Below are positions 1 to 64,000 of a stretch of DNA of 64,000 nucleotides, piece by piece. Every line of letters starts with the position of its first letter. Positions within the stretch are counted from its first letter, which is position 1. Both the position numbers and the translations under genes were made by a program. A model generated the notes under the pieces. The model was not told where the DNA came from. It was given only the letters and a program-made list of their open reading frames with translations, and searched no databases. The DNA comes from Nereida sp. MMG025 (GTDB lineage Bacteria > Pseudomonadota > Alphaproteobacteria > Rhodobacterales > Rhodobacteraceae). Location: positions 1,054,001 through 1,118,000 of the forward strand of contig NZ_JAKFZN010000001.1 in NCBI RefSeq assembly GCF_021654165.1, given 5' to 3'.

Positions 1-158
1 TGGCGCAAATGGGCCATGCACATGATGAAATTGACGCCATCACCTGCCCGATTGGGGATCCATCCTTGGGAAAACATCCGCAGGCCATTGCACTTGGCGT
101 CGCCGCTGCGATGCTACGCACGACATCGGCACCGATTCCCAAAGTAAAAACCGCATGA
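1..158 (+). CDS. xdhC: Xanthine dehydrogenase accessory protein XdhC, C-terminal end (partial)
   Basis: The window opens inside a reading frame that runs from base 3 to a TGA at 156-158 and encodes the last 51 residues of a protein. The segment contains ITCPIG, then GKHPQAIALGVAAAML, which is the pattern I associate with the C-terminal Rossmann part of XdhC proteins, the chaperones that deliver sulfurated molybdenum cofactor to xanthine dehydrogenase. The stop overlaps the ATG of the next gene (ATGA), so the two are probably co-transcribed. A purine oxidation accessory gene directly before a nucleoside-type importer makes biological sense. The identification rests on a short stretch and on context. 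Confidence 0.7.
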   Translation, partial: AQMGHAHDEIDAITCPIGDPSLGKHPQAIALGVAAAMLRTTSAPIPKVKTA

Positions 159-1672
159 CAACGCCACTTCTTCGCCTTTCAGGACTGACCAAAGCCTACC
201 CGGGTGTGGTGGCAAATGATGACGTGAGTTTTGATATCGGGCACGGCGAGGTCCATGCGCTGTTGGGTGAAAACGGTGCAGGAAAATCCACGCTGGTCAA
301 AATGATCTATGGATTGGTCAAGCCGGACGCGGGCCACATGATGTTGAACGACACGCGGTTTGCCCCCGACAAGCCAAGCACGGCGCGTGCTGCTGGCATC
401 GCGATGGTGTTTCAGCATTTCAGCCTGTTTGCCGCGCTGACCGTTGCCGAAAACATCGCACTTGGCATGGAAAACCCGCCCAAGATGCGCGCCCTTGCTG
501 CCCGTATCAAAGAGGTCAGCCAGCAATACGGTTTGCCGCTGGACCCTTTGGCGCAGGTCAGTGATCTGTCAGCAGGTGAACGCCAGAGGGTCGAAATTGT
601 TCGCTGCCTGTTGCAAGACCCCAAGCTGTTGATCATGGATGAACCGACCTCGGTCCTGACCCCGCAAGAGGTTGAGGTGCTGTTTGGCACGCTGCGAAAG
701 TTGCGTACGAACGGCACATCGATCCTGTATATCTCGCATAAGTTAGAAGAAATTCGCACGCTGTGTGACGAGGCGACAATTCTGCGATTGGGCAAAAATG
801 TCGGCACGTGCGTTCCGCGCGAGACTTCGGCGCGCGAAATGGCGGAATTGATGGTCGGCACGCGCCTGCACCAACCCGAACGCCATACCCGTGATATGGG
901 GGCCGATGCGCTGGAGGTGGTTGATCTATCGGTCGCCGCGACCTCTCAATTCGGCACAGCGCTCAGGGGCGTTTCGCTGCGCGTGCGCGAGGGGCAAATA
1001 CTCGGCATAGGTGGCGTTGCGGGCAACGGACAAGATGAACTGCTGGCCGTTCTTTCTGGCGAAACACTCAGCCCCAAAGGATCAATCCGCTTTCAGGGTA
1101 ACGATATCAGCCGCCTTGACCCCACAAGCCGCCGCGCGTTGGGCGTGCTTGCGGCCCCTGAAGAACGGCTTGGCCACGCGGCAGCACCCGATATGTCGTT
1201 GGTCGAAAATGCCTGCCTGACCGCCGCAACACGCCAAGGCCTTGCTAAAAACGGCTGGATCAACTGGGGCAAAACCCGGCAATTTGCGGAAGATGTGATC
1301 GCACGGTTCGATGTGCGCACGCCACATGCCCAAGTCGCCGCGCGCGCGCTTTCGGGCGGCAACTTGCAAAAATTCGTCATCGGTCGGGAAATCATGCAAG
1401 ACCCGCGGGTATTGGTCGTCAATCAACCCACTTGGGGCGTCGATGCCTCTGCCGCGGCGGCTATCCGTCAGGCGCTTCTTGATTTGGCCGCTCAAGGCGC
1501 CGCAGTGATTGTGATCAGCCAAGACCTTGATGAGCTTTTGGAAATCACAGACGATTTCGCCGCCCTGAACGAAGGCAGGCTAAGCGTGCCTGTCCCCACA
1601 GCAGGACTAACCGTTGACCAGATCGGTCTGATGCTTGGTGGTGCGCACGGCATGGAGCAGGCCCATGTTTAA
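155..1672 (+). CDS. ABC transporter ATPase, two cassettes (nucleoside/purine-type importer)
   Basis: This cytoplasmic ATPase energises an importer of the BMP/nucleoside (RbsA-like) class. It is a 505-residue fusion of two ABC cassettes. The first has Walker A GENGAGKST at about residues 38-46, signature LSAGERQR and Walker B LLIMDEPT. The second has a degenerate P-loop (GVAGNGQDE), signature LSGGNLQK and an altered Walker B with Asn in place of Asp (VVNQPTWGVD), as is usual for the weak second site of this family. It overlaps xdhC by 4 bp and the following permease by 8 bp, so the start at 155 is well placed. Neighbouring xdhC suggests purines or nucleosides as substrate, which is inference. 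Confidence 0.93.
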   Translation: MTTPLLRLSGLTKAYPGVVANDDVSFDIGHGEVHALLGENGAGKSTLVKMIYGLVKPDAGHMMLNDTRFAPDKPSTARAAGIAMVFQHFSLFAALTVAENIALGMENPPKMRALAARIKEVSQQYGLPLDPLAQVSDLSAGERQRVEIVRCLLQDPKLLIMDEPTSVLTPQEVEVLFGTLRKLRTNGTSILYISHKLEEIRTLCDEATILRLGKNVGTCVPRETSAREMAELMVGTRLHQPERHTRDMGADALEVVDLSVAATSQFGTALRGVSLRVREGQILGIGGVAGNGQDELLAVLSGETLSPKGSIRFQGNDISRLDPTSRRALGVLAAPEERLGHAAAPDMSLVENACLTAATRQGLAKNGWINWGKTRQFAEDVIARFDVRTPHAQVAARALSGGNLQKFVIGREIMQDPRVLVVNQPTWGVDASAAAAIRQALLDLAAQGAAVIVISQDLDELLEITDDFAALNEGRLSVPVPTAGLTVDQIGLMLGGAHGMEQAHV

Positions 1673-2750
1673 GGTTGAAAAGCGCCCCTCGCCGTCACGC
1701 TTTTGGTCATGGATGGCACCCATTCTGGCAGTGGTGGCGACGATGGTGGCGGGTGGCATCATGTTTTGGATGCTTGGAAAACCACCCCTGGAAGCCATCC
1801 GAACAATTTTCTGGGACCCGCTTTTTAACGCCCAATTCGCCAGCTATTCGCGGCCGCAGTTGTTGATCAAGGCCGCCCCCCTCATCCTGATTGCCATAGG
1901 TTTGTCGATTGGATTTCGGGCAGGCGTGTGGAACATCGGCGCAGAGGGGCAATATGTGATCGGCTCACTTACGGGGGCTGGCGTGGCGCTGGCGCTCTAT
2001 CCGCTTGAAGCATGGTGGATCTTCCCGCTTATGGTTGTCGCGGGGGCTTTGGGTGGTTTCCTCTGGGCCATGATCCCTGCCATTTTGCGCATCAAGCTGA
2101 ACACCAATGAAATTCTGGTGTCTTTGATGCTGGTTTATATCGCGCTTGAAATCCAAAGCTCTATGGCACTTGGACTGTTGCGCAACCCCGACGGCGCTGG
2201 CTTTCCGGGCAGTCGAAATCTGCAGCAATATCCAAGCGCACATAACGCCGAGATTTGGGTAGGTAGTTCGATCCATTGGGGTGTCATCGCGGCCATGCTG
2301 GCCGTGATTGCCGCGATCTTTCTGTTTGCGCGCTACCTTTTGGGGTTTCAAATCAAACTCACAGGCAGCAGCCCGCGCGCGGCAAGATTTGCAGGCGTGA
2401 ACCCCAATGTGATCGTGGCCTTTTGCTTGGGCACGTCGGGGGCGCTGGCGGGCATGGCCGGCATGTTCGAGGTGTCAGGCCCCGCAGGGCAAGTCACCAT
2501 CGATTTTGCAACAGGCTATGGTTTCACCGCAATCATCGTGGCGTTTTTGGGCCGGCTTAACCCCTTGGGAATTCTGGCTGCAGGGCTGCTGATGGCATTG
2601 ACCTACATCGGCGGTGAATTGGCGCAGTTCATCATTGGCCTGCCCGCCGCCGCCATTTCCGCCTTCCAAGGCATGCTATTGTTCTTCTTGCTGGCAGGTG
2701 AGATGTTTGTGAACTACCGTTTCGTGCGGATCAGAAAGGTAGTGGCGTGA
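1665..2750 (+). CDS. ABC transporter permease, nucleoside/BMP type, first subunit
   Basis: Inner-membrane permease of the branched-chain/ribose-type superfamily (BPD_transp_2), 361 residues from the ATG at 1665. A longer frame opens upstream, but the ATG at 1665 overlaps the ATPase stop (ATGTTTAA) and begins right before the basic stretch and the first hydrophobic segment. Many hydrophobic helices alternate with short loops, and the conserved region GAEGQYVIGSLTGAG followed by LRIKLNTNEILVSLML is typical of the YufP-like permeases. It would form a heterodimer with the next gene product. The assignment to nucleoside transport follows from the BMP-type binding protein at the end of the operon. 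Confidence 0.92.
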   Translation: MFKVEKRPSPSRFWSWMAPILAVVATMVAGGIMFWMLGKPPLEAIRTIFWDPLFNAQFASYSRPQLLIKAAPLILIAIGLSIGFRAGVWNIGAEGQYVIGSLTGAGVALALYPLEAWWIFPLMVVAGALGGFLWAMIPAILRIKLNTNEILVSLMLVYIALEIQSSMALGLLRNPDGAGFPGSRNLQQYPSAHNAEIWVGSSIHWGVIAAMLAVIAAIFLFARYLLGFQIKLTGSSPRAARFAGVNPNVIVAFCLGTSGALAGMAGMFEVSGPAGQVTIDFATGYGFTAIIVAFLGRLNPLGILAAGLLMALTYIGGELAQFIIGLPAAAISAFQGMLLFFLLAGEMFVNYRFVRIRKVVA

Positions 2751-3682
2751 TGGATTGGAGCGCAATCAATCCAGCATTTTTCATCGCATCCATTATGGTA
2801 TCGGCCACGCCCCTTTTGCTGGCTGCGATTGGCGAATTGGTCGCTGAAAAGACAGGCGTTCTAAACCTTGGCGTCGAAGGCATGATGATCACAGGGGCCA
2901 TCTGCGGCTTTATCATTTCCGTTGAAACAGGCTCGCCCACCTTGGGGTTCATATGTGGGGCATTGGGGGGCGCGGTTCTGTCGTTGATTTTTGCCCTGCT
3001 TACGCAGCTCTTTATGGCCAACCAAGTGGCCAGCGGATTGGCGTTGACGCTCTTTGGTCTCGGCTTTTCATCCATGATCGGTCAGGGCTATGTGGGGATC
3101 GTGCCGCCTGATGTGCCTAAACTGATGGAAGGCGCGGATCTATCGGCGTTCCAGCGGATCGCTTTGGGACATGACGCTGTTTTATACATCGGCCTGCTTA
3201 TCCCCGTCATCGTTTGGTACGTTCTGAAATATACGCGGCTCGGGTTGGTCTTGCGTGCTGTGGGCGAAGATCACGAGGCGGCCCATGCCTTGGGCTATAA
3301 GGTGATCTGGATCAGGGTTGGCGCCATCTTTTTCGGGGGTGCCTGCGCTGGTCTGGGTGGGGCCTACCTCAGTCTTGTGCGCGTGCCGCAATGGACCGAC
3401 GGAATGACCGCAGGGATCGGTTGGATTGCCCTTGCGCTGGTTGTCTTTGCAAGCTGGCGGCCATTGTTCATTATCATTGGTGCCTATCTTTTTGGCGGTG
3501 TGACCGTCTTGCAGTTGAATCTGCAGGCTGCGGGCTCAACCATACCTGTCGAATACTTGTCCATGAGCCCGTATGTGATAACCATCCTTGTGCTCGTTCT
3601 TTTGTCTGTCCTGCAAAAATACGGGCTGTTGCGTGCAGCAGCCCCTGCCATGTTGGGCCGATTATTCCACGCCTCGAACTAG
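2750..3682 (+). CDS. ABC transporter permease, nucleoside/BMP type, second subunit
   Basis: Second inner-membrane permease of the importer, 310 residues. GTG at 2747 and ATG at 2750 are both possible; I prefer ATG 2750, which shares one base with the TGA of the preceding gene (TGATG). The characteristic segment ATPLLLAAIGELVAEKTG with VLNLGVEGMM matches the YufQ-like permease of BMP-type systems. About eight or more hydrophobic helices are visible. It pairs with the upstream permease and the two-cassette ATPase. Confidence 0.92.
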   Translation: MDWSAINPAFFIASIMVSATPLLLAAIGELVAEKTGVLNLGVEGMMITGAICGFIISVETGSPTLGFICGALGGAVLSLIFALLTQLFMANQVASGLALTLFGLGFSSMIGQGYVGIVPPDVPKLMEGADLSAFQRIALGHDAVLYIGLLIPVIVWYVLKYTRLGLVLRAVGEDHEAAHALGYKVIWIRVGAIFFGGACAGLGGAYLSLVRVPQWTDGMTAGIGWIALALVVFASWRPLFIIIGAYLFGGVTVLQLNLQAAGSTIPVEYLSMSPYVITILVLVLLSVLQKYGLLRAAAPAMLGRLFHASN

Positions 3683-3715
3683 AGGCACATAGCAATACAA
3701 CTTGGGGGAAAATCC

Positions 3716-4792
3716 ATGATGCTACGTCGAACACTTCTTGCAGGGGCCGCAATGGCACTTGCGCTGACCACAGGCGCATTTGCGCAAGACAAAACCAAGG
3801 TTGGTTTCGTATTCGTTGGCCCCATCGGTGATGGCGGCTGGACATATGAGCACAACAAAGGACGCCTTGCCGTTGAAGACCACTTTGGCGATAGCGTTGA
3901 AACGGTATTCCAGGAAAGCGTGCCAGAGGGTGCCGATGCTGAACGGGTCATGACGCAAATGGCTTTGTCGGGCGCGGATCTGATCTTTACAACCTCTTTT
4001 GGCTATATGGATCCCACGATCAACGTTGCTGCCAAATTCCCCGATGTAAAATTCGAGCATGCCACCGGCTACAAACGCGCTGACAACGTGTCGACATATT
4101 CCGCCCGCTTCTATGAAGGTCGCGCAATTCAAGGCCATATCGCAGGTAAAATGACCGAAACCAACAAAATCGGTTACATCGCCTCCTTCCCGATCCCAGA
4201 AGTGATCCGCGGCATCAACTCGGCCTATCTGCACGCCAAGAAAGTGAACCCTGATGTCGAGTTCAACATCGTTTGGGCCTACACATGGTTTGACCCTGCG
4301 AAAGAAGCAGACGCGGCTAAAGCGCTGATCGAGCAAGGCGCGGATGTCATCTTGCAGCACACAGATTCCACCGCACCTCAGGCCGCGGCACGTGATGCAG
4401 GCGGGGTCATCACCTTTGGTCAAGCCTCTGACATGGCGGAATACGGTCCGTTGCCACGTGTATCCTCAATCATCGATGATTGGGCGCCCTACTACATCGA
4501 TCGTGTCCAAGCGGTGATGGACGGCACATGGACAAGCACAGACACTTGGGACGGTATCGGCCCGGGTATGGTTGCGATTGGCGAGATTTCGGATGCTGTT
4601 CCCGCGGACGTCAAAGCCGAAGCACTGGCGATGAAAGAAGCGATCGGTGCAGGTGAATACATGCCCTTCACCGGGCCCATCAACCGCCAAGACGGCAGCG
4701 TTTGGTTGGCAGAAGGTGAAACAGCAGACGACGGCACGTTGGCTGGTATGAACTTTTATGTTGAAGGTCTGACTGGCGAAATTCCTCAGTAA
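3716..4792 (+). CDS. BMP-family substrate-binding protein of the ABC importer
   Basis: Periplasmic solute-binding protein, 358 residues, with a clear Sec signal peptide: MMLRR, then a hydrophobic core, ending ALTTGAFA with likely cleavage before QDKTK. The mature start KVGFVFVGPIGDGGWTYEHN and the internal HATGYKRADN are typical of the BmpA/PnrA family, which binds nucleosides, purines or related compounds. It lies 33 bp after the second permease and is followed by a strong terminator, closing the operon. Substrate is not provable from sequence; the xdhC neighbour makes purines the leading guess. Confidence 0.92.
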   Translation: MMLRRTLLAGAAMALALTTGAFAQDKTKVGFVFVGPIGDGGWTYEHNKGRLAVEDHFGDSVETVFQESVPEGADAERVMTQMALSGADLIFTTSFGYMDPTINVAAKFPDVKFEHATGYKRADNVSTYSARFYEGRAIQGHIAGKMTETNKIGYIASFPIPEVIRGINSAYLHAKKVNPDVEFNIVWAYTWFDPAKEADAAKALIEQGADVILQHTDSTAPQAAARDAGGVITFGQASDMAEYGPLPRVSSIIDDWAPYYIDRVQAVMDGTWTSTDTWDGIGPGMVAIGEISDAVPADVKAEALAMKEAIGAGEYMPFTGPINRQDGSVWLAEGETADDGTLAGMNFYVEGLTGEIPQ

Positions 4793-4810
4793 GACAATTC
4801 TCTCTAACTG

Positions 4811-4842
4811 AAAAAGCCCCGTCATTTGGCGGGGCTTTTTTG
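4811..4842 (+). terminator. Rho-independent terminator after the BMP-type importer operon
   Basis: A-tract, GCCCCG stem, loop TCATTTGG, CGGGGC stem and a run of Ts. It starts 18 bp after the binding-protein stop codon and looks like a strong intrinsic terminator. Confidence 0.93.
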
Positions 4843-5119
4843 TTTCCCGAACGTAGAAAATAAGATCACGCAACACCCGCTTTTTATGAATTCCAAGATA
4901 GAATCACCCAAGCTTTTTGCACAGACGCCTCCAATCGTTAACGCCTTGTGGATAGCACCAGTTGGTGAAGGGTGATTTAGCGGCACAATATGTGGTATAT
5001 CTGTAACGGCATGATACAACTTATGGTTGTTTTTTATTTTTTCATATTTTTGCTTTGACAGCCCCCACATTGTTCGAGAACCGTAAACAAACATTAACCA
5101 GCAAAAATGGAGCTGCCCC
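4843..5119 (+). promoter_or_regulatory. AT-rich upstream region of the repeat-peptide gene
   Basis: No gene is seen in these 277 bases. The second half is clearly AT-richer than the surroundings (T-runs near 5030-5052). A TTGACA hexamer lies at 5055-5060, but no good TATAAT-like partner follows at the usual distance, so a promoter here is only possible. GGAG at 5109-5112 sits 7 bases before the ATG of the repeat-peptide gene and is a good ribosome binding site. Confidence 0.3.
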
Positions 5120-5446
5120 ATGACACGCAACGACACATTTGATTCAGGCCTTGTTCATATCGCAAATAAATCGCCTGCCTTTGACACAGATCACCAGCAC
5201 GTCACCGACGCTGGCCGCGTACACATCGCAAACAAATCGCCTGCGTTCAGCACTGATTTTGCGGACACACGCGATGCGGGTAACGTGCCAATCGCCAACA
5301 AATCACCCGCCTTCACAACCGATTGCGAAGACGCAGGCCGTGTGCACATCGCAAACAAATCCCCTGCGTTCAGCACGGACTGCGAAGACAGTGGCAAGGT
5401 TGCAATCGCCAACAAATCGCCAGCTTTTGACGTAAAAGCCGCTTAA
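5120..5446 (+). CDS. Multi-repeat small protein with five IANKSPAF units; possible peptide precursor
   Basis: A 108-residue protein with no signal peptide or membrane segment. After an 11-residue head (MTRNDTFDSGL) it consists of five repeats of V-x-IANKSPAF at residues 12-21, 34-43, 56-65, 75-84 and 94-103. They are separated by acidic spacers of 12, 12, 9 and 9 residues that start D/S/T-T-D and end G-R/N/K; the tail is DVKAA. The two 9-residue spacers contain a Cys in the form TDCED. The core octapeptide is invariant, but its codons differ between copies, which indicates selection on the peptide. GGAG lies 7 bases before the ATG. Nine bases separate it from the DUF6065-like gene, so the two are very likely one operon. 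I do not recognise the family. The layout resembles multicore precursors of ribosomally made peptides, but that is inference. Confidence 0.85.
   Translation: MTRNDTFDSGLVHIANKSPAFDTDHQHVTDAGRVHIANKSPAFSTDFADTRDAGNVPIANKSPAFTTDCEDAGRVHIANKSPAFSTDCEDSGKVAIANKSPAFDVKAA
5153..5428 (+). repeat. Five imperfect coding repeats (V-x-IANKSPAF)
   Basis: Thirty-base units at 5153-5182, 5219-5248, 5285-5314, 5342-5371 and 5399-5428. Period is 66, 66, 57 and 57 bases. At the DNA level the units differ at many third positions: Asn is AAT or AAC, Ser is TCG, TCA or TCC, Pro is CCT, CCC or CCA, Ala is GCA, GCC, GCG or GCT, and Phe is TTT or TTC. The encoded IANKSPAF is unchanged. Confidence 0.95.
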
Positions 5447-5455
5447 GCACCCCAG

Positions 5456-6247
5456 ATGAAGGATACCCCAACACCTTCATCGGCCAGCGTTTCCGACAGC
5501 GAAGCGCTGGCCAAATTCTATCGGATGGTGCCGAGCGCCAGCCAACCCGTCCCGGCAGACGCGGCCGCGGGCGGGACTCTGCCATTGCGCGCCTACCGCT
5601 ATTGCGAACCGATCCGTGTGGCGTCGCAACTGGGGTGGTATGTTTTCCCTCCCATGGATTTTTCGCTCATCTGGGACGGCACACAGATTTTCTGGACCTA
5701 CGCCGACGCACCGGATTGGATGCCACTCGACGCGGTTCAATTTCCGAAATTTGCTGGCCAATTCGATGCGTCTGCACCGGATGATATCAAGGGCTATTCC
5801 CCGCCCTTTATGGCCTCGGTGCTCCAACCAGGAGTGTTACAAGTGTGGTCCGGGTTGATTGCGCGCACGGCACCTGACTGGTGCCTTTTGGTGCGCGAGC
5901 CCGCAAACCTGCCGCGCAACCAGCACTTTCAAGGGTTCGAAGGCGTCATTGAAACCGACAGATGGTTCGGCCCTTTGTTCACCAATATCCGCCTGACCAA
6001 GACCGACACACGCGTCGACATCAAGAAGGATCACCCGTTCTTCACGATCCAGCCGATCCACCGCAACATGCTTGATCCGAAACTATCAGGCCGCGTGGAA
6101 AAAGTTGCGGGCATGTCTGAAATGACAGATAGTGATTGGCAGGATTACCGTGACACAATCGTAAACCGCGTTGGTGACAAACGGGTCGCTGGTGACTACG
6201 CCAAGACGTCCCGCAAACGAAGGAAACGTGATGACAGTGCGCCTTAG
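5456..6247 (+). CDS. DUF6065-like protein, possible partner of the repeat peptide
   Basis: A 263-residue soluble protein. Residues of about 45-75 read AYRYCEPIRVASQLGW, then FPPMDFSLIWDG. This resembles the 'YRC-P--IAN--GW ... WNG' pattern I associate with DUF6065 proteins, and the later segments LLVREPAN, GFEGVIETDRWFG and FFTIQPIHRN fit the same family order. No catalytic motif is known to me for this family. The C-terminus is basic (KTSRKRRKR). The ATG is 9 bases after the stop of the repeat-peptide gene, and its 3' end overlaps the MFS gene by 17 bp, so the three genes are probably translated together. A role in modifying or handling the IANKSPAF peptide is inference from position. Confidence 0.7.
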   Translation: MKDTPTPSSASVSDSEALAKFYRMVPSASQPVPADAAAGGTLPLRAYRYCEPIRVASQLGWYVFPPMDFSLIWDGTQIFWTYADAPDWMPLDAVQFPKFAGQFDASAPDDIKGYSPPFMASVLQPGVLQVWSGLIARTAPDWCLLVREPANLPRNQHFQGFEGVIETDRWFGPLFTNIRLTKTDTRVDIKKDHPFFTIQPIHRNMLDPKLSGRVEKVAGMSEMTDSDWQDYRDTIVNRVGDKRVAGDYAKTSRKRRKRDDSAP

Positions 6248-7397
6248 CACATTGCCAGCCTTCGGTATTATCGTCGTCAGCATCGCTTACGTTATTGAAA
6301 TCACGACCTTCCCGCTCATCCTTGGTGCGCTAACCGACACCCTTCATTTGACACGCAGCCAAGGGCTTTGGCTGGCCAGCGCCTATAAGATCGCTCTTGT
6401 TTGCTCGCTTTTGATCGGCGGACCAATGGGCGACCGCTTTGGCAAGGAACGGATCTTTGCTGTTGGAACAGCATTTTTCAGCCTCAGTTCGCTCGCCCTT
6501 TTGTTTGTCCAGAATGGCGAGACCGCGCTTGTGTTGCGCGTTTTGCAAGGCATCGGCGCGGGTCTCTTTTCGCCGATGATTCCGGCTTTGATAGCGGCCC
6601 GCCGACGTGAAAACGCGGTCTCCGCGCTCAGTCGGTGGGGGATGATCACGGGGCTGGCTGCGGCTGTCTATCCATTCATTGCAGCGGTGTTGACGCAAAG
6701 CACCTCGTGGCAAGGGGGCTGGCTGGTCGTGCCACTGTTTGCAACTGTTGCGTTGTTAGGATTACCGATGATCAGCGACCGACAAGATCAAACGCCCAAC
6801 CCCGTCAATGAGGCCAGCGCCAAGGTTGCGCTATCGGCCTCGGTTTGGGCAATCATCGCTTATGTCTTTCTGAATTACGGCGCGACCACATGGTTCATTT
6901 ATGCAATTGCAACGATGCAATCCGACGCCATCAGCCTCACCCAGACTGGCGTGCTTCTTTTTGTGCTTTGGAGCGTTTTTGCACTTGGAAACCTTGCCGT
7001 CAGCCAGCTGAACCGGCTGCTTAGCATGCCAACGCTGCTTCAGATTGGTGCGATTTTTAACGCGATTGGCATTCTTTTGCTGTGTTACGATCCAACCAAC
7101 TTATATCTGGCGTTTTTCACCTCAGGCTTGATCGGCATTGGGATGGCGTTGAACAATGTGCCCACAACCGATCTGGCGTTTCGTATGTCACCGCAATCTG
7201 CACACGGACGGGTTGCCAGCCTTGATATTATCGCCGCGCGCCTTGGCGGTGCGGCTTGCGTGGTGTTGATCCCGTTCCATGCCTCTGCGTCTCTTTGGTT
7301 TGCGCCTGTCTTTGCGGTTTGCGTTGTGGCATTTTCCTTTGCGCTGGTGCTGTTTTCTATGCGCGGCACGCCAAAGCTGGCCGTGCCCGCCGAATAG
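6231..7397 (+). CDS. MFS transporter, possible exporter of the repeat-peptide cluster
   Basis: A 388-residue major facilitator protein with about 12 hydrophobic helices. The MFS loop 2-3 motif A is visible as GPMGDRFGKERIF. I place the start at the ATG 6231, preceded by AAGGAAAC, rather than at a longer upstream frame, since the first helix follows directly (STLPAFGIIVVSIAY). The gene overlaps the DUF6065-like gene by 17 bp. MFS proteins in this position often export small molecules or peptides made by the linked genes. Direction and substrate are not determined by the sequence. Confidence 0.88.
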   Translation: MTVRLSTLPAFGIIVVSIAYVIEITTFPLILGALTDTLHLTRSQGLWLASAYKIALVCSLLIGGPMGDRFGKERIFAVGTAFFSLSSLALLFVQNGETALVLRVLQGIGAGLFSPMIPALIAARRRENAVSALSRWGMITGLAAAVYPFIAAVLTQSTSWQGGWLVVPLFATVALLGLPMISDRQDQTPNPVNEASAKVALSASVWAIIAYVFLNYGATTWFIYAIATMQSDAISLTQTGVLLFVLWSVFALGNLAVSQLNRLLSMPTLLQIGAIFNAIGILLLCYDPTNLYLAFFTSGLIGIGMALNNVPTTDLAFRMSPQSAHGRVASLDIIAARLGGAACVVLIPFHASASLWFAPVFAVCVVAFSFALVLFSMRGTPKLAVPAE

Positions 7398-7435
7398 ATC
7401 TCGCTCCTCGTGCAAGGCCATGGCACTGTGCAAGT

Positions 7436-8506
7436 ATGGAACACGTAACGGATTGTTTGATTGTCGGAGGCGGGATCGCGGGGGTCACAGCTGCCGCAGC
7501 CCTTGCACCGCATATGGACGTCACGCTGTTGGAAGCCGAAGCCAACATTGGCTATCATGCATCGGGTCGATCGGCTGCGATGTTTTTGCGGGACTATGGC
7601 AATGCAACCGTCTGTGATTTGAACTACGCCAGCGAAGCCGCGCATATCGAACAAGGCGTTCTGTCACCCCGCAGTATGGTTTTGCTTGGTCGAGCAGACG
7701 ACCCGTTTGACGCCGATTGTGCCGCTCTCAAAATGACAGAGGTGTCTGTTTCGCAGGCATCCCACCTGCTTCCCATCATCGACACGCACGTCGTCACCCG
7801 CGCAGCCCTAACCCACGCATCGACAGCTCTTGATACAGATCTGGCACTTCAGGCGGCTTTGCGCAGCGCACGAGGCAACGGCGCGACCCTACGCACGCAA
7901 GCGCCCGTCATATCGGCATCGCACACAGGCGGGCGGTGGACGCTCGCAACGGCCAAGGGGCAATTCACGTCAAAAATCTTGGTAAATGCAGCGGGGGCTT
8001 GGGCCGATACTTTGGCACAATTCTGCAGCATCTCTCCTATCGGTCTGACCCCGTATCGCCGCTCAATGGCGCAACTGCCAGCGCCGCGCGGCTATGACAT
8101 AAAGGACTGGCCCTTCACCCTTGCAGCGGGTGATCGCTGGTATGCCAAACCAATCGGCGGGCGCTGGTGCGTCAGTCCAAGCGAAGAAGACCCGACACAC
8201 CCGCATGATGCATATTCCGATGACATGACCCTTGCCGAAGGGCTTGCGCGTTACGAGGATATGGTCACCGCGCCCGTCACCCGCCTTGAGGGAAGTTGGG
8301 CTGGCCTAAGAACCTTCGCCCCCGACCGCGCCCTTGTGATTGGCCCAGATGCAAACGAGCCTTCCTTTTTCTGGCTTGCCGGTCAGGGTGGCTACGGATT
8401 TCAAACTTCTCCCGCGGCGGCCAACCTTCTGGCATCGCATATACTGGGATCACCTACGGATCTGGCGAACCGCACGGTCGCCGCATTACACCCCAACCGG
8501 TTTTAG
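7436..8506 (+). CDS. FAD-dependent oxidoreductase of the DAO family
   Basis: A 356-residue flavoprotein of the D-amino-acid-oxidase/glycine-oxidase-like fold. The N-terminal dinucleotide-binding motif is CLIVGGGIAGVTAAAAL, followed by LLEAEANIGYHASGRSAAMF. A second FAD contact, NAAGAWADTLA, lies near residue 190, and a C-terminal GQGGYGFQTSP loop is as expected. The ATG at 7436 immediately precedes the Rossmann motif. It lies 38 bp after the MFS gene on the same strand and may belong to the repeat-peptide operon, acting on an amine or amino acid, but independent transcription is also possible. It converges with the Hint gene, with a 4-bp overlap of stops. Confidence 0.87.
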   Translation: MEHVTDCLIVGGGIAGVTAAAALAPHMDVTLLEAEANIGYHASGRSAAMFLRDYGNATVCDLNYASEAAHIEQGVLSPRSMVLLGRADDPFDADCAALKMTEVSVSQASHLLPIIDTHVVTRAALTHASTALDTDLALQAALRSARGNGATLRTQAPVISASHTGGRWTLATAKGQFTSKILVNAAGAWADTLAQFCSISPIGLTPYRRSMAQLPAPRGYDIKDWPFTLAAGDRWYAKPIGGRWCVSPSEEDPTHPHDAYSDDMTLAEGLARYEDMVTAPVTRLEGSWAGLRTFAPDRALVIGPDANEPSFFWLAGQGGYGFQTSPAAANLLASHILGSPTDLANRTVAALHPNRF

Positions 8507-9576
8507 GCGGCCAGCGCCATCAATTCCCATGAGCGAACGGTGATAAAATCGTTTTGGTGCATGGGCTGTCCAACCCGCAATTCAGGGAACAGGCTATAAA
8601 GCTCAACCCGCGTTTCGGGGTCTAAGGCCGCAACAGCCTGCGTGCCTGCATCGAAACTTTCGGTCGCCGCGCCTTCGGCATAGATGACCTCATGGTTGTC
8701 AAAGATAAGATGGTAGTAGGTCACAGCCGTTCGATTGGCATCCACGTAGCAGCCGTCAAATGTGGCACAGAGCGATTTGGCCCTGACAAATATCGCCTCT
8801 TCACCAAAGGTCAGCGGCACCCGCATATTGCTATAAAGCATGCGGTGTTGCGGGCTTACCCACAGATCACGACGCGGCAGGCCAAAACCCAAAGCCCCTT
8901 GGCTGATCTTCACAGGCCGCAGCGCCCGATTGCGCCGCAGATCATCCGCGCCCAACTTCCGCGACACAATCATGCGCAGCTTTTGTGAGCCACGATCACG
9001 GGTAATGATCCTGTCACCAACCTTCAGATCTTCGATTGGCCGAATGCCATCCATCGTGTCAATCATTGTGCCGTCAGTCAGGCAGACCACCGAAGTGTTT
9101 TGGGTAATTGGACCGTCAATACGCGTGCCATTGAAATCGAATTGAATGCTCGTGTTACCAGCCGAGGGCGTGATATTACTGCTGACAGCACCCGCGGCAG
9201 GGCCGTTTGCGGCTGTGATCGCGGTTGTCCCACCGCCGATATCGACAAAATTTTGCACAGTCGGATTGCCTGCAGCATCGATGAACGCAACCGCTTCGGC
9301 CTCTGATCCCGAGCCATTTGGGCCACTGCCCGAATTTGGATCTGTCACAGCGGTTTGAAAGGTAAACACGTACCAGCCCGTTGATGGATCAAGCACAGGG
9401 GTCAGCGTATTCAGCGTCACAGCGGCCGCCAATTGTCCATCACCCTGATAGGTCGCGATTGTGAAATCCGACAACCGTCCCATCTGTGCAGGCGGGACTG
9501 TGACCTCTACGTATTCGGCCACGCCCGTGCCATTGGCCACGACGTTTTTGTAGTGAATTTCGCTGATAAAAGCCAT
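8503..9576 (-). CDS. Hint (Hedgehog/intein)-domain protein
   Basis: A 357-residue protein. The N-terminal half is low-complexity, rich in Gly, Ala, Thr and Asn, and may be a secreted beta-type domain (starts MAFISEIHYKN, no classical signal peptide). The C-terminal half is a Hint_2 domain beginning at a Cys (CLTDGTMIDTMDG), with RPIEDLKVGDRIITRD and the block WVSPQHRMLY. Such proteins are frequent in roseobacters and are suspected to self-process, but their role is not established. The Cys at the start of the Hint block is present, so self-cleavage is chemically plausible. The stop overlaps the convergent FAD oxidoreductase gene. Confidence 0.82.
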   Translation of the reverse strand: MAFISEIHYKNVVANGTGVAEYVEVTVPPAQMGRLSDFTIATYQGDGQLAAAVTLNTLTPVLDPSTGWYVFTFQTAVTDPNSGSGPNGSGSEAEAVAFIDAAGNPTVQNFVDIGGGTTAITAANGPAAGAVSSNITPSAGNTSIQFDFNGTRIDGPITQNTSVVCLTDGTMIDTMDGIRPIEDLKVGDRIITRDRGSQKLRMIVSRKLGADDLRRNRALRPVKISQGALGFGLPRRDLWVSPQHRMLYSNMRVPLTFGEEAIFVRAKSLCATFDGCYVDANRTAVTYYHLIFDNHEVIYAEGAATESFDAGTQAVAALDPETRVELYSLFPELRVGQPMHQNDFITVRSWELMALAA

Positions 9577-9666
9577 TCTGGCACCTTCGCAACCGAGTTC
9601 GTCACCATCATGACTACCCCTGTGCGAAGGCTGTTGTTTGACACCATTGTGGCGATTTAGAGAACA

Positions 9667-12153
9667 TTAACCGTCTTGGCGGATCACTGTATTTTGGGGA
9701 TCATAGGGACTGTCCTCAACAATCGTCGCATCCCACAATTGATCAAACATCTTGACCTTGAGGACTGTGCCGACCTCAGCATGCTTCGGGGTCACGTATC
9801 CCATTCCGATCGACTTGCCAAAATGCACCGAATAGCCGCCCGACGTCAGACGCCCGACGCGCGTGTCACCCGCATAAAGCGCCTCACGACCCCATGGGTC
9901 GGCATCATCAGGACCATCAATCAAAAAGGTCACGCATTTGCTGCGCACACCCGTTTCGACCAATGCGCCTTTACCGTGAAAGTCCTTGTCCAGATCAATG
10001 AACCTTGGCAGATCAGCCTCGAGCGGGGTCGCATCGCGGCCCAATTCGTTGCCGAACGCACGATAGGATTTCTCCTGCCGCAGCCAGTTCTGCGCACGTG
10101 CGCCGACCAGCTTCAAACCGTGGCTCTCTCCTGCCTTTTCGATCAGATCAAACAGGTGGTTCTGCATTTCGATGGGGTGGTGCAATTCCCATCCCAACTC
10201 GCCCGTATAAGCCACACGGATCGCCATCACAGGCACCATCCCAAGTTCGATATGGCGCATGGTCAGCCACGGGAACCGCTTGTTCGAGAGCGCGGTTTCA
10301 GGATCCGCATCAATGATCACATCGCGCAGCAGATCGCGCGATTTCGGCCCTGCAACAGCAAACACACCGTATTTCGTAGTTACATCCGTGATCGCGACAT
10401 AGCCAAAGTCGTCCATCTTGTCCTCGGCGGCCTTGCGCAGATAATCACTGTCGTAATCCGTCCAAGCACCTGCAGAGACCAGATAATAATGATCCTCGCC
10501 TATCCGTACGATTGTGTATTCCGTGCGGGTCGTGCCGTGATCGGTCAGCGCATAGGTCAGGTTGATGCGCCCCACGCGGGGCAGCTTGTTGCAGGTAAAC
10601 CAATCCAGAAACGCGGTGGCGCCGGGGCCTTTGACCTCATGCTTGGTAAAGGCCGACGCATCGATCATACCCACGCCTTCGCGAATCGCTTTGGCCTCAT
10701 CGACGGCGTATTGCCACCATCCGCCACGGCGGAAACTGCGGCTTGCGTGATCGTCAAATCCCTTGGGGGCAAAATAATTGGGACGCTCAAATCCGTTGAC
10801 CGCGCCAAACACAGCACCACGATCCGCCATACGGTCATAACTTGGTGCAGTGCGCAGCGGACGGCAGGCTTCGCGCTCTTCATCAGGGTGGTGCAGAATA
10901 TAGACGTGCTCATAGGCTTCTTCGTTCTTGCGCGCCGCATATTCCGTCGTCATCCAACTGCCGTAGCGCTTGGGATCCAATGACGCCATGTCGATCTCGG
11001 CCTCCCCCTCAACCATCATTTGCGCAAGGTAATGGCCCGTCCCGCCAGCTGCGGTGATCCCGAAACTGAACCCTTCGGCCAGCCACATATTGCGCAAGCC
11101 CGGCGCAGGCCCCACCAACGGATTGCCATCGGGCGTATAGCAGATCGGCCCATTAAAATCGTCCTTCAAACCCACCGTTTCCGAGCTTGGAATACGGTGG
11201 ATCATGCTCATGTATTCTTCTTCGATCCGCTCCAGATCCAGCGGGAACAGATCGGCGCGAAAGCTGTCAGGCACGCCGAATTCAAACCGCGCAGGGGCGT
11301 TGCGCTCATAGGGCCCAAGGATCCAGCCGCCGCGTTCTTCGCGCACATACCACTTGGCATCTGCGTCACGCAGCACAGGGTGTTCGGGGTTGTTTTTGCG
11401 CCATTCCACCAGCATCGGGTCAGGCTCTGTGACGATAAACTGGTGCTCCACTGGGATCGCAGGGATCTTGATCCCGAGCAGGTTCGCCGTGCGCTGCGCG
11501 TGGTTGCCCGTGGCCGTCACAACATGTTCGGCCACAATCACAATCTGCTCATCCGTGGAAATCAGATTGCCCCCCTTATCGGCGGTGCGCGTGCAAGTCA
11601 CGTCCCACGCGTCCCCATTCCAATGGTAGCTGTCGACCTGCCATTTACGCTCAATCGTGACGCCATGCTGACGGGCGCCCTTGGCCATCGCCATAGTCAC
11701 ATCGGCGGGGTTAATGTAGCCATCGGTCGGGTGATAAATCGCGCCCTTCAAATCCTCGGTGCGGACCAGCGGATAGCGTTCTTTGATCTGCGCAGGGCTG
11801 AGCCATTCATAGGGCACACCGCAGGTTTCAGCCGTGGTCGCATAGACCATATATTCGTCCATACGTTCATCGGTCTGCGCCATGCGCAAGTTACCACACA
11901 CCGAAAAGCCCGCGTTCAACCCCGTCTCGGCCTCAAGCGTTTTGTAGAACTTGATCGAATAGTCATGGATATGCGTGGTCGCATAGGACATGTTGAAATA
12001 GGGCAGCAACCCCGCCGCATGCCAGGTTGACCCTGATGTCAGCTCGTCACGTTCAAGCAGCATGGTGTCCCACCCCGCCTTACCCAAGTGATAGGCAATC
12101 GAGGTGCCAACAGCGCCCCCTCCGACAACCAATGCTTTGACATGTGTTTTCAT
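9667..12153 (-). CDS. Dimethylglycine/sarcosine dehydrogenase-like flavoprotein with GcvT domain
   Basis: An 828-residue cytoplasmic enzyme. N-terminal FAD-binding domain with VVGGGAVGTSIAYHL and LLERDELTSGSTWHAAG; the His in STWHAAG corresponds to the site of covalent FAD attachment in dimethylglycine and sarcosine dehydrogenases. The C-terminal half (from about residue 430) is the aminomethyltransferase-like GcvT domain that takes the one-carbon unit to tetrahydrofolate (GMIDASAFTKHEVKGPGA, later TGELGWELH). Family members oxidise N-methylated glycines, fitting osmolyte catabolism in marine bacteria. The gene stands alone between the Hint gene and a small minus-strand gene. The exact methylated substrate cannot be read from the sequence. 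Confidence 0.9.
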   Translation of the reverse strand: MKTHVKALVVGGGAVGTSIAYHLGKAGWDTMLLERDELTSGSTWHAAGLLPYFNMSYATTHIHDYSIKFYKTLEAETGLNAGFSVCGNLRMAQTDERMDEYMVYATTAETCGVPYEWLSPAQIKERYPLVRTEDLKGAIYHPTDGYINPADVTMAMAKGARQHGVTIERKWQVDSYHWNGDAWDVTCTRTADKGGNLISTDEQIVIVAEHVVTATGNHAQRTANLLGIKIPAIPVEHQFIVTEPDPMLVEWRKNNPEHPVLRDADAKWYVREERGGWILGPYERNAPARFEFGVPDSFRADLFPLDLERIEEEYMSMIHRIPSSETVGLKDDFNGPICYTPDGNPLVGPAPGLRNMWLAEGFSFGITAAGGTGHYLAQMMVEGEAEIDMASLDPKRYGSWMTTEYAARKNEEAYEHVYILHHPDEEREACRPLRTAPSYDRMADRGAVFGAVNGFERPNYFAPKGFDDHASRSFRRGGWWQYAVDEAKAIREGVGMIDASAFTKHEVKGPGATAFLDWFTCNKLPRVGRINLTYALTDHGTTRTEYTIVRIGEDHYYLVSAGAWTDYDSDYLRKAAEDKMDDFGYVAITDVTTKYGVFAVAGPKSRDLLRDVIIDADPETALSNKRFPWLTMRHIELGMVPVMAIRVAYTGELGWELHHPIEMQNHLFDLIEKAGESHGLKLVGARAQNWLRQEKSYRAFGNELGRDATPLEADLPRFIDLDKDFHGKGALVETGVRSKCVTFLIDGPDDADPWGREALYAGDTRVGRLTSGGYSVHFGKSIGMGYVTPKHAEVGTVLKVKMFDQLWDATIVEDSPYDPQNTVIRQDG

Positions 12154-12269
12154 GGGTGCGACTCCCCGCTCTTTAGGTATTGAGCTTAGGGTGCCTCAAA
12201 ACAGCGAATGAGCGCGCGGTAGTGCCGACCTAACACCTATCAAAACCGACCTGCAGTTGCGCCGCAGCA

Positions 12270-12575
12270 CTATTGCGTATCGGCAGGCACCTCTTTGCTC
12301 ACAAAGCGGCACCGTTTCCGGCCATTCTCGATTGCGCAGACGGGCTCTTTTATGGTCACCATTTTGATCGGTTCGGGCTCGGACGCAGCAGGAACGTCTG
12401 GCGCGACCACAGGCGCGGTCTGCTCTGTAAGGTCAGGTGCCACAACCACAGGTTCAGGTGTGGCTATCACTTGAACGGTTTGGGTCTGTGTACGCTCGGG
12501 CGCACCAAAAAGCACCACGCCTGCGGTGATGGCCGCCGCCGTAAGCGCGAACATCAATGGATAGAGCTTTTGCAT
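12270..12575 (-). CDS. Small exported or membrane-anchored Pro/Val-rich protein
   Basis: A 101-residue protein of unknown function. An N-terminal hydrophobic segment (about residues 4-24, LYPLMFALTAAAITAGVVLFG) could be a signal anchor. It is followed by a Pro/Val/Ala-rich linker and a small C-terminal part with two Cys (VCAIENGRKRCRFV). AGGGG upstream of the ATG on the minus strand supports the start. It is divergent from panC, with 118 bp between starts. I do not recognise a family. Confidence 0.7.
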   Translation of the reverse strand: MQKLYPLMFALTAAAITAGVVLFGAPERTQTQTVQVIATPEPVVVAPDLTEQTAPVVAPDVPAASEPEPIKMVTIKEPVCAIENGRKRCRFVSKEVPADTQ

Positions 12576-12693
12576 CGGTCATCCCCTTTTTGCTCAGAAA
12601 ATACGAAAACCTTGCTCGCAAAACGACTGCCACGTGACCTTTTTGAGGCGCGCTGATACAGAGCATGCGATCCAACAAACGCAAGTGACGCCC

Positions 12694-13527
12694 ATGCAAA
12701 CGATCCGCACCGTGAAAGACATCCGCGCAACTGTCGCCCAGTGGAAAGCCCAAGGTCTGCGCGTTGGATTGGTTCCAACTATGGGCTTCTTACACGACGG
12801 TCACATGGCATTGGTCGCGGCAGCACTGAAACAGGCCGACCGCGTCGTCACAACCATCTTTGTAAACCCATCGCAGTTCGGTGAAGCCGCCGATCTGGAG
12901 GCCTATCCGCGCGACGAAGCACGCGATCTGGCAATGCTTGAAAAGGCAGGTGTCCACGCTGTGTTTATCCCCGAGGTCGAAACGATCTATCCCCAAGGCG
13001 ATGAAACGATCGTAGAGACAACGCGTATGGCAAATATGCTCCACGGTGTTGTGCGCCCCGGGCATTTTCGCGGGGTGACGACCGTGGTTGCGCGATTGTT
13101 CAACATCGTCGGTGCCGATGTCGCCTGCTTTGGCGAGAAAGACTATCAACAATTGGCTATCATCAAACGCATGGTTGCCGATCTTCACGTCCCCATCACC
13201 ATCCACGGCGTTCCAACCGTGCGCGAAGCTGACGGTCTGGCCATGTCATCGCGCAACGTCCGCTTGTCGAAAGAGGATCGCGCGGCTGCAACCGTTTTGT
13301 CGCGCAGCCTAAAGGCCGCCGAAACCGCAAACACTGTGGAACGTATTCAACACATTATCCGCGAGACCTTTGCATCAGAGCCCCGTGCCGACCTCATAGG
13401 TCTCGACATTGCAGATGCCGCGACCCTGGCCCCCGTCACGGGTGTCCTTTCAGCCCCCACCGCCGTGATGCTCAGCGCCCAACTGGGTGACGTGTTATTG
13501 ATCGACCAGCGCGTTTTCGAGCCGTGA
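12694..13527 (+). CDS. panC: Pantothenate synthetase PanC
   Basis: Joins pantoate and beta-alanine using ATP, the last step of pantothenate synthesis. The 277-residue protein shows the nucleotidyltransferase HIGH-like motif VPTMGFLHDGHMALV, then IFVNPSQFG, FGEKDYQQLAIIKRMV and the pantoate/ATP loop VREADGLAMSSRN. I use ATG 12694, giving MQTIRTVKDIR, the normal length for the family; the frame opens 60 bases earlier without need. panB follows 188 bp downstream, with a repeat-containing intergenic space between. Confidence 0.96.
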   Translation: MQTIRTVKDIRATVAQWKAQGLRVGLVPTMGFLHDGHMALVAAALKQADRVVTTIFVNPSQFGEAADLEAYPRDEARDLAMLEKAGVHAVFIPEVETIYPQGDETIVETTRMANMLHGVVRPGHFRGVTTVVARLFNIVGADVACFGEKDYQQLAIIKRMVADLHVPITIHGVPTVREADGLAMSSRNVRLSKEDRAAATVLSRSLKAAETANTVERIQHIIRETFASEPRADLIGLDIADAATLAPVTGVLSAPTAVMLSAQLGDVLLIDQRVFEP

Positions 13528-13548
13528 AAGCATTGCACCTCCGCCAGT

Positions 13549-13580
13549 CTTCATTGTTGTAAAAATACCTAAACCCCACA
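13549..13580 (+). repeat. Dispersed intergenic element CTTCATTGTTG...AAATACC, copy 1
   Basis: CTTCATTGTTGT followed by AAAAATACCT and AAACCCCAC, starting about 20 bases after the panC stop. It matches four other intergenic copies in this window at 39731, 43894, 46931 (inverted) and 47132. All share CATTGTTG, then 3-5 variable bases, then AAATACC. Confidence 0.75.
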
Positions 13581-13630
13581 GATCAAAAAGGCGGGACTGT
13601 CTATCATTTTCGCGCCTGTTTTGGCCCGAT

Positions 13631-13688
13631 TGTCGGACGCATTGCCATACTCACAGCCATACCTATTGCCATACTTCCTGCCATCGCC
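13631..13688 (+). repeat. GACGCATTGCCATAC element with four 12-bp tandem GCCATAC units
   Basis: TGTCGGACGCATTGCCATAC at 13631-13650 recurs with one mismatch at 39793-39812. From 13644 the heptamer GCCATAC repeats at exactly 12-bp spacing (13644, 13656, 13668), with a decayed fourth GCCATCG at 13680. It lies just upstream of panB, 28 bases before its start. No function is known to me; a regulatory or merely repetitive origin are both possible. Confidence 0.6.
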
Positions 13689-13715
13689 CATTTTACCCCA
13701 AAACGAGGAGCCACT

Positions 13716-14528
13716 ATGTCGACCCAGACCAAAACCATCCGCCGTACGACTGTCCCCCAAATTGCGGCGCGCAAGGGCGGCGAGCCGATCGTGTCGCTAA
13801 CGTCTTATCATGCGCATACAGCCGCAATTGTAGACAAATACGCGGATTTCATCTTGGTCGGTGACAGTCTGGGCATGGTGATGCACGGCATGGAAACCAC
13901 CGTGGGTGTGCCCCTTGATCTGATGATCATGCACGGCAAAGCCGTCGTGCGTGGCACCCGTCAGGCTTTGATCGTGGTAGACATGCCTTTCGGCACCTAT
14001 GAAGAATCCCCCAACATGGCCTTCCGCAACGCCGCCAAGATCATGAAGGAAACTGGGTGTGGCGCGGTCAAGCTCGAAGGCGGCGCGCGCATGGCTGAAA
14101 CAATCAGGTTTCTAACCGAACGCGGCATTCCTGTGATGGCCCATATCGGGCTTACGCCGCAATCCAGCCACGTAATGGGCGGGTTCAAAACCCAAGGTCG
14201 GGACGAAGAGACATGGGCCACCCATGAGGCTGACGCCAAAGCCGTGACCCAAGCAGGCGCATTTGCCATTGTGCTGGAAGGCATGGTCGAACCATTGGCA
14301 GCCAAAATCACCAAACAGATTGCCATACCGACAATTGGCATCGGAGCGTCAGCTGAGTGCGATGGCCAAATCCTTGTCCTTGAGGATATGCTTGGCCTGA
14401 ACGAATGGACCCCGAAATTTGTCAAGGTTTACGGCGATTTAGGCCCACAGATCGAGGCCTCGGTTAAGGCCTACGCCGAAGAGGTCAAAGACCGCAGCTT
14501 TCCAAGTGAGGATCAGGTTTACCGCTAA
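13716..14528 (+). CDS. panB: 3-methyl-2-oxobutanoate hydroxymethyltransferase PanB
   Basis: Transfers a hydroxymethyl group from methylene-tetrahydrofolate to alpha-ketoisovalerate, giving ketopantoate, the first committed step to pantothenate. The 270-residue protein shows the family blocks [46 protein letters not shown] and [16 protein letters not shown]. Metal-binding Asp residues are in VGDSLG and VVDMPFG. CGAGGAG ends 5 bases before the ATG. Together with panC upstream it gives two of the pathway's dedicated enzymes. Confidence 0.96.
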
Positions 14529-14605
14529 GGTCCGGAATTCCTGACTGGCTTTCTAACAGGCGGCGGGCGTAGGGTGACGTAACGACACCCTAGGAAATCT
14601 ATGCC

Positions 14606-15265
14606 ATGAGCGGTTTTCGCTACCCAATAAAAACAGCCGCCCTTTTGGCGCGTGCAAGCTACCGAGCAAAACGACATCCGAGCGTTCGCAATCTTGTGAC
14701 CCATAGCCTTGATGAAAATGATGTGCAGGCACATTTTCTGGACAACGGAATCCTGTTGATCCCGGGGTCAAATTCGCCGATTGATTATCTAAAGTTCAAT
14801 CTGCGCGTCCTGAATATTGGCGGGACAAAATACAAACTGGCGCACGATGCCACCGACAAAGGCCATAGCGGCACGGTATGGCATCAGGGCTTTCTTGCGC
14901 ATGCCAAACACATCTTCGATTGGGTGCGCGCCGAAAACCTGAAGCCCAAATTTATCATCGGACATTCCCTTGGGGCCGCCGCGACACAAATCCTATGCAA
15001 AAGCTATAAGGTCCATGGCATCGCCTTTGCCGCGCCGCGTCCGCGCAAACATCGCGGGCAAATCGCAGCGGATAAATACTGCCTGTGCATCAATCGCAAA
15101 GAAGACGCCGTTTGCGGACTTGTGCCGCGTTTCAACCATCTTGGGCAGGTTCAGTTGCTTTCAAGCCGGTCAGGTTGGGGCATGCGCCACCACATGAAGC
15201 ACTACCAAAAGTTGGTGGATGAATTTCAGGCAAATGGTACCTTGCCGGAATCCTGGGGCGGTTAA
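14606..15265 (+). CDS. Lipase class 3-like alpha/beta hydrolase
   Basis: A 219-residue protein with the nucleophile elbow GHSLGAA (about residues 120-126) after KPKFII, typical of lipase class 3 and related alpha/beta hydrolases. Candidate triad partners are the Asp in NRKEDAVCGLVP and a His in the C-terminal MRHHMKHY. No signal peptide is obvious, although residues 8-20 are mildly hydrophobic. The start ATG 14606 has AGGA about 10 bases upstream. The stop overlaps the convergent dehydrogenase gene by 4 bp. The natural ester substrate is unknown. Confidence 0.75.
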   Translation: MSGFRYPIKTAALLARASYRAKRHPSVRNLVTHSLDENDVQAHFLDNGILLIPGSNSPIDYLKFNLRVLNIGGTKYKLAHDATDKGHSGTVWHQGFLAHAKHIFDWVRAENLKPKFIIGHSLGAAATQILCKSYKVHGIAFAAPRPRKHRGQIAADKYCLCINRKEDAVCGLVPRFNHLGQVQLLSSRSGWGMRHHMKHYQKLVDEFQANGTLPESWGG

Positions 15266-16248
15266 AGCATTGCAGGCACGACAAGATCGGGCGGACGGTG
15301 CCCATCATCGAAGGTCTTGATATTCAACAAAACCTTTTCACCCATCTCGGCGCGACCCTCTTGCGTAGCGGACCCCATATGGGGCAACAGCACCACGTTG
15401 TTCAATTCGCGCAAACGCGGGTTGATGTCGACACCGCGTTCAAACACATCCAGGCCCGCGCCCGCAATCATGCCTTCGCGCAGCATGCGGGTCAGGGCAT
15501 TTTCATCAATCACTTCGCCGCGGCTGGTGTTCACGATAACCGATGATGGCTTCATGAGTTTGAGACGACGCGCATTCATCAAATGAAAGGTCGATGGCGT
15601 ATGCGGACAGTTGATCGACAAAATGTCCATGCGTGCCACCATCTGATCAAGGCTTTCCCAATAGGTTGCCTCCAGCTCGGTCTCGATTTCAGGGCGCAGG
15701 CGTTGGCGATTGTGATAATGGATTTGCATGCCAAAGGCTTTGGCCCGCCGCGCCACGGCTTGTCCGATCCGCCCCATGCCCAAAATGCCCAGACGCCGCC
15801 CGCCGACCCGACCGCCAAGCAAGGCTGTCGGCGACCAACCTGACCAATCCCCCGACTGCATCATCGCCAGACCTTCGGGCATGCGCCGCGTCACCGCAAG
15901 GATCAACGCCATGGTCATATCCGCGGTATCATCAGTCAGCACGCCGGGCGTGTTACTGACCAAAATGCCCCGCTGTCTTGCGGTTGCGACATCAATATGA
16001 TCAACCCCGGCCCCGTAATTGGCAATCAGCTTCAACCGGTTCCCCGCCTGCGCCAAGACAGAGGCATCCAGCGTATCGGTGATGGTCGGCACCAAAACAT
16101 CGGCCGCTTTCATTGCTTCGATCATTTGCGTCTTGGTCATAGGGACGTCAGTTTCGCGCAGTTGCACGTCGAACAATTCGGTCATTCGGGTTTCAACCGC
16201 CTCGGGCAACCGTCGCGTAACAACAACACTCAAACGTTCTCGTGGCAT
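15262..16248 (-). CDS. D-2-hydroxyacid dehydrogenase (glyoxylate/hydroxypyruvate reductase-like)
   Basis: NAD(P)-dependent reductase of 2-oxoacids, 328 residues. Rossmann motif LGILGMGRIGQAVARRAKAFG near the middle, substrate loop NYGAGVDHID, the catalytic Arg region NTSRGEVIDENAL, a Glu in DVFERGVDINP and the catalytic His in LLPHMGSAT are all visible. I place the start at ATG 16248 (MPRERLSVVV), preceded by GGGAG, not at the longer frame start 69 bases upstream. Closest in pattern to GyaR-type glyoxylate reductases. The stop overlaps the lipase-like gene by 4 bp, convergent. Confidence 0.9.
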   Translation of the reverse strand: MPRERLSVVVTRRLPEAVETRMTELFDVQLRETDVPMTKTQMIEAMKAADVLVPTITDTLDASVLAQAGNRLKLIANYGAGVDHIDVATARQRGILVSNTPGVLTDDTADMTMALILAVTRRMPEGLAMMQSGDWSGWSPTALLGGRVGGRRLGILGMGRIGQAVARRAKAFGMQIHYHNRQRLRPEIETELEATYWESLDQMVARMDILSINCPHTPSTFHLMNARRLKLMKPSSVIVNTSRGEVIDENALTRMLREGMIAGAGLDVFERGVDINPRLRELNNVVLLPHMGSATQEGRAEMGEKVLLNIKTFDDGHRPPDLVVPAML

Positions 16249-16352
16249 ATCGGCGCTCCCATCCCTTGCCAAACACATTGGCTTTCCAGCAAAGTGACGC
16301 ACGAGCGCACAAGGCACAAGACCTTGGCGCAGGTAAATGAGGATTGAGGGTT

Positions 16353-16853
16353 ATGTCAGCAGCTCGCACCGTCTTGGGCGTTCTTTTTCTTTTGTTTTGT
16401 GCGCAAATGACCTTGGCTGAGACTGTCAAGGGGCCTGTCACAGGGCTGCCGATGCCGCGCTATGTTTCGCTCAAGGCCAGTGAAGGAAACGTGCGGCGTG
16501 GTCCATCGCTGACCCACCGTGTTGACTGGGTCTTCAAGCATCGCGATATGCCCCTGCGGATCACCGCAGAACATGGTCACTGGCGGCGCGTTGAAGACCG
16601 CGAGGGTGTCGGAGGCTGGCTGCATTACTCGTTGCTGTCCGGCAAGCGGACCGTGATTGTCGAACAAGACATGCTGGAGCTGCGTGCAAAACCGACCTTG
16701 GCAAGCCCTGTTAACGCGCAGCTGGAACTGGGTGTTGTTGCACGTCTGGGTGAATGTGATCCCGAATGGTGCCGCCTGAGTGCGCAAGGCTATCGTGGGT
16801 GGGCTAAAAAGGACGTGCTTTGGGGCGTAAAACCGGGCGAGTTGCGGGACTAA
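16353..16853 (+). CDS. Exported SH3-domain protein
   Basis: A 166-residue protein with a signal peptide (MSAARTVLGVLFLLFCAQMTLA, cleavage before ETVKG). The mature part carries two bacterial SH3-like blocks: YVSLKASEGNVRRGPSL with WVFKHRDMPLRI, and a second one around LELRAKPTLASPV to YRGWAKKDVLWGV. Such periplasmic SH3 proteins usually bind cell wall or help other envelope proteins. ATG 16353 is chosen over the TTG nine bases earlier because GAGGA lies 9 bases upstream. The stop overlaps the photolyase gene on the other strand by 4 bp. Confidence 0.85.
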   Translation: MSAARTVLGVLFLLFCAQMTLAETVKGPVTGLPMPRYVSLKASEGNVRRGPSLTHRVDWVFKHRDMPLRITAEHGHWRRVEDREGVGGWLHYSLLSGKRTVIVEQDMLELRAKPTLASPVNAQLELGVVARLGECDPEWCRLSAQGYRGWAKKDVLWGVKPGELRD

Positions 16854-18376
16854 ACCACCTCGCCTGCGTCCAGCTTATCCAGAAATACACCTGCCTCACG
16901 GATAACCGTTTCGCGTCGCTGATCGTCCATCTTATCCCAAACGCGATACATCTGCCCCATACGCGGGTTGTTGGAAAACGTCTCGCGGTGGCGCACCAAA
17001 AAATCCCAGTAAAGCAGGTTGAAGGGGCAAGCGCCCTCCCCTGTTTTTTTACTCACTTTATAGGCGCAGGTTTTGCAATGATCCGACATCTTGTTGATGT
17101 AACTTCCGCTTGAGACATAGGGTTTGCTTGCAATAATTCCGCCGTCGGCGAATTGACTCATTCCGACGGTGTTCGGCGCCTCGACCCATTCAAAGGCATC
17201 GGCATAGACTGCCAGATACCATTCATGAACCTCATGCGGATCCACACCTGCCAAAAGCGCGAAATTGCCCGTCACCATCAGGCGTTGGATGTGATGGGCG
17301 TAGGCCTCTTCCTTGGTTTGTTCGACGGCTTTGGACAGGCAATTCATTTGCGTCTGCCCGCCCCAGTAGAGCGCAGGCAGCGCGCGATCGGCTTTCAGAA
17401 AATTGCGCTTGGGATAGTCTGGCCCTTCCAGAAAGTAGATGCCGCGCACATATTCACGCCAGCCAATGATCTGGCGGATAAAGCCTTCCACCGCGTTGAT
17501 CGGGGCTTTGCCTTGCTGATAGGCCACCTCGGCCGCCTGACAGACTTCCAAAGGATCCAGCAGGCCTGCGTTGATATAAAAACTGATCAAACCGTGGTAT
17601 AAAAAGCGGTTGTCGTTCAGCATCGCATCTTGAAAGTCACCGAACTTGGAAAGCCCCTGCGCGATAAAGTGATCAAGCTGCTCAAGTGCTTGTGCGCGGG
17701 TCACACCAAACCAAAAGGGGCGTAAATCCCCAAAAGAATTGTCAAACCGCGCCTCAACCAGATCAAGGACCTCGCGCGTCACTTCATCGGGTTCAAACCG
17801 AAGTGGTCCCTCAAAGGTCACCTCGTCGGGGGCAGGCTTGCGGTTGTCATGGTCGAAATTCCATTTGTCACCAACAGGTTTGTCCCCGTCCATCAAAAGG
17901 CCCGTTTTGCGGCGCATCTCGCGATAGAAATACTCCATCCGCAACTGTTTGCGGCCCTCTGCCCAGTCTTCGAACATCTTGTGGCTTGCAATAAAGCGCG
18001 TATCGGGCAGCACCGTCATCTCCAGCGGGCAATCCTCAAGCGCGGCGATCAATCGCCATTCGCCGCATTCGGTTGTCAAAACCTGTGTCGCACCATGCTG
18101 GTCCGCGCGGCGCAGCAGCTCGCCTGTGATCGAGCCACTGTTCTCCGGGTCATCCAATGTGGTGTAGTCAACGGTCCAACCCCCTTGGCGCAATTCATCT
18201 GCGAAATGACGCATGGCGCTGAACAGGAACGCAATCTTTTTGGGGTGATGGCGCACGTAGGTAGCCTCTTCGGACACCTCGGCCATGACAACGATGTCTT
18301 TTTCCTGATCTGCCTCTGCCAAGGCCGAAAGGCCCTTGGACAGCTGATCCCCCAACACCAAAACCAAACGCGTCAC
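16850..18376 (-). CDS. Iron-sulfur cryptochrome/photolyase (FeS-BCP, PhrB-like)
   Basis: A 508-residue flavoprotein of the bacterial 6-4 photolyase/FeS-BCP group, which repairs or senses UV damage. The N-terminal Rossmann part begins TRLVLVLGDQLS. The Fe-S cluster cysteines of this family are present: one in QMNCLSKAV and three in the C-terminal CKTCAY and ACPFNLLYW block. Tryptophan-rich helices such as GWREYVRGIYF and YLAVYADAFEWVE match. I use a GTG start at 18376 that overlaps the SDR stop (GTGA), so the two minus-strand genes are coupled. The two-gene arrangement recurs in my knowledge of roseobacters, but I cannot check it here. Confidence 0.92.
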   Translation of the reverse strand: MTRLVLVLGDQLSKGLSALAEADQEKDIVVMAEVSEEATYVRHHPKKIAFLFSAMRHFADELRQGGWTVDYTTLDDPENSGSITGELLRRADQHGATQVLTTECGEWRLIAALEDCPLEMTVLPDTRFIASHKMFEDWAEGRKQLRMEYFYREMRRKTGLLMDGDKPVGDKWNFDHDNRKPAPDEVTFEGPLRFEPDEVTREVLDLVEARFDNSFGDLRPFWFGVTRAQALEQLDHFIAQGLSKFGDFQDAMLNDNRFLYHGLISFYINAGLLDPLEVCQAAEVAYQQGKAPINAVEGFIRQIIGWREYVRGIYFLEGPDYPKRNFLKADRALPALYWGGQTQMNCLSKAVEQTKEEAYAHHIQRLMVTGNFALLAGVDPHEVHEWYLAVYADAFEWVEAPNTVGMSQFADGGIIASKPYVSSGSYINKMSDHCKTCAYKVSKKTGEGACPFNLLYWDFLVRHRETFSNNPRMGQMYRVWDKMDDQRRETVIREAGVFLDKLDAGEVV

Positions 18377-19038
18377 CACGGCACCTCCGCCCCTGACCAA
18401 TCAAAGAACTTACCTGTTTGCGAGGGCCCAAGCCCTGCCATCACGCGGATCAGGTTTTGCGCCGCTTCATTAGCGGGGACCGATTTATGGCGACCCACAT
18501 ATTTTTCCGTGAACGGCGTTTGAACGGTGCCGGGATGCAAGGCAACGATAGCGGCTTGCTTATGGGTGCGATTCGCCTCTATCGCCGCGGTATGAACAAT
18601 TTGGTTTACCGCCGCCTTCGCCGCGCGGTAGGAATACCAGCCACCGATACCGTTATCGCCAATGCTACCCACACGGGCAGACAAGACTGCGAAAACCGCA
18701 GGTCTGTCCTTGGCCAGCAATCCCAAACCGTGTTTCAGGCACATGGCGGGACCAATGGTGTTTACATCGAATTGGGTGCGCATTGCATCAGCGGTCAAAG
18801 CCTTAATACTCTTTTCGGGCTCAAAGCCCCCCGCCGTCAACGCGCCTGTTGCGACCATGATTAAATCAAAATCACCCTCAAGCGGCTGCAATGCGGCCTT
18901 TACGGACGTTTCGTTTGTTATATCCAAGCCATCGCCGGATCGCGATATGCCCGTGGTCGTTACGCCTTGCTGCGAAAGCGCGGTTTGAATGGCCGATCCA
19001 ATGCCCCCGGACGCGCCGATAATAAGTGCTTTTGTCAT
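18373..19038 (-). CDS. Short-chain dehydrogenase/reductase
   Basis: A 221-residue SDR with the NAD(P) motif IIGASGGIGSAI at the N-terminus, the active-site YxxxK as YSYRAAKAAVN and the Ser upstream in LSARVGSIGDNGIGG. The pattern is that of C-factor-like SDRs. It ends with an overlap of the downstream photolyase start and is likely co-transcribed with it. The substrate is unknown. Confidence 0.9.
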   Translation of the reverse strand: MTKALIIGASGGIGSAIQTALSQQGVTTTGISRSGDGLDITNETSVKAALQPLEGDFDLIMVATGALTAGGFEPEKSIKALTADAMRTQFDVNTIGPAMCLKHGLGLLAKDRPAVFAVLSARVGSIGDNGIGGWYSYRAAKAAVNQIVHTAAIEANRTHKQAAIVALHPGTVQTPFTEKYVGRHKSVPANEAAQNLIRVMAGLGPSQTGKFFDWSGAEVPW

Positions 19039-19372
19039 GCCCCATGAGCTAGCCCAAGAAACAGGCGTTCAAGTTCGGGCGACAGAAAAAGACGCGATAC
19101 TGATTTCGCCTCGTCACAGAGATTCTCAAATCATCGCCCAAAACGCGGCTTAATCCGTTCTTACCAAGAACAGAGCCTAGGCGCGGCGCCTAAATTTCAT
19201 TCAGCCCCAACCCAGAACGATTAATTTATAGGCATCCACCCGCATCGCGCATCTCTGCGGTGCAGCATGACCTTGCGCCAACGGCTCTCTTAACGCGCTT
19301 CTATGGCCGACGACGCGCGCTGCACAACGTCGCCGCGCAGCGTCAGAGACTGTCAGTTATGGAGAGAGACAG
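19039..19372 (+). promoter_or_regulatory. Divergent intergenic region upstream of urtA
   Basis: No gene is seen in these 334 bases between the SDR start (minus strand) and urtA. A perfect inverted repeat TAGGCGC-G-GCGCCTA lies at 19179-19193 and could be an operator. I do not see a convincing sigma-54 promoter (TGGCAC-N5-TTGC), which one would expect for nitrogen control. GGAGAGAG precedes the urtA ATG and serves as ribosome binding site. Confidence 0.4.
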
Positions 19373-20647
19373 ATGAAAAAACTACTTTTGGGAACAGTTG
19401 CAATCTTTGCTGCGACAGCCGCGCAAGCGCAGGATTGCGCCGATCCGATCAAGGTTGGCGTTCTACACTCACTGTCTGGCACGATGGCGATTTCCGAGAC
19501 CACCTTGAAAGACACCGTCGAGATGCTGGTCGATCAACAAAACGCAGCAGGCGGCCTTTTGGGATGCGAGATCGAAGCCGTTGTGGTTGACCCCGCCTCG
19601 GACTGGCCGCTCTTTGCAGAAAAAGCCCGCGAATTGCTGACCGTCGAAGAGGTCGATGTGATCTTCGGCTCATGGACATCGGTATCGCGCAAATCGGCGC
19701 TGCCCGTGCTGGAAGAATTGAACGGTTTGATGTTCTACCCCGTACAATATGAGGGCGAAGAATCCTCCAAAAATGTGTTTTACACAGGTGCCGCCCCCAA
19801 CCAACAAGCGATCCCCGCGGTCGACTATTTCCTTGAGGAATTGGGCATTGAACGCTTTGCCCTTCTTGGGACCGATTATGTTTATCCCCGCACCACCAAC
19901 AACATCCTCGAAGCCTATCTGGCGGATGCCGGTATTGCCGAGGACGATATTTTTGTGAACTACACACCGTTTGGCCATTCTGATTGGGCAACGATTGTGT
20001 CTGATGTGGTGGCAATGGGTGAAGAAGGCCGCCCCGTTGGCGTGATTTCCACAATCAACGGTGATGCAAACGTGGGCTTTTACAAAGAGCTGGCCGCACA
20101 GGGTGTATCGGCAGAAGACATCCCCGTCGTCGCTTTCTCGGTCGGGGAAGAAGAACTGTCTGGCTTGGACACCTCTGATCTGGTCGGGCACCTCGCAGCC
20201 TGGAACTACTTCCAATCGGCTGAAACCGACGCCAACGCAGCCTTTATCGCCGCATGGAAAGAGCGCATGGGCGCCGACCGTGTCACCAACGACCCGATGG
20301 AGGCCCACTATATCGGCTTCAACATGTGGGTGAATGCCGTCAAAGACGCAGGCACAACGGATGTGGACGCAGTACGCGACGCGATGTATGGTCAGGAATT
20401 CCCGAACCTGACAGGTGGCACGGCCGTGATGCTGCCAAACCATCACCTCGCCAAGCCCGTGTTGATCGGCGAGATTACCGCAGATGGTCAGTTCGACATC
20501 ATCAGCCAGACGGCCGAAGTGCCCGGCGATGCCTGGACAGACCACCTGCCAGATTCAGCTGTGCTGACATCCAACTGGCCTGAGCTTGGCTGTGGGATGT
20601 ACAACACCGAAACACAAAGCTGCGTTCAGATTCAGTCCAACTACTGA
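19373..20647 (+). CDS. urtA: Urea ABC transporter substrate-binding protein UrtA
   Basis: Periplasmic urea-binding protein, 424 residues. Signal peptide MKKLLLGTVAIFAATAAQAQ; mature N-terminus IKVGVLHSLSGTMAISETTL, the hallmark start of UrtA. Other typical blocks are FGSWTSVSRKSALPVLEE and the aromatic FYPVQYEGEESS. It heads the urtABCDE operon and is followed by a hairpin that probably leaves more urtA message than distal message, as is common for binding proteins. The adjacent urease genes confirm urea as substrate. Confidence 0.96.
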   Translation: MKKLLLGTVAIFAATAAQAQDCADPIKVGVLHSLSGTMAISETTLKDTVEMLVDQQNAAGGLLGCEIEAVVVDPASDWPLFAEKARELLTVEEVDVIFGSWTSVSRKSALPVLEELNGLMFYPVQYEGEESSKNVFYTGAAPNQQAIPAVDYFLEELGIERFALLGTDYVYPRTTNNILEAYLADAGIAEDDIFVNYTPFGHSDWATIVSDVVAMGEEGRPVGVISTINGDANVGFYKELAAQGVSAEDIPVVAFSVGEEELSGLDTSDLVGHLAAWNYFQSAETDANAAFIAAWKERMGADRVTNDPMEAHYIGFNMWVNAVKDAGTTDVDAVRDAMYGQEFPNLTGGTAVMLPNHHLAKPVLIGEITADGQFDIISQTAEVPGDAWTDHLPDSAVLTSNWPELGCGMYNTETQSCVQIQSNY

Positions 20648-20667
20648 TCCATTCGGCCGATACCAAC

Positions 20668-20705
20668 GCGCCGGGCCGACCTTGGCCCGGCGCTTTCTTT
20701 CTTTG
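20668..20705 (+). terminator. Hairpin between urtA and urtB
   Basis: Ten-base-pair stem GCGCCGGGCC/GGCCCGGCGC with a 6-base loop, followed by TTTCTTTCTTTG. It has the form of an intrinsic terminator placed inside the operon, which would attenuate transcription or stabilise the urtA 3' end. Confidence 0.8.
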
Positions 20706-20724
20706 CACCCGAAGGGGTACTCCA

Positions 20725-22662
20725 GTGCTTCGCATCCTCCTTTTGCTTGTTGTGTTTTTTGCAACCCCGCTGGTTGCGCAAACCTACGGACCTCTTCAGA
20801 CGGCGCTTCAGGCGCAGCCCGAATTGGTTGAACGCGCATCACGCCGATCCGTTGGTGAAGTTCTTGACCGACTGGCCGAAACAGGCGCGCCAAACCTGCA
20901 AGCCTTTCTTGAGGCCTGGACGGATCGCCGCGTCGTTCTGCTGGAGGCTGAGGGCACCTTCTTTATTGGTGCCCGGGATGGCGACACATACCAACTCACT
21001 GACATTGATACGGGGCAGACAAGCGTTGCCCCGCGCGACGCTGTAAAAGAGCTGCGCCCAAACGCAGGCGTGCGCCGCGTGATTGGCACGGCGTTGATTG
21101 AATTTCAGCTCAGCGACCCGCGCCGTGAAGCGCGGATTGCGGCGCTTACGGCATTGGAGCGCAACGGATCTGCGGCATTGCTTGAACCTTTGCGCACCTC
21201 CATGACAGATGAGGCCGACGCAGAAGTTGCCGCGATGAAATCTGCACTGGAGCGGCGGCTAACGGCCCGCTTTGATCCCGATCCGTCAGCGCGGATCACG
21301 GCTATTCAGGCGCTCTCCGACAGCATCACCATTGAAGACCGCGCCACCCTTTCGCGCATCTTGGCGTCCAGCCTTGTTGTGGCACAAAGCGCACCGCCTG
21401 AGAGCGATAATGTCGCCCGTGTTCTGACGCCCATCGACGACCTACCGCTTGCACAGGCCCATGCCCTTTTGGTTGATGCAGGATTGACAGAAGCGCCGAT
21501 CACGCGCGAAGACCGTGATACGGCCCTGATTGCCGCCATTGAAAACGACACCGTCGCAGGCATCCCCGTGACCTCTCTTGATAACGAAGATGCTCGTTGG
21601 GCGGCCTATGGCGCTTTGACAAATACGGCGCCCGCCCTGGAAGGTTGGGGCGCGATCCCGATGTCCGACTTTGAAGGCATCGTCATTTATGAACGCTACG
21701 CGGAACCCAACGCAGAAATCACGCAGGCCGCAGAAATCGCCTCGGCGGCTGTCGAAACGCGCCTGGCCCTCCATCAAACCGCTGATCTGGGACTGGACGC
21801 GTTGTCGCTTGCCTCAATCTACTTTCTTGCCGCTGTTGGCCTTGCCGTCACTTTTGGCGTCATGGGCGTGATCAATATGGCGCATGGGGAATTCATCATG
21901 ATCGGGGCCTACACCGGTTATGTCGTCCAGACGATCATCCCCGATTACACCGTCTCCCTCATCGTTGCGCTTCCGCTTGCTTTTGTGGTCGCAGGTGCTG
22001 CGGGCGTCGCACTTGAACGGCTTGTTATCCGCCACTTGATGCACCGTCCGCTTGAAACACTTTTGGCAACCTTTGGTATTTCGATCGCGCTTCAGCAAAT
22101 CGCCAAGAACATCTTTGGCACCCAAGCGCGTCCGCTGACATCACCTGATTGGCTTGCCGGTTCATGGGTGATTTCGGATGCGATCTCTATTTCGTGGATC
22201 AGGGTTGCGATTTTCCTTTTGGCCCTCGTCTTTCTGACGGCCATTGTGCTGGTTCTGAAACGCACGCGGCTTGGGCTTGAGGTCCGCGCCGTTACGCAAA
22301 ATCCCGGCATGGCTGCCAGCATGGGAATTGATCCTGGCCGAATTGGCATGCTGACATTCGGCTTGGGTTCGGGCATCGCGGGTGTCGCGGGTGTCGCCAT
22401 TGGCCTTTATGCGCAGGTGACATCAGAAATGGGTGCAGGTTACATCGTGCAGAGCTTTATGACCGTCGTTGTTGGCGGTGTAGGCTCGGTGATCGGCACT
22501 CTGGCTGGCGCGGGTCTTATCGGCGGAATGCAAAAAGGGATCGAGTTTCTCAACCCGTCAAATACCCTTGCCGCCCAAACATATATGATCCTTTTCGTGA
22601 TCGCCTTCATCCAGTTCAGACCCCGCGGGATCGTGCCGCAAAAAGGACGGTTCGCAAAATGA
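20725..22662 (+). CDS. urtB: Urea ABC transporter permease UrtB, with large N-terminal extension
   Basis: A 645-residue protein that starts at GTG 20725 with GAAGGGG upstream. It begins with a signal-peptide-like segment (MLRILLLLVVFFATPLVAQ), then about 330 residues of soluble, Ala-rich helical sequence with HEAT-like repeats (for example RREARIAALTALERNG and ITAIQALSDS). The BPD_transp_2 permease domain occupies about residues 350-645 (FGVMGVINMAHGEFIMIGAYTG, later RAVTQNPGMAASMGID). The permease part is standard UrtB; the exported N-terminal part is found in many proteobacterial UrtB proteins. Overlaps urtC by 4 bp. Confidence 0.94.
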   Translation: MLRILLLLVVFFATPLVAQTYGPLQTALQAQPELVERASRRSVGEVLDRLAETGAPNLQAFLEAWTDRRVVLLEAEGTFFIGARDGDTYQLTDIDTGQTSVAPRDAVKELRPNAGVRRVIGTALIEFQLSDPRREARIAALTALERNGSAALLEPLRTSMTDEADAEVAAMKSALERRLTARFDPDPSARITAIQALSDSITIEDRATLSRILASSLVVAQSAPPESDNVARVLTPIDDLPLAQAHALLVDAGLTEAPITREDRDTALIAAIENDTVAGIPVTSLDNEDARWAAYGALTNTAPALEGWGAIPMSDFEGIVIYERYAEPNAEITQAAEIASAAVETRLALHQTADLGLDALSLASIYFLAAVGLAVTFGVMGVINMAHGEFIMIGAYTGYVVQTIIPDYTVSLIVALPLAFVVAGAAGVALERLVIRHLMHRPLETLLATFGISIALQQIAKNIFGTQARPLTSPDWLAGSWVISDAISISWIRVAIFLLALVFLTAIVLVLKRTRLGLEVRAVTQNPGMAASMGIDPGRIGMLTFGLGSGIAGVAGVAIGLYAQVTSEMGAGYIVQSFMTVVVGGVGSVIGTLAGAGLIGGMQKGIEFLNPSNTLAAQTYMILFVIAFIQFRPRGIVPQKGRFAK

Positions 22663-23870
22663 CCCTTCTTCGTATTCCTCATGTTGCAACCGTTTTGGTT
22701 TGTCTGGCGATTGTCACCATCGGCGCGACTGTGCTGGCCGAAGCGGGGCTGGTCTCAACCTCCTTTGTCAAAACACTGGGCAAGACGCTTTGCCTGTGTC
22801 TGGTCGCTGTCGCGATGGACCTTGTCTGGGGCTACACAGGCATCCTGAGCCTTGGGCATATGGCATTTTTCGGGATCGGCGGATACAGCATTGGCATGTG
22901 GTTGATGCGCGCGCGCACCGAAGGGATTGTCGCAACGCAGCTTGAACGCGCAGCCCTGCCGCCAACGCCTGCGGAAATTGACCAAGCCGCTGCACTACAG
23001 ATTTTTGGGGTTGTCGGATCGGATGAATTTCCTTGGATGTGGGCGTTTTCGGATGTGCTGTTCGTTCAACTTCTGGCGGTCGTCGCGGTTCCGGGGTTGC
23101 TGGCACTTGTGTTCGGCTGGCTTGCCTTTCGCAGCCGTGTGACGGGGGTGTATCTGTCAATCCTGACCCAAGCTGGCACGCTTGCGCTATCGCTTTGGCT
23201 TTTTCAAAATGACAGCGGCCTGCGCGGCAACAATGGGCTGTCGGGCCTTCAGAACATCCCGGGCGCCGAAGGGGTGCCCCAAAGCACAGTTTCGCTGTGG
23301 TTTCTTTGGGCCTCTGCCGTGGCACTGGGGCTGACCTATGTGCTTGCGGCTTGGGTCGTGACTGACCGCTTCGGATCGGTTCTGCGGGCAATCCGCGACG
23401 ATGAAACACGTGTGCGTTTTCTTGGCTATAATGTTGAGGCCTATAAGCTAGCGGTCTTCACAGGCACCGCAATGCTGGCGGGCATTGCAGGTGCGCTATA
23501 CTATCCGCAGGCGGGCATCATTAACCCTGCCGAAATCGCACCAATCGCATCTATTTACCTTGCCGTTTGGGTGGCGATCGGCGGGCGTGGTCGCCTTTAT
23601 GGCGCGATCCTTGGGGCTGCTGCCGTGTCGTTGCTGTCGTCTTGGTTTACAGGCGGCGGGGCGCCAGACATTGATCTGGGCATTTATACCGTTCTTTGGA
23701 CCGACTGGTGGCTGGTTCTGCTCGGGTTTGGTTTTGTTGCCGTCACACTTTTTGCTCCCGAAGGCATCGGCGGCTTGTTTGACCGTATTGCGCGGCCAAA
23801 ACGGGTCGGTGATCTGGGGCCAGACGCAGGCGCTTTGCGGCAAGAAGAAGCACGGGGGGAAAAGGTATGA
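22659..23870 (+). CDS. urtC: Urea ABC transporter permease UrtC
   Basis: Inner-membrane permease, 403 residues, partner of UrtB in urea uptake. Typical segments are VWGYTGILSLGHMAFFGIGGY, SRVTGVYLSILTQAGTLAL and the cytoplasmic loop RAIRDDETRVRFLGYNVEAYK. About nine hydrophobic helices. A short insertion around residues 85-115 (ERAALPPTPAEIDQAAALQ) lies between early helices, as in other UrtC proteins. Four-base overlaps with urtB and urtD show tight coupling. Confidence 0.95.
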   Translation: MTLLRIPHVATVLVCLAIVTIGATVLAEAGLVSTSFVKTLGKTLCLCLVAVAMDLVWGYTGILSLGHMAFFGIGGYSIGMWLMRARTEGIVATQLERAALPPTPAEIDQAAALQIFGVVGSDEFPWMWAFSDVLFVQLLAVVAVPGLLALVFGWLAFRSRVTGVYLSILTQAGTLALSLWLFQNDSGLRGNNGLSGLQNIPGAEGVPQSTVSLWFLWASAVALGLTYVLAAWVVTDRFGSVLRAIRDDETRVRFLGYNVEAYKLAVFTGTAMLAGIAGALYYPQAGIINPAEIAPIASIYLAVWVAIGGRGRLYGAILGAAAVSLLSSWFTGGGAPDIDLGIYTVLWTDWWLVLLGFGFVAVTLFAPEGIGGLFDRIARPKRVGDLGPDAGALRQEEARGEKV

Positions 23871-24622
23871 GTGCTCTACTGGAAGTGTCAGGCGTGACAA
23901 AAACCTTTGACGGGTTCCGCGCCATCGACAATCTGTCGTTCTCGATCTCAGAGCCTGAAATGCGTGCAGTGATCGGGCCGAACGGCGCGGGCAAAACCAC
24001 CTTCATGGATATCGTCACGGGCAAGACACGGCCTGATACTGGCACTGTGCGTTGGGGCGAGACATCAACCGATCTGACCCGATTGTCCGAAGCACGCATC
24101 GCGCGGCTTGGACTGGGACGGAAGTTCCAAAAACCCACCGTATTTGAAGATCAGACGGTGCGCGAAAATCTGCGTCTCGCCCTTAAAGGGGCACGTGGAC
24201 CTGTGCCTGTGCTGTTCAAACGCCGCGCACGTGCAGATCAGATCGCGGCATTGGCCGACCAGGTGGGCCTGTCTGATGCGCTGAACATCAAGTCAGGTGC
24301 GCTTTCGCATGGACAAAAACAGTGGTTGGAAATCGGGATGTTGCTGGCGCAGGAACCCCGCCTTTTGCTGGTCGACGAGCCCGCAGCAGGGATGACCACA
24401 GCCGAACGCGAAAAGACCACCGCGATGTTGGTTGAAGCCGCGAAAACGCGGGCTGTTGTCGTGGTCGAACATGACATGGAATTCGTAAGGCGCCTGAATT
24501 GTCGCGTGACGGTTTTGCATGAGGGTCGGGTGTTGGCCGAAGGCTCGCTGGATCACGTAACAGCCAACCCGCAAGTGATCGATGTCTATCTGGGACGCGA
24601 CGAAGGGGACAGCAATGCTTGA
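23867..24622 (+). CDS. urtD: Urea ABC transporter ATPase UrtD
   Basis: Cytoplasmic LivG-like ATPase, 251 residues. Walker A GPNGAGKTT, signature LSHGQKQWLEIGM (the LSHGQ variant usual for UrtD), Walker B LLLVDEPAAGMT and switch His in VVEHDMEF. It works with UrtE on the UrtBC permease. Overlaps urtC by 4 bp and urtE by 8 bp. Confidence 0.95.
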   Translation: MSALLEVSGVTKTFDGFRAIDNLSFSISEPEMRAVIGPNGAGKTTFMDIVTGKTRPDTGTVRWGETSTDLTRLSEARIARLGLGRKFQKPTVFEDQTVRENLRLALKGARGPVPVLFKRRARADQIAALADQVGLSDALNIKSGALSHGQKQWLEIGMLLAQEPRLLLVDEPAAGMTTAEREKTTAMLVEAAKTRAVVVVEHDMEFVRRLNCRVTVLHEGRVLAEGSLDHVTANPQVIDVYLGRDEGDSNA

Positions 24623-25304
24623 AGCACGACACCTGACGCTGGCCTACGGTGGGTCTGTCATTTTACCGGGCCTGGATTTTGAGGCGCGTGTGGGCGAAGT
24701 TACCGCCGTGATGGGGCTGAATGGTGTTGGGAAAACCTCGCTTTTGTCCGCCCTTGCAGGGCGCCATCCGTCAGGCGGCGAAGTGCGGCTCAATGATGTG
24801 CCACTGGCCACAGGCGCGCGCGCCAGATCACGCGCAGGCATCGCCTATGTCCCCCAAGGGCGCGAGGTCTTTCCACTTTTGACGGTGCAAGAAAACCTTG
24901 AAACGGGTTTTGCCTGCCTTCCCCGTGCAGAGCGCGAAATCCCAGATCATATTTATGAGCTGTTTCCCATCCTTCGAGAGATGCGCGCAAGACGTGGCGG
25001 CGACCTTTCAGGGGGCCAACAACAACAGCTCGCTATCGCACGTGCCTTGATCACCCGCCCGCGGGTGTTGCTGCTGGATGAACCGACCGAAGGGATCCAG
25101 CCGTCGATCATCGCAGATATCGGTCGGGTAATTACAGGGCTGCGCGAGGCAGGTGATATGGCGATTGTACTGGTTGAACAGAGGTTCGATTTTGCATGGA
25201 AACTGGCTGACCGCATCGTGGCTATGCAAAGGGGCGAAATCATCCACAACGACACACGCGCCGCATCGGATCGGGCAAAAGTGCTATCTTTGGTATCCGT
25301 GTAA
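24615..25304 (+). CDS. urtE: Urea ABC transporter ATPase UrtE
   Basis: LivF-like ATPase, 229 residues. Walker A GLNGVGKTS, signature LSGGQQQQLAIARAL, Walker B LLLDEPTEGIQPS and the final VLVEQRFDFAWKLADR, which is typical for UrtE. The start ATG 24615 is preceded by GAAGGGGA; a longer frame upstream is not needed. This is the last transporter gene; ureD follows after about 220 bp. Confidence 0.95.
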   Translation: MLEARHLTLAYGGSVILPGLDFEARVGEVTAVMGLNGVGKTSLLSALAGRHPSGGEVRLNDVPLATGARARSRAGIAYVPQGREVFPLLTVQENLETGFACLPRAEREIPDHIYELFPILREMRARRGGDLSGGQQQQLAIARALITRPRVLLLDEPTEGIQPSIIADIGRVITGLREAGDMAIVLVEQRFDFAWKLADRIVAMQRGEIIHNDTRAASDRAKVLSLVSV

Positions 25305-25525
25305 ACCACCGGATTCGCAGTTGCCTGTTTTTTACGCATCACGCCTTACAATTATGCAAGCCCTGCAAGCCCGTCTACCATAGCCGCCCTCGTCGCCAGC
25401 CAAGGCTGTTGAACCCCCGAGCACCGTGATTGAAGCAGGACACAGCCAGTCATTTTTCGTGAGCCGCCATCACCATCCAGACCCATATCACCCCCAAACA
25501 GGGCAATGCCCGCCAACCACGCGCT

Positions 25526-26311
25526 TTGGGGGGCGGGATCGTTCGTGTTACGGCTGATGATGATGGGCGCACGCGTTTAGGCACGTTGCGACAATCGGGT
25601 GCCACAAAGCTCGTCTTCCCCCGACAAACCGCCAAAGATATCGAAGCCATCCTGATCAATACCGCTGGTGGCGTCACAGGCGGCGACCGGTTTGAATTGG
25701 ACGCGACTGTGCAAACAGGTGCCGAACTCTCGATCACAACACAGGCGGCCGAACGCGCGTATCGGGCGCAATCAGACGAAGTTGGCCGCATCACAACAAG
25801 GCTATGTGTTGAACGCCGCGCACGTTTGAACTGGCTCCCACAAGAAATGATCCTTTTTGAAGGATCCGCGCTTACCCGCACGCTTGACATCGAGCTGGCT
25901 TCTGATGCCGAGCTTTTGATGGTCGAACCCGTCGTCTTTGGCCGTGCCGCAATGGGCGAAACACTGCATGACATCACCTTTCGCGACCGCATCACCATCA
26001 ACCGCGAGGGCAAGCCGCTCTATCTGGATGCGGTTCATATCTGTGGCGATGCTGCCAGTTTGATGGCACGGTCTGCGCTCGCCAAGGGCTGCAGTGCAAT
26101 GGCCAGTGTGGTTCTGGTTTGCCCCGATGCAGCCACACGGCTTGCCAAGATACGCAGCCTTTTACCACCGACTGCGGGCGCAAGCCTGTTGGCGGAAGAT
26201 ACACTCGTCGTGCGTCATCTGGCGCAAGACAGTTTTCTGTTGCGCCGTGATCTGGTGCCGACCCTTGAGGCGATGTCCAATCGCCCCCTTCCAACCTCAT
26301 GGAGACTATGA
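25526..26311 (+). CDS. ureD: Urease accessory protein UreD
   Basis: Urease maturation scaffold that brings UreF and UreG to the apoenzyme. 261 residues from a TTG at 25526. Conserved blocks: GRTRLGTLRQSGATKLVFPR, ILINTAGGVTGGDRFELD, QAAERAYRAQ and WLPQEMILFEGS. The start is doubtful. The in-frame codons just before the TTG read QPRA, which fits the N-termini of UreD proteins, yet there is no ATG, GTG or other TTG back to the in-frame stop at 25460-25462, and no ribosome binding site precedes the TTG. The real start may be a rare codon further upstream, or the 5' end is altered. Followed 3 bp later by ureA. Confidence 0.9.
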   Translation: MGGGIVRVTADDDGRTRLGTLRQSGATKLVFPRQTAKDIEAILINTAGGVTGGDRFELDATVQTGAELSITTQAAERAYRAQSDEVGRITTRLCVERRARLNWLPQEMILFEGSALTRTLDIELASDAELLMVEPVVFGRAAMGETLHDITFRDRITINREGKPLYLDAVHICGDAASLMARSALAKGCSAMASVVLVCPDAATRLAKIRSLLPPTAGASLLAEDTLVVRHLAQDSFLLRRDLVPTLEAMSNRPLPTSWRL

Positions 26312-26314
26312 CCC

Positions 26315-26617
26315 ATGCAATTGACCCCACGTGAAAAAGACAAATTGCTGATCGCAATGGCAGCCGAGGTTGCGCGCAAGCGGCTTGCACGCGGTGTAAA
26401 GCTGAACCACCCCGAAGCCATAGCCCTGATCACCGAAGCAGTGGTCGAAGGGGCCCGCGACGGCAGGTCGGTCGCGGATATGATGGAAGCTGGCGGCCAT
26501 GTGGTCACCCGCGCACAATGCATGGACGGCGTTGCCGATATGATCCACGACGTGCAGGTCGAAGCGACATTTCCCGATGGCACAAAACTTGTTACCGTTC
26601 ACAACCCAATCAGGTAA
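26315..26617 (+). CDS. ureA: Urease gamma subunit UreA
   Basis: Structural subunit of nickel urease, exactly the usual 100 residues. Conserved blocks [33 protein letters not shown] and [15 protein letters not shown]. It assembles with UreB and UreC into the (ABC)3 enzyme that hydrolyses urea to ammonia and carbamate. Three bases after ureD and 11 bases before ureB. Confidence 0.97.
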
Positions 26618-26628
26618 GGAGTTTTGCG

Positions 26629-26934
26629 ATGATCCCCGGAGAATTGTTCCCCGCCGAAGGCACGCTGACCCTGAATGAAGGGCGCGCGGCGATGACGCTG
26701 ATCGTGGCCAATACAGGTGACAGGCCCGTGCAAGTTGGAAGCCACTATCATTTTGCCGAAGCCAACCCTGCGCTCGACTTTGACCGCGCGGCGGCGCGTG
26801 GCATGCGGCTTGATATCGCGTCGGGCACCGCCGTCCGTTTTGAGCCGGGGCAGCGCCGCGAAGTGCGGCTGATCACAATCAGCGGTGCACGGCGGATTAT
26901 CGGCTTTAACCAAGACGTTATGGGGGATCTGTAA
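26629..26934 (+). CDS. ureB: Urease beta subunit UreB
   Basis: Structural subunit, 101 residues from ATG 26629, with AAGGAG at 26616-26621. Conserved start [19 protein letters not shown], then [18 protein letters not shown] and [12 protein letters not shown]. ureC begins directly at the base after the stop codon. Confidence 0.97.
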
Positions 26935-28644
26935 ATGGCCACCGAAATCTCGCGCTCCACCTACGCTGCCATGTTTGGCCCCACCACAGGCGACAGGCTG
27001 CGTCTGGCCGATACCGATTTGATCATCGAGGTCGAACGCGATCTGACAACATACGGCGAAGAGGTAAAATTCGGCGGCGGCAAAACCATTCGTGACGGTA
27101 TGGGGCAAAGCCAGATCACCCGCGCGGCAGGTGCCGTTGACACGGTCATCACCAATGCGCTGATCGTCGATCACGCGGGCATCTACAAAGCAGATGTCGC
27201 GCTGAAAGACGGGCTTATCCACGCCATCGGAAAAGCGGGCAACCCAGATACGCAGCCCAACATTGATATCATCATCGGTCCGGGCACCGAGATCATCGCA
27301 GGCGAAGGGCGCATCCTGACCGCTGGCGGTATGGACAGTCACATCCACTTTATCTGCCCGCAACAGATGGAAGATAGCCTGCACTCCGGAGTGACAACAT
27401 GTTTTGGCGGCGGAACAGGGCCTGCACATGGCACATTGGCCACCACCTGCACGCCCGGCCCTTGGCACATCGGACGCATGTTACAATCCTTTGATGATAT
27501 CCCGATGAACATCGGCTTGTCAGGAAAAGGCAATGCCAGTCAGCCCGACGCTTTGGTGGAAATGGTCAATGGCGGGGCCTGCGCACTCAAACTCCATGAA
27601 GACTGGGGCACCACCCCGGCCGCAATCGACTGCTGTCTTGGCGTGGCCGACGATATGGATGTGCAAGTGATGATCCACACAGACACGCTGAATGAATCTG
27701 GCTTTGTTGAACACACTGTTGGCGCGTTGAAGGGCCGCACAATCCACGCGTTTCACACCGAAGGCGCCGGGGGTGGACATGCGCCCGATATTATCAAGAT
27801 TTGTGGCGATGCCAACGTTCTGCCTTCTTCGACCAACCCCACGCGGCCTTTCACAATTAACACGCTGGAAGAACATCTGGATATGTTGATGGTGTGCCAT
27901 CACCTCGACAAATCCATCCCCGAGGACATCGCATTTGCCGAAAGCCGCATCCGCCGTGAAACCATCGCAGCCGAAGATATTTTGCACGACATTGGTGCAT
28001 TTTCGATCATTGCCAGCGACAGCCAAGCGATGGGGCGCGTGGGCGAGGTTCTAATCCGCACATGGCAAACCGCCGATAAAATGAAAAAACAAAGGGGCCG
28101 TCTGCCCGATGAAACGGGCGAAAACGACAACTTGCGCGTGCGCCGCTACATCGCCAAATACACGATCAACCCTGCAATCGCGCAGGGCGTATCGCATGTT
28201 CTGGGCGATATTTCGGTGGGTAAACGCGCAGATCTGGCGCTTTGGTCGCCTGCTTTTTTCGGGGTGAAGCCAGAGATGGTGCTCTTGGGCGGCTCCATCG
28301 CAGTTGCCCAGATGGGCGACCCCAATGCCTCGATCCCCACGCCACAGCCAGTCTACACGCGTCCCATGTTCGGCGCCTTGGGCGGCGCGCGCAAAAACTC
28401 ATCTGTGTCGTTCATTTCTCAGGCCGCGCAATCACAAGGTTTGCGGGATACGCTCGGGTTGGCCAAGCAGACCGTCGCGGTGGAAAATACGCGCAACATC
28501 GGCAAAACCGACATGCTTTTGAACGATGCCTTGCCGGCAATCGAGGTGCATCCCGAAACATACGAAGTCCGCGCGGATGGCGAGTTGCTTACCTGTCAGC
28601 CTGCCGAAACGCTGCCAATGGCCCAACGGTATTTCCTGTTCTGA
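26935..28644 (+). CDS. ureC: Urease alpha subunit UreC (catalytic)
   Basis: Catalytic subunit, 569 residues, full length. The dinickel site is intact: His136 and His138 in DSHIHF, the Lys to be carbamylated at about 219 in CALKLHEDW, the His residues in [10 protein letters not shown] and HTEGAGGGH, and the Asp in SDSQAMGR. The flap catalytic His is in VCHHLDKS (about residues 322-323). Length and motifs indicate an active urease. The TGA overlaps the ureE ATG by one base. Confidence 0.98.
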
Positions 28645-29117
28645 TGGTGGACTTTGTTTGCCAATCCATCCAGCGTACTGGCCATTGGGACACGGCGGTG
28701 GATCGCTGTGTGCTGACCTATGAAGAACGCCTTTTGCGCCGCAAGGTCCTGACAACACAGGCAGGCGCCAAGCTGCTTGTCGATTTGCAAAAGGCAACAA
28801 ACATAGATCACGGCGACGCTTTTGTGCTGACCGATGGCCGCCTGATCGAGGTCGCCGCAGCCGATGAAGCCCTGTTGCAAATCACCGCCGACAACCTGTT
28901 GCCGCTGGTCTGGCATATCGGCAACCGCCACTGCCCTGCTCAGCTTGAGCGCTCACGCGTCCTCATTCAGCCCGACCACGTGATCCGTGATTTGATGGAA
29001 CGGCGCGGCGCGAGTGTCGCGGATGTGTTTGAGCCTTTCACCCCTGAAGGCGGGGCTTACGGCCGCGGGCGCACGCAAGGCCACGCCCATTCGCACGACC
29101 ATAGCCATGAACACTGA
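28644..29117 (+). CDS. ureE: Urease nickel chaperone UreE
   Basis: A 157-residue metallochaperone that delivers nickel for urease. The N-terminal domain carries LTYEERLLRRKVLTTQAG; the central metal-binding part contains WHIGNRHCPAQ; the C-terminus is a His-rich tail [12 protein letters not shown] that binds additional nickel. ATG 28644 is used, overlapping the ureC stop (TGATG), although the frame stays open upstream inside ureC. It overlaps ureF by 11 bp. Confidence 0.95.
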   Translation: MVDFVCQSIQRTGHWDTAVDRCVLTYEERLLRRKVLTTQAGAKLLVDLQKATNIDHGDAFVLTDGRLIEVAAADEALLQITADNLLPLVWHIGNRHCPAQLERSRVLIQPDHVIRDLMERRGASVADVFEPFTPEGGAYGRGRTQGHAHSHDHSHEH

Positions 29118-29742
29118 AATCCTGACATTGTCCCAATGGCTGTCACCGGCCTATCCCATCGGGGCCTTCGCCTATTCGCACGGGCTTGAGGCCGCAATAA
29201 GCGCCGGTTGGATCAAAGACGCTGCCGATTTGCAAGACTGGCTCAGCGATATCCTTGTTCATGGAAGTGGCCGCAACGATTGCATCTTGCTGCGCGCCGC
29301 GCACGCGGGTGATGTTCCTGTCGGCGATGTAAATAGCATGGGCCTTGCCTTTGCGGCCTCCGCCGAACGTCAGCGCGAAACACTGCGGCAAGGTGCAGCC
29401 TTTGTGAAAACCACAGCCCACCTTTGGAATATGGACGATGCGCCGCTGATCTACCCCGTTGCTGTGGGTGCTGCGGCGGGCCGCCTTGGTATTGACCCGA
29501 CCCTTGCCTGCGCGATGTTTTTGCAAGCCACGTTATCCAATCTGGTTCAGGCCGCCCAACGGTTGATGGCCTTGGGCCAGACCCAAGGGCAAGCCATTGT
29601 GAAAGACCTCACGCCAGCGTGCCAAAAAATGGCTCAGGACACGCATGCTGCCACGCTGGATAATATGGCGTCCTGTGCCTTTCTGTCAGATATCGCAGCC
29701 ATGCGACACGAGACCCAAACCCCAAGGATTTTCCAGACATGA
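29107..29742 (+). CDS. ureF: Urease accessory protein UreF
   Basis: A 211-residue helical protein that acts with UreD and UreG in nickel insertion. Conserved [21 protein letters not shown] near the N-terminus, and the C-terminal region [21 protein letters not shown] 29107 lies within the His-rich end of ureE. The stop overlaps the ureG start by 4 bp (ATGA). Confidence 0.95.
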
Positions 29743-30365
29743 CCAAATTGAACGGCCCCTTGCGCGTCGGGATCGGCGGCCCAGTTGGGGCTGGTAAAAC
29801 CACATTAACCGCCGCACTTGCCCGCGTTTTTCATCCCGATTTTTCCATCGGCGTCATCACCAATGATATCTACACCCAAGAAGATGCCGAGGCACTGATG
29901 CGTATGCAGGTGCTGCCCCAGGACCGTATCATCGGTGTTGAAACAGGGGGCTGTCCGCATACCGCAATCCGCGAAGATGCGTCGATAAACCTTGCTGCGA
30001 TCGAGCAGATGAATGAACGACACGACGATCTTGATCTGGTTCTCATCGAAAGTGGCGGCGACAACCTGTCGGCCACATTCAGCCCCGAATTGGCGGATCT
30101 GACGATCTATGTGATCGATGTGGCCGCTGGCGAAGAAATCCCGCGCAAAGGGGGACCTGCGCTGACCCGCTCGGACCTGCTCATCATCAACAAGACCGAT
30201 CTTGCGCCGCATGTGGGTGCATCGCTTGAGGTAATGGACCGCGATGCAACCCGCGTGCGCGGCGGGCGCCCGCATGTCTTTTGCAACCTCAAGCAAGCCG
30301 ATGGCGTCGACGCCATCAAAAGCTTCATTTGCGATCAGGGCGCGCTTGGTTTGGCAAAAGCATAA
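29739..30365 (+). CDS. ureG: Urease accessory GTPase UreG
   Basis: A 208-residue SIMIBI GTPase that powers nickel delivery to urease. P-loop [10 protein letters not shown], the metal-binding CPH in [13 protein letters not shown], switch II ESGGDN and the base-specificity motif NKTD are all intact. It is the last gene of the urease cluster. The structural and accessory genes D, A, B, C, E, F and G are all present in this window. Confidence 0.97.
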
Positions 30366-30421
30366 TAAATCACGGCGCAAACGCTCTTCACAAACCAAAA
30401 CGCACCTGTATAAAGACAGGT

Positions 30422-30472
30422 ATGAACATGGTTGCACATATCGCCCTGCTCCTACGTCTTAGCCTGCGCTGA
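30422..30472 (+). CDS. Leucine-rich leader peptide upstream of leuA
   Basis: A 16-residue reading frame that reads MNMVAHIALLLRLSLR. Five of its last eight residues are Leu, three of them consecutive, with mixed codons CTG, CTC, CTA and CTT. It ends 73 bp before leuA. Leucine-rich leader peptides that time transcription attenuation are established for leu operons of enterobacteria; here the role is inferred from composition, position and the overlapping hairpins. A small inverted repeat ACCTGT-ATAAAG-ACAGGT (30404-30421) directly precedes the ATG. Confidence 0.72.
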   Translation: MNMVAHIALLLRLSLR

Positions 30473-30515
30473 GCGTGTCCATCGGCGCGCCCGCTCAGTA
30501 GGTCCAAGCGCCGAT
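30469..30515 (+). promoter_or_regulatory. Candidate leu attenuator with mutually exclusive hairpins
   Basis: CTGAGCG (30469-30475), which overlaps the leader stop codon, can pair with CGCTCAG (30492-30498). ATCGGCGC (30481-30488) can pair with GCGCCGAT (30508-30515). The two stems interleave, so normally only one can form, as expected for an attenuator driven by ribosome position on the leader. No U-run follows the second stem, so the effector may be Rho or another mechanism. Confidence 0.5.
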
Positions 30516-30545
30516 ACCCCCAAATACCCATAAGGAATACAGACC

Positions 30546-32105
30546 ATGTCGCAGGACCGCGTTGTCATTTTTGACACAACTTTGCGCGACGGAGAACAAT
30601 CTCCGGGCGCCACTATGACCCACGAAGAAAAACTCGAAATCGCCGAATTGCTGGATGATATGGGCGTCGATATCATCGAAGCTGGTTTTCCCATTGCATC
30701 CGAAGGCGACTTTGCCGCCGTTTCCGAAATTGCCAAGCGCAGCAAGACGTCCGTGATCTGCGGGCTGGCGCGGGCGAACTTCAAGGATATCGATCGCTGT
30801 GCGGACGCTGTAAAACACGCCGCAAAGCCAAGGATTCACACCTTTATCGGCACATCACCCTTGCACCGCGCTATCCCGAACCTGACCAAAGACGAAATGG
30901 CCGAGCGTATCCACGACACCGTGACCCACGCCCGCAACCTGACCGATAATGTGCAATGGTCGCCAATGGATGCAACCCGCACGGAATGGGATTACCTGTG
31001 CCGCGTGGTGGAAATTGCGATCAAGGCAGGCGCCACCACCATCAACATTCCCGACACCGTTGGCTATACAGCGCCGCGCGAAAGCGCCGATCTGATCAAA
31101 CGGCTGATTGCGACTGTGCCTGGCGCAGATGAGGTGATCTTTGCCACGCACTGCCACAACGATCTTGGCATGGCGACGGCCAATGCCTTGGCCGCCGTCG
31201 AAGGCGGCGCGCGCCAAATCGAATGCACGATCAATGGCTTGGGCGAACGCGCGGGCAACACCGCTTTGGAAGAAGTCGTTATGGCGCTGAAGGTGCGAAA
31301 CGACATCATGCCCTTCACCACAGGCATCGACAGCACCAAGATCATGAACATCTCGCGCCGCGTGGCATCGGTGTCGGGCTTTTTGGTCCAGCCCAACAAG
31401 GCCATCGTCGGCAAAAATGCCTTTGCCCACGAAAGCGGCATCCATCAGGACGGCATGCTGAAAAACGCGGAAACATTCGAAATCATGCGCCCCGAAGACG
31501 TGGGCCTGTCTGAGACAAATATCGTGATGGGCAAACATTCGGGCCGTGCGGCGCTGCGCTCCAAGCTGGCCGATCTGGGGTTTGAGTTGGGCGACAATGA
31601 ACTCAAGGATGTCTTTGTGCGCTTCAAGGAACTGGCCGATCGCAAAAAAGAAATCTACGACGACGATCTTATCGCGTTGATGCAAGCCAATGTCGCAAAC
31701 GATGCGGCACTCAGGCTGGTCTCGCTGAAAGTCGTCTGCGGCACCGATGGCCCACAAGAAGCCAGCATGGTTCTGAACGTTAATGGCACCGAAAAATCCG
31801 TCACGGCCACGGGCGATGGCCCCGTGGATGCGACGTTTAACGCTGTCAAACAGCTGTCCCCTCACGGCGCACGCCTGCAGCTTTATCAGGTGCAGGCTGT
31901 CACCCAAGGCACCGATGCGCAGGCCACCGTGAATGTGCGCATGGAAGAAGACGGCAAAATCGCTACAGGCCAATCCGCCGACACGGACACGGTTGTGGCC
32001 TCAGCCAAAGCCTATATCGCAGCGCTCAATCGGTTGATCGCGCGACGCGACGAACAGCAACCAGGCTACGACACCAAAGGCGTAAGCTATAAGGACGTCA
32101 GCTAA
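30546..32105 (+). CDS. leuA: 2-isopropylmalate synthase LeuA
   Basis: Condenses acetyl-CoA and 2-oxoisovalerate, the first committed step of leucine synthesis. 519 residues: catalytic TIM barrel with FDTTLRDGEQSPGATM, metal-binding HCHNDLGMATANAL and NGLGERAGNTALEEVV, then the flexible linker with HESGIHQDG, and the C-terminal regulatory domain (about residues 390-505, LKVVCGTDGPQEASM) through which leucine feeds back. AAGGA lies upstream of the ATG. The leader peptide suggests additional control by leucyl-tRNA level. Confidence 0.97.
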   Translation: MSQDRVVIFDTTLRDGEQSPGATMTHEEKLEIAELLDDMGVDIIEAGFPIASEGDFAAVSEIAKRSKTSVICGLARANFKDIDRCADAVKHAAKPRIHTFIGTSPLHRAIPNLTKDEMAERIHDTVTHARNLTDNVQWSPMDATRTEWDYLCRVVEIAIKAGATTINIPDTVGYTAPRESADLIKRLIATVPGADEVIFATHCHNDLGMATANALAAVEGGARQIECTINGLGERAGNTALEEVVMALKVRNDIMPFTTGIDSTKIMNISRRVASVSGFLVQPNKAIVGKNAFAHESGIHQDGMLKNAETFEIMRPEDVGLSETNIVMGKHSGRAALRSKLADLGFELGDNELKDVFVRFKELADRKKEIYDDDLIALMQANVANDAALRLVSLKVVCGTDGPQEASMVLNVNGTEKSVTATGDGPVDATFNAVKQLSPHGARLQLYQVQAVTQGTDAQATVNVRMEEDGKIATGQSADTDTVVASAKAYIAALNRLIARRDEQQPGYDTKGVSYKDVS

Positions 32106-32114
32106 ATAACAGCC

Positions 32115-32144
32115 GCCCCAACCTTCTTTCGTGATGGTTGGGGC
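32115..32144 (+). terminator. Hairpin downstream of leuA
   Basis: GCCCCAACC stem, 12-base loop, GGTTGGGGC stem, 10 bases after the leuA stop. A nine-base-pair perfect stem, but without a T-run on the plus strand, so termination strength is uncertain. Confidence 0.6.
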
Positions 32145-33579
<1,435 letters not shown>

Positions 33580-33622
33580 GGCGTAACACACGCTTCAACC
33601 CACCGCTTGAAGGGGGAAACCC

Positions 33623-34525
33623 TTGGCACGCGAGACCACAACTTCAGACGCCTATGTGCGCCCCCTCCGACGGCTGTTGGTGGGGATTTTGGTCGTTGTG
33701 CTTTTGTCGGTTTTTCTGGTCTGGCGTATTGATAGCCCGCGCGTCGAACGCCTGCGCATGGCCATGATTGACCGCTTCGTGCCGAATATGGATTGGGCGA
33801 TGGCGCCCGTGACGGGCCTTGCCAATATCGCACGTGACTTTCAAAGCTACACGCGAATTTACGAGCAAAACCAAGACCTTCGCCGCGAACTCCAGCAGAT
33901 GAAAGCATGGAAGGAAGCCGCCCTCCAGCTTGAGCAGGAAAACGCGCGGCTTTTGGATCTGAACAAGGTTCGGATTGATCCGCAACTGACCCATGTGACA
34001 GGTGTGGTGCTGGCCGACAGCGGCTCTCCGTTTCGGCAATCGGTCCTGTTGAACGTGGGCGCGCGCGACGGGATCATGGACGGTTGGGCCACGATGGACG
34101 GCATCGGCCTTGTCGGGCGCATCAGCGGCGTGGGCCAAAATGCCAGCCGCGTTATCCTTCTGACCGACAGCAACAGTCGCATCCCCGTGACAATCCAGCC
34201 ATCGGGTCAACGCGCAATTCTGGTAGGCGACAACAAATCCGCACCAACCTTGGAACTGATCGAAGACCGCGACCGCGTGCGCCCGGGCGACCGCGTTGTG
34301 ACCAGCGGTGACGGCAAGGTGTTCCCGGCAGGGCTGCTGGTCGGCCAAGTGGCGCAAAGCCCCGATCGCCGCCTGCGCGCACGGCTGGCCGCCGACTACG
34401 AACGCCTTGAATTTTTGCGCGTTCTTCGCACCCATGAAGGGGAATTGATCAACGATCCAGGTGCGTTGCTGGCCAGCCCCGAGATGGTGTCCTCCGCCCC
34501 GATAGAGGAGGACGCAGATGGCTGA
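33623..34525 (+). CDS. mreC: Rod-shape protein MreC
   Basis: Bitopic periplasmic scaffold, 300 residues. One N-terminal transmembrane segment (LLVGILVVVLLSVFLVW), a coiled coil (YEQNQDLRRELQQMKAWKEA), then the beta-rich MreC domain (VLADSGSPFRQSVLLNVGARDG, VGRISGVGQNASRVILLTD). The start is a TTG at 33623 with AAGGGGG six bases upstream. Overlaps mreD by 8 bp. Confidence 0.95.
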   Translation: MARETTTSDAYVRPLRRLLVGILVVVLLSVFLVWRIDSPRVERLRMAMIDRFVPNMDWAMAPVTGLANIARDFQSYTRIYEQNQDLRRELQQMKAWKEAALQLEQENARLLDLNKVRIDPQLTHVTGVVLADSGSPFRQSVLLNVGARDGIMDGWATMDGIGLVGRISGVGQNASRVILLTDSNSRIPVTIQPSGQRAILVGDNKSAPTLELIEDRDRVRPGDRVVTSGDGKVFPAGLLVGQVAQSPDRRLRARLAADYERLEFLRVLRTHEGELINDPGALLASPEMVSSAPIEEDADG

Positions 34526-35054
34526 TACCTCCGTTTCGCACAAGTGGCTCTACCGCGGGCTTTATATCGTCATCGCGCTGGTCACTTATTACATCCACCT
34601 TTTGCCGCTCCAGACCATTCCGCGTGGATGGGGTCTGCCTGATATTTTGCTGTGCCTGACGTTTGCCTGGGCCTTGCGCCGCCCTGAATATGTGCCCCTC
34701 ACACTGGTTGCGGCGCTGTTTTTTCTTGGGGATATGCTGTTCCAACGCCCGCCAGGTTTGCAATCCGCAGCCATCATCTTGGGCCTTGAATTCCTGCGCA
34801 CGCGGCGCGGCGATGTGCGGGCAGCGACCTTTCCAACAGAATGGTTTATGGTCGTCGTCACCATGGTCGGCATATTGATCTTTACACGGTTCGTCAGCGC
34901 CATTGCACTGCTCGATCCCCCAAGCCTGCGGCTGACATTGATCCAGTTTGTCATCACGGCGGCGTGCTACCCGTTCATTGCGGGGCTCTCCAGCGTCCTG
35001 TTCAAAGTGCGCTATCCTGCGGCCAATGATATATCAGACAGGGCACTCACTTAA
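34518..35054 (+). CDS. mreD: Rod-shape protein MreD
   Basis: Small integral membrane protein, 178 residues with about five or six hydrophobic helices (for example YIVIALVTYYIHLLPLQ and PDILLCLTFAWALRRPEYVP). It completes the MreBCD complex. Placed between mreC (8-bp overlap) and mrdA (1-bp overlap, TAATG). Low sequence conservation is usual for MreD; position makes the call firm. Confidence 0.93.
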   Translation: MADTSVSHKWLYRGLYIVIALVTYYIHLLPLQTIPRGWGLPDILLCLTFAWALRRPEYVPLTLVAALFFLGDMLFQRPPGLQSAAIILGLEFLRTRRGDVRAATFPTEWFMVVVTMVGILIFTRFVSAIALLDPPSLRLTLIQFVITAACYPFIAGLSSVLFKVRYPAANDISDRALT

Positions 35055-37006
35055 TGAAACGCCCAACAACGGACCCCCATGTGAACGAACGCAAAATTGG
35101 CAGACGCGCCTTTGTCTTTGGCGCGGCGCAACTGGGCATTCTGGGCGTGCTTGGCTATCGCATGCGCGAACTGCAGATCAAACAGGCCGACCAATACCGC
35201 CTGTTGGCCGATGAAAACCGCATCAATATCCGCCTCATCCCGCCCGCGCGGGGCCGTATTTTTGATCGCAACGGCCTGACGCTTGCCGATAACGAACCCA
35301 ACTACCGCATCACGATTGTGCGCGACAATGCCGGCGATGTTGAAGAAGTGCTGCACCGTTTGTCGCGGATTGTCACGCTGACCCCCGAACAGATCAGCGA
35401 AGCGCTTGAAACGGTCCAAACCTCGTCGCCCTTCGTGCCTGTGACGATCCTTGACCGTCTGACATGGGATGACATTGCCGAGGTTTCGGCCAACGCGCCT
35501 GCGCTGCCCGGGATCACCGCCGATCTGGGGCTCAGCCGCTATTACCCAGTGGGTAATGATTTTGCGCATGTCGTGGGATATGTCGGGCGCGTCACCTCGT
35601 ATCACCTTAGCCGCATCGACGATAATGATCCTGTGCTGCGTATTCCCGATTTCCAAATCGGACTGACCGGCGTCGAGGTGAAAGAGGAAAAGCCCCTGCG
35701 CGGCAAAGCAGGCACCCGCCGCATCGAAGTGAACGCGCGTGGCCGTATGATGCGCGAGCTGGACCGCGTTGAAGCGATTAAAGGCGACGATATTCAACTG
35801 ACCGTCGACACAGGACTTCAGAATTTTGTGCAGGCACGTCTGGCAGGCGAAGCCGCAAGCGCCATCGTCATGGACGTGGAAACAGGCGATTTGCTGGCCG
35901 TGGGGTCTGCACCAACATTTGATCCAAACCTGTTTGTGCGCGGGATTTCGACCAGTGACTACAACGCACTGTTGAACGATAAATATCGCCCCTTCCGCTC
36001 AAAAGCCATTCAAGACATCTACCCCCCAGGCTCAACTTTCAAAATGATCACCGCGCTTGCCGCCTTTGAAGACGGGCAAGTGGATCTGAACGAAACCGTC
36101 CGCTGCGTTGGCCACAAAGAAGTCGCCGACGTGCGCTTTCACTGCTGGAAACGCGCGGGGCATGGCAATGTCAATCTGCACAAGTCCCTCAAAGAAAGCT
36201 GTGACGTCTATTATTACGATCTCGCGCTGCGCGTTGGCATCGACAAAATCGCGGAAATGGCCCGCAAATTCGGCATTGGCGTGCGCCACGATATCCCCAT
36301 GTCCGCCGTCGCCCGCGGCTTGGCGCCTGACAAAGCATGGAAACGCGAGGTGCGCGAAGAAGACTGGCGCATCGGTGACACGGTAAACGCCTCGATCGGG
36401 CAAGGATATGTTCTGTCCTCGCCGCTTCATCTGGCTGTGATGACGGCGCGGTTGGCCTCTGGCCGCGCTGTTGAGCCGCGCTTGGTAAAATCGCGCAATG
36501 GTGTTGAAGTCCCCATCGCGGGCAATGCACCCATAGACGTCAATCCCAACACGCTCGAAGCGATCCGCAAAAGCATGTATGCCGTCTGCAACACCCGCGG
36601 CGGCACCGCTTACGCCAGCCGCACAACCGTGCAAGACTTTCGCATGGCAGGCAAAACTGGCACCAGCCAGGTGCGCCGTATCACCGCCGCCGAACGTGCA
36701 CGCGGCGTGACCCGTAACGAAGACCTGCCATGGGAAAGACGCGATCATGCGCTTTGGGTCAATTACGCGCCCTATGATAATCCCAAATATGCGGTGGCTG
36801 TGATCGTGGAACACGGCGGCGGTGGCTCCAAAGCCGCCGCCCCCATCGGCCGCGACATCACCCTGCGCGCCCTTTACGGGCGCACCCCACCGCTTGAGGC
36901 CTATCCCTCTCGCGCCCAGGCCAGTGCCCGCGCAACCCTGCGTCGGATGGAGCCGCTGTTGCGCGACTTCGATACCCAAGCCGCCCTTGATGCCGATAAA
37001 ACCTGA
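35054..37006 (+). CDS. mrdA: Penicillin-binding protein 2 (elongation transpeptidase)
   Basis: Class B PBP, 650 residues, that cross-links peptidoglycan during elongation. N-terminal membrane anchor (RRAFVFGAAQLGILGVLGY), the PBP dimerisation domain with PPARGRIFDRNGLTLADN, and the transpeptidase domain with active-site Ser in PPGSTFKMITAL (SxxK), SCDVYYY (SxN-like position) and KTGTSQVR (KTG). All catalytic motifs are intact. It works together with RodA, which follows 12 bp later. Confidence 0.97.
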   Translation: MKRPTTDPHVNERKIGRRAFVFGAAQLGILGVLGYRMRELQIKQADQYRLLADENRINIRLIPPARGRIFDRNGLTLADNEPNYRITIVRDNAGDVEEVLHRLSRIVTLTPEQISEALETVQTSSPFVPVTILDRLTWDDIAEVSANAPALPGITADLGLSRYYPVGNDFAHVVGYVGRVTSYHLSRIDDNDPVLRIPDFQIGLTGVEVKEEKPLRGKAGTRRIEVNARGRMMRELDRVEAIKGDDIQLTVDTGLQNFVQARLAGEAASAIVMDVETGDLLAVGSAPTFDPNLFVRGISTSDYNALLNDKYRPFRSKAIQDIYPPGSTFKMITALAAFEDGQVDLNETVRCVGHKEVADVRFHCWKRAGHGNVNLHKSLKESCDVYYYDLALRVGIDKIAEMARKFGIGVRHDIPMSAVARGLAPDKAWKREVREEDWRIGDTVNASIGQGYVLSSPLHLAVMTARLASGRAVEPRLVKSRNGVEVPIAGNAPIDVNPNTLEAIRKSMYAVCNTRGGTAYASRTTVQDFRMAGKTGTSQVRRITAAERARGVTRNEDLPWERRDHALWVNYAPYDNPKYAVAVIVEHGGGGSKAAAPIGRDITLRALYGRTPPLEAYPSRAQASARATLRRMEPLLRDFDTQAALDADKT

Positions 37007-37018
37007 CAGGCGCAGCTG

Positions 37019-38158
37019 ATGAGTTATCTCGAATATACCGTCCGCCAAACCCCCACAGGGGCGCGCAAGCTGCTTTACTTCAACTGGCCGCTGATCGTGT
37101 TGATTGTTGCCGTCGGCTGCGTGGGGTTTTTGATGCTTTACTCTGTTGCAGGCGGATCATGGACACCTTGGGCCATCGCACAGATGCAACGTTTTGCGCT
37201 TGGCATGACCTTGATGTTCATCGTGGCCCTGACCCCCATCTGGTTCTGGCGCAATACCGCAGGTGTGGCCTATCTGGCCTCGCTTATCCTGCTTGTGGTG
37301 GTTGAAATCATCGGTGATGTGGGCGGCGGGTCTCAGCGTTGGATCGATCTGGGCTTCATGCGGTTGCAACCCTCAGAGATGGCCAAAATAACGGTCGTGA
37401 TGCTGCTGGCGGCCTACTACGATTGGCTGCCCCCCGAAAAAGTCTCGCGCCCCTTCTGGATCATTGTTCCGCTGGTCTTCATTCTTCTGCCCGTCCTTTT
37501 GGTGCTGCGCCAACCTGATCTGGGCACGTCGCTTTTGATCATCATGGGCGGTGGTATCATGCTGTGGTTCGCGGGCGTCCATTGGGCTTATTTCGCAGGT
37601 GTCATCGCCACGGGCTGCGCCACGATCTACGCAGTGTTCGCCACCCGCGGCACGCCCCGTCAAATCCTGTCTGATTATCAGATGGACCGCATCGACACCT
37701 TCCTTGATCCCTCCGCTGATCCGCTTGGCGATGGCTATCACATCACCCAATCCAAAATTGCCCTTGGCTCTGGCGGCTGGACGGGACGCGGCTATATGCA
37801 AGGCACCCAAAGCCAACTGAATTTCCTGCCCGAAAAACACACCGACTTTATTTTCACCACCCTGGCCGAAGAATTCGGCTTTGTCGGCGCGATCTCTCTG
37901 CTGGCGCTTTACGGGCTTATCATCGCCTTCTGCGTGGTCTCTGCCATGCGGATGCGCGACCGTTTTGCCTCTCTGGTCACACTTGGCATCGCGGCCACTT
38001 TCTTTCTCTATTTCGCAGTGAATATGGGCATGGTGATGGGGCTGCTGCCCGTCGTGGGGGTGCCTTTGCCGCTGGTCAGTTACGGCGGGTCGGCAATGCT
38101 GGTTCTGCTGGTGGCCTTTGGCGTGGTTCAAAGCGCACATATCCATCGCGCAAGGTAG
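37019..38158 (+). CDS. rodA: Peptidoglycan glycosyltransferase RodA
   Basis: SEDS-family polymerase, 379 residues with about 10 hydrophobic helices. Typical blocks GGGSQRWIDLGFMRLQPSE, RQPDLGTSLLII, KIALGSGGWTGRGYMQG, QLNFLPEKHTDFIFTTLAEE and PVVGVPLPLVSYGGSAML are all present. It polymerises glycan strands in the elongasome with PBP2. Confidence 0.97.
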   Translation: MSYLEYTVRQTPTGARKLLYFNWPLIVLIVAVGCVGFLMLYSVAGGSWTPWAIAQMQRFALGMTLMFIVALTPIWFWRNTAGVAYLASLILLVVVEIIGDVGGGSQRWIDLGFMRLQPSEMAKITVVMLLAAYYDWLPPEKVSRPFWIIVPLVFILLPVLLVLRQPDLGTSLLIIMGGGIMLWFAGVHWAYFAGVIATGCATIYAVFATRGTPRQILSDYQMDRIDTFLDPSADPLGDGYHITQSKIALGSGGWTGRGYMQGTQSQLNFLPEKHTDFIFTTLAEEFGFVGAISLLALYGLIIAFCVVSAMRMRDRFASLVTLGIAATFFLYFAVNMGMVMGLLPVVGVPLPLVSYGGSAMLVLLVAFGVVQSAHIHRAR

Positions 38159-38166
38159 GACACGAC

Positions 38167-39099
38167 ATGACCCTCAATATCCTGTTTGCCGCAACCGATG
38201 CACGGTGGGACGAATACAAGGATGTGTTGCCACAGGCCTTCGCGCATGCGGGGCTGAAAACGGAATTGTCGCGCAACCATGCACCCGATCAGACCGATTA
38301 TATCGTCTACGCCCCCAATAGCCCGCTTCAGGATTTCACGCCCTATACCCGCGCCAAAGCCGTGCTGAACCTGTGGGCAGGCGTCGAAGAAGTCACCCAC
38401 AATCAAAGCCTCACCATCCCGCTTGTGCGGATGGTGGATCATGGGCTGACCCAAGGGATGGTCGAATGGGTCACAGGCCACACCCTGCGCCACCACCTCG
38501 GGATGGATGCGCATATCCTGGGCCAGGACGGGCAGTGGCGCAGCACTGTGCCTCCTCTGGCCGAAGACAGACGCGTCACCATCCTTGGCCTCGGCACACT
38601 CGGGACGGCCTGCGCACAGGCCCTTTGCGCCCTCGGCTTTCCCGTCACAGGATGGAGCCGCAGCCAAAAACACATCCACGGCATCCGCTGTCTGGCAGGG
38701 GGCGATGGCCTGCGCGAGGCGCTCAGCAGCGCCGATATCGTCATCCTTCTGGTCCCGCAAACAACCGCAACCATGAACCTGCTGAACGACGACCGTATCG
38801 CCCTGCTGCCCAAGGGCGCGATCGTGATCAACCCGGCCCGTGGTCCCGTGATCGACGATGACGCTCTGCTCGGGGCGCTCGACAGCGGCCACCTTGCCCA
38901 TGCCACACTCGATGTCTTTCGCACCGAACCCTTGCCGCCCGCGCATCGCTTCTGGACGCACCCGCAGGTCACTGTCACGCCCCATATCGCAAGCGTCACA
39001 CGGCCCAAAACCGCCGCCGCCGCCATCGCTGCCAATATCGCGCGCAACGAAGCTGGCAATGACATGATCGGCGTGGTGGATCGCGGTGCGGGGTATTAA
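38167..39099 (+). CDS. Glyoxylate/hydroxypyruvate reductase A-like D-2-hydroxyacid dehydrogenase
   Basis: A 310-residue NAD(P)H-dependent reductase with GhrA-like layout. Motifs: LNLWAGVEEVTHN (substrate loop), ILGLGTLGTACAQAL (Rossmann), SADIVILLVPQT, NPARGPVIDDDALL (catalytic Arg region), DVFRTEPLP (Glu) and TVTPHIASVT (His). It follows rodA by 8 bp, probably riding on the same transcript by chance; a link with cell shape is not expected. Confidence 0.88.
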   Translation: MTLNILFAATDARWDEYKDVLPQAFAHAGLKTELSRNHAPDQTDYIVYAPNSPLQDFTPYTRAKAVLNLWAGVEEVTHNQSLTIPLVRMVDHGLTQGMVEWVTGHTLRHHLGMDAHILGQDGQWRSTVPPLAEDRRVTILGLGTLGTACAQALCALGFPVTGWSRSQKHIHGIRCLAGGDGLREALSSADIVILLVPQTTATMNLLNDDRIALLPKGAIVINPARGPVIDDDALLGALDSGHLAHATLDVFRTEPLPPAHRFWTHPQVTVTPHIASVTRPKTAAAAIAANIARNEAGNDMIGVVDRGAGY

Positions 39100-39108
39100 C
39101 CCGTCACT

Positions 39109-39249
39109 TCAACGCCGGTAGGGTTTGGGCCTCCTGCCCGCCGCCGCACTACTTGCAACATCGGCAATACGCGCCGCGCGGGTCCGTGGCTGCTTGGCCG
39201 TTTTGATCCACTCCAATGTGCCGCGCTTCACGGCCGCTTCTTTTGCCAT
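39109..39249 (-). pseudogene. Remnant of a YdeI/OmpD-associated-family protein (C-terminal end only)
   Basis: A 46-residue frame on the minus strand reads MAKEAAVKRGTLEWIKTAKQ, then PRTRAARIADVASSAAAGRR. This resembles the C-terminal helical end of YdeI-type proteins (W-I--AK---TRA-RI), which are normally close to 190 residues. The rest of the gene is absent, the preceding sequence being the 3' end of the ASCH gene. I read it as a decayed fragment; a short expressed protein is the alternative. Confidence 0.5.
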
Positions 39250-39261
39250 CAACCGTCCATC

Positions 39262-39672
39262 TCACATTTGCTCAGACGCCAGATCCTCGACCATTTCGAA
39301 CCGCTCCCATAACACGGGCATGTCAGGGGCGAAAACGCCTGCTCTTCGAAAAAAGGCCTCATGATCGCGACGCCACCCCGCAAGATCATCGTTCTCACCT
39401 TCCATCAACGCCATCTCTTCGGTCAGCGTCTCAAAGGTGCAGGTCACAAGCTCCAGCGTTCTGATCACAACAGCAGGCGTGCCGTCCCATGTCAGCGCAA
39501 TATCGCATCGCCCGATGACGGGCGGCGCCTCAAGGGTGGCCAAAGACGAACAGGTCGCGCGTTTCTTACCAGATCGCACAAGGCGCAAAAGCTGCGCGCA
39601 CAGCTCTGGACCATCGCCAAACCGGAATGTCTCGGCATCGGGGTAACGCAGTTGCAAATCCGCCGTGGTCAT
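39262..39672 (-). CDS. ASCH-domain protein
   Basis: A 136-residue protein of the ASCH (PUA-like, RNA-binding) fold. Pattern: FRFGDGPELCAQLLRLVRSG, GKKRATCSSL, ALTWDGTPAVVIRTLELV, FEEV-like FETLTEEMA, and FFRRAGVFAPDMPVLWERFEMV. Start ATG 39672 has GGGAGAG upstream; an earlier in-frame start would add 11 unneeded residues. A role as RNA-binding regulator or amidohydrolase has been suggested for ASCH proteins; none is proven here. Confidence 0.85.
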   Translation of the reverse strand: MTTADLQLRYPDAETFRFGDGPELCAQLLRLVRSGKKRATCSSLATLEAPPVIGRCDIALTWDGTPAVVIRTLELVTCTFETLTEEMALMEGENDDLAGWRRDHEAFFRRAGVFAPDMPVLWERFEMVEDLASEQM

Positions 39673-39730
39673 CCAGTTGCTCTCCCGTAAGGACCTGCTC
39701 CGCATTAACCTTAACGCGCCCGCCCTGTCC

Positions 39731-39835
39731 CTTCATTGTTGCCCCAAATACCTTTTCGGATCGCACGCAAGGAAACGGGACGTTAACGAAAGTGTCTGAC
39801 GCATTGCCATACCGTGAGCAGACGCTAGGCCATAC
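39731..39835 (+). repeat. Dispersed intergenic element, copy 2, with GACGCATTGCCATAC part
   Basis: CTTCATTGTTG then CCCCAAATACC at 39731-39752, followed after about 40 bases by TGTCTGACGCATTGCCATAC (39793-39812), and a second GCCATAC at 39829-39835. Both halves match the panC-panB intergenic region (13549 and 13631) in the same order and orientation. Confidence 0.65.
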
Positions 39836-39859
39836 GCCCTGTCCGACGGTTTTCGGGCC

Positions 39860-42652
39860 CTAATGCGCCTGCGCCCAGTTCGCGCCCTGACCTGCGTCCA
39901 CCACCAATGGCACGTCAAATTTCACCGCCGGCATCGCCGCATTTTCCATCACATCGCGGGCACGTTCTGTCAGGGTATCAACCGCGTCCTCGGCCACCTC
40001 GAAAAGCAATTCGTCATGGACTTGAAGCAGCATTTTCGCAGGCAAATCCTTGATCGCATCAGGCATCCTGATCATCGCGCGACGGATCACATCAGCCGCC
40101 GTTCCCTGAATGGGCGCGTTGATCGCAGCGCGTTGCGCAAAGCCCGCTCGCGGCCCTTTGGCCGCGATTTCAGGCGTATGGATTTTGCGTCCAAACAGGG
40201 TTTGAACATACAGGTTTTCTTTGGCGAAGCCCTTGGTTTCATTCATATAATCTTTGATCCCCGGGAACCGCTCAAAGTATCGGTCAATAAACCCTTGCGC
40301 CTCTGCGCGCGGGATGCGCAGGTTACGGGCCAGACCGAACCCGCTGATCCCGTAGATGACCCCAAAGTTGATCGCTTTGGCCTGACGGCGCACATCCGGC
40401 GTCATTTCATCCATCGGCACATTGAACATCTCGGATGCGGTCATTGCGTGAATATCATGGCCATCCTTGAAGGCCTGCTTCAGCTCTGGAATATCCGCGA
40501 TGTGGGCCAAAATCCGCAGCTCGATCTGGCTATAGTCCAACGCCACCAGAACCTTGCCTTCTTCGGCCACAAAAGCCTCCCGAATGCGGCGGCCTTCTTC
40601 ACTTCGGATCGGAATGTTTTGCAAATTCGGATCCGTCGACGCCAACCGCCCCGTGTTGGCACCCGCGATGGAATATGAGGTATGAACGCGCCCTGTGTCC
40701 TTGTTTATATGGTCCTGCAGCGCATCGGTGTAGGTGGATTTCAGCTTGCTGAGCTGCCGCCAATCCAGCACCCGCGCGGGCAGTTCGTGTTCGGTCGCAA
40801 GATCCTCAAGCACATCTGCACCCGTGGCATAGGCACCCGTTTTACCTTTTTTGCCGCCTTCAATGCCCATCTCGTCGAACAGGATTTCACCCAGTTGCTT
40901 GGGCGATCCCACATTGAATGACCGCCCCGCAAGCTCGTGGATTTCCGCCTCAAGCCCTGCCATTTTTTGCGCAAACGCATTGGACATGCGGCTCAGCGTA
41001 TCGCGGTCAACTTTGACGCCTGTCCGCTCCATCGCGGCCAGCACCGGCACAAGCGGCCGTTCCAGCGTCTCATAGACAGTGGTGACCTTGGCCCCGTGCA
41101 ATCGCGGCTTGAACGTCTGCCACAAACGCAACGTGATATCCGCATCCTCGGCGGCATAAGCAACAGCATCCTCAACCGGCACACGGTCAAAGGTTTTCGC
41201 GGATTTGCCCGTCCCCAATAGCGGTTTGATCGGGATCGGCGTATGCCCCAAATACCGCTCGGACAAAGCGTCCATCGCATGATTATGAAGGCCAGCATGC
41301 AGCGCATAGCTCAGCAGCATAGTGTCATCAATCGGTGCGACAGCAATGCCGTCATTGGCAAAAATCTTGGCGTCATACTTCATGTTTTGCCCGATTTTGA
41401 TGATGCTCGGGTCTTCCAGAACGGGTTTGAGCATTGCCAGACATTCGGCTTTATCCATCTGCCCGTCGGCCAGCGCATCATCGCCAAACAGATCATCCGC
41501 AGCGCCGCCTTTGTGGGTCAACGGAATGTAACAGGCCTGCCCTGCCTCCACGCACAGGCTGATCCCCACCAGCTCGGCGATCATCTCGTTCAAGGCGGTG
41601 GTCTCTGTATCCACCGCCACATAGCCGCGCGCATAAATGCGGTCGATCCAGACCTGCAAAGCCGCGGCGTCTTTGACCCACTCGTATTTTTCTGCATCAA
41701 AGGGCAGGTCGACAACATCGGGCGCATCCGCACTGGCCGCTGGTGTATCCTCGATCACAGGGGCTTCGGCCCCCAAAGTTTCGGAGATACGCTTGGTCAG
41801 TGTGCGAAACTCCATCTCTGCCAAAAAGCCAAGCAGCTTGTCGGGGTCGGGGTCGCGCACCTCAAGATCATCAAGCCCATAGTCCAGTGGCGTCTGGTCG
41901 TCCAAGGTGACAAGGCGTTTGGACAGCTCAATCTGTTCGCGGTGGTTGATCAGTGTTTCGCGGCGCTTGGGCTGCTTAATCTCTTCCGCGCGGTCCAGCA
42001 GCGTTTCCAGATCGCCGTATTCGTTGATCAGCAAAGCGGCTGTTTTCACACCGATCCCGGGCGCGCCTGGCACGTTGTCAACGCTGTCGCCGGCAAGGGC
42101 TTGCACATCAACCACACGGTCAGGACCGACACCAAACTTGGCTTCCACCCCTTCGCTGTCGATGCGGTTGTTTTTCATCGCGTCGAACATCTCGACGCCG
42201 CCGCCCACCAGCTGCATCAGGTCTTTGTCGCTTGAGATGATCGTGCACCGCCCGCCCGCTTCACGCGCCATACGGGCCAGCGTGGCGATGATATCATCGG
42301 CCTCATAGCCCTCTTGTTCCTTGCACGCGATGTTGAAGGCTTCCGTCGCTTGGCGCGTCAAAGGGATTTGCGGGCGCAGGTCTTCGGGCATCGCATCGCG
42401 ATTGGCCTTGTAAAGGTCATACATGTCGTTGCGAAACGTATGGCTGCCCTTGTCAAAGATGACCGCAACATGGGTCACATCACCGCCCGCGTTCCCTTCG
42501 ACATAGCGTTGCAGCATGTTGCAAAAGCCAGACACCGCCCCGATGGGCAAACCATCGGACTTGCGCGTCAAAGGTGGCAATGCGTGATACGCGCGAAAGA
42601 TAAACGCCGAACCGTCGATCAGATGAAGATGGCAGCCTTTTCCGAAGGTCAT
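39860..42652 (-). CDS. polA: DNA polymerase I
   Basis: Repair and Okazaki-fragment polymerase, 930 residues with three domains. 5' nuclease (about 1-300: LHLIDGSAFIFRAYHAL, EGYEADDIIATLA, SSDKDLMQL). 3'-5' exonuclease (about 330-510), with acidic residues kept in VAVDTETTALN, GQNMKYDAKIF and YAAEDADITLR, so proofreading looks active. Family A polymerase (about 550-930), with LVALDYSQIELR, RRQAKAINFGVIYGISGFG and LLQVHDELLFEV. Transcribed alone on the minus strand. Confidence 0.98.
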   Translation of the reverse strand: MTFGKGCHLHLIDGSAFIFRAYHALPPLTRKSDGLPIGAVSGFCNMLQRYVEGNAGGDVTHVAVIFDKGSHTFRNDMYDLYKANRDAMPEDLRPQIPLTRQATEAFNIACKEQEGYEADDIIATLARMAREAGGRCTIISSDKDLMQLVGGGVEMFDAMKNNRIDSEGVEAKFGVGPDRVVDVQALAGDSVDNVPGAPGIGVKTAALLINEYGDLETLLDRAEEIKQPKRRETLINHREQIELSKRLVTLDDQTPLDYGLDDLEVRDPDPDKLLGFLAEMEFRTLTKRISETLGAEAPVIEDTPAASADAPDVVDLPFDAEKYEWVKDAAALQVWIDRIYARGYVAVDTETTALNEMIAELVGISLCVEAGQACYIPLTHKGGAADDLFGDDALADGQMDKAECLAMLKPVLEDPSIIKIGQNMKYDAKIFANDGIAVAPIDDTMLLSYALHAGLHNHAMDALSERYLGHTPIPIKPLLGTGKSAKTFDRVPVEDAVAYAAEDADITLRLWQTFKPRLHGAKVTTVYETLERPLVPVLAAMERTGVKVDRDTLSRMSNAFAQKMAGLEAEIHELAGRSFNVGSPKQLGEILFDEMGIEGGKKGKTGAYATGADVLEDLATEHELPARVLDWRQLSKLKSTYTDALQDHINKDTGRVHTSYSIAGANTGRLASTDPNLQNIPIRSEEGRRIREAFVAEEGKVLVALDYSQIELRILAHIADIPELKQAFKDGHDIHAMTASEMFNVPMDEMTPDVRRQAKAINFGVIYGISGFGLARNLRIPRAEAQGFIDRYFERFPGIKDYMNETKGFAKENLYVQTLFGRKIHTPEIAAKGPRAGFAQRAAINAPIQGTAADVIRRAMIRMPDAIKDLPAKMLLQVHDELLFEVAEDAVDTLTERARDVMENAAMPAVKFDVPLVVDAGQGANWAQAH

Positions 42653-42708
42653 ATCGCGTGCTCCTGATGATTCAGCCGCACCCTAGCCCAGTCGGAAAGC
42701 GGGTTAAA

Positions 42709-42888
42709 TCAGACTTTGCCTTCGAAATCGCGATGGATCAGCTTTGCATCGCAATACGGACATTCAACAAAGCCTGTGTCGGTCGGGATCTGCAGCCAGA
42801 CACGCGGATGGCCAAGCGCCCCTTCGCCACCGTCACAAGCCACGCGATATTGGTCAACAATACGGGTTTCGGGGGCTTCAGTTGCCAT
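42709..42888 (-). CDS. Zinc-finger (zf-CHCC) domain protein
   Basis: A 59-residue protein with the CHCC zinc-binding pattern of the NDUFS6-like family: YRVACDGG, LGHPRVWLQI and FVECPYCDAKL. The Cys-His-Cys-Cys ligands are all present. ATG 42888 has AAGGA at the right spacing. Alphaproteobacterial homologues of this domain are associated with complex I assembly or structure; that is family knowledge. It starts divergently 88 bp from the ABC ATPase gene. Confidence 0.9.
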   Translation of the reverse strand: MATEAPETRIVDQYRVACDGGEGALGHPRVWLQIPTDTGFVECPYCDAKLIHRDFEGKV

Positions 42889-42976
42889 AGGTATTCGTCC
42901 TTGCTTGCCGCGGGCATCGCCCCGCTTTAGATCAGCCGCTAAGATAGCCATTCCACGCGCAGGAGCAAGGGACGAC

Positions 42977-43891
42977 ATGACACAAGCCGCAATCGAAATC
43001 ACAGGGCTTCGCAAGACGTATTCCGGCGGTCATGAGGCGCTCAAGGGCGTGGACCTGACCATTCCGCGCGGATCAATCTTCGGACTGCTCGGGCCCAACG
43101 GTGCGGGCAAGTCGACCTTGATCAACATCCTTGCGGGATTGGTTGTCAAAACATCGGGCAACGTCAAAATCTGGGGCTTTGATCAGGATCTCAACCCGCG
43201 CCAGTCGCGCGCATCCATCGGCGTGATGCCACAAGAACTCAACCTCGATCCCTTCTTTACCGCACGCGGGGCCCTTGATGTGCAAGCAGGCCTGTACGGC
43301 GTGCCCAAGTCAGAGCGCCGCACAGATCAAATCCTCGATATCATCGGGCTAAGCGATAAGGCGGATGCCTATGCGCGGTCACTGTCTGGCGGCATGCGAC
43401 GGCGCCTACTGTTGGGCAAAGCATTGGTCCACACGCCACATGTGCTGGTACTGGACGAGCCGACCGCAGGCGTGGATATCGAATTGCGCAACATGCTATG
43501 GGACAATGTCCGCAAGCTAAACGCCCAAGGCATGACAATTATCCTCACCACCCATTATCTTGAAGAAGCCGAACAGATGTGCGACGAAATCGCCATCATC
43601 AACCACGGTGAAAAAGTAGCTCAGGACAGCACCGCGAACCTGCTTGGCCAGATTGATGCAAAAACGATGGTCATCACACCCTCCGACGCCGCGCAGGGGA
43701 CGATCGCTTTGCCCCAAGGTGTCGAACTGACCCGCCGCGAAACAGGCACACTCGCCTTTGCCTACGACCGCAAACGCACCAAGGCCGAAGATATCCTCTC
43801 AGCCGTGCATAAGGCAGGCATTTCGATTGAAGATGTCAAAACGGAAGAAGCCGATCTGGAAGACGTGTTTTTAACCCTCACCAAAACCTGA
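42977..43891 (+). CDS. ABC transporter ATPase, ABC-2 type, without adjacent permease
   Basis: A 304-residue ATPase: Walker A GPNGAGKST, signature LSGGMRRRLLLGKAL, Walker B VLVLDEPTAGVD, switch His in LTTHYLEEAEQM, then a C-terminal domain typical of CcmA/NodI/YadG-type exporters. The start ATG 42977 follows AGGAG and AAGGGA. ABC-2 ATPases usually have their permease next door; here the gene is followed at 3 bp by a repeat element and then opposite-strand genes, so the partner is elsewhere or was displaced. Confidence 0.92.
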   Translation: MTQAAIEITGLRKTYSGGHEALKGVDLTIPRGSIFGLLGPNGAGKSTLINILAGLVVKTSGNVKIWGFDQDLNPRQSRASIGVMPQELNLDPFFTARGALDVQAGLYGVPKSERRTDQILDIIGLSDKADAYARSLSGGMRRRLLLGKALVHTPHVLVLDEPTAGVDIELRNMLWDNVRKLNAQGMTIILTTHYLEEAEQMCDEIAIINHGEKVAQDSTANLLGQIDAKTMVITPSDAAQGTIALPQGVELTRRETGTLAFAYDRKRTKAEDILSAVHKAGISIEDVKTEEADLEDVFLTLTKT

Positions 43892-43893
43892 GC

Positions 43894-43983
43894 CTTCATT
43901 GTTGCCTCAAATACCTCGGGGGTGAATTGAGCTTTGCTCAAGAGGGGGCTGGCCCCCTTTGCCCGCCCGCCGCAGGCGCAGCG
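43894..43983 (+). repeat. Dispersed intergenic element, copy 3 (long form, two hairpins)
   Basis: Starts CTTCATTGTTGCCTC. The 51 bases 43908-43958 are identical to the reverse complement of 46951-47001. It contains two perfect hairpins: TTGAGC-TTT-GCTCAA (43927-43941) and GGGGGC-TG-GCCCCC, followed by the GC-rich GCCCGCCGCAGGCGC-like end. Together with the inverted copy it brackets the HIT, glycosyltransferase and sulfotransferase genes. Confidence 0.9.
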
Positions 43984-43988
43984 CTAAT

Positions 43989-44384
43989 TTAGCTGGCAGG
44001 CTGCAACATCCGACCCAATCGACGACCCGCTACAATATGCACATGCAAATGTGGCACTTCCTGAACACCATCCTCACCCGCATTCGACAACAAACGATAG
44101 CCATTTCCCCCTTCACCCGGCTGCACTCCAAGCTGTGCGCAGACCTTGCCAATCGTTCGGGTGAAGTCGGCTATCTCGGCATCTGACGCTTCAAGGGCAA
44201 AGTGATCAAAACACACATATGGCCCCTTTGGAATAACCAGCACATGATGGGGCGCTTGCGGATATAGATCTGCAAATGCCAGCGCATGGTCGGTTTCCAT
44301 TACCGTATTATTGGGGATTTCACCGCGCAGGATTTTGGCAAAAATATTCTGGTCGTCATAGGCATAAGCCATGGGCGTGCTCAT
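43989..44384 (-). CDS. HIT-family (histidine triad) nucleotide-binding protein
   Basis: A 131-residue HINT-like nucleotide hydrolase or transferase. Conserved DQNIFAKILRGEIPNN at the N-terminus, HHVLVIPKGPY in the middle and the histidine triad HLHVHIVAGRRLGRML at the end. It lies 6 bp downstream of the glycosyltransferase gene on the minus strand and ends next to the repeat element. Confidence 0.95.
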   Translation of the reverse strand: MSTPMAYAYDDQNIFAKILRGEIPNNTVMETDHALAFADLYPQAPHHVLVIPKGPYVCFDHFALEASDAEIADFTRTIGKVCAQLGVQPGEGGNGYRLLSNAGEDGVQEVPHLHVHIVAGRRLGRMLQPAS

Positions 44385-44390
44385 CTTTCA

Positions 44391-45968
44391 TCAGTCTACA
44401 AATAGATATTCCATCGCCGCAATATCGCGCGCTTTTTCCACGGAGATGTCAAGAAATTCCGAAAGCGGCTCTGCGTTCTCCTCGGGCGAGACGCGTTCAC
44501 GCAAGCGGTAGTGATTGGGAAAATCATTGTCGCGAATACGATCACTCTCAAACGTCACGTCATATCGAATTGTGGGCAGCAATGACTTGATCGTCTCCTC
44601 GGGTGTATCCTCCCCCGCCAGTCCGACCCGTGTGGCATGCCCAATGAGATAGGCATCCGAGAATTCACATTCGATCTCCAACAGTTTTGTTTTGGAGCGG
44701 TCGGAATAAAAATCCTGCAACAAATCGATATTGGCGGTATCAAGACAAATGATCATGCGGTCCGTTTCATGGTAATCAAACAGCATGCGCATCAAAGCAC
44801 GGCGGTGACGTGTCCGCTTGCCAAGCGTGCTTTGTATGCCCCCCAAATCAGGAAGCTCGGTATTCTCCTCAGAAAACAGATATTCAATCGCAGGAACATT
44901 GGTCTCTTGGCGTATGCGGTGCAAAAGCCGCTTGGCCACATGCCATTTCTTGCATGCAATGATCATCAATTCACGGTCCCGTCCAAGGGTGCTTTCCGTC
45001 TCCCAGAACCGCGGCGCAAACCGCCGTCCGATACGTCCCCGTCCAGATAGAAACTTGAACAAACTGCGCCCCTCGCCCGAAATCTGGAATTCGGCACTCT
45101 CATTGGCATAGACCTCGCCCAACCGCTTCTTAAGGTCCTTCGCTTCAGGGCTGATCTTACGGGCAAACAGGAAGTCCTGACTGAGCAAAAGATCATAGTG
45201 GTCGTTGTAAAAAGTCACAGGCATTCCGTAGTCGGTGAACATCAGAAACGTCAGCGTCCGACATTCAATTTCATCCTCTGGCACAACATGACGGACCAAC
45301 GTCTGAAAAAAGGTCTCGTCAGGGATCCAGGTCGTGGAAAAGAATCGCATCACGTCTTTACGTTCACGCGTGAAATCCAAAATCCATTCGATCGTCCTGC
45401 GCCGCAGACACCACCACTGCGACCCGATCTGCACCTGAATGTCGCTCGGCACTTCACGCGTCAGCCCAAATTTTTCTTGCAACGCAAAGCTGCCGTAAAA
45501 TAGTTTTTTCTGAGTGCGTTCATTGAAATAGTGTCGGTAAATCAGCCGTTCTTCTTTCCAGCCCGTCTTGATCCAGTCGCTTTCGAAATAGTCAAAAGAC
45601 TCGATGTAATCTTTGTCATGCGTATCAAGAAATTCATGGATGTATTTGGCGGATTTGATCACCATGCAATCGCCGGACACCATGTAGAAATGCGTGGCAC
45701 GGGGAAAGGCGTTCACTGCCGCTTCAATCGCATAAAGCGTGGCCTGGACCAACGACCATTCCCCCCACCCGCAGCGGATGCGTTTTCGGGCAAATGTCAC
45801 ATTGGGATTGTCTGCCAAAGCCGCTGTGATTTTGGCAAAATGCTCGCGTTTGGCACTCGCATCAAAATGAATCGCGATATAGTCGCCAACGGCCGTTAAT
45901 TGCTTGGCCTGCGCGATAATCGCGTCAGGATCTTTGTGACACAACAGAATGAAGGCGATTTTTGCCAT
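44391..45968 (-). CDS. GT14-like (core-2/I-branching) glycosyltransferase with C-terminal DUF5928-like domain
   Basis: A 525-residue cytoplasmic or membrane-peripheral protein. The N-terminal half resembles the beta-1,6-N-acetylglucosaminyltransferase family: AFILLCHKDPDAIIAQ, IAIHFDASAKRE, RCGWGEWSLVQATLYAI, FYMVSGDCMVIKSA and QWWCLRRRTIEWIL with PDETFFQTL. The C-terminal part (about 330-525) starts RELMIIACKKWHVAKRLL and has no catalytic motif I know. ATG 45968 is preferred over a TTG 21 bases upstream. Together with the divergent sulfotransferase it suggests a sulfated surface glycan. Base composition is visibly less GC-rich than in neighbouring housekeeping genes. Confidence 0.82.
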   Translation of the reverse strand: MAKIAFILLCHKDPDAIIAQAKQLTAVGDYIAIHFDASAKREHFAKITAALADNPNVTFARKRIRCGWGEWSLVQATLYAIEAAVNAFPRATHFYMVSGDCMVIKSAKYIHEFLDTHDKDYIESFDYFESDWIKTGWKEERLIYRHYFNERTQKKLFYGSFALQEKFGLTREVPSDIQVQIGSQWWCLRRRTIEWILDFTRERKDVMRFFSTTWIPDETFFQTLVRHVVPEDEIECRTLTFLMFTDYGMPVTFYNDHYDLLLSQDFLFARKISPEAKDLKKRLGEVYANESAEFQISGEGRSLFKFLSGRGRIGRRFAPRFWETESTLGRDRELMIIACKKWHVAKRLLHRIRQETNVPAIEYLFSEENTELPDLGGIQSTLGKRTRHRRALMRMLFDYHETDRMIICLDTANIDLLQDFYSDRSKTKLLEIECEFSDAYLIGHATRVGLAGEDTPEETIKSLLPTIRYDVTFESDRIRDNDFPNHYRLRERVSPEENAEPLSEFLDISVEKARDIAAMEYLFVD

Positions 45969-46111
45969 ATTCGAACCAATAATCCTCAAATTAGATGGAT
46001 TGCTTAGCCTAGATAACGTGAACAGACATTGAATAAACAGGGTTTCTTTGCTTTTTTGTGCGCAAAGATGGTGTTACGCAAACGTAAGCACCCTAAAGAG
46101 GTAGTAGTATT

Positions 46112-46930
46112 ATGGGCTTTCCAGGAACTTGGATGACCGAAAGCGAAAGCGTTGTGTATCGTGTGGTGCCCAAATGCGCGTGCTCTTCGATCGGCCAGAT
46201 CATGTTTTATTCCGATCACGGCGAATTTTTCGACGGTGACATCCACGACAGCAAAGACCGCCTGCACAAATGGTCTCAGGATGTCAGCCAACCTCTGATC
46301 GAGCAAAACGTAAAAAATCATGCCAGCTATGCGTTCACCTGTGTGCGCAATCCTTACACCCGCATCTTGTCTTCGTTTTTCGATAAGATCTGCGGCATTC
46401 AGCGCAACGGAAAACGGTATCGCGGCAACCTCGTTCCCTTGCTGATCCAAAAATATGGTATCGAAGTTGGCAGTCCCGAGGATGGATTTGAATTTGACCA
46501 GATCAAATCGTTCCGCCGCTTTTTGCTATTTGCACGCGATACAATCCGCTGGAAACGCCCTATGGATCCGGACATTCATTGGTCGGCCATGTCGGGTCAC
46601 GTGTCCACTTTCATCGTCAATGGCGGCACGTACGATAACATCTTTTTTACTGAAAAATTCAATGAAGGCATGCAATCGGTTTTGGATGCGATCGATACCA
46701 AACACCCGTTAGACCTCGCAAAAATCCCACGCTTCAACGAATCCGAAGGCCACGGACCGAAGCGCGCACATCCTGTCGAAGACTATTTCGACGATCTTTC
46801 GATGCATCTGGTCTATGAAATCTACAAACGCGATTTCAATTTGTTCAAATATGATTTTGAAAACCCTGGTAACAAAATGCCATTGGGAGAGATCGATTTG
46901 GACGAAGTGCACGCAAAACTCGGGGAATAG
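46112..46930 (+). CDS. Sulfotransferase family 2-like protein
   Basis: A 272-residue protein with the two PAPS-binding signatures of carbohydrate sulfotransferases: the 5'-phosphosulfate loop VVPKCACSSIGQIM near residue 18 and the 3'-phosphate block CVRNPYTRILSSFFDK near residue 75. Such enzymes transfer sulfate from PAPS to a sugar hydroxyl. No signal peptide. It is divergent from the glycosyltransferase (143 bp between starts) and its stop abuts the inverted repeat element. A 60-base sample (46201-46260) is 29/60 GC, against 37/60 in a rodA sample (37321-37380). Confidence 0.85.
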   Translation: MGFPGTWMTESESVVYRVVPKCACSSIGQIMFYSDHGEFFDGDIHDSKDRLHKWSQDVSQPLIEQNVKNHASYAFTCVRNPYTRILSSFFDKICGIQRNGKRYRGNLVPLLIQKYGIEVGSPEDGFEFDQIKSFRRFLLFARDTIRWKRPMDPDIHWSAMSGHVSTFIVNGGTYDNIFFTEKFNEGMQSVLDAIDTKHPLDLAKIPRFNESEGHGPKRAHPVEDYFDDLSMHLVYEIYKRDFNLFKYDFENPGNKMPLGEIDLDEVHAKLGE

Positions 46931-47014
46931 CGCCTGCGGCGGGCGAGCGCAGGGGGCCAGCCCCCTCTTGAGCAAAGCTCAATTCACCCCCGAGGTATTT
47001 GTAACAACAATGAA
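46931..47014 (-). repeat. Dispersed intergenic element, copy 4 (long form, inverted)
   Basis: Read on the minus strand: TTTCATTGTTGTTA, then the same 51-base core as copy 3 (46951-47001), including both hairpins, then CGCCCGCCGCAGGCGC at the distal end. It starts at the base after the sulfotransferase stop codon. Same sequence, opposite orientation to copy 3, separated by about 3 kb. Confidence 0.9.
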
Positions 47015-47131
47015 ACAGGAAAGATTTTCTTAACTTTGTTGGTCTACTGAAAGAGGGCGGTACAGGCTGAGGAGCCGATGGCCGCCAACGATGAAGGCGC
47101 GGCCCTGCAACGTGCTGTCGGGTCGCGTCTA

Positions 47132-47178
47132 CTTCATTGTTGTGAAAAATACCTCGGGGTTTGGGGCAGCGCCCCAAG
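47132..47178 (+). repeat. Dispersed intergenic element, copy 5 (short form)
   Basis: CTTCATTGTTGTGAAAAATACC then TCGGGG and a perfect hairpin TTGGGGC-AGC-GCCCCAA (47161-47177). It shares the front half with copies 3 and 4, but the hairpin sequence is different, so the front motif and the following hairpin seem to be exchangeable modules. Confidence 0.8.
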
Positions 47179-47191
47179 CAAAATATGTCGG

Positions 47192-47205
47192 GCGGCTTTA
47201 GCCGC
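47192..47205 (-). terminator. Short hairpin after the PfkB kinase gene
   Basis: GCGGC-TAAA-GCCGC on the minus strand, 6 bases beyond the kinase stop, followed by CGACATATTTTGC. A weak candidate terminator. Confidence 0.4.
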
Positions 47206-47211
47206 TCCTTT

Positions 47212-48204
47212 TTATAACAATCCCTTTGCGCGAAATAGCGCGCTGAGGTCCGTTTCTGGGCGTGCGCCCATATGGCTGATAATCTCACCAGCCGCTACGC
47301 ACCCCATGGCCCCGCTGGTCTTCAGATCCCGCCCCGTTGCTTGGCCAAAAAGAAAGCCTGCGGCAAAAAGGTCCCCTGCGCCTGTTGCATCTACTGGAAC
47401 GACACGGTCGACATCCACATGAACTTGCTCACCGTTTTGAGCCAAAGTGACGCCGTCACCAGACTGTGTGCACACCACCAAAGGACAAATCTTGGCAATT
47501 TTATCAATTGCCTCGTTGAGCTCCGACGTCTGGGCGAGGGATAACATCTCGGCTTTGTTGCCGATGACATAATCCAGCTCGTGTTCAATCAGGGTCAGAA
47601 AGTCGGCACGGTGACGTTCGACACAAAAAGGATCGGAGATGGCGATACCAGCACGGCCGCCAGCGGCGCGACACGCCCGCGCGGTGCGTCCGAACGCTTC
47701 CTTGCCTTTGTCTTTGTCAAAGAGGTAGCCTTCCAAAAAGACGATTTCCGATTGGGCGCAAATCTCTTCGCTTACATCATTCGGGCCCAACTCCGCCGAA
47801 ATTCCCAAGTATGTGTTCATCGACCGCTCGCCATCAGGGCTGACAAAGATCATAGACCGTGACGTCGGAAGCTCGCCTCCAGCGACAGGCGGGTTGATGA
47901 AATCTGTTCCATCCCGTTCCATCGCATCGGCGTAAAACCTGCCCAAGGCATCGTCATGCACACGTCCGATGAAGCCTGTTTTCAAACCCAGATTGCCAAG
48001 CCCCGCCAGCGTATTGGCAACCGAGCCACCAGGTGCCTGCACCCGTGTCTGCATTGCAGCATATAAAACCTCGGCGCGCTCTTTTTCGACCAGCTGCATG
48101 ATACCCTTTTCGATCCCCATGTGGTCGAGAAAGCTGTCATCTGATTGGCTCAGAACATCCACAATCGCATTTCCAATGCCGACGACTTTATAGGTTTTAC
48201 TCAC
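47212..48204 (-). CDS. PfkB-family kinase (adenosine/sugar kinase-like)
   Basis: A 330-residue ribokinase-superfamily protein. N-terminal VVGIGNAIVDVLS, the glycine-rich lid APGGSVANTLAGLGNLG and the C-terminal catalytic signature VDATGAGDLFAAGFLFG with the base Asp. The family covers adenosine, ribose and fructose kinases; the sequence pattern resembles proteins annotated as adenosine kinase in roseobacters, but I cannot fix the substrate. The start overlaps the nth stop by 4 bp. Confidence 0.88.
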   Translation of the reverse strand: MSKTYKVVGIGNAIVDVLSQSDDSFLDHMGIEKGIMQLVEKERAEVLYAAMQTRVQAPGGSVANTLAGLGNLGLKTGFIGRVHDDALGRFYADAMERDGTDFINPPVAGGELPTSRSMIFVSPDGERSMNTYLGISAELGPNDVSEEICAQSEIVFLEGYLFDKDKGKEAFGRTARACRAAGGRAGIAISDPFCVERHRADFLTLIEHELDYVIGNKAEMLSLAQTSELNEAIDKIAKICPLVVCTQSGDGVTLAQNGEQVHVDVDRVVPVDATGAGDLFAAGFLFGQATGRDLKTSGAMGCVAAGEIISHMGARPETDLSALFRAKGLL

Positions 48205-48845
48205 AGGTTTTTCTCCTCAAAGGCACAAAGATCGCGGATCAGGCATGCTCGACACATTGGTTTACGCGCTTTACAAACATAGCGACCGTGCAAAATCAGC
48301 CAGTGATGCGCATGATGTTGAAAATCGGCGGGAACGTGGTCTTCAATCGCACGTTCGATCGCCACAACGTCTTTGCCAACAGCAAGTCCGGTGCGGTTCC
48401 CGATACGCAAAATATGGGTATCCACCGCCTGGGTGGGCATGCCCCACCACATATTCAGAACCACATTAGCCGTCTTGCGCCCAACACCGGGCAGACTTTC
48501 CAAAGCGGCACGCGAATTGGGGACTTCGCCGTTAAAGTCCTCAACAAGGATACGGCTCAGCTTAATGACATTTTTGGCTTTGTTGCGAAACAGGCCGATC
48601 GTTTTGATGTGTTCGATCAGTTTTTCTTCACCAAGGTCGAGCATTTTCTGGGGCGTGTCCGCAACTTTGAAAAGCGCGGCCGTCGCCTTGTTCACACCAA
48701 CATCTGTGGCTTGCGCAGACAGTGCCACAGCAACCACAAGGGTATAGGCATTGGTATGATCCAACTCGCCTTTGGGTTCGGGATCGGCGGCCTGAAAGCG
48801 CGAGAACACCTCGCGCATGGTGTGATAATCAAGTTGCTTAACCAT
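48201..48845 (-). CDS. nth: Endonuclease III (DNA glycosylase/AP lyase)
   Basis: Base-excision repair enzyme for oxidised pyrimidines, 214 residues. Helix-hairpin-helix LPGVGRKTANVVL with the catalytic Lys, catalytic Asp in AVDTHILRIGNRTG and the C-terminal 4Fe-4S motif C-x6-C-x2-C-x5-C in VCKARKPMCRACLIRDLC. All key residues are present. Coupled by overlap to the kinase gene. Confidence 0.97.
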   Translation of the reverse strand: MVKQLDYHTMREVFSRFQAADPEPKGELDHTNAYTLVVAVALSAQATDVGVNKATAALFKVADTPQKMLDLGEEKLIEHIKTIGLFRNKAKNVIKLSRILVEDFNGEVPNSRAALESLPGVGRKTANVVLNMWWGMPTQAVDTHILRIGNRTGLAVGKDVVAIERAIEDHVPADFQHHAHHWLILHGRYVCKARKPMCRACLIRDLCAFEEKNL

Positions 48846-48964
48846 GATGCAAGCCTATGCCTGACGCCATCCACGCGGGCAAGGCCACGGATCATTAAAA
48901 ATGGACAGAAGTCGGCGATAGGCGTTCAGAAATCATTAGGGGTTTTGCGCGATGACCTACACCC

Positions 48965-49591
48965 ATGGATGGAACGGAATTTTTCAATTTGCCCGATGCG
49001 ATGGGCGGTCTTGGGCCTGGCTCATATGTCATGACCACGCAGGGCGAATTACCTGTTGAGTGGCTTGAGGTGGGCGACCGGCTGATCACCCGCGATCATG
49101 GGGCACAACCTATTCAGTGGATTGGCCGTTTACGCGCAGACAACCAGCTAGGGGTGGACCTGCCAAACCCAGTAAAGCTTCCTGTTCCAAACGATGGCAC
49201 ATCGCGGCAAACCGATCCGCTTTATCTGTCACCGGGGCACCGTGTTTTGCTGCAATCGCCATTGGTGGCCAAACACTTTGGTACCACCGAAGCGATGTGC
49301 CGTATCGTCGATGTCTCCCGGCGCAATCGGGTCAGGTTCCAATCCGTTAGCACACGGCTGATATATCACCACCTGTTGTTACCTGTTGCATCCCTTATTC
49401 TGGTCAACGGGCTATGGGTCGAAACCATCAATGCCACTGATTGTGAACGCCTTGATATTCCTGCCGTGTTACGTGCGCAGGCCACCCAAACCCGTGCTCC
49501 CCGTATGGTGCTCTGTCCTTGGGAAGCCCGCCTGATCCGGGTTTTGGCAGCACCCGAGGTTAATATTCGCGACTTGTTGCAGGCAGCTTAA
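48965..49591 (+). CDS. Hint-domain protein (second, short form)
   Basis: A 208-residue protein that is essentially one Hint_2 domain: GSYVMTTQGELPVEWLEVGD, RLITRDHGAQPIQWIGR, YLSPGHRVLLQSPLV and a C-terminal tail. Compared with the Hint protein at 8503-9576, the residue before the TxxG block is Ser, not Cys (GSYVMTTQG against VCLTDGT), so normal self-splicing or cleavage chemistry at this position is unlikely or relies on Ser. No signal peptide. No ribosome binding site stands out near ATG 48965, so the start is less certain. Confidence 0.75.
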   Translation: MDGTEFFNLPDAMGGLGPGSYVMTTQGELPVEWLEVGDRLITRDHGAQPIQWIGRLRADNQLGVDLPNPVKLPVPNDGTSRQTDPLYLSPGHRVLLQSPLVAKHFGTTEAMCRIVDVSRRNRVRFQSVSTRLIYHHLLLPVASLILVNGLWVETINATDCERLDIPAVLRAQATQTRAPRMVLCPWEARLIRVLAAPEVNIRDLLQAA

Positions 49592-49664
49592 ACCGCAAGA
49601 TGCGGGTCGCTTGGCAGCGATCACGCAGGTAAGGTGAGCAAGACTTCCAAAGGATGCCGCACCC

Positions 49665-50525
49665 GTGCCCAATGACCAAATCCCCACTGACACAAATCGC
49701 AGCTATCATTACCAAGTGATGCGACGGGCGATTGATTTGATCGACCAAAATAGCGATCAGCCGCTTGCCCTTGAAGAGCTTGCGGCGCAAATGGGATTAA
49801 GCCCTGCACATTTCCAGCGGACATTCAGCCAATGGGCAGGCGTTTCACCAAAGCGGTTTCAACAATACCTCACGCTTGGACATGCAAAATCATTGCTGTC
49901 GGAACGCTTTACGACCCTTGAGACAGCATCATCCGTCGGATTGTCAGGCACCAGCCGTTTGCATGACTTATTCTTGCGGTGGGAAGCCATGAGCCCGGGG
50001 GACTATGCACGCAAAGGGGCTGGCTTGATCATACGTTGGGGATGGTTTGACGGCCCCTTTGGCCCCACCCTTGCGATGGGGACAGATCGGGGGCTGTGCG
50101 GCTTGGCGTTTCAAGGCGACAACAGCGCAGCGGATGCCTTTGATGACATGGCGCGCCGCTGGCCCGAAGCCCAGTATTTGAAAGACGCGGCGACTATCGC
50201 GCCTTGGGTGGACGCAGCTTTGGGTCGATCTGGTGAAACCCGCCTGCATCTCATGGGCGCTCCGTTCCAGATTAAAGTATGGGAGGCCCTTCTGAGCATT
50301 CCAGAAGGGCGTGTCACCACATACGGCGAAATCGCACAGTCTATCGGAAGCCCAAAGGCCGTGCGGGCCGTTGGCACCGCCGTTGGCCGCAACCCCATAG
50401 GTTGGTTAATCCCCTGCCACCGCGCCTTGCGCAAAACCGGCGGCTTGGGCGGCTACCACTGGGGTCTGCATGTCAAACGCGCCATGCTGGCCTATGAAAC
50501 AGCGCAGTATGAAACCAACAGCTGA
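49665..50525 (+). CDS. Ada-like regulator/O6-alkylguanine-DNA alkyltransferase
   Basis: A 286-residue fusion. Residues about 15-115 form an AraC-type helix-turn-helix (LALEELAAQMGLSPAHFQRTFSQ, GVSPKRFQQYLTL). Residues about 195-280 are the suicide alkyltransferase (FQIKVWEALLSIPEGRVTTY, active-site IPCHRAL). The N-terminal zinc/phosphotriester domain of full Ada is missing, so it repairs O6-alkylguanine but cannot be switched by methyl-phosphotriester transfer. Start is GTG 49665 with AAAGGA upstream. Confidence 0.92.
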   Translation: MPNDQIPTDTNRSYHYQVMRRAIDLIDQNSDQPLALEELAAQMGLSPAHFQRTFSQWAGVSPKRFQQYLTLGHAKSLLSERFTTLETASSVGLSGTSRLHDLFLRWEAMSPGDYARKGAGLIIRWGWFDGPFGPTLAMGTDRGLCGLAFQGDNSAADAFDDMARRWPEAQYLKDAATIAPWVDAALGRSGETRLHLMGAPFQIKVWEALLSIPEGRVTTYGEIAQSIGSPKAVRAVGTAVGRNPIGWLIPCHRALRKTGGLGGYHWGLHVKRAMLAYETAQYETNS

Positions 50526-50633
50526 TGCGCCGGTTTTCGCCTGCAGGCAAAGGAATACGCCGCTGATATTGGATAACACAGCCGCTTCACCCATATGTTG
50601 CACAGGACAAAACCAATAAACCACGAGGCAGAC

Positions 50634-51296
50634 ATGATCCTGAACCGCACTCTTATTCTTAGCAGCATCGCTGCGCTTTCCCTTAGCGCGTGTAGCGAGT
50701 TGACCATCACAGACCCTGATGATCCAAACCGCCGTACCAAAGACGGCGCCATCATCGGTGGGCTGGCCGGCGTTGCAGCTGGCTTGGCCAATGGTGACAC
50801 CTCAAGCCAGCGCCGCGAACAGGCCGTAATCGGTGGCCTGCTTGGGGCAGGTGCAGGTGCACTGGTCGGCAACCAACTGGACAAGCAGGCTGCAGAACTT
50901 GAACAGGACTTCTCGAACGGTGACATCCGCATCGTCAACACGGGCTCTGAACTGATTGTAACGATGCCTCAGGACATCCTTTTTGCTGTGGACAGCGCCG
51001 CGGTCCGACCTGATTTGCAGAACGATCTGCGCGCATTGGCCAACAACCTGCGGCGCTACCCTGACAGCACGATCGATGTTCTGGGCCACACCGATGACAC
51101 AGGCGATGCGGGCTATAACCAGAACCTGTCGACCCGACGCGCCCAAGCCGTCGCCGATGTGCTGATCAACGCGGGTGTCGAAAGTTTCCGCCTGCGCTCT
51201 ATCGGGCGCGGCGAAAGCGTGCCAATCGCAACCAACCTCAGCCCTGAAGGCCGCGCAAAAAACCGTCGCGTCGAATTCATCATTCGCCCCAACTAA
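50634..51296 (+). CDS. OmpA-family lipoprotein
   Basis: A 220-residue outer-membrane lipoprotein. Lipobox LSLSAC near residue 20 after a hydrophobic signal. A Gly-rich segment (IIGGLAGVAAGLANG, VIGGLLGAGAGALVGNQ) resembles glycine-zipper regions. The C-terminal OmpA domain (about 105-218), with LFAVDSAAVRPDLQND, DVLGHTDDTGDAGYNQNLS and RRAQAVADVLI, binds peptidoglycan. Start ATG 50634 has GAGG upstream. Confidence 0.93.
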   Translation: MILNRTLILSSIAALSLSACSELTITDPDDPNRRTKDGAIIGGLAGVAAGLANGDTSSQRREQAVIGGLLGAGAGALVGNQLDKQAAELEQDFSNGDIRIVNTGSELIVTMPQDILFAVDSAAVRPDLQNDLRALANNLRRYPDSTIDVLGHTDDTGDAGYNQNLSTRRAQAVADVLINAGVESFRLRSIGRGESVPIATNLSPEGRAKNRRVEFIIRPN

Positions 51297-51373
51297 GGCG
51301 CAGGTCCGCGCCTGAAAAACCAGTGGCGCCCCGCTTTGTTTGGTCATATTCTTTGACCAATAAGGGGGGCGCC

Positions 51374-52144
51374 ATGACTTTTGATCGTATCCAAGCCGAA
51401 AAATTATCCAGCGCCGTCGTACGTCAGATCGAGCTTTTGATCCTGCGCGGTGTTCTGCGCCCGGGCGAGCGTCTGCCATCCGAGCGCGAGCTTTCGGATC
51501 AGCTTGGAGTATCGCGGCCGTCTTTGCGCGAAGCCATCTCAGAGCTGCAAGTCAAAGGGCTGCTGGACACCCGCGCAGGGGCTGGCGTTTATGTGGCCGA
51601 CGTTTTGGGATCTGCTTTCAACGAAAGCCTTGTGCAACTCTTTGCAACCCACGAAGAGGCGGTTTTTGACTACATCGCCTTTCGCCGCGACATGGAGGGT
51701 CTGGCCGCTGCACGCGCCTGCACCCACGGCTCAGATACCGATCTTCGGATTGTTGATACGATCTTCAAAAAGATGGAAGCCGCCCATACCAAACGCAATC
51801 CTGCGGATGAGGCCGCACTTGATGCCGATTTCCACATGGCAATCATCGAGGCCAGTCACAACATCATCATGTTGCATATGATGCGGTCGATGTTCGATCT
51901 GCTGAAAGAAGGCGTGTTCTACAACCGCTCGGTCATGTTCAAACAGCGCACACGCCGCGATACATTGTTGGACCAGCATCGCGCAATCAACGACGCGCTT
52001 CAGGCGCGCAACCCTGAGGCCGCACGAAAAGCGGTCAATGATCATCTGTCCTATGTCGAAGGCTCTCTGGCCAGCCAACACAAAAGCGAAGCGCATGAAC
52101 AGATTGCGCTCAAACGTCTGACCCAGGAAGAAACCCGAACATAA
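51374..52144 (+). CDS. GntR-family transcriptional regulator (FadR subfamily)
   Basis: A 256-residue DNA-binding repressor. Winged helix: PGERLPSERELSDQLGVSRP with SLREAISELQVKGLL. The FCD ligand domain (about 100-230) carries the helical metal/ligand pattern DADFHMAIIEASHN, MMRSMFDLL and DQHRAINDALQARN. Start ATG 51374 has AAGGGGGG upstream. No metabolic gene follows on the same strand; a bidirectional terminator comes next, so the target operon cannot be inferred from position. Confidence 0.92.
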   Translation: MTFDRIQAEKLSSAVVRQIELLILRGVLRPGERLPSERELSDQLGVSRPSLREAISELQVKGLLDTRAGAGVYVADVLGSAFNESLVQLFATHEEAVFDYIAFRRDMEGLAAARACTHGSDTDLRIVDTIFKKMEAAHTKRNPADEAALDADFHMAIIEASHNIIMLHMMRSMFDLLKEGVFYNRSVMFKQRTRRDTLLDQHRAINDALQARNPEAARKAVNDHLSYVEGSLASQHKSEAHEQIALKRLTQEETRT

Positions 52145-52147
52145 TAA

Positions 52148-52177
52148 AACCCCCGCACCAATGCAGATGCGGGGGTT
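52148..52177. terminator. Bidirectional terminator between GntR gene and atp operon
   Basis: Ten-base-pair stem AACCCCCGCA/TGCGGGGGTT with a 10-base loop, flanked by an A-rich side upstream and TTAAATGTG downstream. It serves the convergent gntR and atp transcripts. Confidence 0.85.
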
Positions 52178-52201
52178 AAATGTGTTAGGGCTTGTGCAAG
52201 C

Positions 52202-52759
52202 TTAGTGAAGCTTGGCAGCAACCTCTGCGATACCATCGTCAATCGACTTATTTGCGCTTGCGGCAGTGGATTGCTTGGCAATCACATCCGTGGCGGCACC
52301 AATCGCAACTGCAATCGCGCTGTCACGCACTTCCTTGACTGCAGCGTTTTGCGCCGACGCGATTTGATCTTCCGCAGCCGCCAGACGACGGGTGATCGAC
52401 GTTTTCAAATCGGCCTTCGCCTGAACAGCAGCAGCTTCGGCATCTTCTTTGGCTTTTGCCACGATACGGTCAGCCTGTTCCTGCACTTCTTTCTGCTTAC
52501 GCTCAAAAGACGCCAGAAGCGTTTGTGCTTCTTCACGCAGGGCTTTTGCTTCATTCAGTTCCGATTGGATATCGGTGGCGCGTTTGTCCAGCATCCCCAT
52601 CAACATGCCGGGCACATTGAAGAAAAACAGAATACCGATAAAGGTGATGAAGCCGACCAGAACAATAAAGTCCGTGTTGGTCAGCGAAAAGAACGGACCT
52701 TTTGCTGCCAGCGCAGGTGTCGCCATCAGCGCGAATGTAGGGGCGAGTAAATATTTCAT
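52202..52759 (-). CDS. atpF: ATP synthase F0 subunit b
   Basis: Peripheral stalk subunit, 185 residues. N-terminal hydrophobic part (NTDFIVLVGFITFIGILFFF), then VPGMLMGMLDKRATDIQSEL and a long Ala/Glu/Lys-rich helix typical for b. Last gene of the F0 operon. A separate b' gene precedes it, the arrangement of alphaproteobacteria. Confidence 0.95.
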   Translation of the reverse strand: MKYLLAPTFALMATPALAAKGPFFSLTNTDFIVLVGFITFIGILFFFNVPGMLMGMLDKRATDIQSELNEAKALREEAQTLLASFERKQKEVQEQADRIVAKAKEDAEAAAVQAKADLKTSITRRLAAAEDQIASAQNAAVKEVRDSAIAVAIGAATDVIAKQSTAASANKSIDDGIAEVAAKLH

Positions 52760-52762
52760 GTC

Positions 52763-53281
52763 TTACCCTTTCATCCGTGCGTTGATCGCAGCTGTCACTG
52801 ATTTGGCATCTGCTTTGCCACCCAAGGCCGCGACCAATTCCTTGGCTGTGTCTTTGGCGACTTGCTTGATGCTGTCGGTGGCCCCTGCACGAATTTCCGT
52901 GATGGCGGCTTCCGATTCAGCAGCCTTGGCCGCAATTTCCGCATCCGCTTTGGCGATGGCTTTGTCCAAATCCTTTTGGATCTCAGCGCGTGTTTCGGCA
53001 GAGATTTTCTGGGCTTCGGCGCGTGCATCGGCCAGCGCTTGGTTATACGCCTGTTCGGCCTCGACAGCTTTCTGTTTCAGGTCTTCCGCCGCGGCAAGAT
53101 CGTTGGTGATCGCGCCAGAGCGTTCGGCCAGAACAGCACTGATGCGTGGAATAACCACGCGGCTGAGGATGAAGTAAATGACAATAAGTGCCACGACCAA
53201 CCAGAAGATCTGGTTTGGAAAGGTCGAGAACTCAAGCTGCGGCATGCCCGCAGATTCAGCGCCTTTTGTTTCCGTTGCCAT
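52763..53281 (-). CDS. atpX: ATP synthase F0 subunit b'
   Basis: Second b-type stalk subunit, 172 residues, with [20 protein letters not shown] as membrane anchor and a long charged helix. Start ATG 53281 is preceded by AAGGAGG. Split b and b' subunits are known from photosynthetic and alphaproteobacterial F0 operons. Placed between atpE and atpF, 3 bp before atpF. Confidence 0.94.
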
Positions 53282-53360
53282 GTTGGCCTCCTTGAACCTT
53301 GGTTTGATGCCGACCCGCCCTATGGGGCAGATCGGCTTCAAGAAACGGTGGGTTCAAAGA

Positions 53361-53597
53361 TTAGACAGCGAACATCAGCAGCAGAGCAACGAGGAACGAG
53401 AAGATCCCCAGAGCTTCCGCAAACGCGATGCCGATGAACAATGTCGCTGTTTGACCAGCAGCAGCCGATGGGTTGCGCAGTGCGCCGGCCAAGAAGTTAC
53501 CAGCCACGTGGCCCACACCGATAGCAGCGGCACCCGAACCGATGGCTGCCAGGCCTGCGCCGATGAATTGACCCATTTGTGCGATATCGCCTTCCAT
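53361..53597 (-). CDS. atpE: ATP synthase F0 subunit c
   Basis: Rotor-ring proteolipid, 78 residues, two hydrophobic helices with the Gly-rich first helix ([17 protein letters not shown]) and the proton-binding Glu in [13 protein letters not shown] on the second. The polar loop RNPSAAAG is typical. I see no Na+-binding signature, so it is likely a proton-type ring. Confidence 0.97.
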
Positions 53598-53634
53598 ATC
53601 CGTCTCTCCTTAGGTTGGAATTTGCAATTAGTGA

Positions 53635-54468
53635 TTAGTGGTGAGGATGAAGCGCGTCTTTCAAATAGACGCACGTCAGAATTGTGAACACATAGGCTTG
53701 GATGGCCGATACCAGCACCTCAAGGGCGTAGATGGCGACAACACCAAGCACGGGGAACACGGCAAACACGCCGAGTGCACCCGCAAAACCTGCGAACACT
53801 TTAAGAACCGCGTGACCCGCCATGACGTTACCAGCCAAACGAATGGAGTGGCTGACGGGACGCACGAAATACGAAATAACTTCGATCAGGGCCAGGACAG
53901 GGCGCAGCGGCAGAGGTGCCGAGCTGACCCAGAACAAGCTCAGGAAGCCTGCGCCGTTTTTGACGAAACCGACGATGGTCACGGTCAGGAACACTGCCAT
54001 CGCCAGCACGGCCGTTACCGCGATTTGCGCAGTTGGTGTAAAAGCAGTCGGGATCAGGCCGAGGAAGTTGGTGAACAAGATGAACAGGAACACTGTGAAG
54101 ATATAGGGAAAGAACACCAACGCGTCTTTGCCAGCGACGTCTTCGACCATCTTGTGAACGAAGCCATAGATCATTTCAGCAATCGACTGAACGCGACTTG
54201 GGATGATTGCACGGCCACGCGTGCCCAAAACCATCAATGCGAAAATCGCTGCGATGCACAAGAACGTCCAAATGGTCGAGTTTGTGATCGTGAACAGACC
54301 AATCTCGCCACCGCCGAACTGGGGCTTGATCTCAAACTGGTCCATCGGGTGAATTTGCAGACCGGGGTCTTGCGTTCCGACCAGACCAATCACAAACAAA
54401 ATCGCCGCAATCGCAAAAAGCGCGATACCAATACCTTTGGTGCTACCTGTTTGTTTCGTCTCAGCCAT
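53635..54468 (-). CDS. atpB: ATP synthase F0 subunit a
   Basis: Proton-channel subunit, 277 residues with about six hydrophobic helices. The essential Arg lies in the typical block [17 protein letters not shown], and the C-terminal helix contains [20 protein letters not shown]. It is the second gene of the operon, immediately after atpI. Confidence 0.97.
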
Positions 54469-54801
54469 CTATAAGCCCTCTTTATCGTTTGCAGCCTGCG
54501 CCGCTTCGTTTTCTGCCTGCACTTCCTTTGCGGTGCGCAGCATCACATTGACGCCAGCCGCGAAGCCCAGAAATATAAATATGACAAGGAAAATCGGAAG
54601 TGTTCCGAACAGCCAGTCAAGGCCGTATCCTATGCCAAACCCGATCAACAGACCGGAAACCAATTCGATCACCATTCGCCATGCAAGCTGCGCCCCCGAA
54701 TAATGCTCGTCGATCCGAGGTTCTGGCTTTTGCGTTTCTTTCAGCGCATCGATACGCGCATCCAGTTCCGCGAGCCGGTCTTTTTCAGGCTGTTGCGCCA
54801 T
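54469..54801 (-). CDS. atpI: ATP synthase-associated protein AtpI
   Basis: A 110-residue AtpI/AtpZ-type membrane protein. A charged N-terminus (RLAELDARIDALKETQ) is followed by two hydrophobic helices (VIELVSGLLIGFGIGYGLDW and FLVIFIFLGFAAGVNVM). Start ATG 54801 has GAGG eight bases upstream. It heads the minus-strand F0 operon and is thought to help c-ring assembly or magnesium supply. F1 genes are not in the window. Confidence 0.92.
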   Translation of the reverse strand: MAQQPEKDRLAELDARIDALKETQKPEPRIDEHYSGAQLAWRMVIELVSGLLIGFGIGYGLDWLFGTLPIFLVIFIFLGFAAGVNVMLRTAKEVQAENEAAQAANDKEGL

Positions 54802-54947
54802 CAAAATTACCTCGGTCAAGTTGCGGCAGTGGTATGTCGAAGCCCCATCAGAGTCAACGCAGCGCAGAAATCCGTCAAAACGTTGTTTTAAAACATTTTT
54901 TGGGACCGATAATTGTGCAAGACAGCCTGTCGCAGGCGTTCCCATAT

Positions 54948-54963
54948 TCAACCAATTGGTTGA
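54948..54963. promoter_or_regulatory. Perfect 16-bp palindrome upstream of the ArsR gene
   Basis: TCAACCAATTGGTTGA is its own reverse complement and ends 31 bases before the arsR-type gene start. ArsR-family dimers usually bind such palindromes near their own promoter, so this is a good operator candidate. It could also affect the divergent atpI promoter. Confidence 0.6.
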
Positions 54964-54994
54964 CCATTGCCATTTTTGGGCGCAATCACAGCTG

Positions 54995-55321
54995 ATGGAC
55001 ACTCTGGACACCACATTTGCCGCGCTCGCTGACCCCACCCGCCGCGCCATCCTTTCGATGCTGCTAGAGGACGATATGGCTGTCACAGATGTGGCAGAGC
55101 CGTTCGAGATGTCTTTGGCCGCGGTCAGCAAACATCTGATGATCTTGCAAAAGGCCGGTCTGATCAGTCAGGAAAAACGTGGACGCGTGAAATGGTGCAA
55201 ACTGGAACCCGACGCGATGAAAGACGCAAGCGTCTGGATGCAAAGTTTTGGCCAGTTTGAAGCCATCAATCTGGATGCGTTTGAAGCGTTTTTATCCGCC
55301 GAACTATCAAGCGAGGGGTGA
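54995..55321 (+). CDS. ArsR-family transcriptional regulator
   Basis: A 108-residue winged-helix protein of the ArsR superfamily. Helix-turn-helix block FAALADPTRRAILSML, then MSLAAVSKHLMILQKAGLI and RGRVKWCKLEPDAM. No metal-binding CxC motif is visible, so it belongs to the non-metal subgroup. The ATG 54995 has only a weak ribosome binding site. It is divergent from atpI; no target gene follows on the same strand within the 3' space. Confidence 0.92.
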   Translation: MDTLDTTFAALADPTRRAILSMLLEDDMAVTDVAEPFEMSLAAVSKHLMILQKAGLISQEKRGRVKWCKLEPDAMKDASVWMQSFGQFEAINLDAFEAFLSAELSSEG

Positions 55322-55480
55322 CGACCCGCACACCTTTCCCCAACAAGAAGAAGGACACTCGTAACGCAAACTACTTGCGGGCCGTCATGAGGAAGTAATA
55401 CCTGATCTACACAGCATGGTTAGGGGAAATGATGCGGCCACTTCCCCACCCTTTATTCGAAGATCATCACCCCCGTCCGA

Positions 55481-56359
55481 TCAATCGATGCTCCACGACT
55501 TTGCTTCGGTCTTGATGTGGTTCAAAAACGCCTGCACCTTGGTCGTCCGATGCAAATCCACATGCGTGACAAGCCAAAGCGGGGCGGACCAGTCATCGCT
55601 TGATGGCATCACTTCGATCAAATTGTCGTGGCGCGCCAATTCCCAAGACGGCACAAACCCGATACCCGCTCCTGCAAAGATCGCATCTTCCATGCTGCGA
55701 TTGTCTGTCGTGCGATAGGTCAGTTGTTCTGGCCTGATCGCAGTGCGCAGCCACCGCATAAAAGGCGCGCGCGACGTCTCGGAATCGTGGCCCACAAACT
55801 CATGTTCGCTCAGATCCCCGTTTTCGGGCATCCCTTTGCGGTCGATATAGCTTTGATGGGCAACCAGTTTCATCCGCTGTCGGAAGAAAGGTTGCACCAC
55901 ATTGTCGAGTTGTTCAGGCGCGGCACCCGCCCGAAACGCAACATGTGCCTCACCGTATTCAAGGCGGAAAATGCGCTCGCCCGTTAGATAACGAACGATC
56001 AATCCCGGATTGGCAGCCTGAAACCGCGCAATCGACGGTGCAAGCAGCGGCGAGAGAGACGCCAAAGAGGTAATCACCAATTCGCCGGTCACATCCTCGC
56101 CGCGCCCCTTTAGGCGACCGACAAGTTGGGTAAACTGCTCGTCCGTTGTCTTGGCCACGGTCAGCAGATCTTCACCAGCCTCTGTCGCCGTATAGCCCCG
56201 CGCGTGCCGTTGGAACAATTTCAGCCCCAATCGCCCTTCAAGCGCATCAATGTGGCGGATCACGGTAGCATGGTGAACGCCCAAAACCTCTGCCGCGCCG
56301 CTGACCGTTCCCATACGCGCAACCTGATAGGCGGTGCGGATTTCATCCCAGTTGTCCAT
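55481..56359 (-). CDS. LysR-family transcriptional regulator
   Basis: A 292-residue regulator. N-terminal HTH: YQVARMGTVSGAAEVLGVHH with TVIRHIDALEGRLGLKLFQR; C-terminal LysR substrate domain (from about residue 90). Divergent from the azoreductase-like gene, with 104 bp between starts, so it probably controls it, as is usual for LysR regulators. Confidence 0.94.
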   Translation of the reverse strand: MDNWDEIRTAYQVARMGTVSGAAEVLGVHHATVIRHIDALEGRLGLKLFQRHARGYTATEAGEDLLTVAKTTDEQFTQLVGRLKGRGEDVTGELVITSLASLSPLLAPSIARFQAANPGLIVRYLTGERIFRLEYGEAHVAFRAGAAPEQLDNVVQPFFRQRMKLVAHQSYIDRKGMPENGDLSEHEFVGHDSETSRAPFMRWLRTAIRPEQLTYRTTDNRSMEDAIFAGAGIGFVPSWELARHDNLIEVMPSSDDWSAPLWLVTHVDLHRTTKVQAFLNHIKTEAKSWSID

Positions 56360-56463
56360 GTTCTGCCTGTGCGTAATTTCACATACTTACCGCATTTACA
56401 GCAGATTGTGTTTATTTTTGCAATCCGCATATTAAGCGGCAACACACCAATAGGAAAGTTACC

Positions 56464-57045
56464 ATGACACATTCAATTTTGCGTATCGATGCCTCTGCCA
56501 ATGGCGCCGACAGCGTGACCCGCAACCTGACCCAAGCAATCGTCGAACAGCTGCAAGGCGATGTCACGCATCGGGATTTGGCCGCCACCGCCCCGCAATT
56601 TGCCACAGCGGGATATATCAGCGGGCGCACCCTTGCCCCCGATGAACGTGACACCGCACAACGCGCCGACATGGTCCAGCCCGATGCGTTGGTGGCCGAA
56701 TTGGAAGCCGCCGATACAATCGTGATCGGCCTGCCGATCTACAACTTCGGGGTGCCTGCCGCCCTCAAAGCATGGGCGGATCAGGTCGCCATCCCTGGCC
56801 GCACCTTTGCCTACTCGGCGGAAGGCCCCAAAGGCCTGCTTGAAGGGAAACGCGCCATCATTGCGGTTGCCTCGGGCGGCACAAAGGTTGGGTCCGAAAT
56901 CGACTTTGCGACGCCTTGGCTGCGCTTTTTCCTTGGGTTTATCGGGGTTACTGATGTTCAGATCATCGCCGCCGATCAACTTGGACAAGGGGCCGAAGAC
57001 AAGATCAGCGCCGCACATGACAGCATCGCCAGCATTGCTGCCTAA
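56464..57045 (+). CDS. azoR: FMN-dependent NADH-azoreductase (AzoR-like)
   Basis: A 193-residue flavodoxin-fold quinone/azo reductase. FMN-binding N-terminal RIDASANGADSVTRNLT, the conserved LPIYNFGVPAALKAWADQV and the substrate-site region GRTFAYSAEGPKGLL are all visible. It gives detoxification of quinones and azo compounds using NADH. Divergent LysR gene upstream; hairpin downstream. Confidence 0.93.
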   Translation: MTHSILRIDASANGADSVTRNLTQAIVEQLQGDVTHRDLAATAPQFATAGYISGRTLAPDERDTAQRADMVQPDALVAELEAADTIVIGLPIYNFGVPAALKAWADQVAIPGRTFAYSAEGPKGLLEGKRAIIAVASGGTKVGSEIDFATPWLRFFLGFIGVTDVQIIAADQLGQGAEDKISAAHDSIASIAA

Positions 57046-57058
57046 AATACAAGCAAAT

Positions 57059-57083
57059 GGGGTGGGCCTTGCGGGCCCATCCC
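57059..57083 (+). terminator. Hairpin after azoR
   Basis: GGGGTGGGCC - loop - GGCCCATCCC, ten paired positions including one G-U, starting 14 bases after the azoR stop. No T-run follows, so it is only a probable terminator. Confidence 0.45.
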
Positions 57084-57163
57084 ACCCATCTGCGACATTC
57101 TGTCAGTCAATTCATTGACCGTTAACACCTGCGTGCCATGTTTTACCCAGAGGGGATAAGACG

Positions 57164-57682
57164 ATGGACATTACGGTAGACACCACAGACCAACTGATAA
57201 TCGAAGGCCGCCCATGGAAAACCTGCGCGGCACTCACGCTTGGCGCAATCGCGATGTTCGCGATGACGCTGATCAGCTGGAACGTGATGCCCAACCTTTT
57301 CGCCATCCTGTTCTTTTTCGCCGCCCTGCACCTTACGGCAATGGCCACGACCCGTATGCACCGCACGCAGGCGATTTTCGCCATTGACCGCAAGGATGCG
57401 CTTTTGCGCTGGCGTTCGGTCTGGGGGTATGTCCAGCACCGTGTCCCCGTGGGGACCATCCTGCACGCAGATACACAAACCGTGATTAACAGCCGACGCC
57501 CGTTTGAACGGCCCGTGCTCTATATTGACGTTGATGGCGCGCCCTGCACGGTTCCGCTGCATCCCACCTACATGTCAGATCATTCAGCCCGCCGCATTGC
57601 CGACCGGGTGAACAGCTGGCTGGCACAGGCCGATATCTTGCGCGCCACAGGCTCTCTTGACTCAAACGCGGGCCACGCCTAA
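57164..57682 (+). CDS. Conserved-type membrane protein of unknown function
   Basis: A 172-residue protein with two adjacent hydrophobic helices near residues 22-62 (ALTLGAIAMFAMTLISW and LFAILFFFAALHLTAMA), then a soluble C-terminal part of about 110 residues with alternating beta-type segments (ALLRWRSVWGYVQHRVPV). It has GAGGGG before the ATG. I do not recognise the family; the layout resembles small membrane proteins with a PH-like cytoplasmic domain, but this is a guess. Confidence 0.75.
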   Translation: MDITVDTTDQLIIEGRPWKTCAALTLGAIAMFAMTLISWNVMPNLFAILFFFAALHLTAMATTRMHRTQAIFAIDRKDALLRWRSVWGYVQHRVPVGTILHADTQTVINSRRPFERPVLYIDVDGAPCTVPLHPTYMSDHSARRIADRVNSWLAQADILRATGSLDSNAGHA

Positions 57683-57839
57683 ACGGTCAATCAAATCACG
57701 GAAGTCCTGAACTTCGGGTCTTATGGCTTGGCCAAAGATCGCCCTCCGTCAGCGCGTTGCGCCCACGGGGGTGTTTGGGGTTTTCGGGATCGGTCCTTAT
57801 GTTGGGGCCATCGATAGGTAGCGTGCAAAGGAGCACATC

Positions 57840-59345
57840 ATGTTTGAAAATCTGTCCGACCGCCTGTCAGGTGTCTTTGATCGGCTGACCAAGCAGGGTG
57901 CGCTGTCTGAAGATGATGTGAAAACAGCGCTGCGCGAAGTGCGCGTGGCCTTGCTTGAGGCTGATGTCTCGCTGCCTGTTGCACGGGATTTCGTTAAAGC
58001 CGTTCAGGAAAAGGCCACGGGCCAAGCCGTGACTAAATCGGTCACACCTGGCCAGCAGGTCGTCAAAATTGTGCACGATGAGATGGTGCACTTCCTACAA
58101 GGCGAAGATGGCGATATCGGCAGCCTCAAAATTGACAACGCCCCCGCCCCGATCCTGATGGTCGGCCTGCAAGGTGGTGGTAAAACGACGACGACGGGCA
58201 AGCTGGCCAAGCGCCTGAAAGAAAAGAATGGCAAGCGCGTGTTGTTGGCGTCGCTCGACATTTACCGCCCCGCTGCGCAGCACCAGCTTGAAATTCTGGG
58301 TCAGCAAATTGGTGTAGATACACTGCCGATTGTGGCAGGCGAAAGTGCTGTGCAAATCGCCAAACGCGCCAAGCAACAGGCCACGATGGGTGGCTACGAC
58401 GTTTACATGCTCGATACCGCGGGTCGTCTGCAGATTGACGAAACCCTGATGAAAGAGGTTGAAGACGTCCGCGATGTGGTCAACCCGCGCGAGACGCTTC
58501 TGGTGGTCGACGGCCTGACAGGTCAGGTCGCCGTTGAGGTCGCAGAAGAATTTGACGGCAAGATTGGCATTTCGGGCGTCGTTCTCACACGGATGGACGG
58601 CGACGGACGCGGTGGTGCGGCTCTGTCGATGCGCGCTGTGACGGGCAAACCCATCAAATTCGTGGGCCTTGGCGAAAAGATGGACGCGCTGGAAGAATTC
58701 CACCCCGAGCGCATCGCGGGCCGTATCCTTGGCATGGGCGATATCGTCAGCCTTGTTGAAAAAGCCCAGGAAACCATCGAGGCCGAACAAGCCGAACGCA
58801 TGATGAAGCGCTTCCAGAAAGGTCAGTTCAATATGAACGACCTGAAGATGCAGCTGGAACAAATGCTCAAAATGGGCGGCATGGAAGGCATTATGGGGAT
58901 GATGCCCGGCATGAAGAAAATGGCCAAACAGGTCGAGGATGCGGGCTTTGACGATAGCATCCTGCGCCGCCAGATCGCGCTGATCAATTCGATGACCAAG
59001 AAGGAACGCGCCAACCCACAGCTTTTGCAAGCCAGCCGCAAAAAGCGCATCGCCAAAGGCGCGGGGCTGGAAGTCAGCGAGCTGAACAAGCTGATGAAAA
59101 TGCACCGTCAAATGTCCGACATGATGAAGAAAATGGGCAAGATGGGCAAAGGCGGCATGATGAAACAAGCCATGAAAGGCATGTTCGGCAAAGGCGGCCC
59201 ATCCGAGGCCGATATGCAAGCGGCACAACAGCAAATGGCGGGTGGCAAATTGCCCGGCGGTCTGGGTGGCATGGGCGGCGGTCTGCCCGGTCTGGGCGGT
59301 GGCGGCCTGCCACCGGGGCTCAGCGGTTTCGGGAAGAAGAAATAA
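57840..59345 (+). CDS. ffh: Signal recognition particle protein Ffh
   Basis: SRP54-type GTPase, 501 residues, that targets membrane proteins co-translationally. N domain (SEDDVKTALREVRVALLEADV), G domain with P-loop GLQGGGKTTTTGKLAK, DIYRPAAQHQLE, LDTAGRLQ and GLGEKMDALEEF, and the Met-rich M domain (MNDLKMQLEQMLKMGGMEG) that binds signal peptides and 4.5S RNA. The C-terminus is a Gly/Leu/Pro-rich tail. AAGGAG lies upstream of the ATG. Confidence 0.97.
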   Translation: MFENLSDRLSGVFDRLTKQGALSEDDVKTALREVRVALLEADVSLPVARDFVKAVQEKATGQAVTKSVTPGQQVVKIVHDEMVHFLQGEDGDIGSLKIDNAPAPILMVGLQGGGKTTTTGKLAKRLKEKNGKRVLLASLDIYRPAAQHQLEILGQQIGVDTLPIVAGESAVQIAKRAKQQATMGGYDVYMLDTAGRLQIDETLMKEVEDVRDVVNPRETLLVVDGLTGQVAVEVAEEFDGKIGISGVVLTRMDGDGRGGAALSMRAVTGKPIKFVGLGEKMDALEEFHPERIAGRILGMGDIVSLVEKAQETIEAEQAERMMKRFQKGQFNMNDLKMQLEQMLKMGGMEGIMGMMPGMKKMAKQVEDAGFDDSILRRQIALINSMTKKERANPQLLQASRKKRIAKGAGLEVSELNKLMKMHRQMSDMMKKMGKMGKGGMMKQAMKGMFGKGGPSEADMQAAQQQMAGGKLPGGLGGMGGGLPGLGGGGLPPGLSGFGKKK

Positions 59346-59371
59346 TGGCTTTACGCGCCATCCCATCCACA

Positions 59372-59425
59372 GCAGATTTTTCTGGAAAAATCTGCCGCGC
59401 CGAAGAGTGTTCTGGAACACTCTTC
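59372..59425. repeat. Twin perfect hairpins with identical CTGG loops after ffh
   Basis: Hairpin 1: GCAGATTTTT-CTGG-AAAAATCTGC (59372-59395). Hairpin 2: GAAGAGTGTT-CTGG-AACACTCTTC (59402-59425). Both have 10-bp perfect stems and the same CTGG tetraloop, with only CGCGCC between them. The stem sequences are unrelated. They lie 26 bases after the ffh stop and 20 bases before the GNAT start. Terminator, RNA-stability element or protein-binding site are possible. Confidence 0.85.
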
Positions 59426-59445
59426 CCCCGCGAGGTGGGCGCACG

Positions 59446-59970
59446 ATGACCACCGCGCCGACCCTGCACACCGCGCGTCTGACGCTGCGGCCCCATGTGA
59501 TGGCAGATTGGCCCGCTTTTGCAGGGCTGATGGCGTCTGATCGTGCGCGGTTTATGGGCGGGCCCTATGGGCAAGACGCGGCCTGGGGCATGTTCTGTTC
59601 GGACATTGCGCAATGGCACTTGCTTGGGCATGGCGCCTTGGCCATTGAGTATGAGGGTAATGTGGTTGGGCAAGTGGCCGTAAATCACCCGCCCCATTTC
59701 CCCGAAGTCGAACTGGGCTGGCTGGCCTTTGACGGACATGAAGGCCGCGGATTTATCACCGAAGCTGCCGCGGCCCTGAAACTGTGGGCGGTGCGCAATT
59801 TGGGGCTGCAGACCCTTGTTAGCTATATTGACGCAGCCAACCTATCGTCGATCGCATTGGCGAAGCGACTGGGTGCGACACATGATCATACAGCACGCGG
59901 TCCACACCCCGATGATCAGGTCTACCGTCATATGATTGACGATGACGGCGGGATGGAGGCCTACGCCTGA
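59446..59970 (+). CDS. GNAT acetyltransferase (RimJ/RimL type), first of a tandem pair
   Basis: A 174-residue acetyl-CoA-dependent N-acetyltransferase. LHTARLTLRPHVMADWPAFA at the start, VELGWLAFDGHEGRGFITEA as the acetyl-CoA loop and SYIDAANLSSIALAKRLGA at the end are typical. ATG 59446 has GAGG 11 bases upstream. It shares RARFMGGP with the following gene, indicating duplication. The stop shares one base with the next ATG (TGATG). Confidence 0.9.
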   Translation: MTTAPTLHTARLTLRPHVMADWPAFAGLMASDRARFMGGPYGQDAAWGMFCSDIAQWHLLGHGALAIEYEGNVVGQVAVNHPPHFPEVELGWLAFDGHEGRGFITEAAAALKLWAVRNLGLQTLVSYIDAANLSSIALAKRLGATHDHTARGPHPDDQVYRHMIDDDGGMEAYA

Positions 59971-60575
59971 TGCACACGGCCAATATCCCAACACTTACCA
60001 CCAAACGCCTGTCCCTGCGGGGACCAGAGGCTGAGGACTATCCCGATTTCAAGGCGACGTTCAGCAGTTACCGCGCGCGCTTCATGGGGGGGCCGCTCAA
60101 TGCGTATGAAGCGTGGATGCTTTACGCCGCTGAAATCGGCCATTGGAATATCCGTGGCTATGGCATGTGGATGATCCATGACGCCATAACGGACGAGACC
60201 TATGGCATGGCAGGTATGTGGAAGCCCGCAGGCTGGCCCGAAGCTGAGCTGGCCTGGATCATCTGGCCCCAAGTCGCAGGCCGTGGCATTGCGTTGGAAG
60301 CGACCCATCTGGTCCGCGATTATGCCTATGACACACTTGGGTGGCAAAGCGCCGTCAGCTATCTGGACCCAAAGAACCTTGAGGCGATCCGACTGGCCGA
60401 ACGTTTGGGTGCCAAGAAAGATCACGATGCGCAAACGGTAGATGGACATGACGTGGTCTACCGCCATCCCGATGCGGCCGCGTTGAAAGACAGCCAGCTG
60501 CGGCACGGGATCGAGATGGAAATCGATCATTACCGTGATCCCGATTTTACACCGAAAGGATGGGCTCTTGACTGA
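59970..60575 (+). CDS. GNAT acetyltransferase (RimJ/RimL type), second of a tandem pair
   Basis: A 201-residue paralogue of the preceding gene. LTTKRLSLRGPEAEDYPDF, YRARFMGGPLNAYEAW, AELAWIIWPQVAGRGIALEA (acetyl-CoA loop) and SYLDPKNLEAIRLAERLGA. It has an extra C-terminal extension of about 35 residues. Overlaps the chorismate mutase gene by 8 bp. Confidence 0.9.
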   Translation: MHTANIPTLTTKRLSLRGPEAEDYPDFKATFSSYRARFMGGPLNAYEAWMLYAAEIGHWNIRGYGMWMIHDAITDETYGMAGMWKPAGWPEAELAWIIWPQVAGRGIALEATHLVRDYAYDTLGWQSAVSYLDPKNLEAIRLAERLGAKKDHDAQTVDGHDVVYRHPDAAALKDSQLRHGIEMEIDHYRDPDFTPKGWALD

Positions 60576-60864
60576 TACCGTCACAAAAGCCGCCGAAGTG
60601 CTGGCAGATCACCGCGCCAGCATCGACCGACTGGATGCGATCCTTGTCTATACATTGGGCGAGCGGTTCAAACACACACAGGCTGTGGGGAAACTCAAAG
60701 CCGAACACGACCTTCCCCCGTCTGATCCCACGCGCGAAGCCGCACAGATCGCACGGCTTGAAGATTTGGCAAATCGGGCCGATCTGGACCCCGAATTCGC
60801 CAAGAAGTTTCTGAACTTCATCATCGCTGAAGTCATTCAGCATCACCAAAAACACCAATCATAA
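60568..60864 (+). CDS. Chorismate mutase, AroQ type
   Basis: A 98-residue all-helical enzyme that converts chorismate to prephenate on the route to Phe and Tyr. Pattern: HRASIDRLDAILVYTLGERF (first helix with Arg), TQAVGKLKAEHDLP (catalytic Lys) and AQIARLEDLANRADLDPEFA, with the last helix FLNFIIAEVIQHHQ. The start is TTG 60568 with AAAGGA seven bases upstream. Confidence 0.9.
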   Translation: MTDTVTKAAEVLADHRASIDRLDAILVYTLGERFKHTQAVGKLKAEHDLPPSDPTREAAQIARLEDLANRADLDPEFAKKFLNFIIAEVIQHHQKHQS

Positions 60865-60885
60865 CTTCATCTAAGGAAAAATCTC

Positions 60886-61302
60886 ATGGCTATGAAAATC
60901 CGTTTGGCCCGTGGTGGCTCGAAAAAACGCCCATTTTACCGTGTTGTCGCTGCGGACAGCCGCATGGCGCGCGATGGTCGTTTCATCGAAAAACTGGGCA
61001 CATACAACCCGCTGCTGCCAAAAGACAGTGAAGAGCGCGTCAAGCTGGACATGGAGCGCGTGCAATACTGGTTGGGCGAAGGTGCACAGCCAACCGACCG
61101 CGTAAGCCGTTTTCTGGAAGCCGCTGGCGTTTTGGAGAAAAAAGAGCGTGCGAACATGAAAAAAGCGGTTCCAGGCAAGAAAGCCCAGGAACGTGCTGAA
61201 GAAAAAGCGGCCAAAGCAGCCGCAGCTGAAGAAGCTGCAAACGCCCCTGCCGAGGAAGCACCGGCAGAAGCGCCTGCAGAAGAAGCAGCCGCCGAGGAAT
61301 AA
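60886..61302 (+). CDS. rpsP: 30S ribosomal protein S16
   Basis: A 138-residue S16. The core [42 protein letters not shown] and [19 protein letters not shown] occupy the first 85 residues or so. The C-terminus is an Ala/Glu-rich low-complexity tail ([18 protein letters not shown]) longer than in most bacteria, as is usual in Rhodobacterales. In the conserved ffh-rpsP-rimM-trmD neighbourhood. Confidence 0.97.
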
Positions 61303-61317
61303 GACCCTCTTGCGGGA

Positions 61318-61366
61318 TGTCCCCCGCCCGGGTTTGGGCGGGGACACATCTGTCCCCGCGGGGACA
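61318..61366. terminator. Two GC-rich hairpins after rpsP
   Basis: TGTCCCCCGCCC/GGGCGGGGACA (61318-61346, one bulged base), then the perfect palindrome TGTCCCCGCGGGGACA (61351-61366). No T-run. They may limit read-through from rpsP or protect its message. Confidence 0.6.
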
Positions 61367-61407
61367 TCCTTACCAGAGGGTTAATTCAATCTTACCAAAG
61401 GGTTAAG

Positions 61408-61782
61408 ATGACCACCTACCGTCTCGCCATTGCCGATCAGATGTATGTCGATATCGCCATGCGCGAAGGTGTGTGCCTGATGAACGGCGGGCGTGAAGCC
61501 GCCCTTGATGGATTGTCGCTTGGGGATCGGGTGGTCTTTTACGCGCCATCGGACAAGCCCAACGGCACCTCTGTGAATGCCTATGTGGCCATTGCAACGA
61601 TCACGGGTCAGCGCCTGCGCAAGACTGATTGGGACGGTGTAAACGGTTTTAAAGCCTGGGTCATGCCTTGCACCTATGCGGATGCGACACCCCTGCACGA
61701 ACCGCTGGACTATGACGCGCCTGTCATGGACATTGAGGCCGGCGAATTTGATCGCATCGCCAAAGCCATGAAAGTGACCTGA
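61408..61782 (+). CDS. EVE-domain-like (UPF0310) protein
   Basis: A 124-residue protein whose layout fits the EVE/PUA-like fold: YRLAIADQMYVDIAMREGVC, LNGGREAALDGLSLGDRVVF (GD-R-vfY), YAPSDKPNGTSVNAYVAIAT and KAWVMPCTYADATPLHE. Such domains bind modified nucleobases or RNA in other proteins. The match is moderate and rests on layout more than on signature residues. Followed after 1 base by a tiny membrane-protein gene. Confidence 0.7.
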   Translation: MTTYRLAIADQMYVDIAMREGVCLMNGGREAALDGLSLGDRVVFYAPSDKPNGTSVNAYVAIATITGQRLRKTDWDGVNGFKAWVMPCTYADATPLHEPLDYDAPVMDIEAGEFDRIAKAMKVT

Positions 61783-61783
61783 G

Positions 61784-61924
61784 ATGTTTCGATTGATCCG
61801 ACTGGTGATGTTTACAGGTGCTGCGTTTGTTGCAGGCATCGTCTATCAGATGTCGAGTTACAACACCGCATGTGAAACCGCAGGCGGCACAATCAGCAAT
61901 TCAATATGCGAGCGTACGAAATGA
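61784..61924 (+). CDS. Small membrane protein (46 residues) between EVE and rimM genes
   Basis: [20 protein letters not shown], then [18 protein letters not shown] and SNSICERTK-like end with two Cys. One hydrophobic helix at residues 5-22. The ATG lies one base after the EVE stop, and its TGA overlaps the rimM ATG (ATGA), so the gene is embedded in tight translational coupling. That argues for a real gene despite its length. Function unknown. Confidence 0.65.
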
Positions 61925-62424
61925 CAGATTTGGTTTTGGTCGGCTCAATCGCGGGCTCGTACGGGGTGCAGGGTGACGTGCGCATCAAGAGCTTTTGCGC
62001 GCAGGCCACGGACATATTTGGCTACCGGCTGACAAACGCGGACGGCAGCCGCAGCTTTGATGCCATTCTGGTGCGCCCGATCAAAAACGGGTTTGCCGCC
62101 CAAATCGGCGGCGTCGCCACCAAAGAAGAGGCCGATGCACTGCGCGGGACCGAGCTTTATGCCAGCCGTGACCAGCTGCCCGACGCCGAAGAGGACGAGT
62201 ATTATTATGCCGATCTGATCGGTCTGTCGGTGCTGGACACAGGCGGCACGGTTTTGGGCACCGTCAAGCAGGTGATGGACCACGGCGCGGGCGATTTGCT
62301 TGAAGTGCAAGGCCCTGCATTGCGCGACACCGTGCTGGTGCCTTTCACCAAGGCGGTGGTGCCCACTGTTGATTTGGCGGGTGGGCGCTTGGTCGTTGAT
62401 CCGCCAGAGGGTTTGTTCGACTAG
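61921..62424 (+). CDS. rimM: Ribosome maturation factor RimM
   Basis: A 167-residue 16S rRNA processing factor that binds S19 during 30S head assembly. [20 protein letters not shown] at the N-terminus and the PRC-barrel part [20 protein letters not shown] with [17 protein letters not shown] and VDPPEGLFD at the end are diagnostic. I use ATG 61921, which overlaps the stop of the small membrane gene, not the one 15 bases upstream. Convergent 4-bp overlap with the phosphotransferase gene. Confidence 0.96.
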
Positions 62425-63371
62425 CCCAACAGATGGGCTGCAATGCGTTGTAGCCCCGTCAAACGCCGCGATTGGCGCGGGCTGCGGGTGATGGCAGAGG
62501 GGTCGATGCGGCCCCATCGTGTAAGCGCTTTTAGCAAGATATGCGGAAGGATTGACGGGTCCTGATCGTCGAGATGCGCAAAGAAAGCGGCGTGTTCAGA
62601 GGCCGAGAGAACCGAGCCCACCTTGGGCTGATCTGTCCCATAGAGACTGGCGTAATCCACCAGAATATTCGCGATATCCAGTCCGATGGGCGCCGCCGCC
62701 CGCGCGCGAAGATCAATGGCAACGGTTGTGTCTGGCGCAATCAGCATGTTGTGCAGGATCAAATCACCATGCGGTTGCCTGCGCGCCATTTGGACAGACG
62801 GGCGTTGCTGGATCAGGCGGCTCGCCTTGAACGCGTAGTGATGCAGGTCATCCGCGGCAGGTGCAGGTTTGGTAGCCAGTTCGCCCAACTTGCCCAGAAT
62901 GAAGCCTTTGCGCATGGGAACGACCTGTGGATCCTGCGCTGCGGCGTGCGCCGCGATCCAGCCCCCGAGGCGTGAGAGCAGCTCCAGCCGAGCTGCTTGG
63001 GACAGGTCGCGATCCAGCAACCAGTCCTCGGCATGGGGGGCCGCGACATCCCGCATCACGATCGCATGACGCGCCGCGTCGATATAGGGAATGTCGGGCG
63101 TCTGGAATTCAGGTGATCCCTTCAGCCGCACGCCCGCATCCTGAACGGCCTGTGCAGCGGTCAGCACCAGATCGGCATGCGGTCCGAACCCTTGCTTGTA
63201 GATCAGCCCCGCCCCTTGCAATCGCAACATCACATGCCGTTCGCGCGCAGCTGTTTTGACGTGAAATACCTCTGCCGAGATGCCTTCGGCTGAACGCCCC
63301 GAAGCGCATAGCACATCTGGCCATGCGGCCAATGCGGCTTTGGTCATCTGGCGTTCATTCATTGTCGTCAT
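62421..63371 (-). CDS. Aminoglycoside phosphotransferase-like kinase
   Basis: A 316-residue protein of the APH/choline-kinase fold. The catalytic loop is [10 protein letters not shown] (HGD and N present), followed by [11 protein letters not shown] in place of the usual DFE/DxD metal motif. The nucleotide region is in the N-terminal third ([16 protein letters not shown]). The substrate is unknown. It interrupts the rimM-trmD order on the opposite strand. An ATG at 63371 is used; ATG 63362 is an alternative. Confidence 0.8.
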
Positions 63372-63427
63372 CCATACAGCCCGCTATAGGATGACGCGCA
63401 AGTCACGACCGCTGCAAGGAGAAAGCG

Positions 63428-64000
63428 ATGTCAGAGGATCCCTCAGATCGGCCGATGAAAAGCATTGGACGCAAAAGCATCGCCCCAACGCTCAAACCAC
63501 GCGAGTTGATGACGGATCGTCCGCGACTGGCAAAAGCATGGGATGCGCGGGTCGTTACCCTTTTTCCACAGGCCTTCCCCGGTGTTTTGGGAGAAAGCCT
63601 GACGGGCAAAGCGCTCAAAGACGGGATCTGGCAGCTTGAAACGACAGATTTGCGCAGCTTCGGGATAGGCAAGCATAAAAACGTGGATGATACACCGTCG
63701 GGCGGCGGCGCGGGCATGGTCATGCGGGCTGACGTCGTGGGCAATGCGCTGGCCACGGCGCATCGCGGCGCGGCCCATCCGCTTATCTACCTCAGCCCGC
63801 GGGGGCGCCGCTTTGATCAGGGCATGGCGCGGGCACTGGCAAGCGAACGCGGCGTGACCTTGTTATGTGGTCGTTTTGAAGGTGTGGACGAACGCGTGAT
63901 CGAACGTTTCGGCATCGTCGAGGTAAGCCTTGGGGATTTTGTCCTGACAGGCGGAGAACTGGCCGCCCAAATGTTGCTGGATGCAACGGTCCGTTTGTTG
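63428..64000 (+). CDS. trmD: tRNA (guanine-N1)-methyltransferase TrmD (partial, runs off window)
   Basis: Methylates G37 of tRNAs next to the anticodon. 191 residues are visible, open to the window edge. A 38-residue N-terminal extension (MSEDPSDRPMKSIGRKS...) precedes the domain that begins WDARVVTLFPQAFPGVLG. Further hallmarks: DLRSFGIGKHKNVDDTPSGG, GGGAGMVMRADVV, LIYLSPRGRRFDQGMA, LLCGRFEGVDERVIE and VSLGDFVLTGGELAA, the deep trefoil-knot SAM site. The extension seems to be common in roseobacters. Confidence 0.96.
   Translation, partial: MSEDPSDRPMKSIGRKSIAPTLKPRELMTDRPRLAKAWDARVVTLFPQAFPGVLGESLTGKALKDGIWQLETTDLRSFGIGKHKNVDDTPSGGGAGMVMRADVVGNALATAHRGAAHPLIYLSPRGRRFDQGMARALASERGVTLLCGRFEGVDERVIERFGIVEVSLGDFVLTGGELAAQMLLDATVRLL

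Follow-up and report, generated by a model that had tools for sequence, protein, structure and literature searches.

Tandem-unit genes beside a divergent DUF6065 gene in bacteria and phage contigs suggest an undescribed peptide-making or peptide-modifying system

What does a small bacterial protein made almost entirely of one repeated octapeptide do, and does it act alone? The question is raised by an open reading frame (ORF) in a 64,000-nucleotide stretch of the Nereida sp. MMG025 genome, here called the window, which a preliminary description had read as a possible multicore precursor of ribosomal peptides. The predicted 108-residue protein does carry five exact copies of IANKSPAF, as that description had stated (Table 1), and the repetition goes beyond chance: some 4-mer occurred at least three times in 26 of 20,000 shuffles of the same residues, against an 8-mer present five times in the window protein. 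The conserved window unit is longer than the octapeptide and runs D-x-G-x-V-x-I-A-N-K-S-P-A-F. Its spacers had been described as ending in G-R, G-N or G-K directly before the core, with a basic residue preceding each copy. Neither point held: V-H, V-P or V-A intervenes, and the residue after the spacer G varies (L, R, N, R and K in copies 1 to 5). Basic cleavage marks preceding the cores were accordingly rejected, the residue at that position being variable. The precursor had no match above cut-off in Pfam or NCBIfam; PADLOC gave a single weak match (E 0.011) and PHROGs weak matches only (best E 0.018), all to entries of unknown function. A terminator-like hairpin is visible by eye 5' of the operon, at about 4811-4841, and is absent from the hairpin scan output. 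At its other end, the window precursor (5429-5446) and its relatives L125, L127 and L142 finish in A-A (K-A-A, I-A-A, L-A-A and E-A-A), and L126 in A-V-A; the A-A ends of these IANKSPAF-type precursors resemble ClpXP degradation tags.

Table 1. Positions of the repeat ORF, its units and the two genes that follow it (window coordinates).
Feature	Position	Strand	Basis or remark
GGAG, ribosome-binding-like	5109..5112	+	seven bases 5' of ATG, spotted by eye
Precursor-like ORF, 108 aa, five units	5120..5446	+	ATG start
IANKSPAF copy 1, residues 14-21	5159..5182	+	position count
IANKSPAF copy 2, residues 36-43	5225..5248	+	position count
IANKSPAF copy 3, residues 58-65	5291..5314	+	position count
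IANKSPAF copy 4, residues 77-84	5348..5371	+	position count
IANKSPAF copy 5, residues 96-103	5405..5428	+	position count
Divergent DUF6065 (PF19541), 263 aa, predicted dUTPase-like fold; candidate partner for recognition or modification	5456..6247	+	Pfam, model
MFS transporter, candidate exporter	6231..7397	+	PF07690, 108.4 bits; ATG at 6231, overlaps DUF6065 end

The repeated unit is under purifying selection. Between the window copies, the octapeptide showed a pN of 0.000 with a pS of 0.67, so that selection acts on the peptide, as had been argued earlier from its fixed residues and variable codons. The flanks were freer to change, with a pS of 0.78 on both sides and a pN of 0.31 in the six codons 5' of the octapeptide and 0.46 in the six codons 3' of it, and in each of the six arrays tested (the window and five others) pN was lower in the core than in the flanks. 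Constraint was also seen between precursors that hold a single unit, namely L151-L177 (pS 0.42, pN 0.05) and L151-L168 (pS 0.38, pN 0.17); purifying selection was not clear in the last of the three single-unit pairs, L168-L177 (pS 0.22, pN 0.19), which counts against the precursor reading. A comparison of eight viral units, made over 14 codons, gave a pS of 0.71 and a pN of 0.22.

The repeat ORF is paired with a second gene. Nine bases past its stop codon starts an ORF whose product matches PF19541 (DUF6065) with 67.9 bits against a Pfam cut-off of 26.6. Among 295 genomes of the family, PF19541 was present in 13 and a degenerate NKSPAF-like pattern matched in 56, while clustered NKSPAF copies occurred in four (G000, G001, G237 and G239, G001 being of the same genus as the window genome), all of which encode DUF6065. 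A profile search of genome contigs with a 10-row subfamily alignment then gave 54 named DUF6065 loci, some of which are G-numbered genomes under their names and not all of which are independent (L130 and L133 belong to a single MAG). Reading the sequence ahead of each gene and counting by hand, we found a precursor-like ORF with units of this type immediately upstream of DUF6065 in 46 of the 52 testable loci, the arrangement of a short precursor gene beside a partner gene that is looked for in RiPP systems; L160 and L173 are outside this count, their contigs ending just upstream of DUF6065. No upstream precursor was found in L144, L152, L156, L163, L172 and L176, where the matches in L152, L163 and L172 were chance ones in long other-frame segments and were scored as lacking a linked precursor. 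A genome-wide unit search located a precursor-like ORF elsewhere in the genomes of L144, L152, L156 and L163, with no DUF6065 in the sequence read around it, and in that of L160, within a short piece of sequence; the L173 genome gave an unconvincing match, and the L172 and L176 genomes none. For the Elioraea genomes (L152, L156, L163), the arrays elsewhere are L181, L183, L182 and L187.

The pairing was also counted by an automatic rule. At least two upstream units were counted in 31 of 45 subfamily loci and at least three in 26 of 45, against 32 and 7, respectively, of 1120 random positions in the same loci. Canonical DUF6065 loci, in contrast, had at least two upstream units in 0 of 51 cases and one unit in 10 of 51; because the unit expression was derived from the subfamily loci themselves, this contrast is partly built in. 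A motif-free repeat scan of the canonical loci found no such array either.

The unit shared by these loci can be written D-x-G-x-V-[RKH]-[LI]-[GA], followed by a short variable stretch that often ends in P-x-[FL]. In a locus-weighted consensus of 158 distinct units, entered from 44 of the 46 precursors (L155 and L174 are outside it, as the unit expression does not match them), the fixed positions reached 0.83 (D), 0.67 (G), 0.82 (V), 0.70 (R), 0.69 (L) and 0.85 (G); after this last G come A, N or G, any residue, A or S, P (0.56), any residue, and F (0.36) or L (0.31). Cores of other kinds found beside the DUF6065 subfamily include V-K-L-G-N-Y-S-A-P (G184), V-R-L-G-N-S-G-M-K-T-A-K (G170), G-N-M-S-P-A-F (G334 and G556) and G-M-M-A-P-A-F (G478). 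Within the variable core, conservation in the consensus is too low at every position to mark a modification site, which counts against modification. Neither Cys nor His is conserved across units (His reaches about 9% by weight at one position); together with the lack of a Pfam or NCBIfam match above cut-off, this makes an ordinary structural or metal-binding repeat protein, with which the repetitive make-up and acidic spacers would agree, hardly credible.

Homologues keep the repeats, and the number of units per precursor, compared between relatives, varies from one (L151, L162, L168, L175, L177 and several viral loci) to about 11 (L125 and L147), the array being cut by the contig start in L124, L138, L139, L141, L150, L154, L157 and L159. 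Contigs often start at or inside an array (for example L124, L138, L139, L219 and L222), and copy numbers from draft assemblies may therefore be low. The ORF ends exactly six residues past V-x-L-G in 13 of 44 precursors, which leaves no spacer behind the last unit there. The preliminary description had also pointed to a short head. Across 36 loci, for which starts were assigned by eye, the head before the first unit ranges from about 1 to 36 residues, and given this variation no common N-terminal leader was seen by eye. In the relatives L125, L126, L127 and L178, the array opens with a divergent unit (SPIF, FANKAPAF, SASF and SPMF). Of the multicore reading as a whole, the kept repeats, their variable number and the single partner gene stood; the leader-like head and the basic cleavage mark did not.

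We propose that these ORFs encode leaderless multi-unit precursors whose units would be recognised, and probably modified, by the DUF6065 protein, and whose product, in the IANKSPAF lineage, a linked MFS protein may export, a reading to which we give about an even chance. The precursor would work with the DUF6065 protein encoded directly downstream. In each unit, D-x-G-x-V-[RKH]-[LI]-[GA] would be the element that is recognised, and the short stretch behind it (N-K-S-P-A-F in the window protein) would be the variable core. With a recognition element in every unit no separate leader would be needed, and units could multiply or drop to one. DUF6065, predicted to fold like a dUTPase and to have an altered active site, would bind the unit and most likely modify it; in the IANKSPAF lineage, a general protease would probably release the product and the linked MFS protein export it. 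From the sequences and models we infer that DUF6065 acts on the peptide as an enzyme, that D-x-G-x-V-R-L-G is what it recognises, and that cleavage, export and a biological activity follow. A multi-unit precursor with a dedicated partner would explain the pairing, the recognition-like element, the variable core and the selection at the peptide level.

What kind of protein is the partner? The subfamily forms one clade (support 99/99, 50 of 71 rows) in a tree built without L124, L156, L173, L176 and L177, in which the program flags long branches. A model of the window DUF6065 predicted from 55 rows had a mean pLDDT of 89.0, and its closest solved structures were dUTPases (best Foldseek E 1.5e-4, query-normalised TM-score about 0.35; best VIA-align Z 12.2 over 123 residues, rmsd 4.7 A), so that on the predicted model the protein has a dUTPase fold. 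Sequence comparisons did not carry this further: the Pfam scan gave no PF00692 match, and hhalign against 13 dUTPases from related genomes (L193, read in a wrong frame, was left out of the alignment) gave a non-significant E of 0.44. The putative relation to dUTPases is therefore one of fold alone, which counts against the proposed reading. In the hhalign register, which is unreliable, G-V-I-E-T-D of DUF6065 falls over G-T-I-D-A-D of the dUTPases and motif II lacks its R-S; E166 would then replace the catalytic Asp of dUTPases. The window genome encodes a separate dUTPase. NCBIfam and PADLOC had no match for the DUF6065 protein, PHROGs returned phrog_7084, annotated as of unknown function (E 9.8e-05), and no credible match came from searching the sequences of solved structures with the DUF6065 alignment (best E 0.97). 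A fold search of viral models placed uncharacterised phage proteins at the top (best E 9.1e-10) and dUTPases next.

Canonical and subfamily proteins belong to the same Pfam family and have a set of residues in common: C50, N151, G163, E166 and N177 were present in 12 of 12 canonical proteins compared and D168 in 11 of 12, which fits a retained ligand or chemistry. Other residues (W131, R147 and W170-F-G-P) are specific to the subfamily. These could line a peptide groove, and together with the pairing of precursor and DUF6065, which would be expected equally, they would suit the main rival to our reading, namely that the units act as linear motifs to which DUF6065 binds without modifying them, the array serving as a multivalent ligand in a scaffold or regulatory complex; dUTPases are usually trimers. 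However, precursors with a single unit (L151, L162, L168, L175, L177 and several viral ones) cannot cross-link, which weakens a role in binding only, and the polar residues kept in both DUF6065 branches suggest more than binding, so that we hold this alternative to be rather unlikely. Recognition and modification of the units by DUF6065 found no echo in a model of precursor and DUF6065 as a single chain: the repeats were modelled without structure (pLDDT 33-46) and with no sign of docking, which counts against that reading, low model confidence being expected for a repeat stretch that has no aligned relatives.

The neighbouring genes bear on release and export of the product. Gene calling around the loci was crude (DUF6065 itself was recovered in 40 of 55), so that the neighbour counts taken from it are lower bounds; in many loci nothing was recognised besides the pair. 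An MFS gene was found in at least 7 of 55 loci, those of the IANKSPAF group and Alloyangia, a low number that counts against the proposed reading. A BTAD/TPR-type regulator was found by tblastn in 23 of 55 loci (Pfam on two proteins), a count in which L175 is doubtful and L149 and L166 are short stretches only; its recurrence speaks for the proposed reading. At least 10 loci, from two separate subclades, have a threonine dehydratase-like gene of the PALP family close to the pair (L128-L132, L136, L152, L156, L161 and L163; Pfam on two). The Pfam scan covered the window neighbours, which matched DUF6065, MFS, DAO, Hint_2, Bmp and GCV_T/DAO, and seven neighbours at other loci, which matched BTAD, PALP, MFS, SBP_bac_5 and Hepar_II_III_C; no known RiPP enzyme family was seen among the genes so covered. 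No dedicated protease was recognised among the genes scanned, which counts against the precursor reading. The DAO oxidoreductase gene at 7430-8506 was considered as an operon member and dropped, being absent from the 30 neighbour clusters listed; next to it, a 357-residue protein with a Hint_2 domain is encoded on the reverse strand (8503-9576).

Tandem pheromone precursors are cut into identical peptides, and an array of this kind might likewise yield unmodified secreted signals or bacteriocins, with DUF6065 as a processing helper or immunity protein. The tandem identical units, the MFS transporter of the IANKSPAF group and the regulator genes nearby would all agree with this. It is nevertheless improbable in our view: there is no conserved cleavage mark between units, a signal peptide was not seen by eye, and under the crude gene calling a linked transporter was not recognised in most loci.

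The pair also occurs on plasmids and in viral contigs. The window DUF6065 matched five plasmid records, two of which, from Rhizobium, cover over 90% of it at 49% identity; on the Rhizobium plasmid that was examined, a three-unit precursor annotated as a hypothetical protein is followed by DUF6065 and then by two neighbouring pieces of MFS-like sequence. A relative of the subfamily protein occurs in 20 viral contigs. A precursor-like ORF accompanies it in 14 of the 15 that could be tested (L214-L218, L220, L223-L226, L228, L230, L232 and L233; none in L227), or in 13 of 14 independent ones, since L232 and L233, with 961 bases of identical sequence, represent one virus; their peptide, counted by eye, has an F-R-L-G-G repeat instead of the full unit. 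The other five (L219, L221, L222, L229 and L231) lie too near the contig start. No close relative of the window precursor was confirmed in the viral contigs, and tblastn of the window DUF6065 and one canonical DUF6065 against phage records gave no match.

This occurrence raises the alternative of a phage-derived effector module, in which the pair would be cargo that acts on the host or on rival phages, the bacterial copies being domesticated. Besides the 20 viral contigs themselves, the location of the pair fits such a view: a terminase large subunit gene lies downstream in 16 of them (L214, L216-L229 and L231; PHROGs on L214 and L228), and L230 is in a head-gene region with a head maturation protease and a major head protein. 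Yet terminase had no match in the named bacterial loci examined (L124-L178 and nine others), and a regulator is found near many bacterial copies. These two points bear on carriage, not on mechanism; we consider this alternative very improbable. In 15 of the 16 terminase loci, a gene on the opposite strand appears response regulator-like by eye, and it has matches in the bacterial loci L151, L158, L164 and L167.

The other branches of DUF6065 have surroundings of their own. Upstream of canonical DUF6065, an opposite-strand ORF is found in 12 of 51 loci (L063, L064, L068, L071, L090, L092, L094-L096, L098, L099 and L110), the only widely shared neighbour within about 1.5 kb and a possible partner of this branch; by eye, it resembles proteins of the YbaK/prolyl-tRNA-deacylase type. 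Downstream, nothing was common to more than 5 of the 51 loci. A third, weakly matching DUF6065-like group comprises L011, L012, L013 and L014 (enlarged: L055, L056, L058 and L057). Low-complexity Ser-Asn-rich ORFs were read near it in L011, L013 and L014 and are suggested in L012 via an antisense frame. An S8-type peptidase-like ORF was seen by eye in L011-L013, and an annotated S8 peptidase also lies near the plasmid DUF6065 L180.

How does the proposed leaderless precursor compare with known systems? Multicore RiPP precursors include those of the cyanobactin PatE type, the fungal dikaritin UstA type and the plant orbitides. The likeness lies in near-identical short units within one ribosomal precursor, variable copy number, strong conservation at the peptide level and an adjacent partner gene. 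Unlike them, the IANKSPAF system has no conserved leader that we could see and carries a recognition-like element in every unit, and the enzyme proposed for it is a DUF that resembles dUTPases in predicted fold, no known RiPP enzyme having turned up in the neighbours scanned. A classical leader is missing from some RiPPs, so that its absence lowers the case for membership and does not exclude it. The IANKSPAF precursor, known here from its sequence, may work like a multicore RiPP precursor; we do not file it as a RiPP, because no conserved leader was seen, no known RiPP enzyme was among the genes scanned and the modification is deduced. Yeast alpha-factor-type precursors, which are tandem pheromone precursors, similarly hold tandem identical peptides with spacers, whereas the present system shows no conserved protease sites, is bacterial and is paired with DUF6065. 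From dUTPases (PF00692), which it resembles in predicted fold, the DUF6065 protein differs in having no PF00692 match and no significant profile similarity, and from canonical DUF6065 the subfamily differs in its upstream units. A full-text literature search for DUF6065, PF19541 and ANKSPAF found no paper, combinations of multicore RiPP with Alphaproteobacteria returned none, the abstract openings returned by further searches do not mention such a system, and the dUTPase-like fold was not tied to peptide modification in the single literature search on this point.

Present in dozens of bacteria as well as in phage contigs, repeat genes beside DUF6065 thus suggest an undescribed system that makes or modifies peptides. 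That it is a new ribosomal-peptide class, with leaderless precursors whose units each bring a recognition element and a modifying enzyme of dUTPase-like fold, Alphaproteobacteria-wide and borne on plasmids and phages, we put forward tentatively, as possible though somewhat doubtful. If true, a fold known for nucleotide hydrolysis would have been turned to peptides, and a system of two genes would provide an unusually simple model for the recognition and modification of repeated units. Should the reading hold, one branch of DUF6065 would acquire a testable function, and the motif D-x-G-x-V-R-L-G could be used to find further members.
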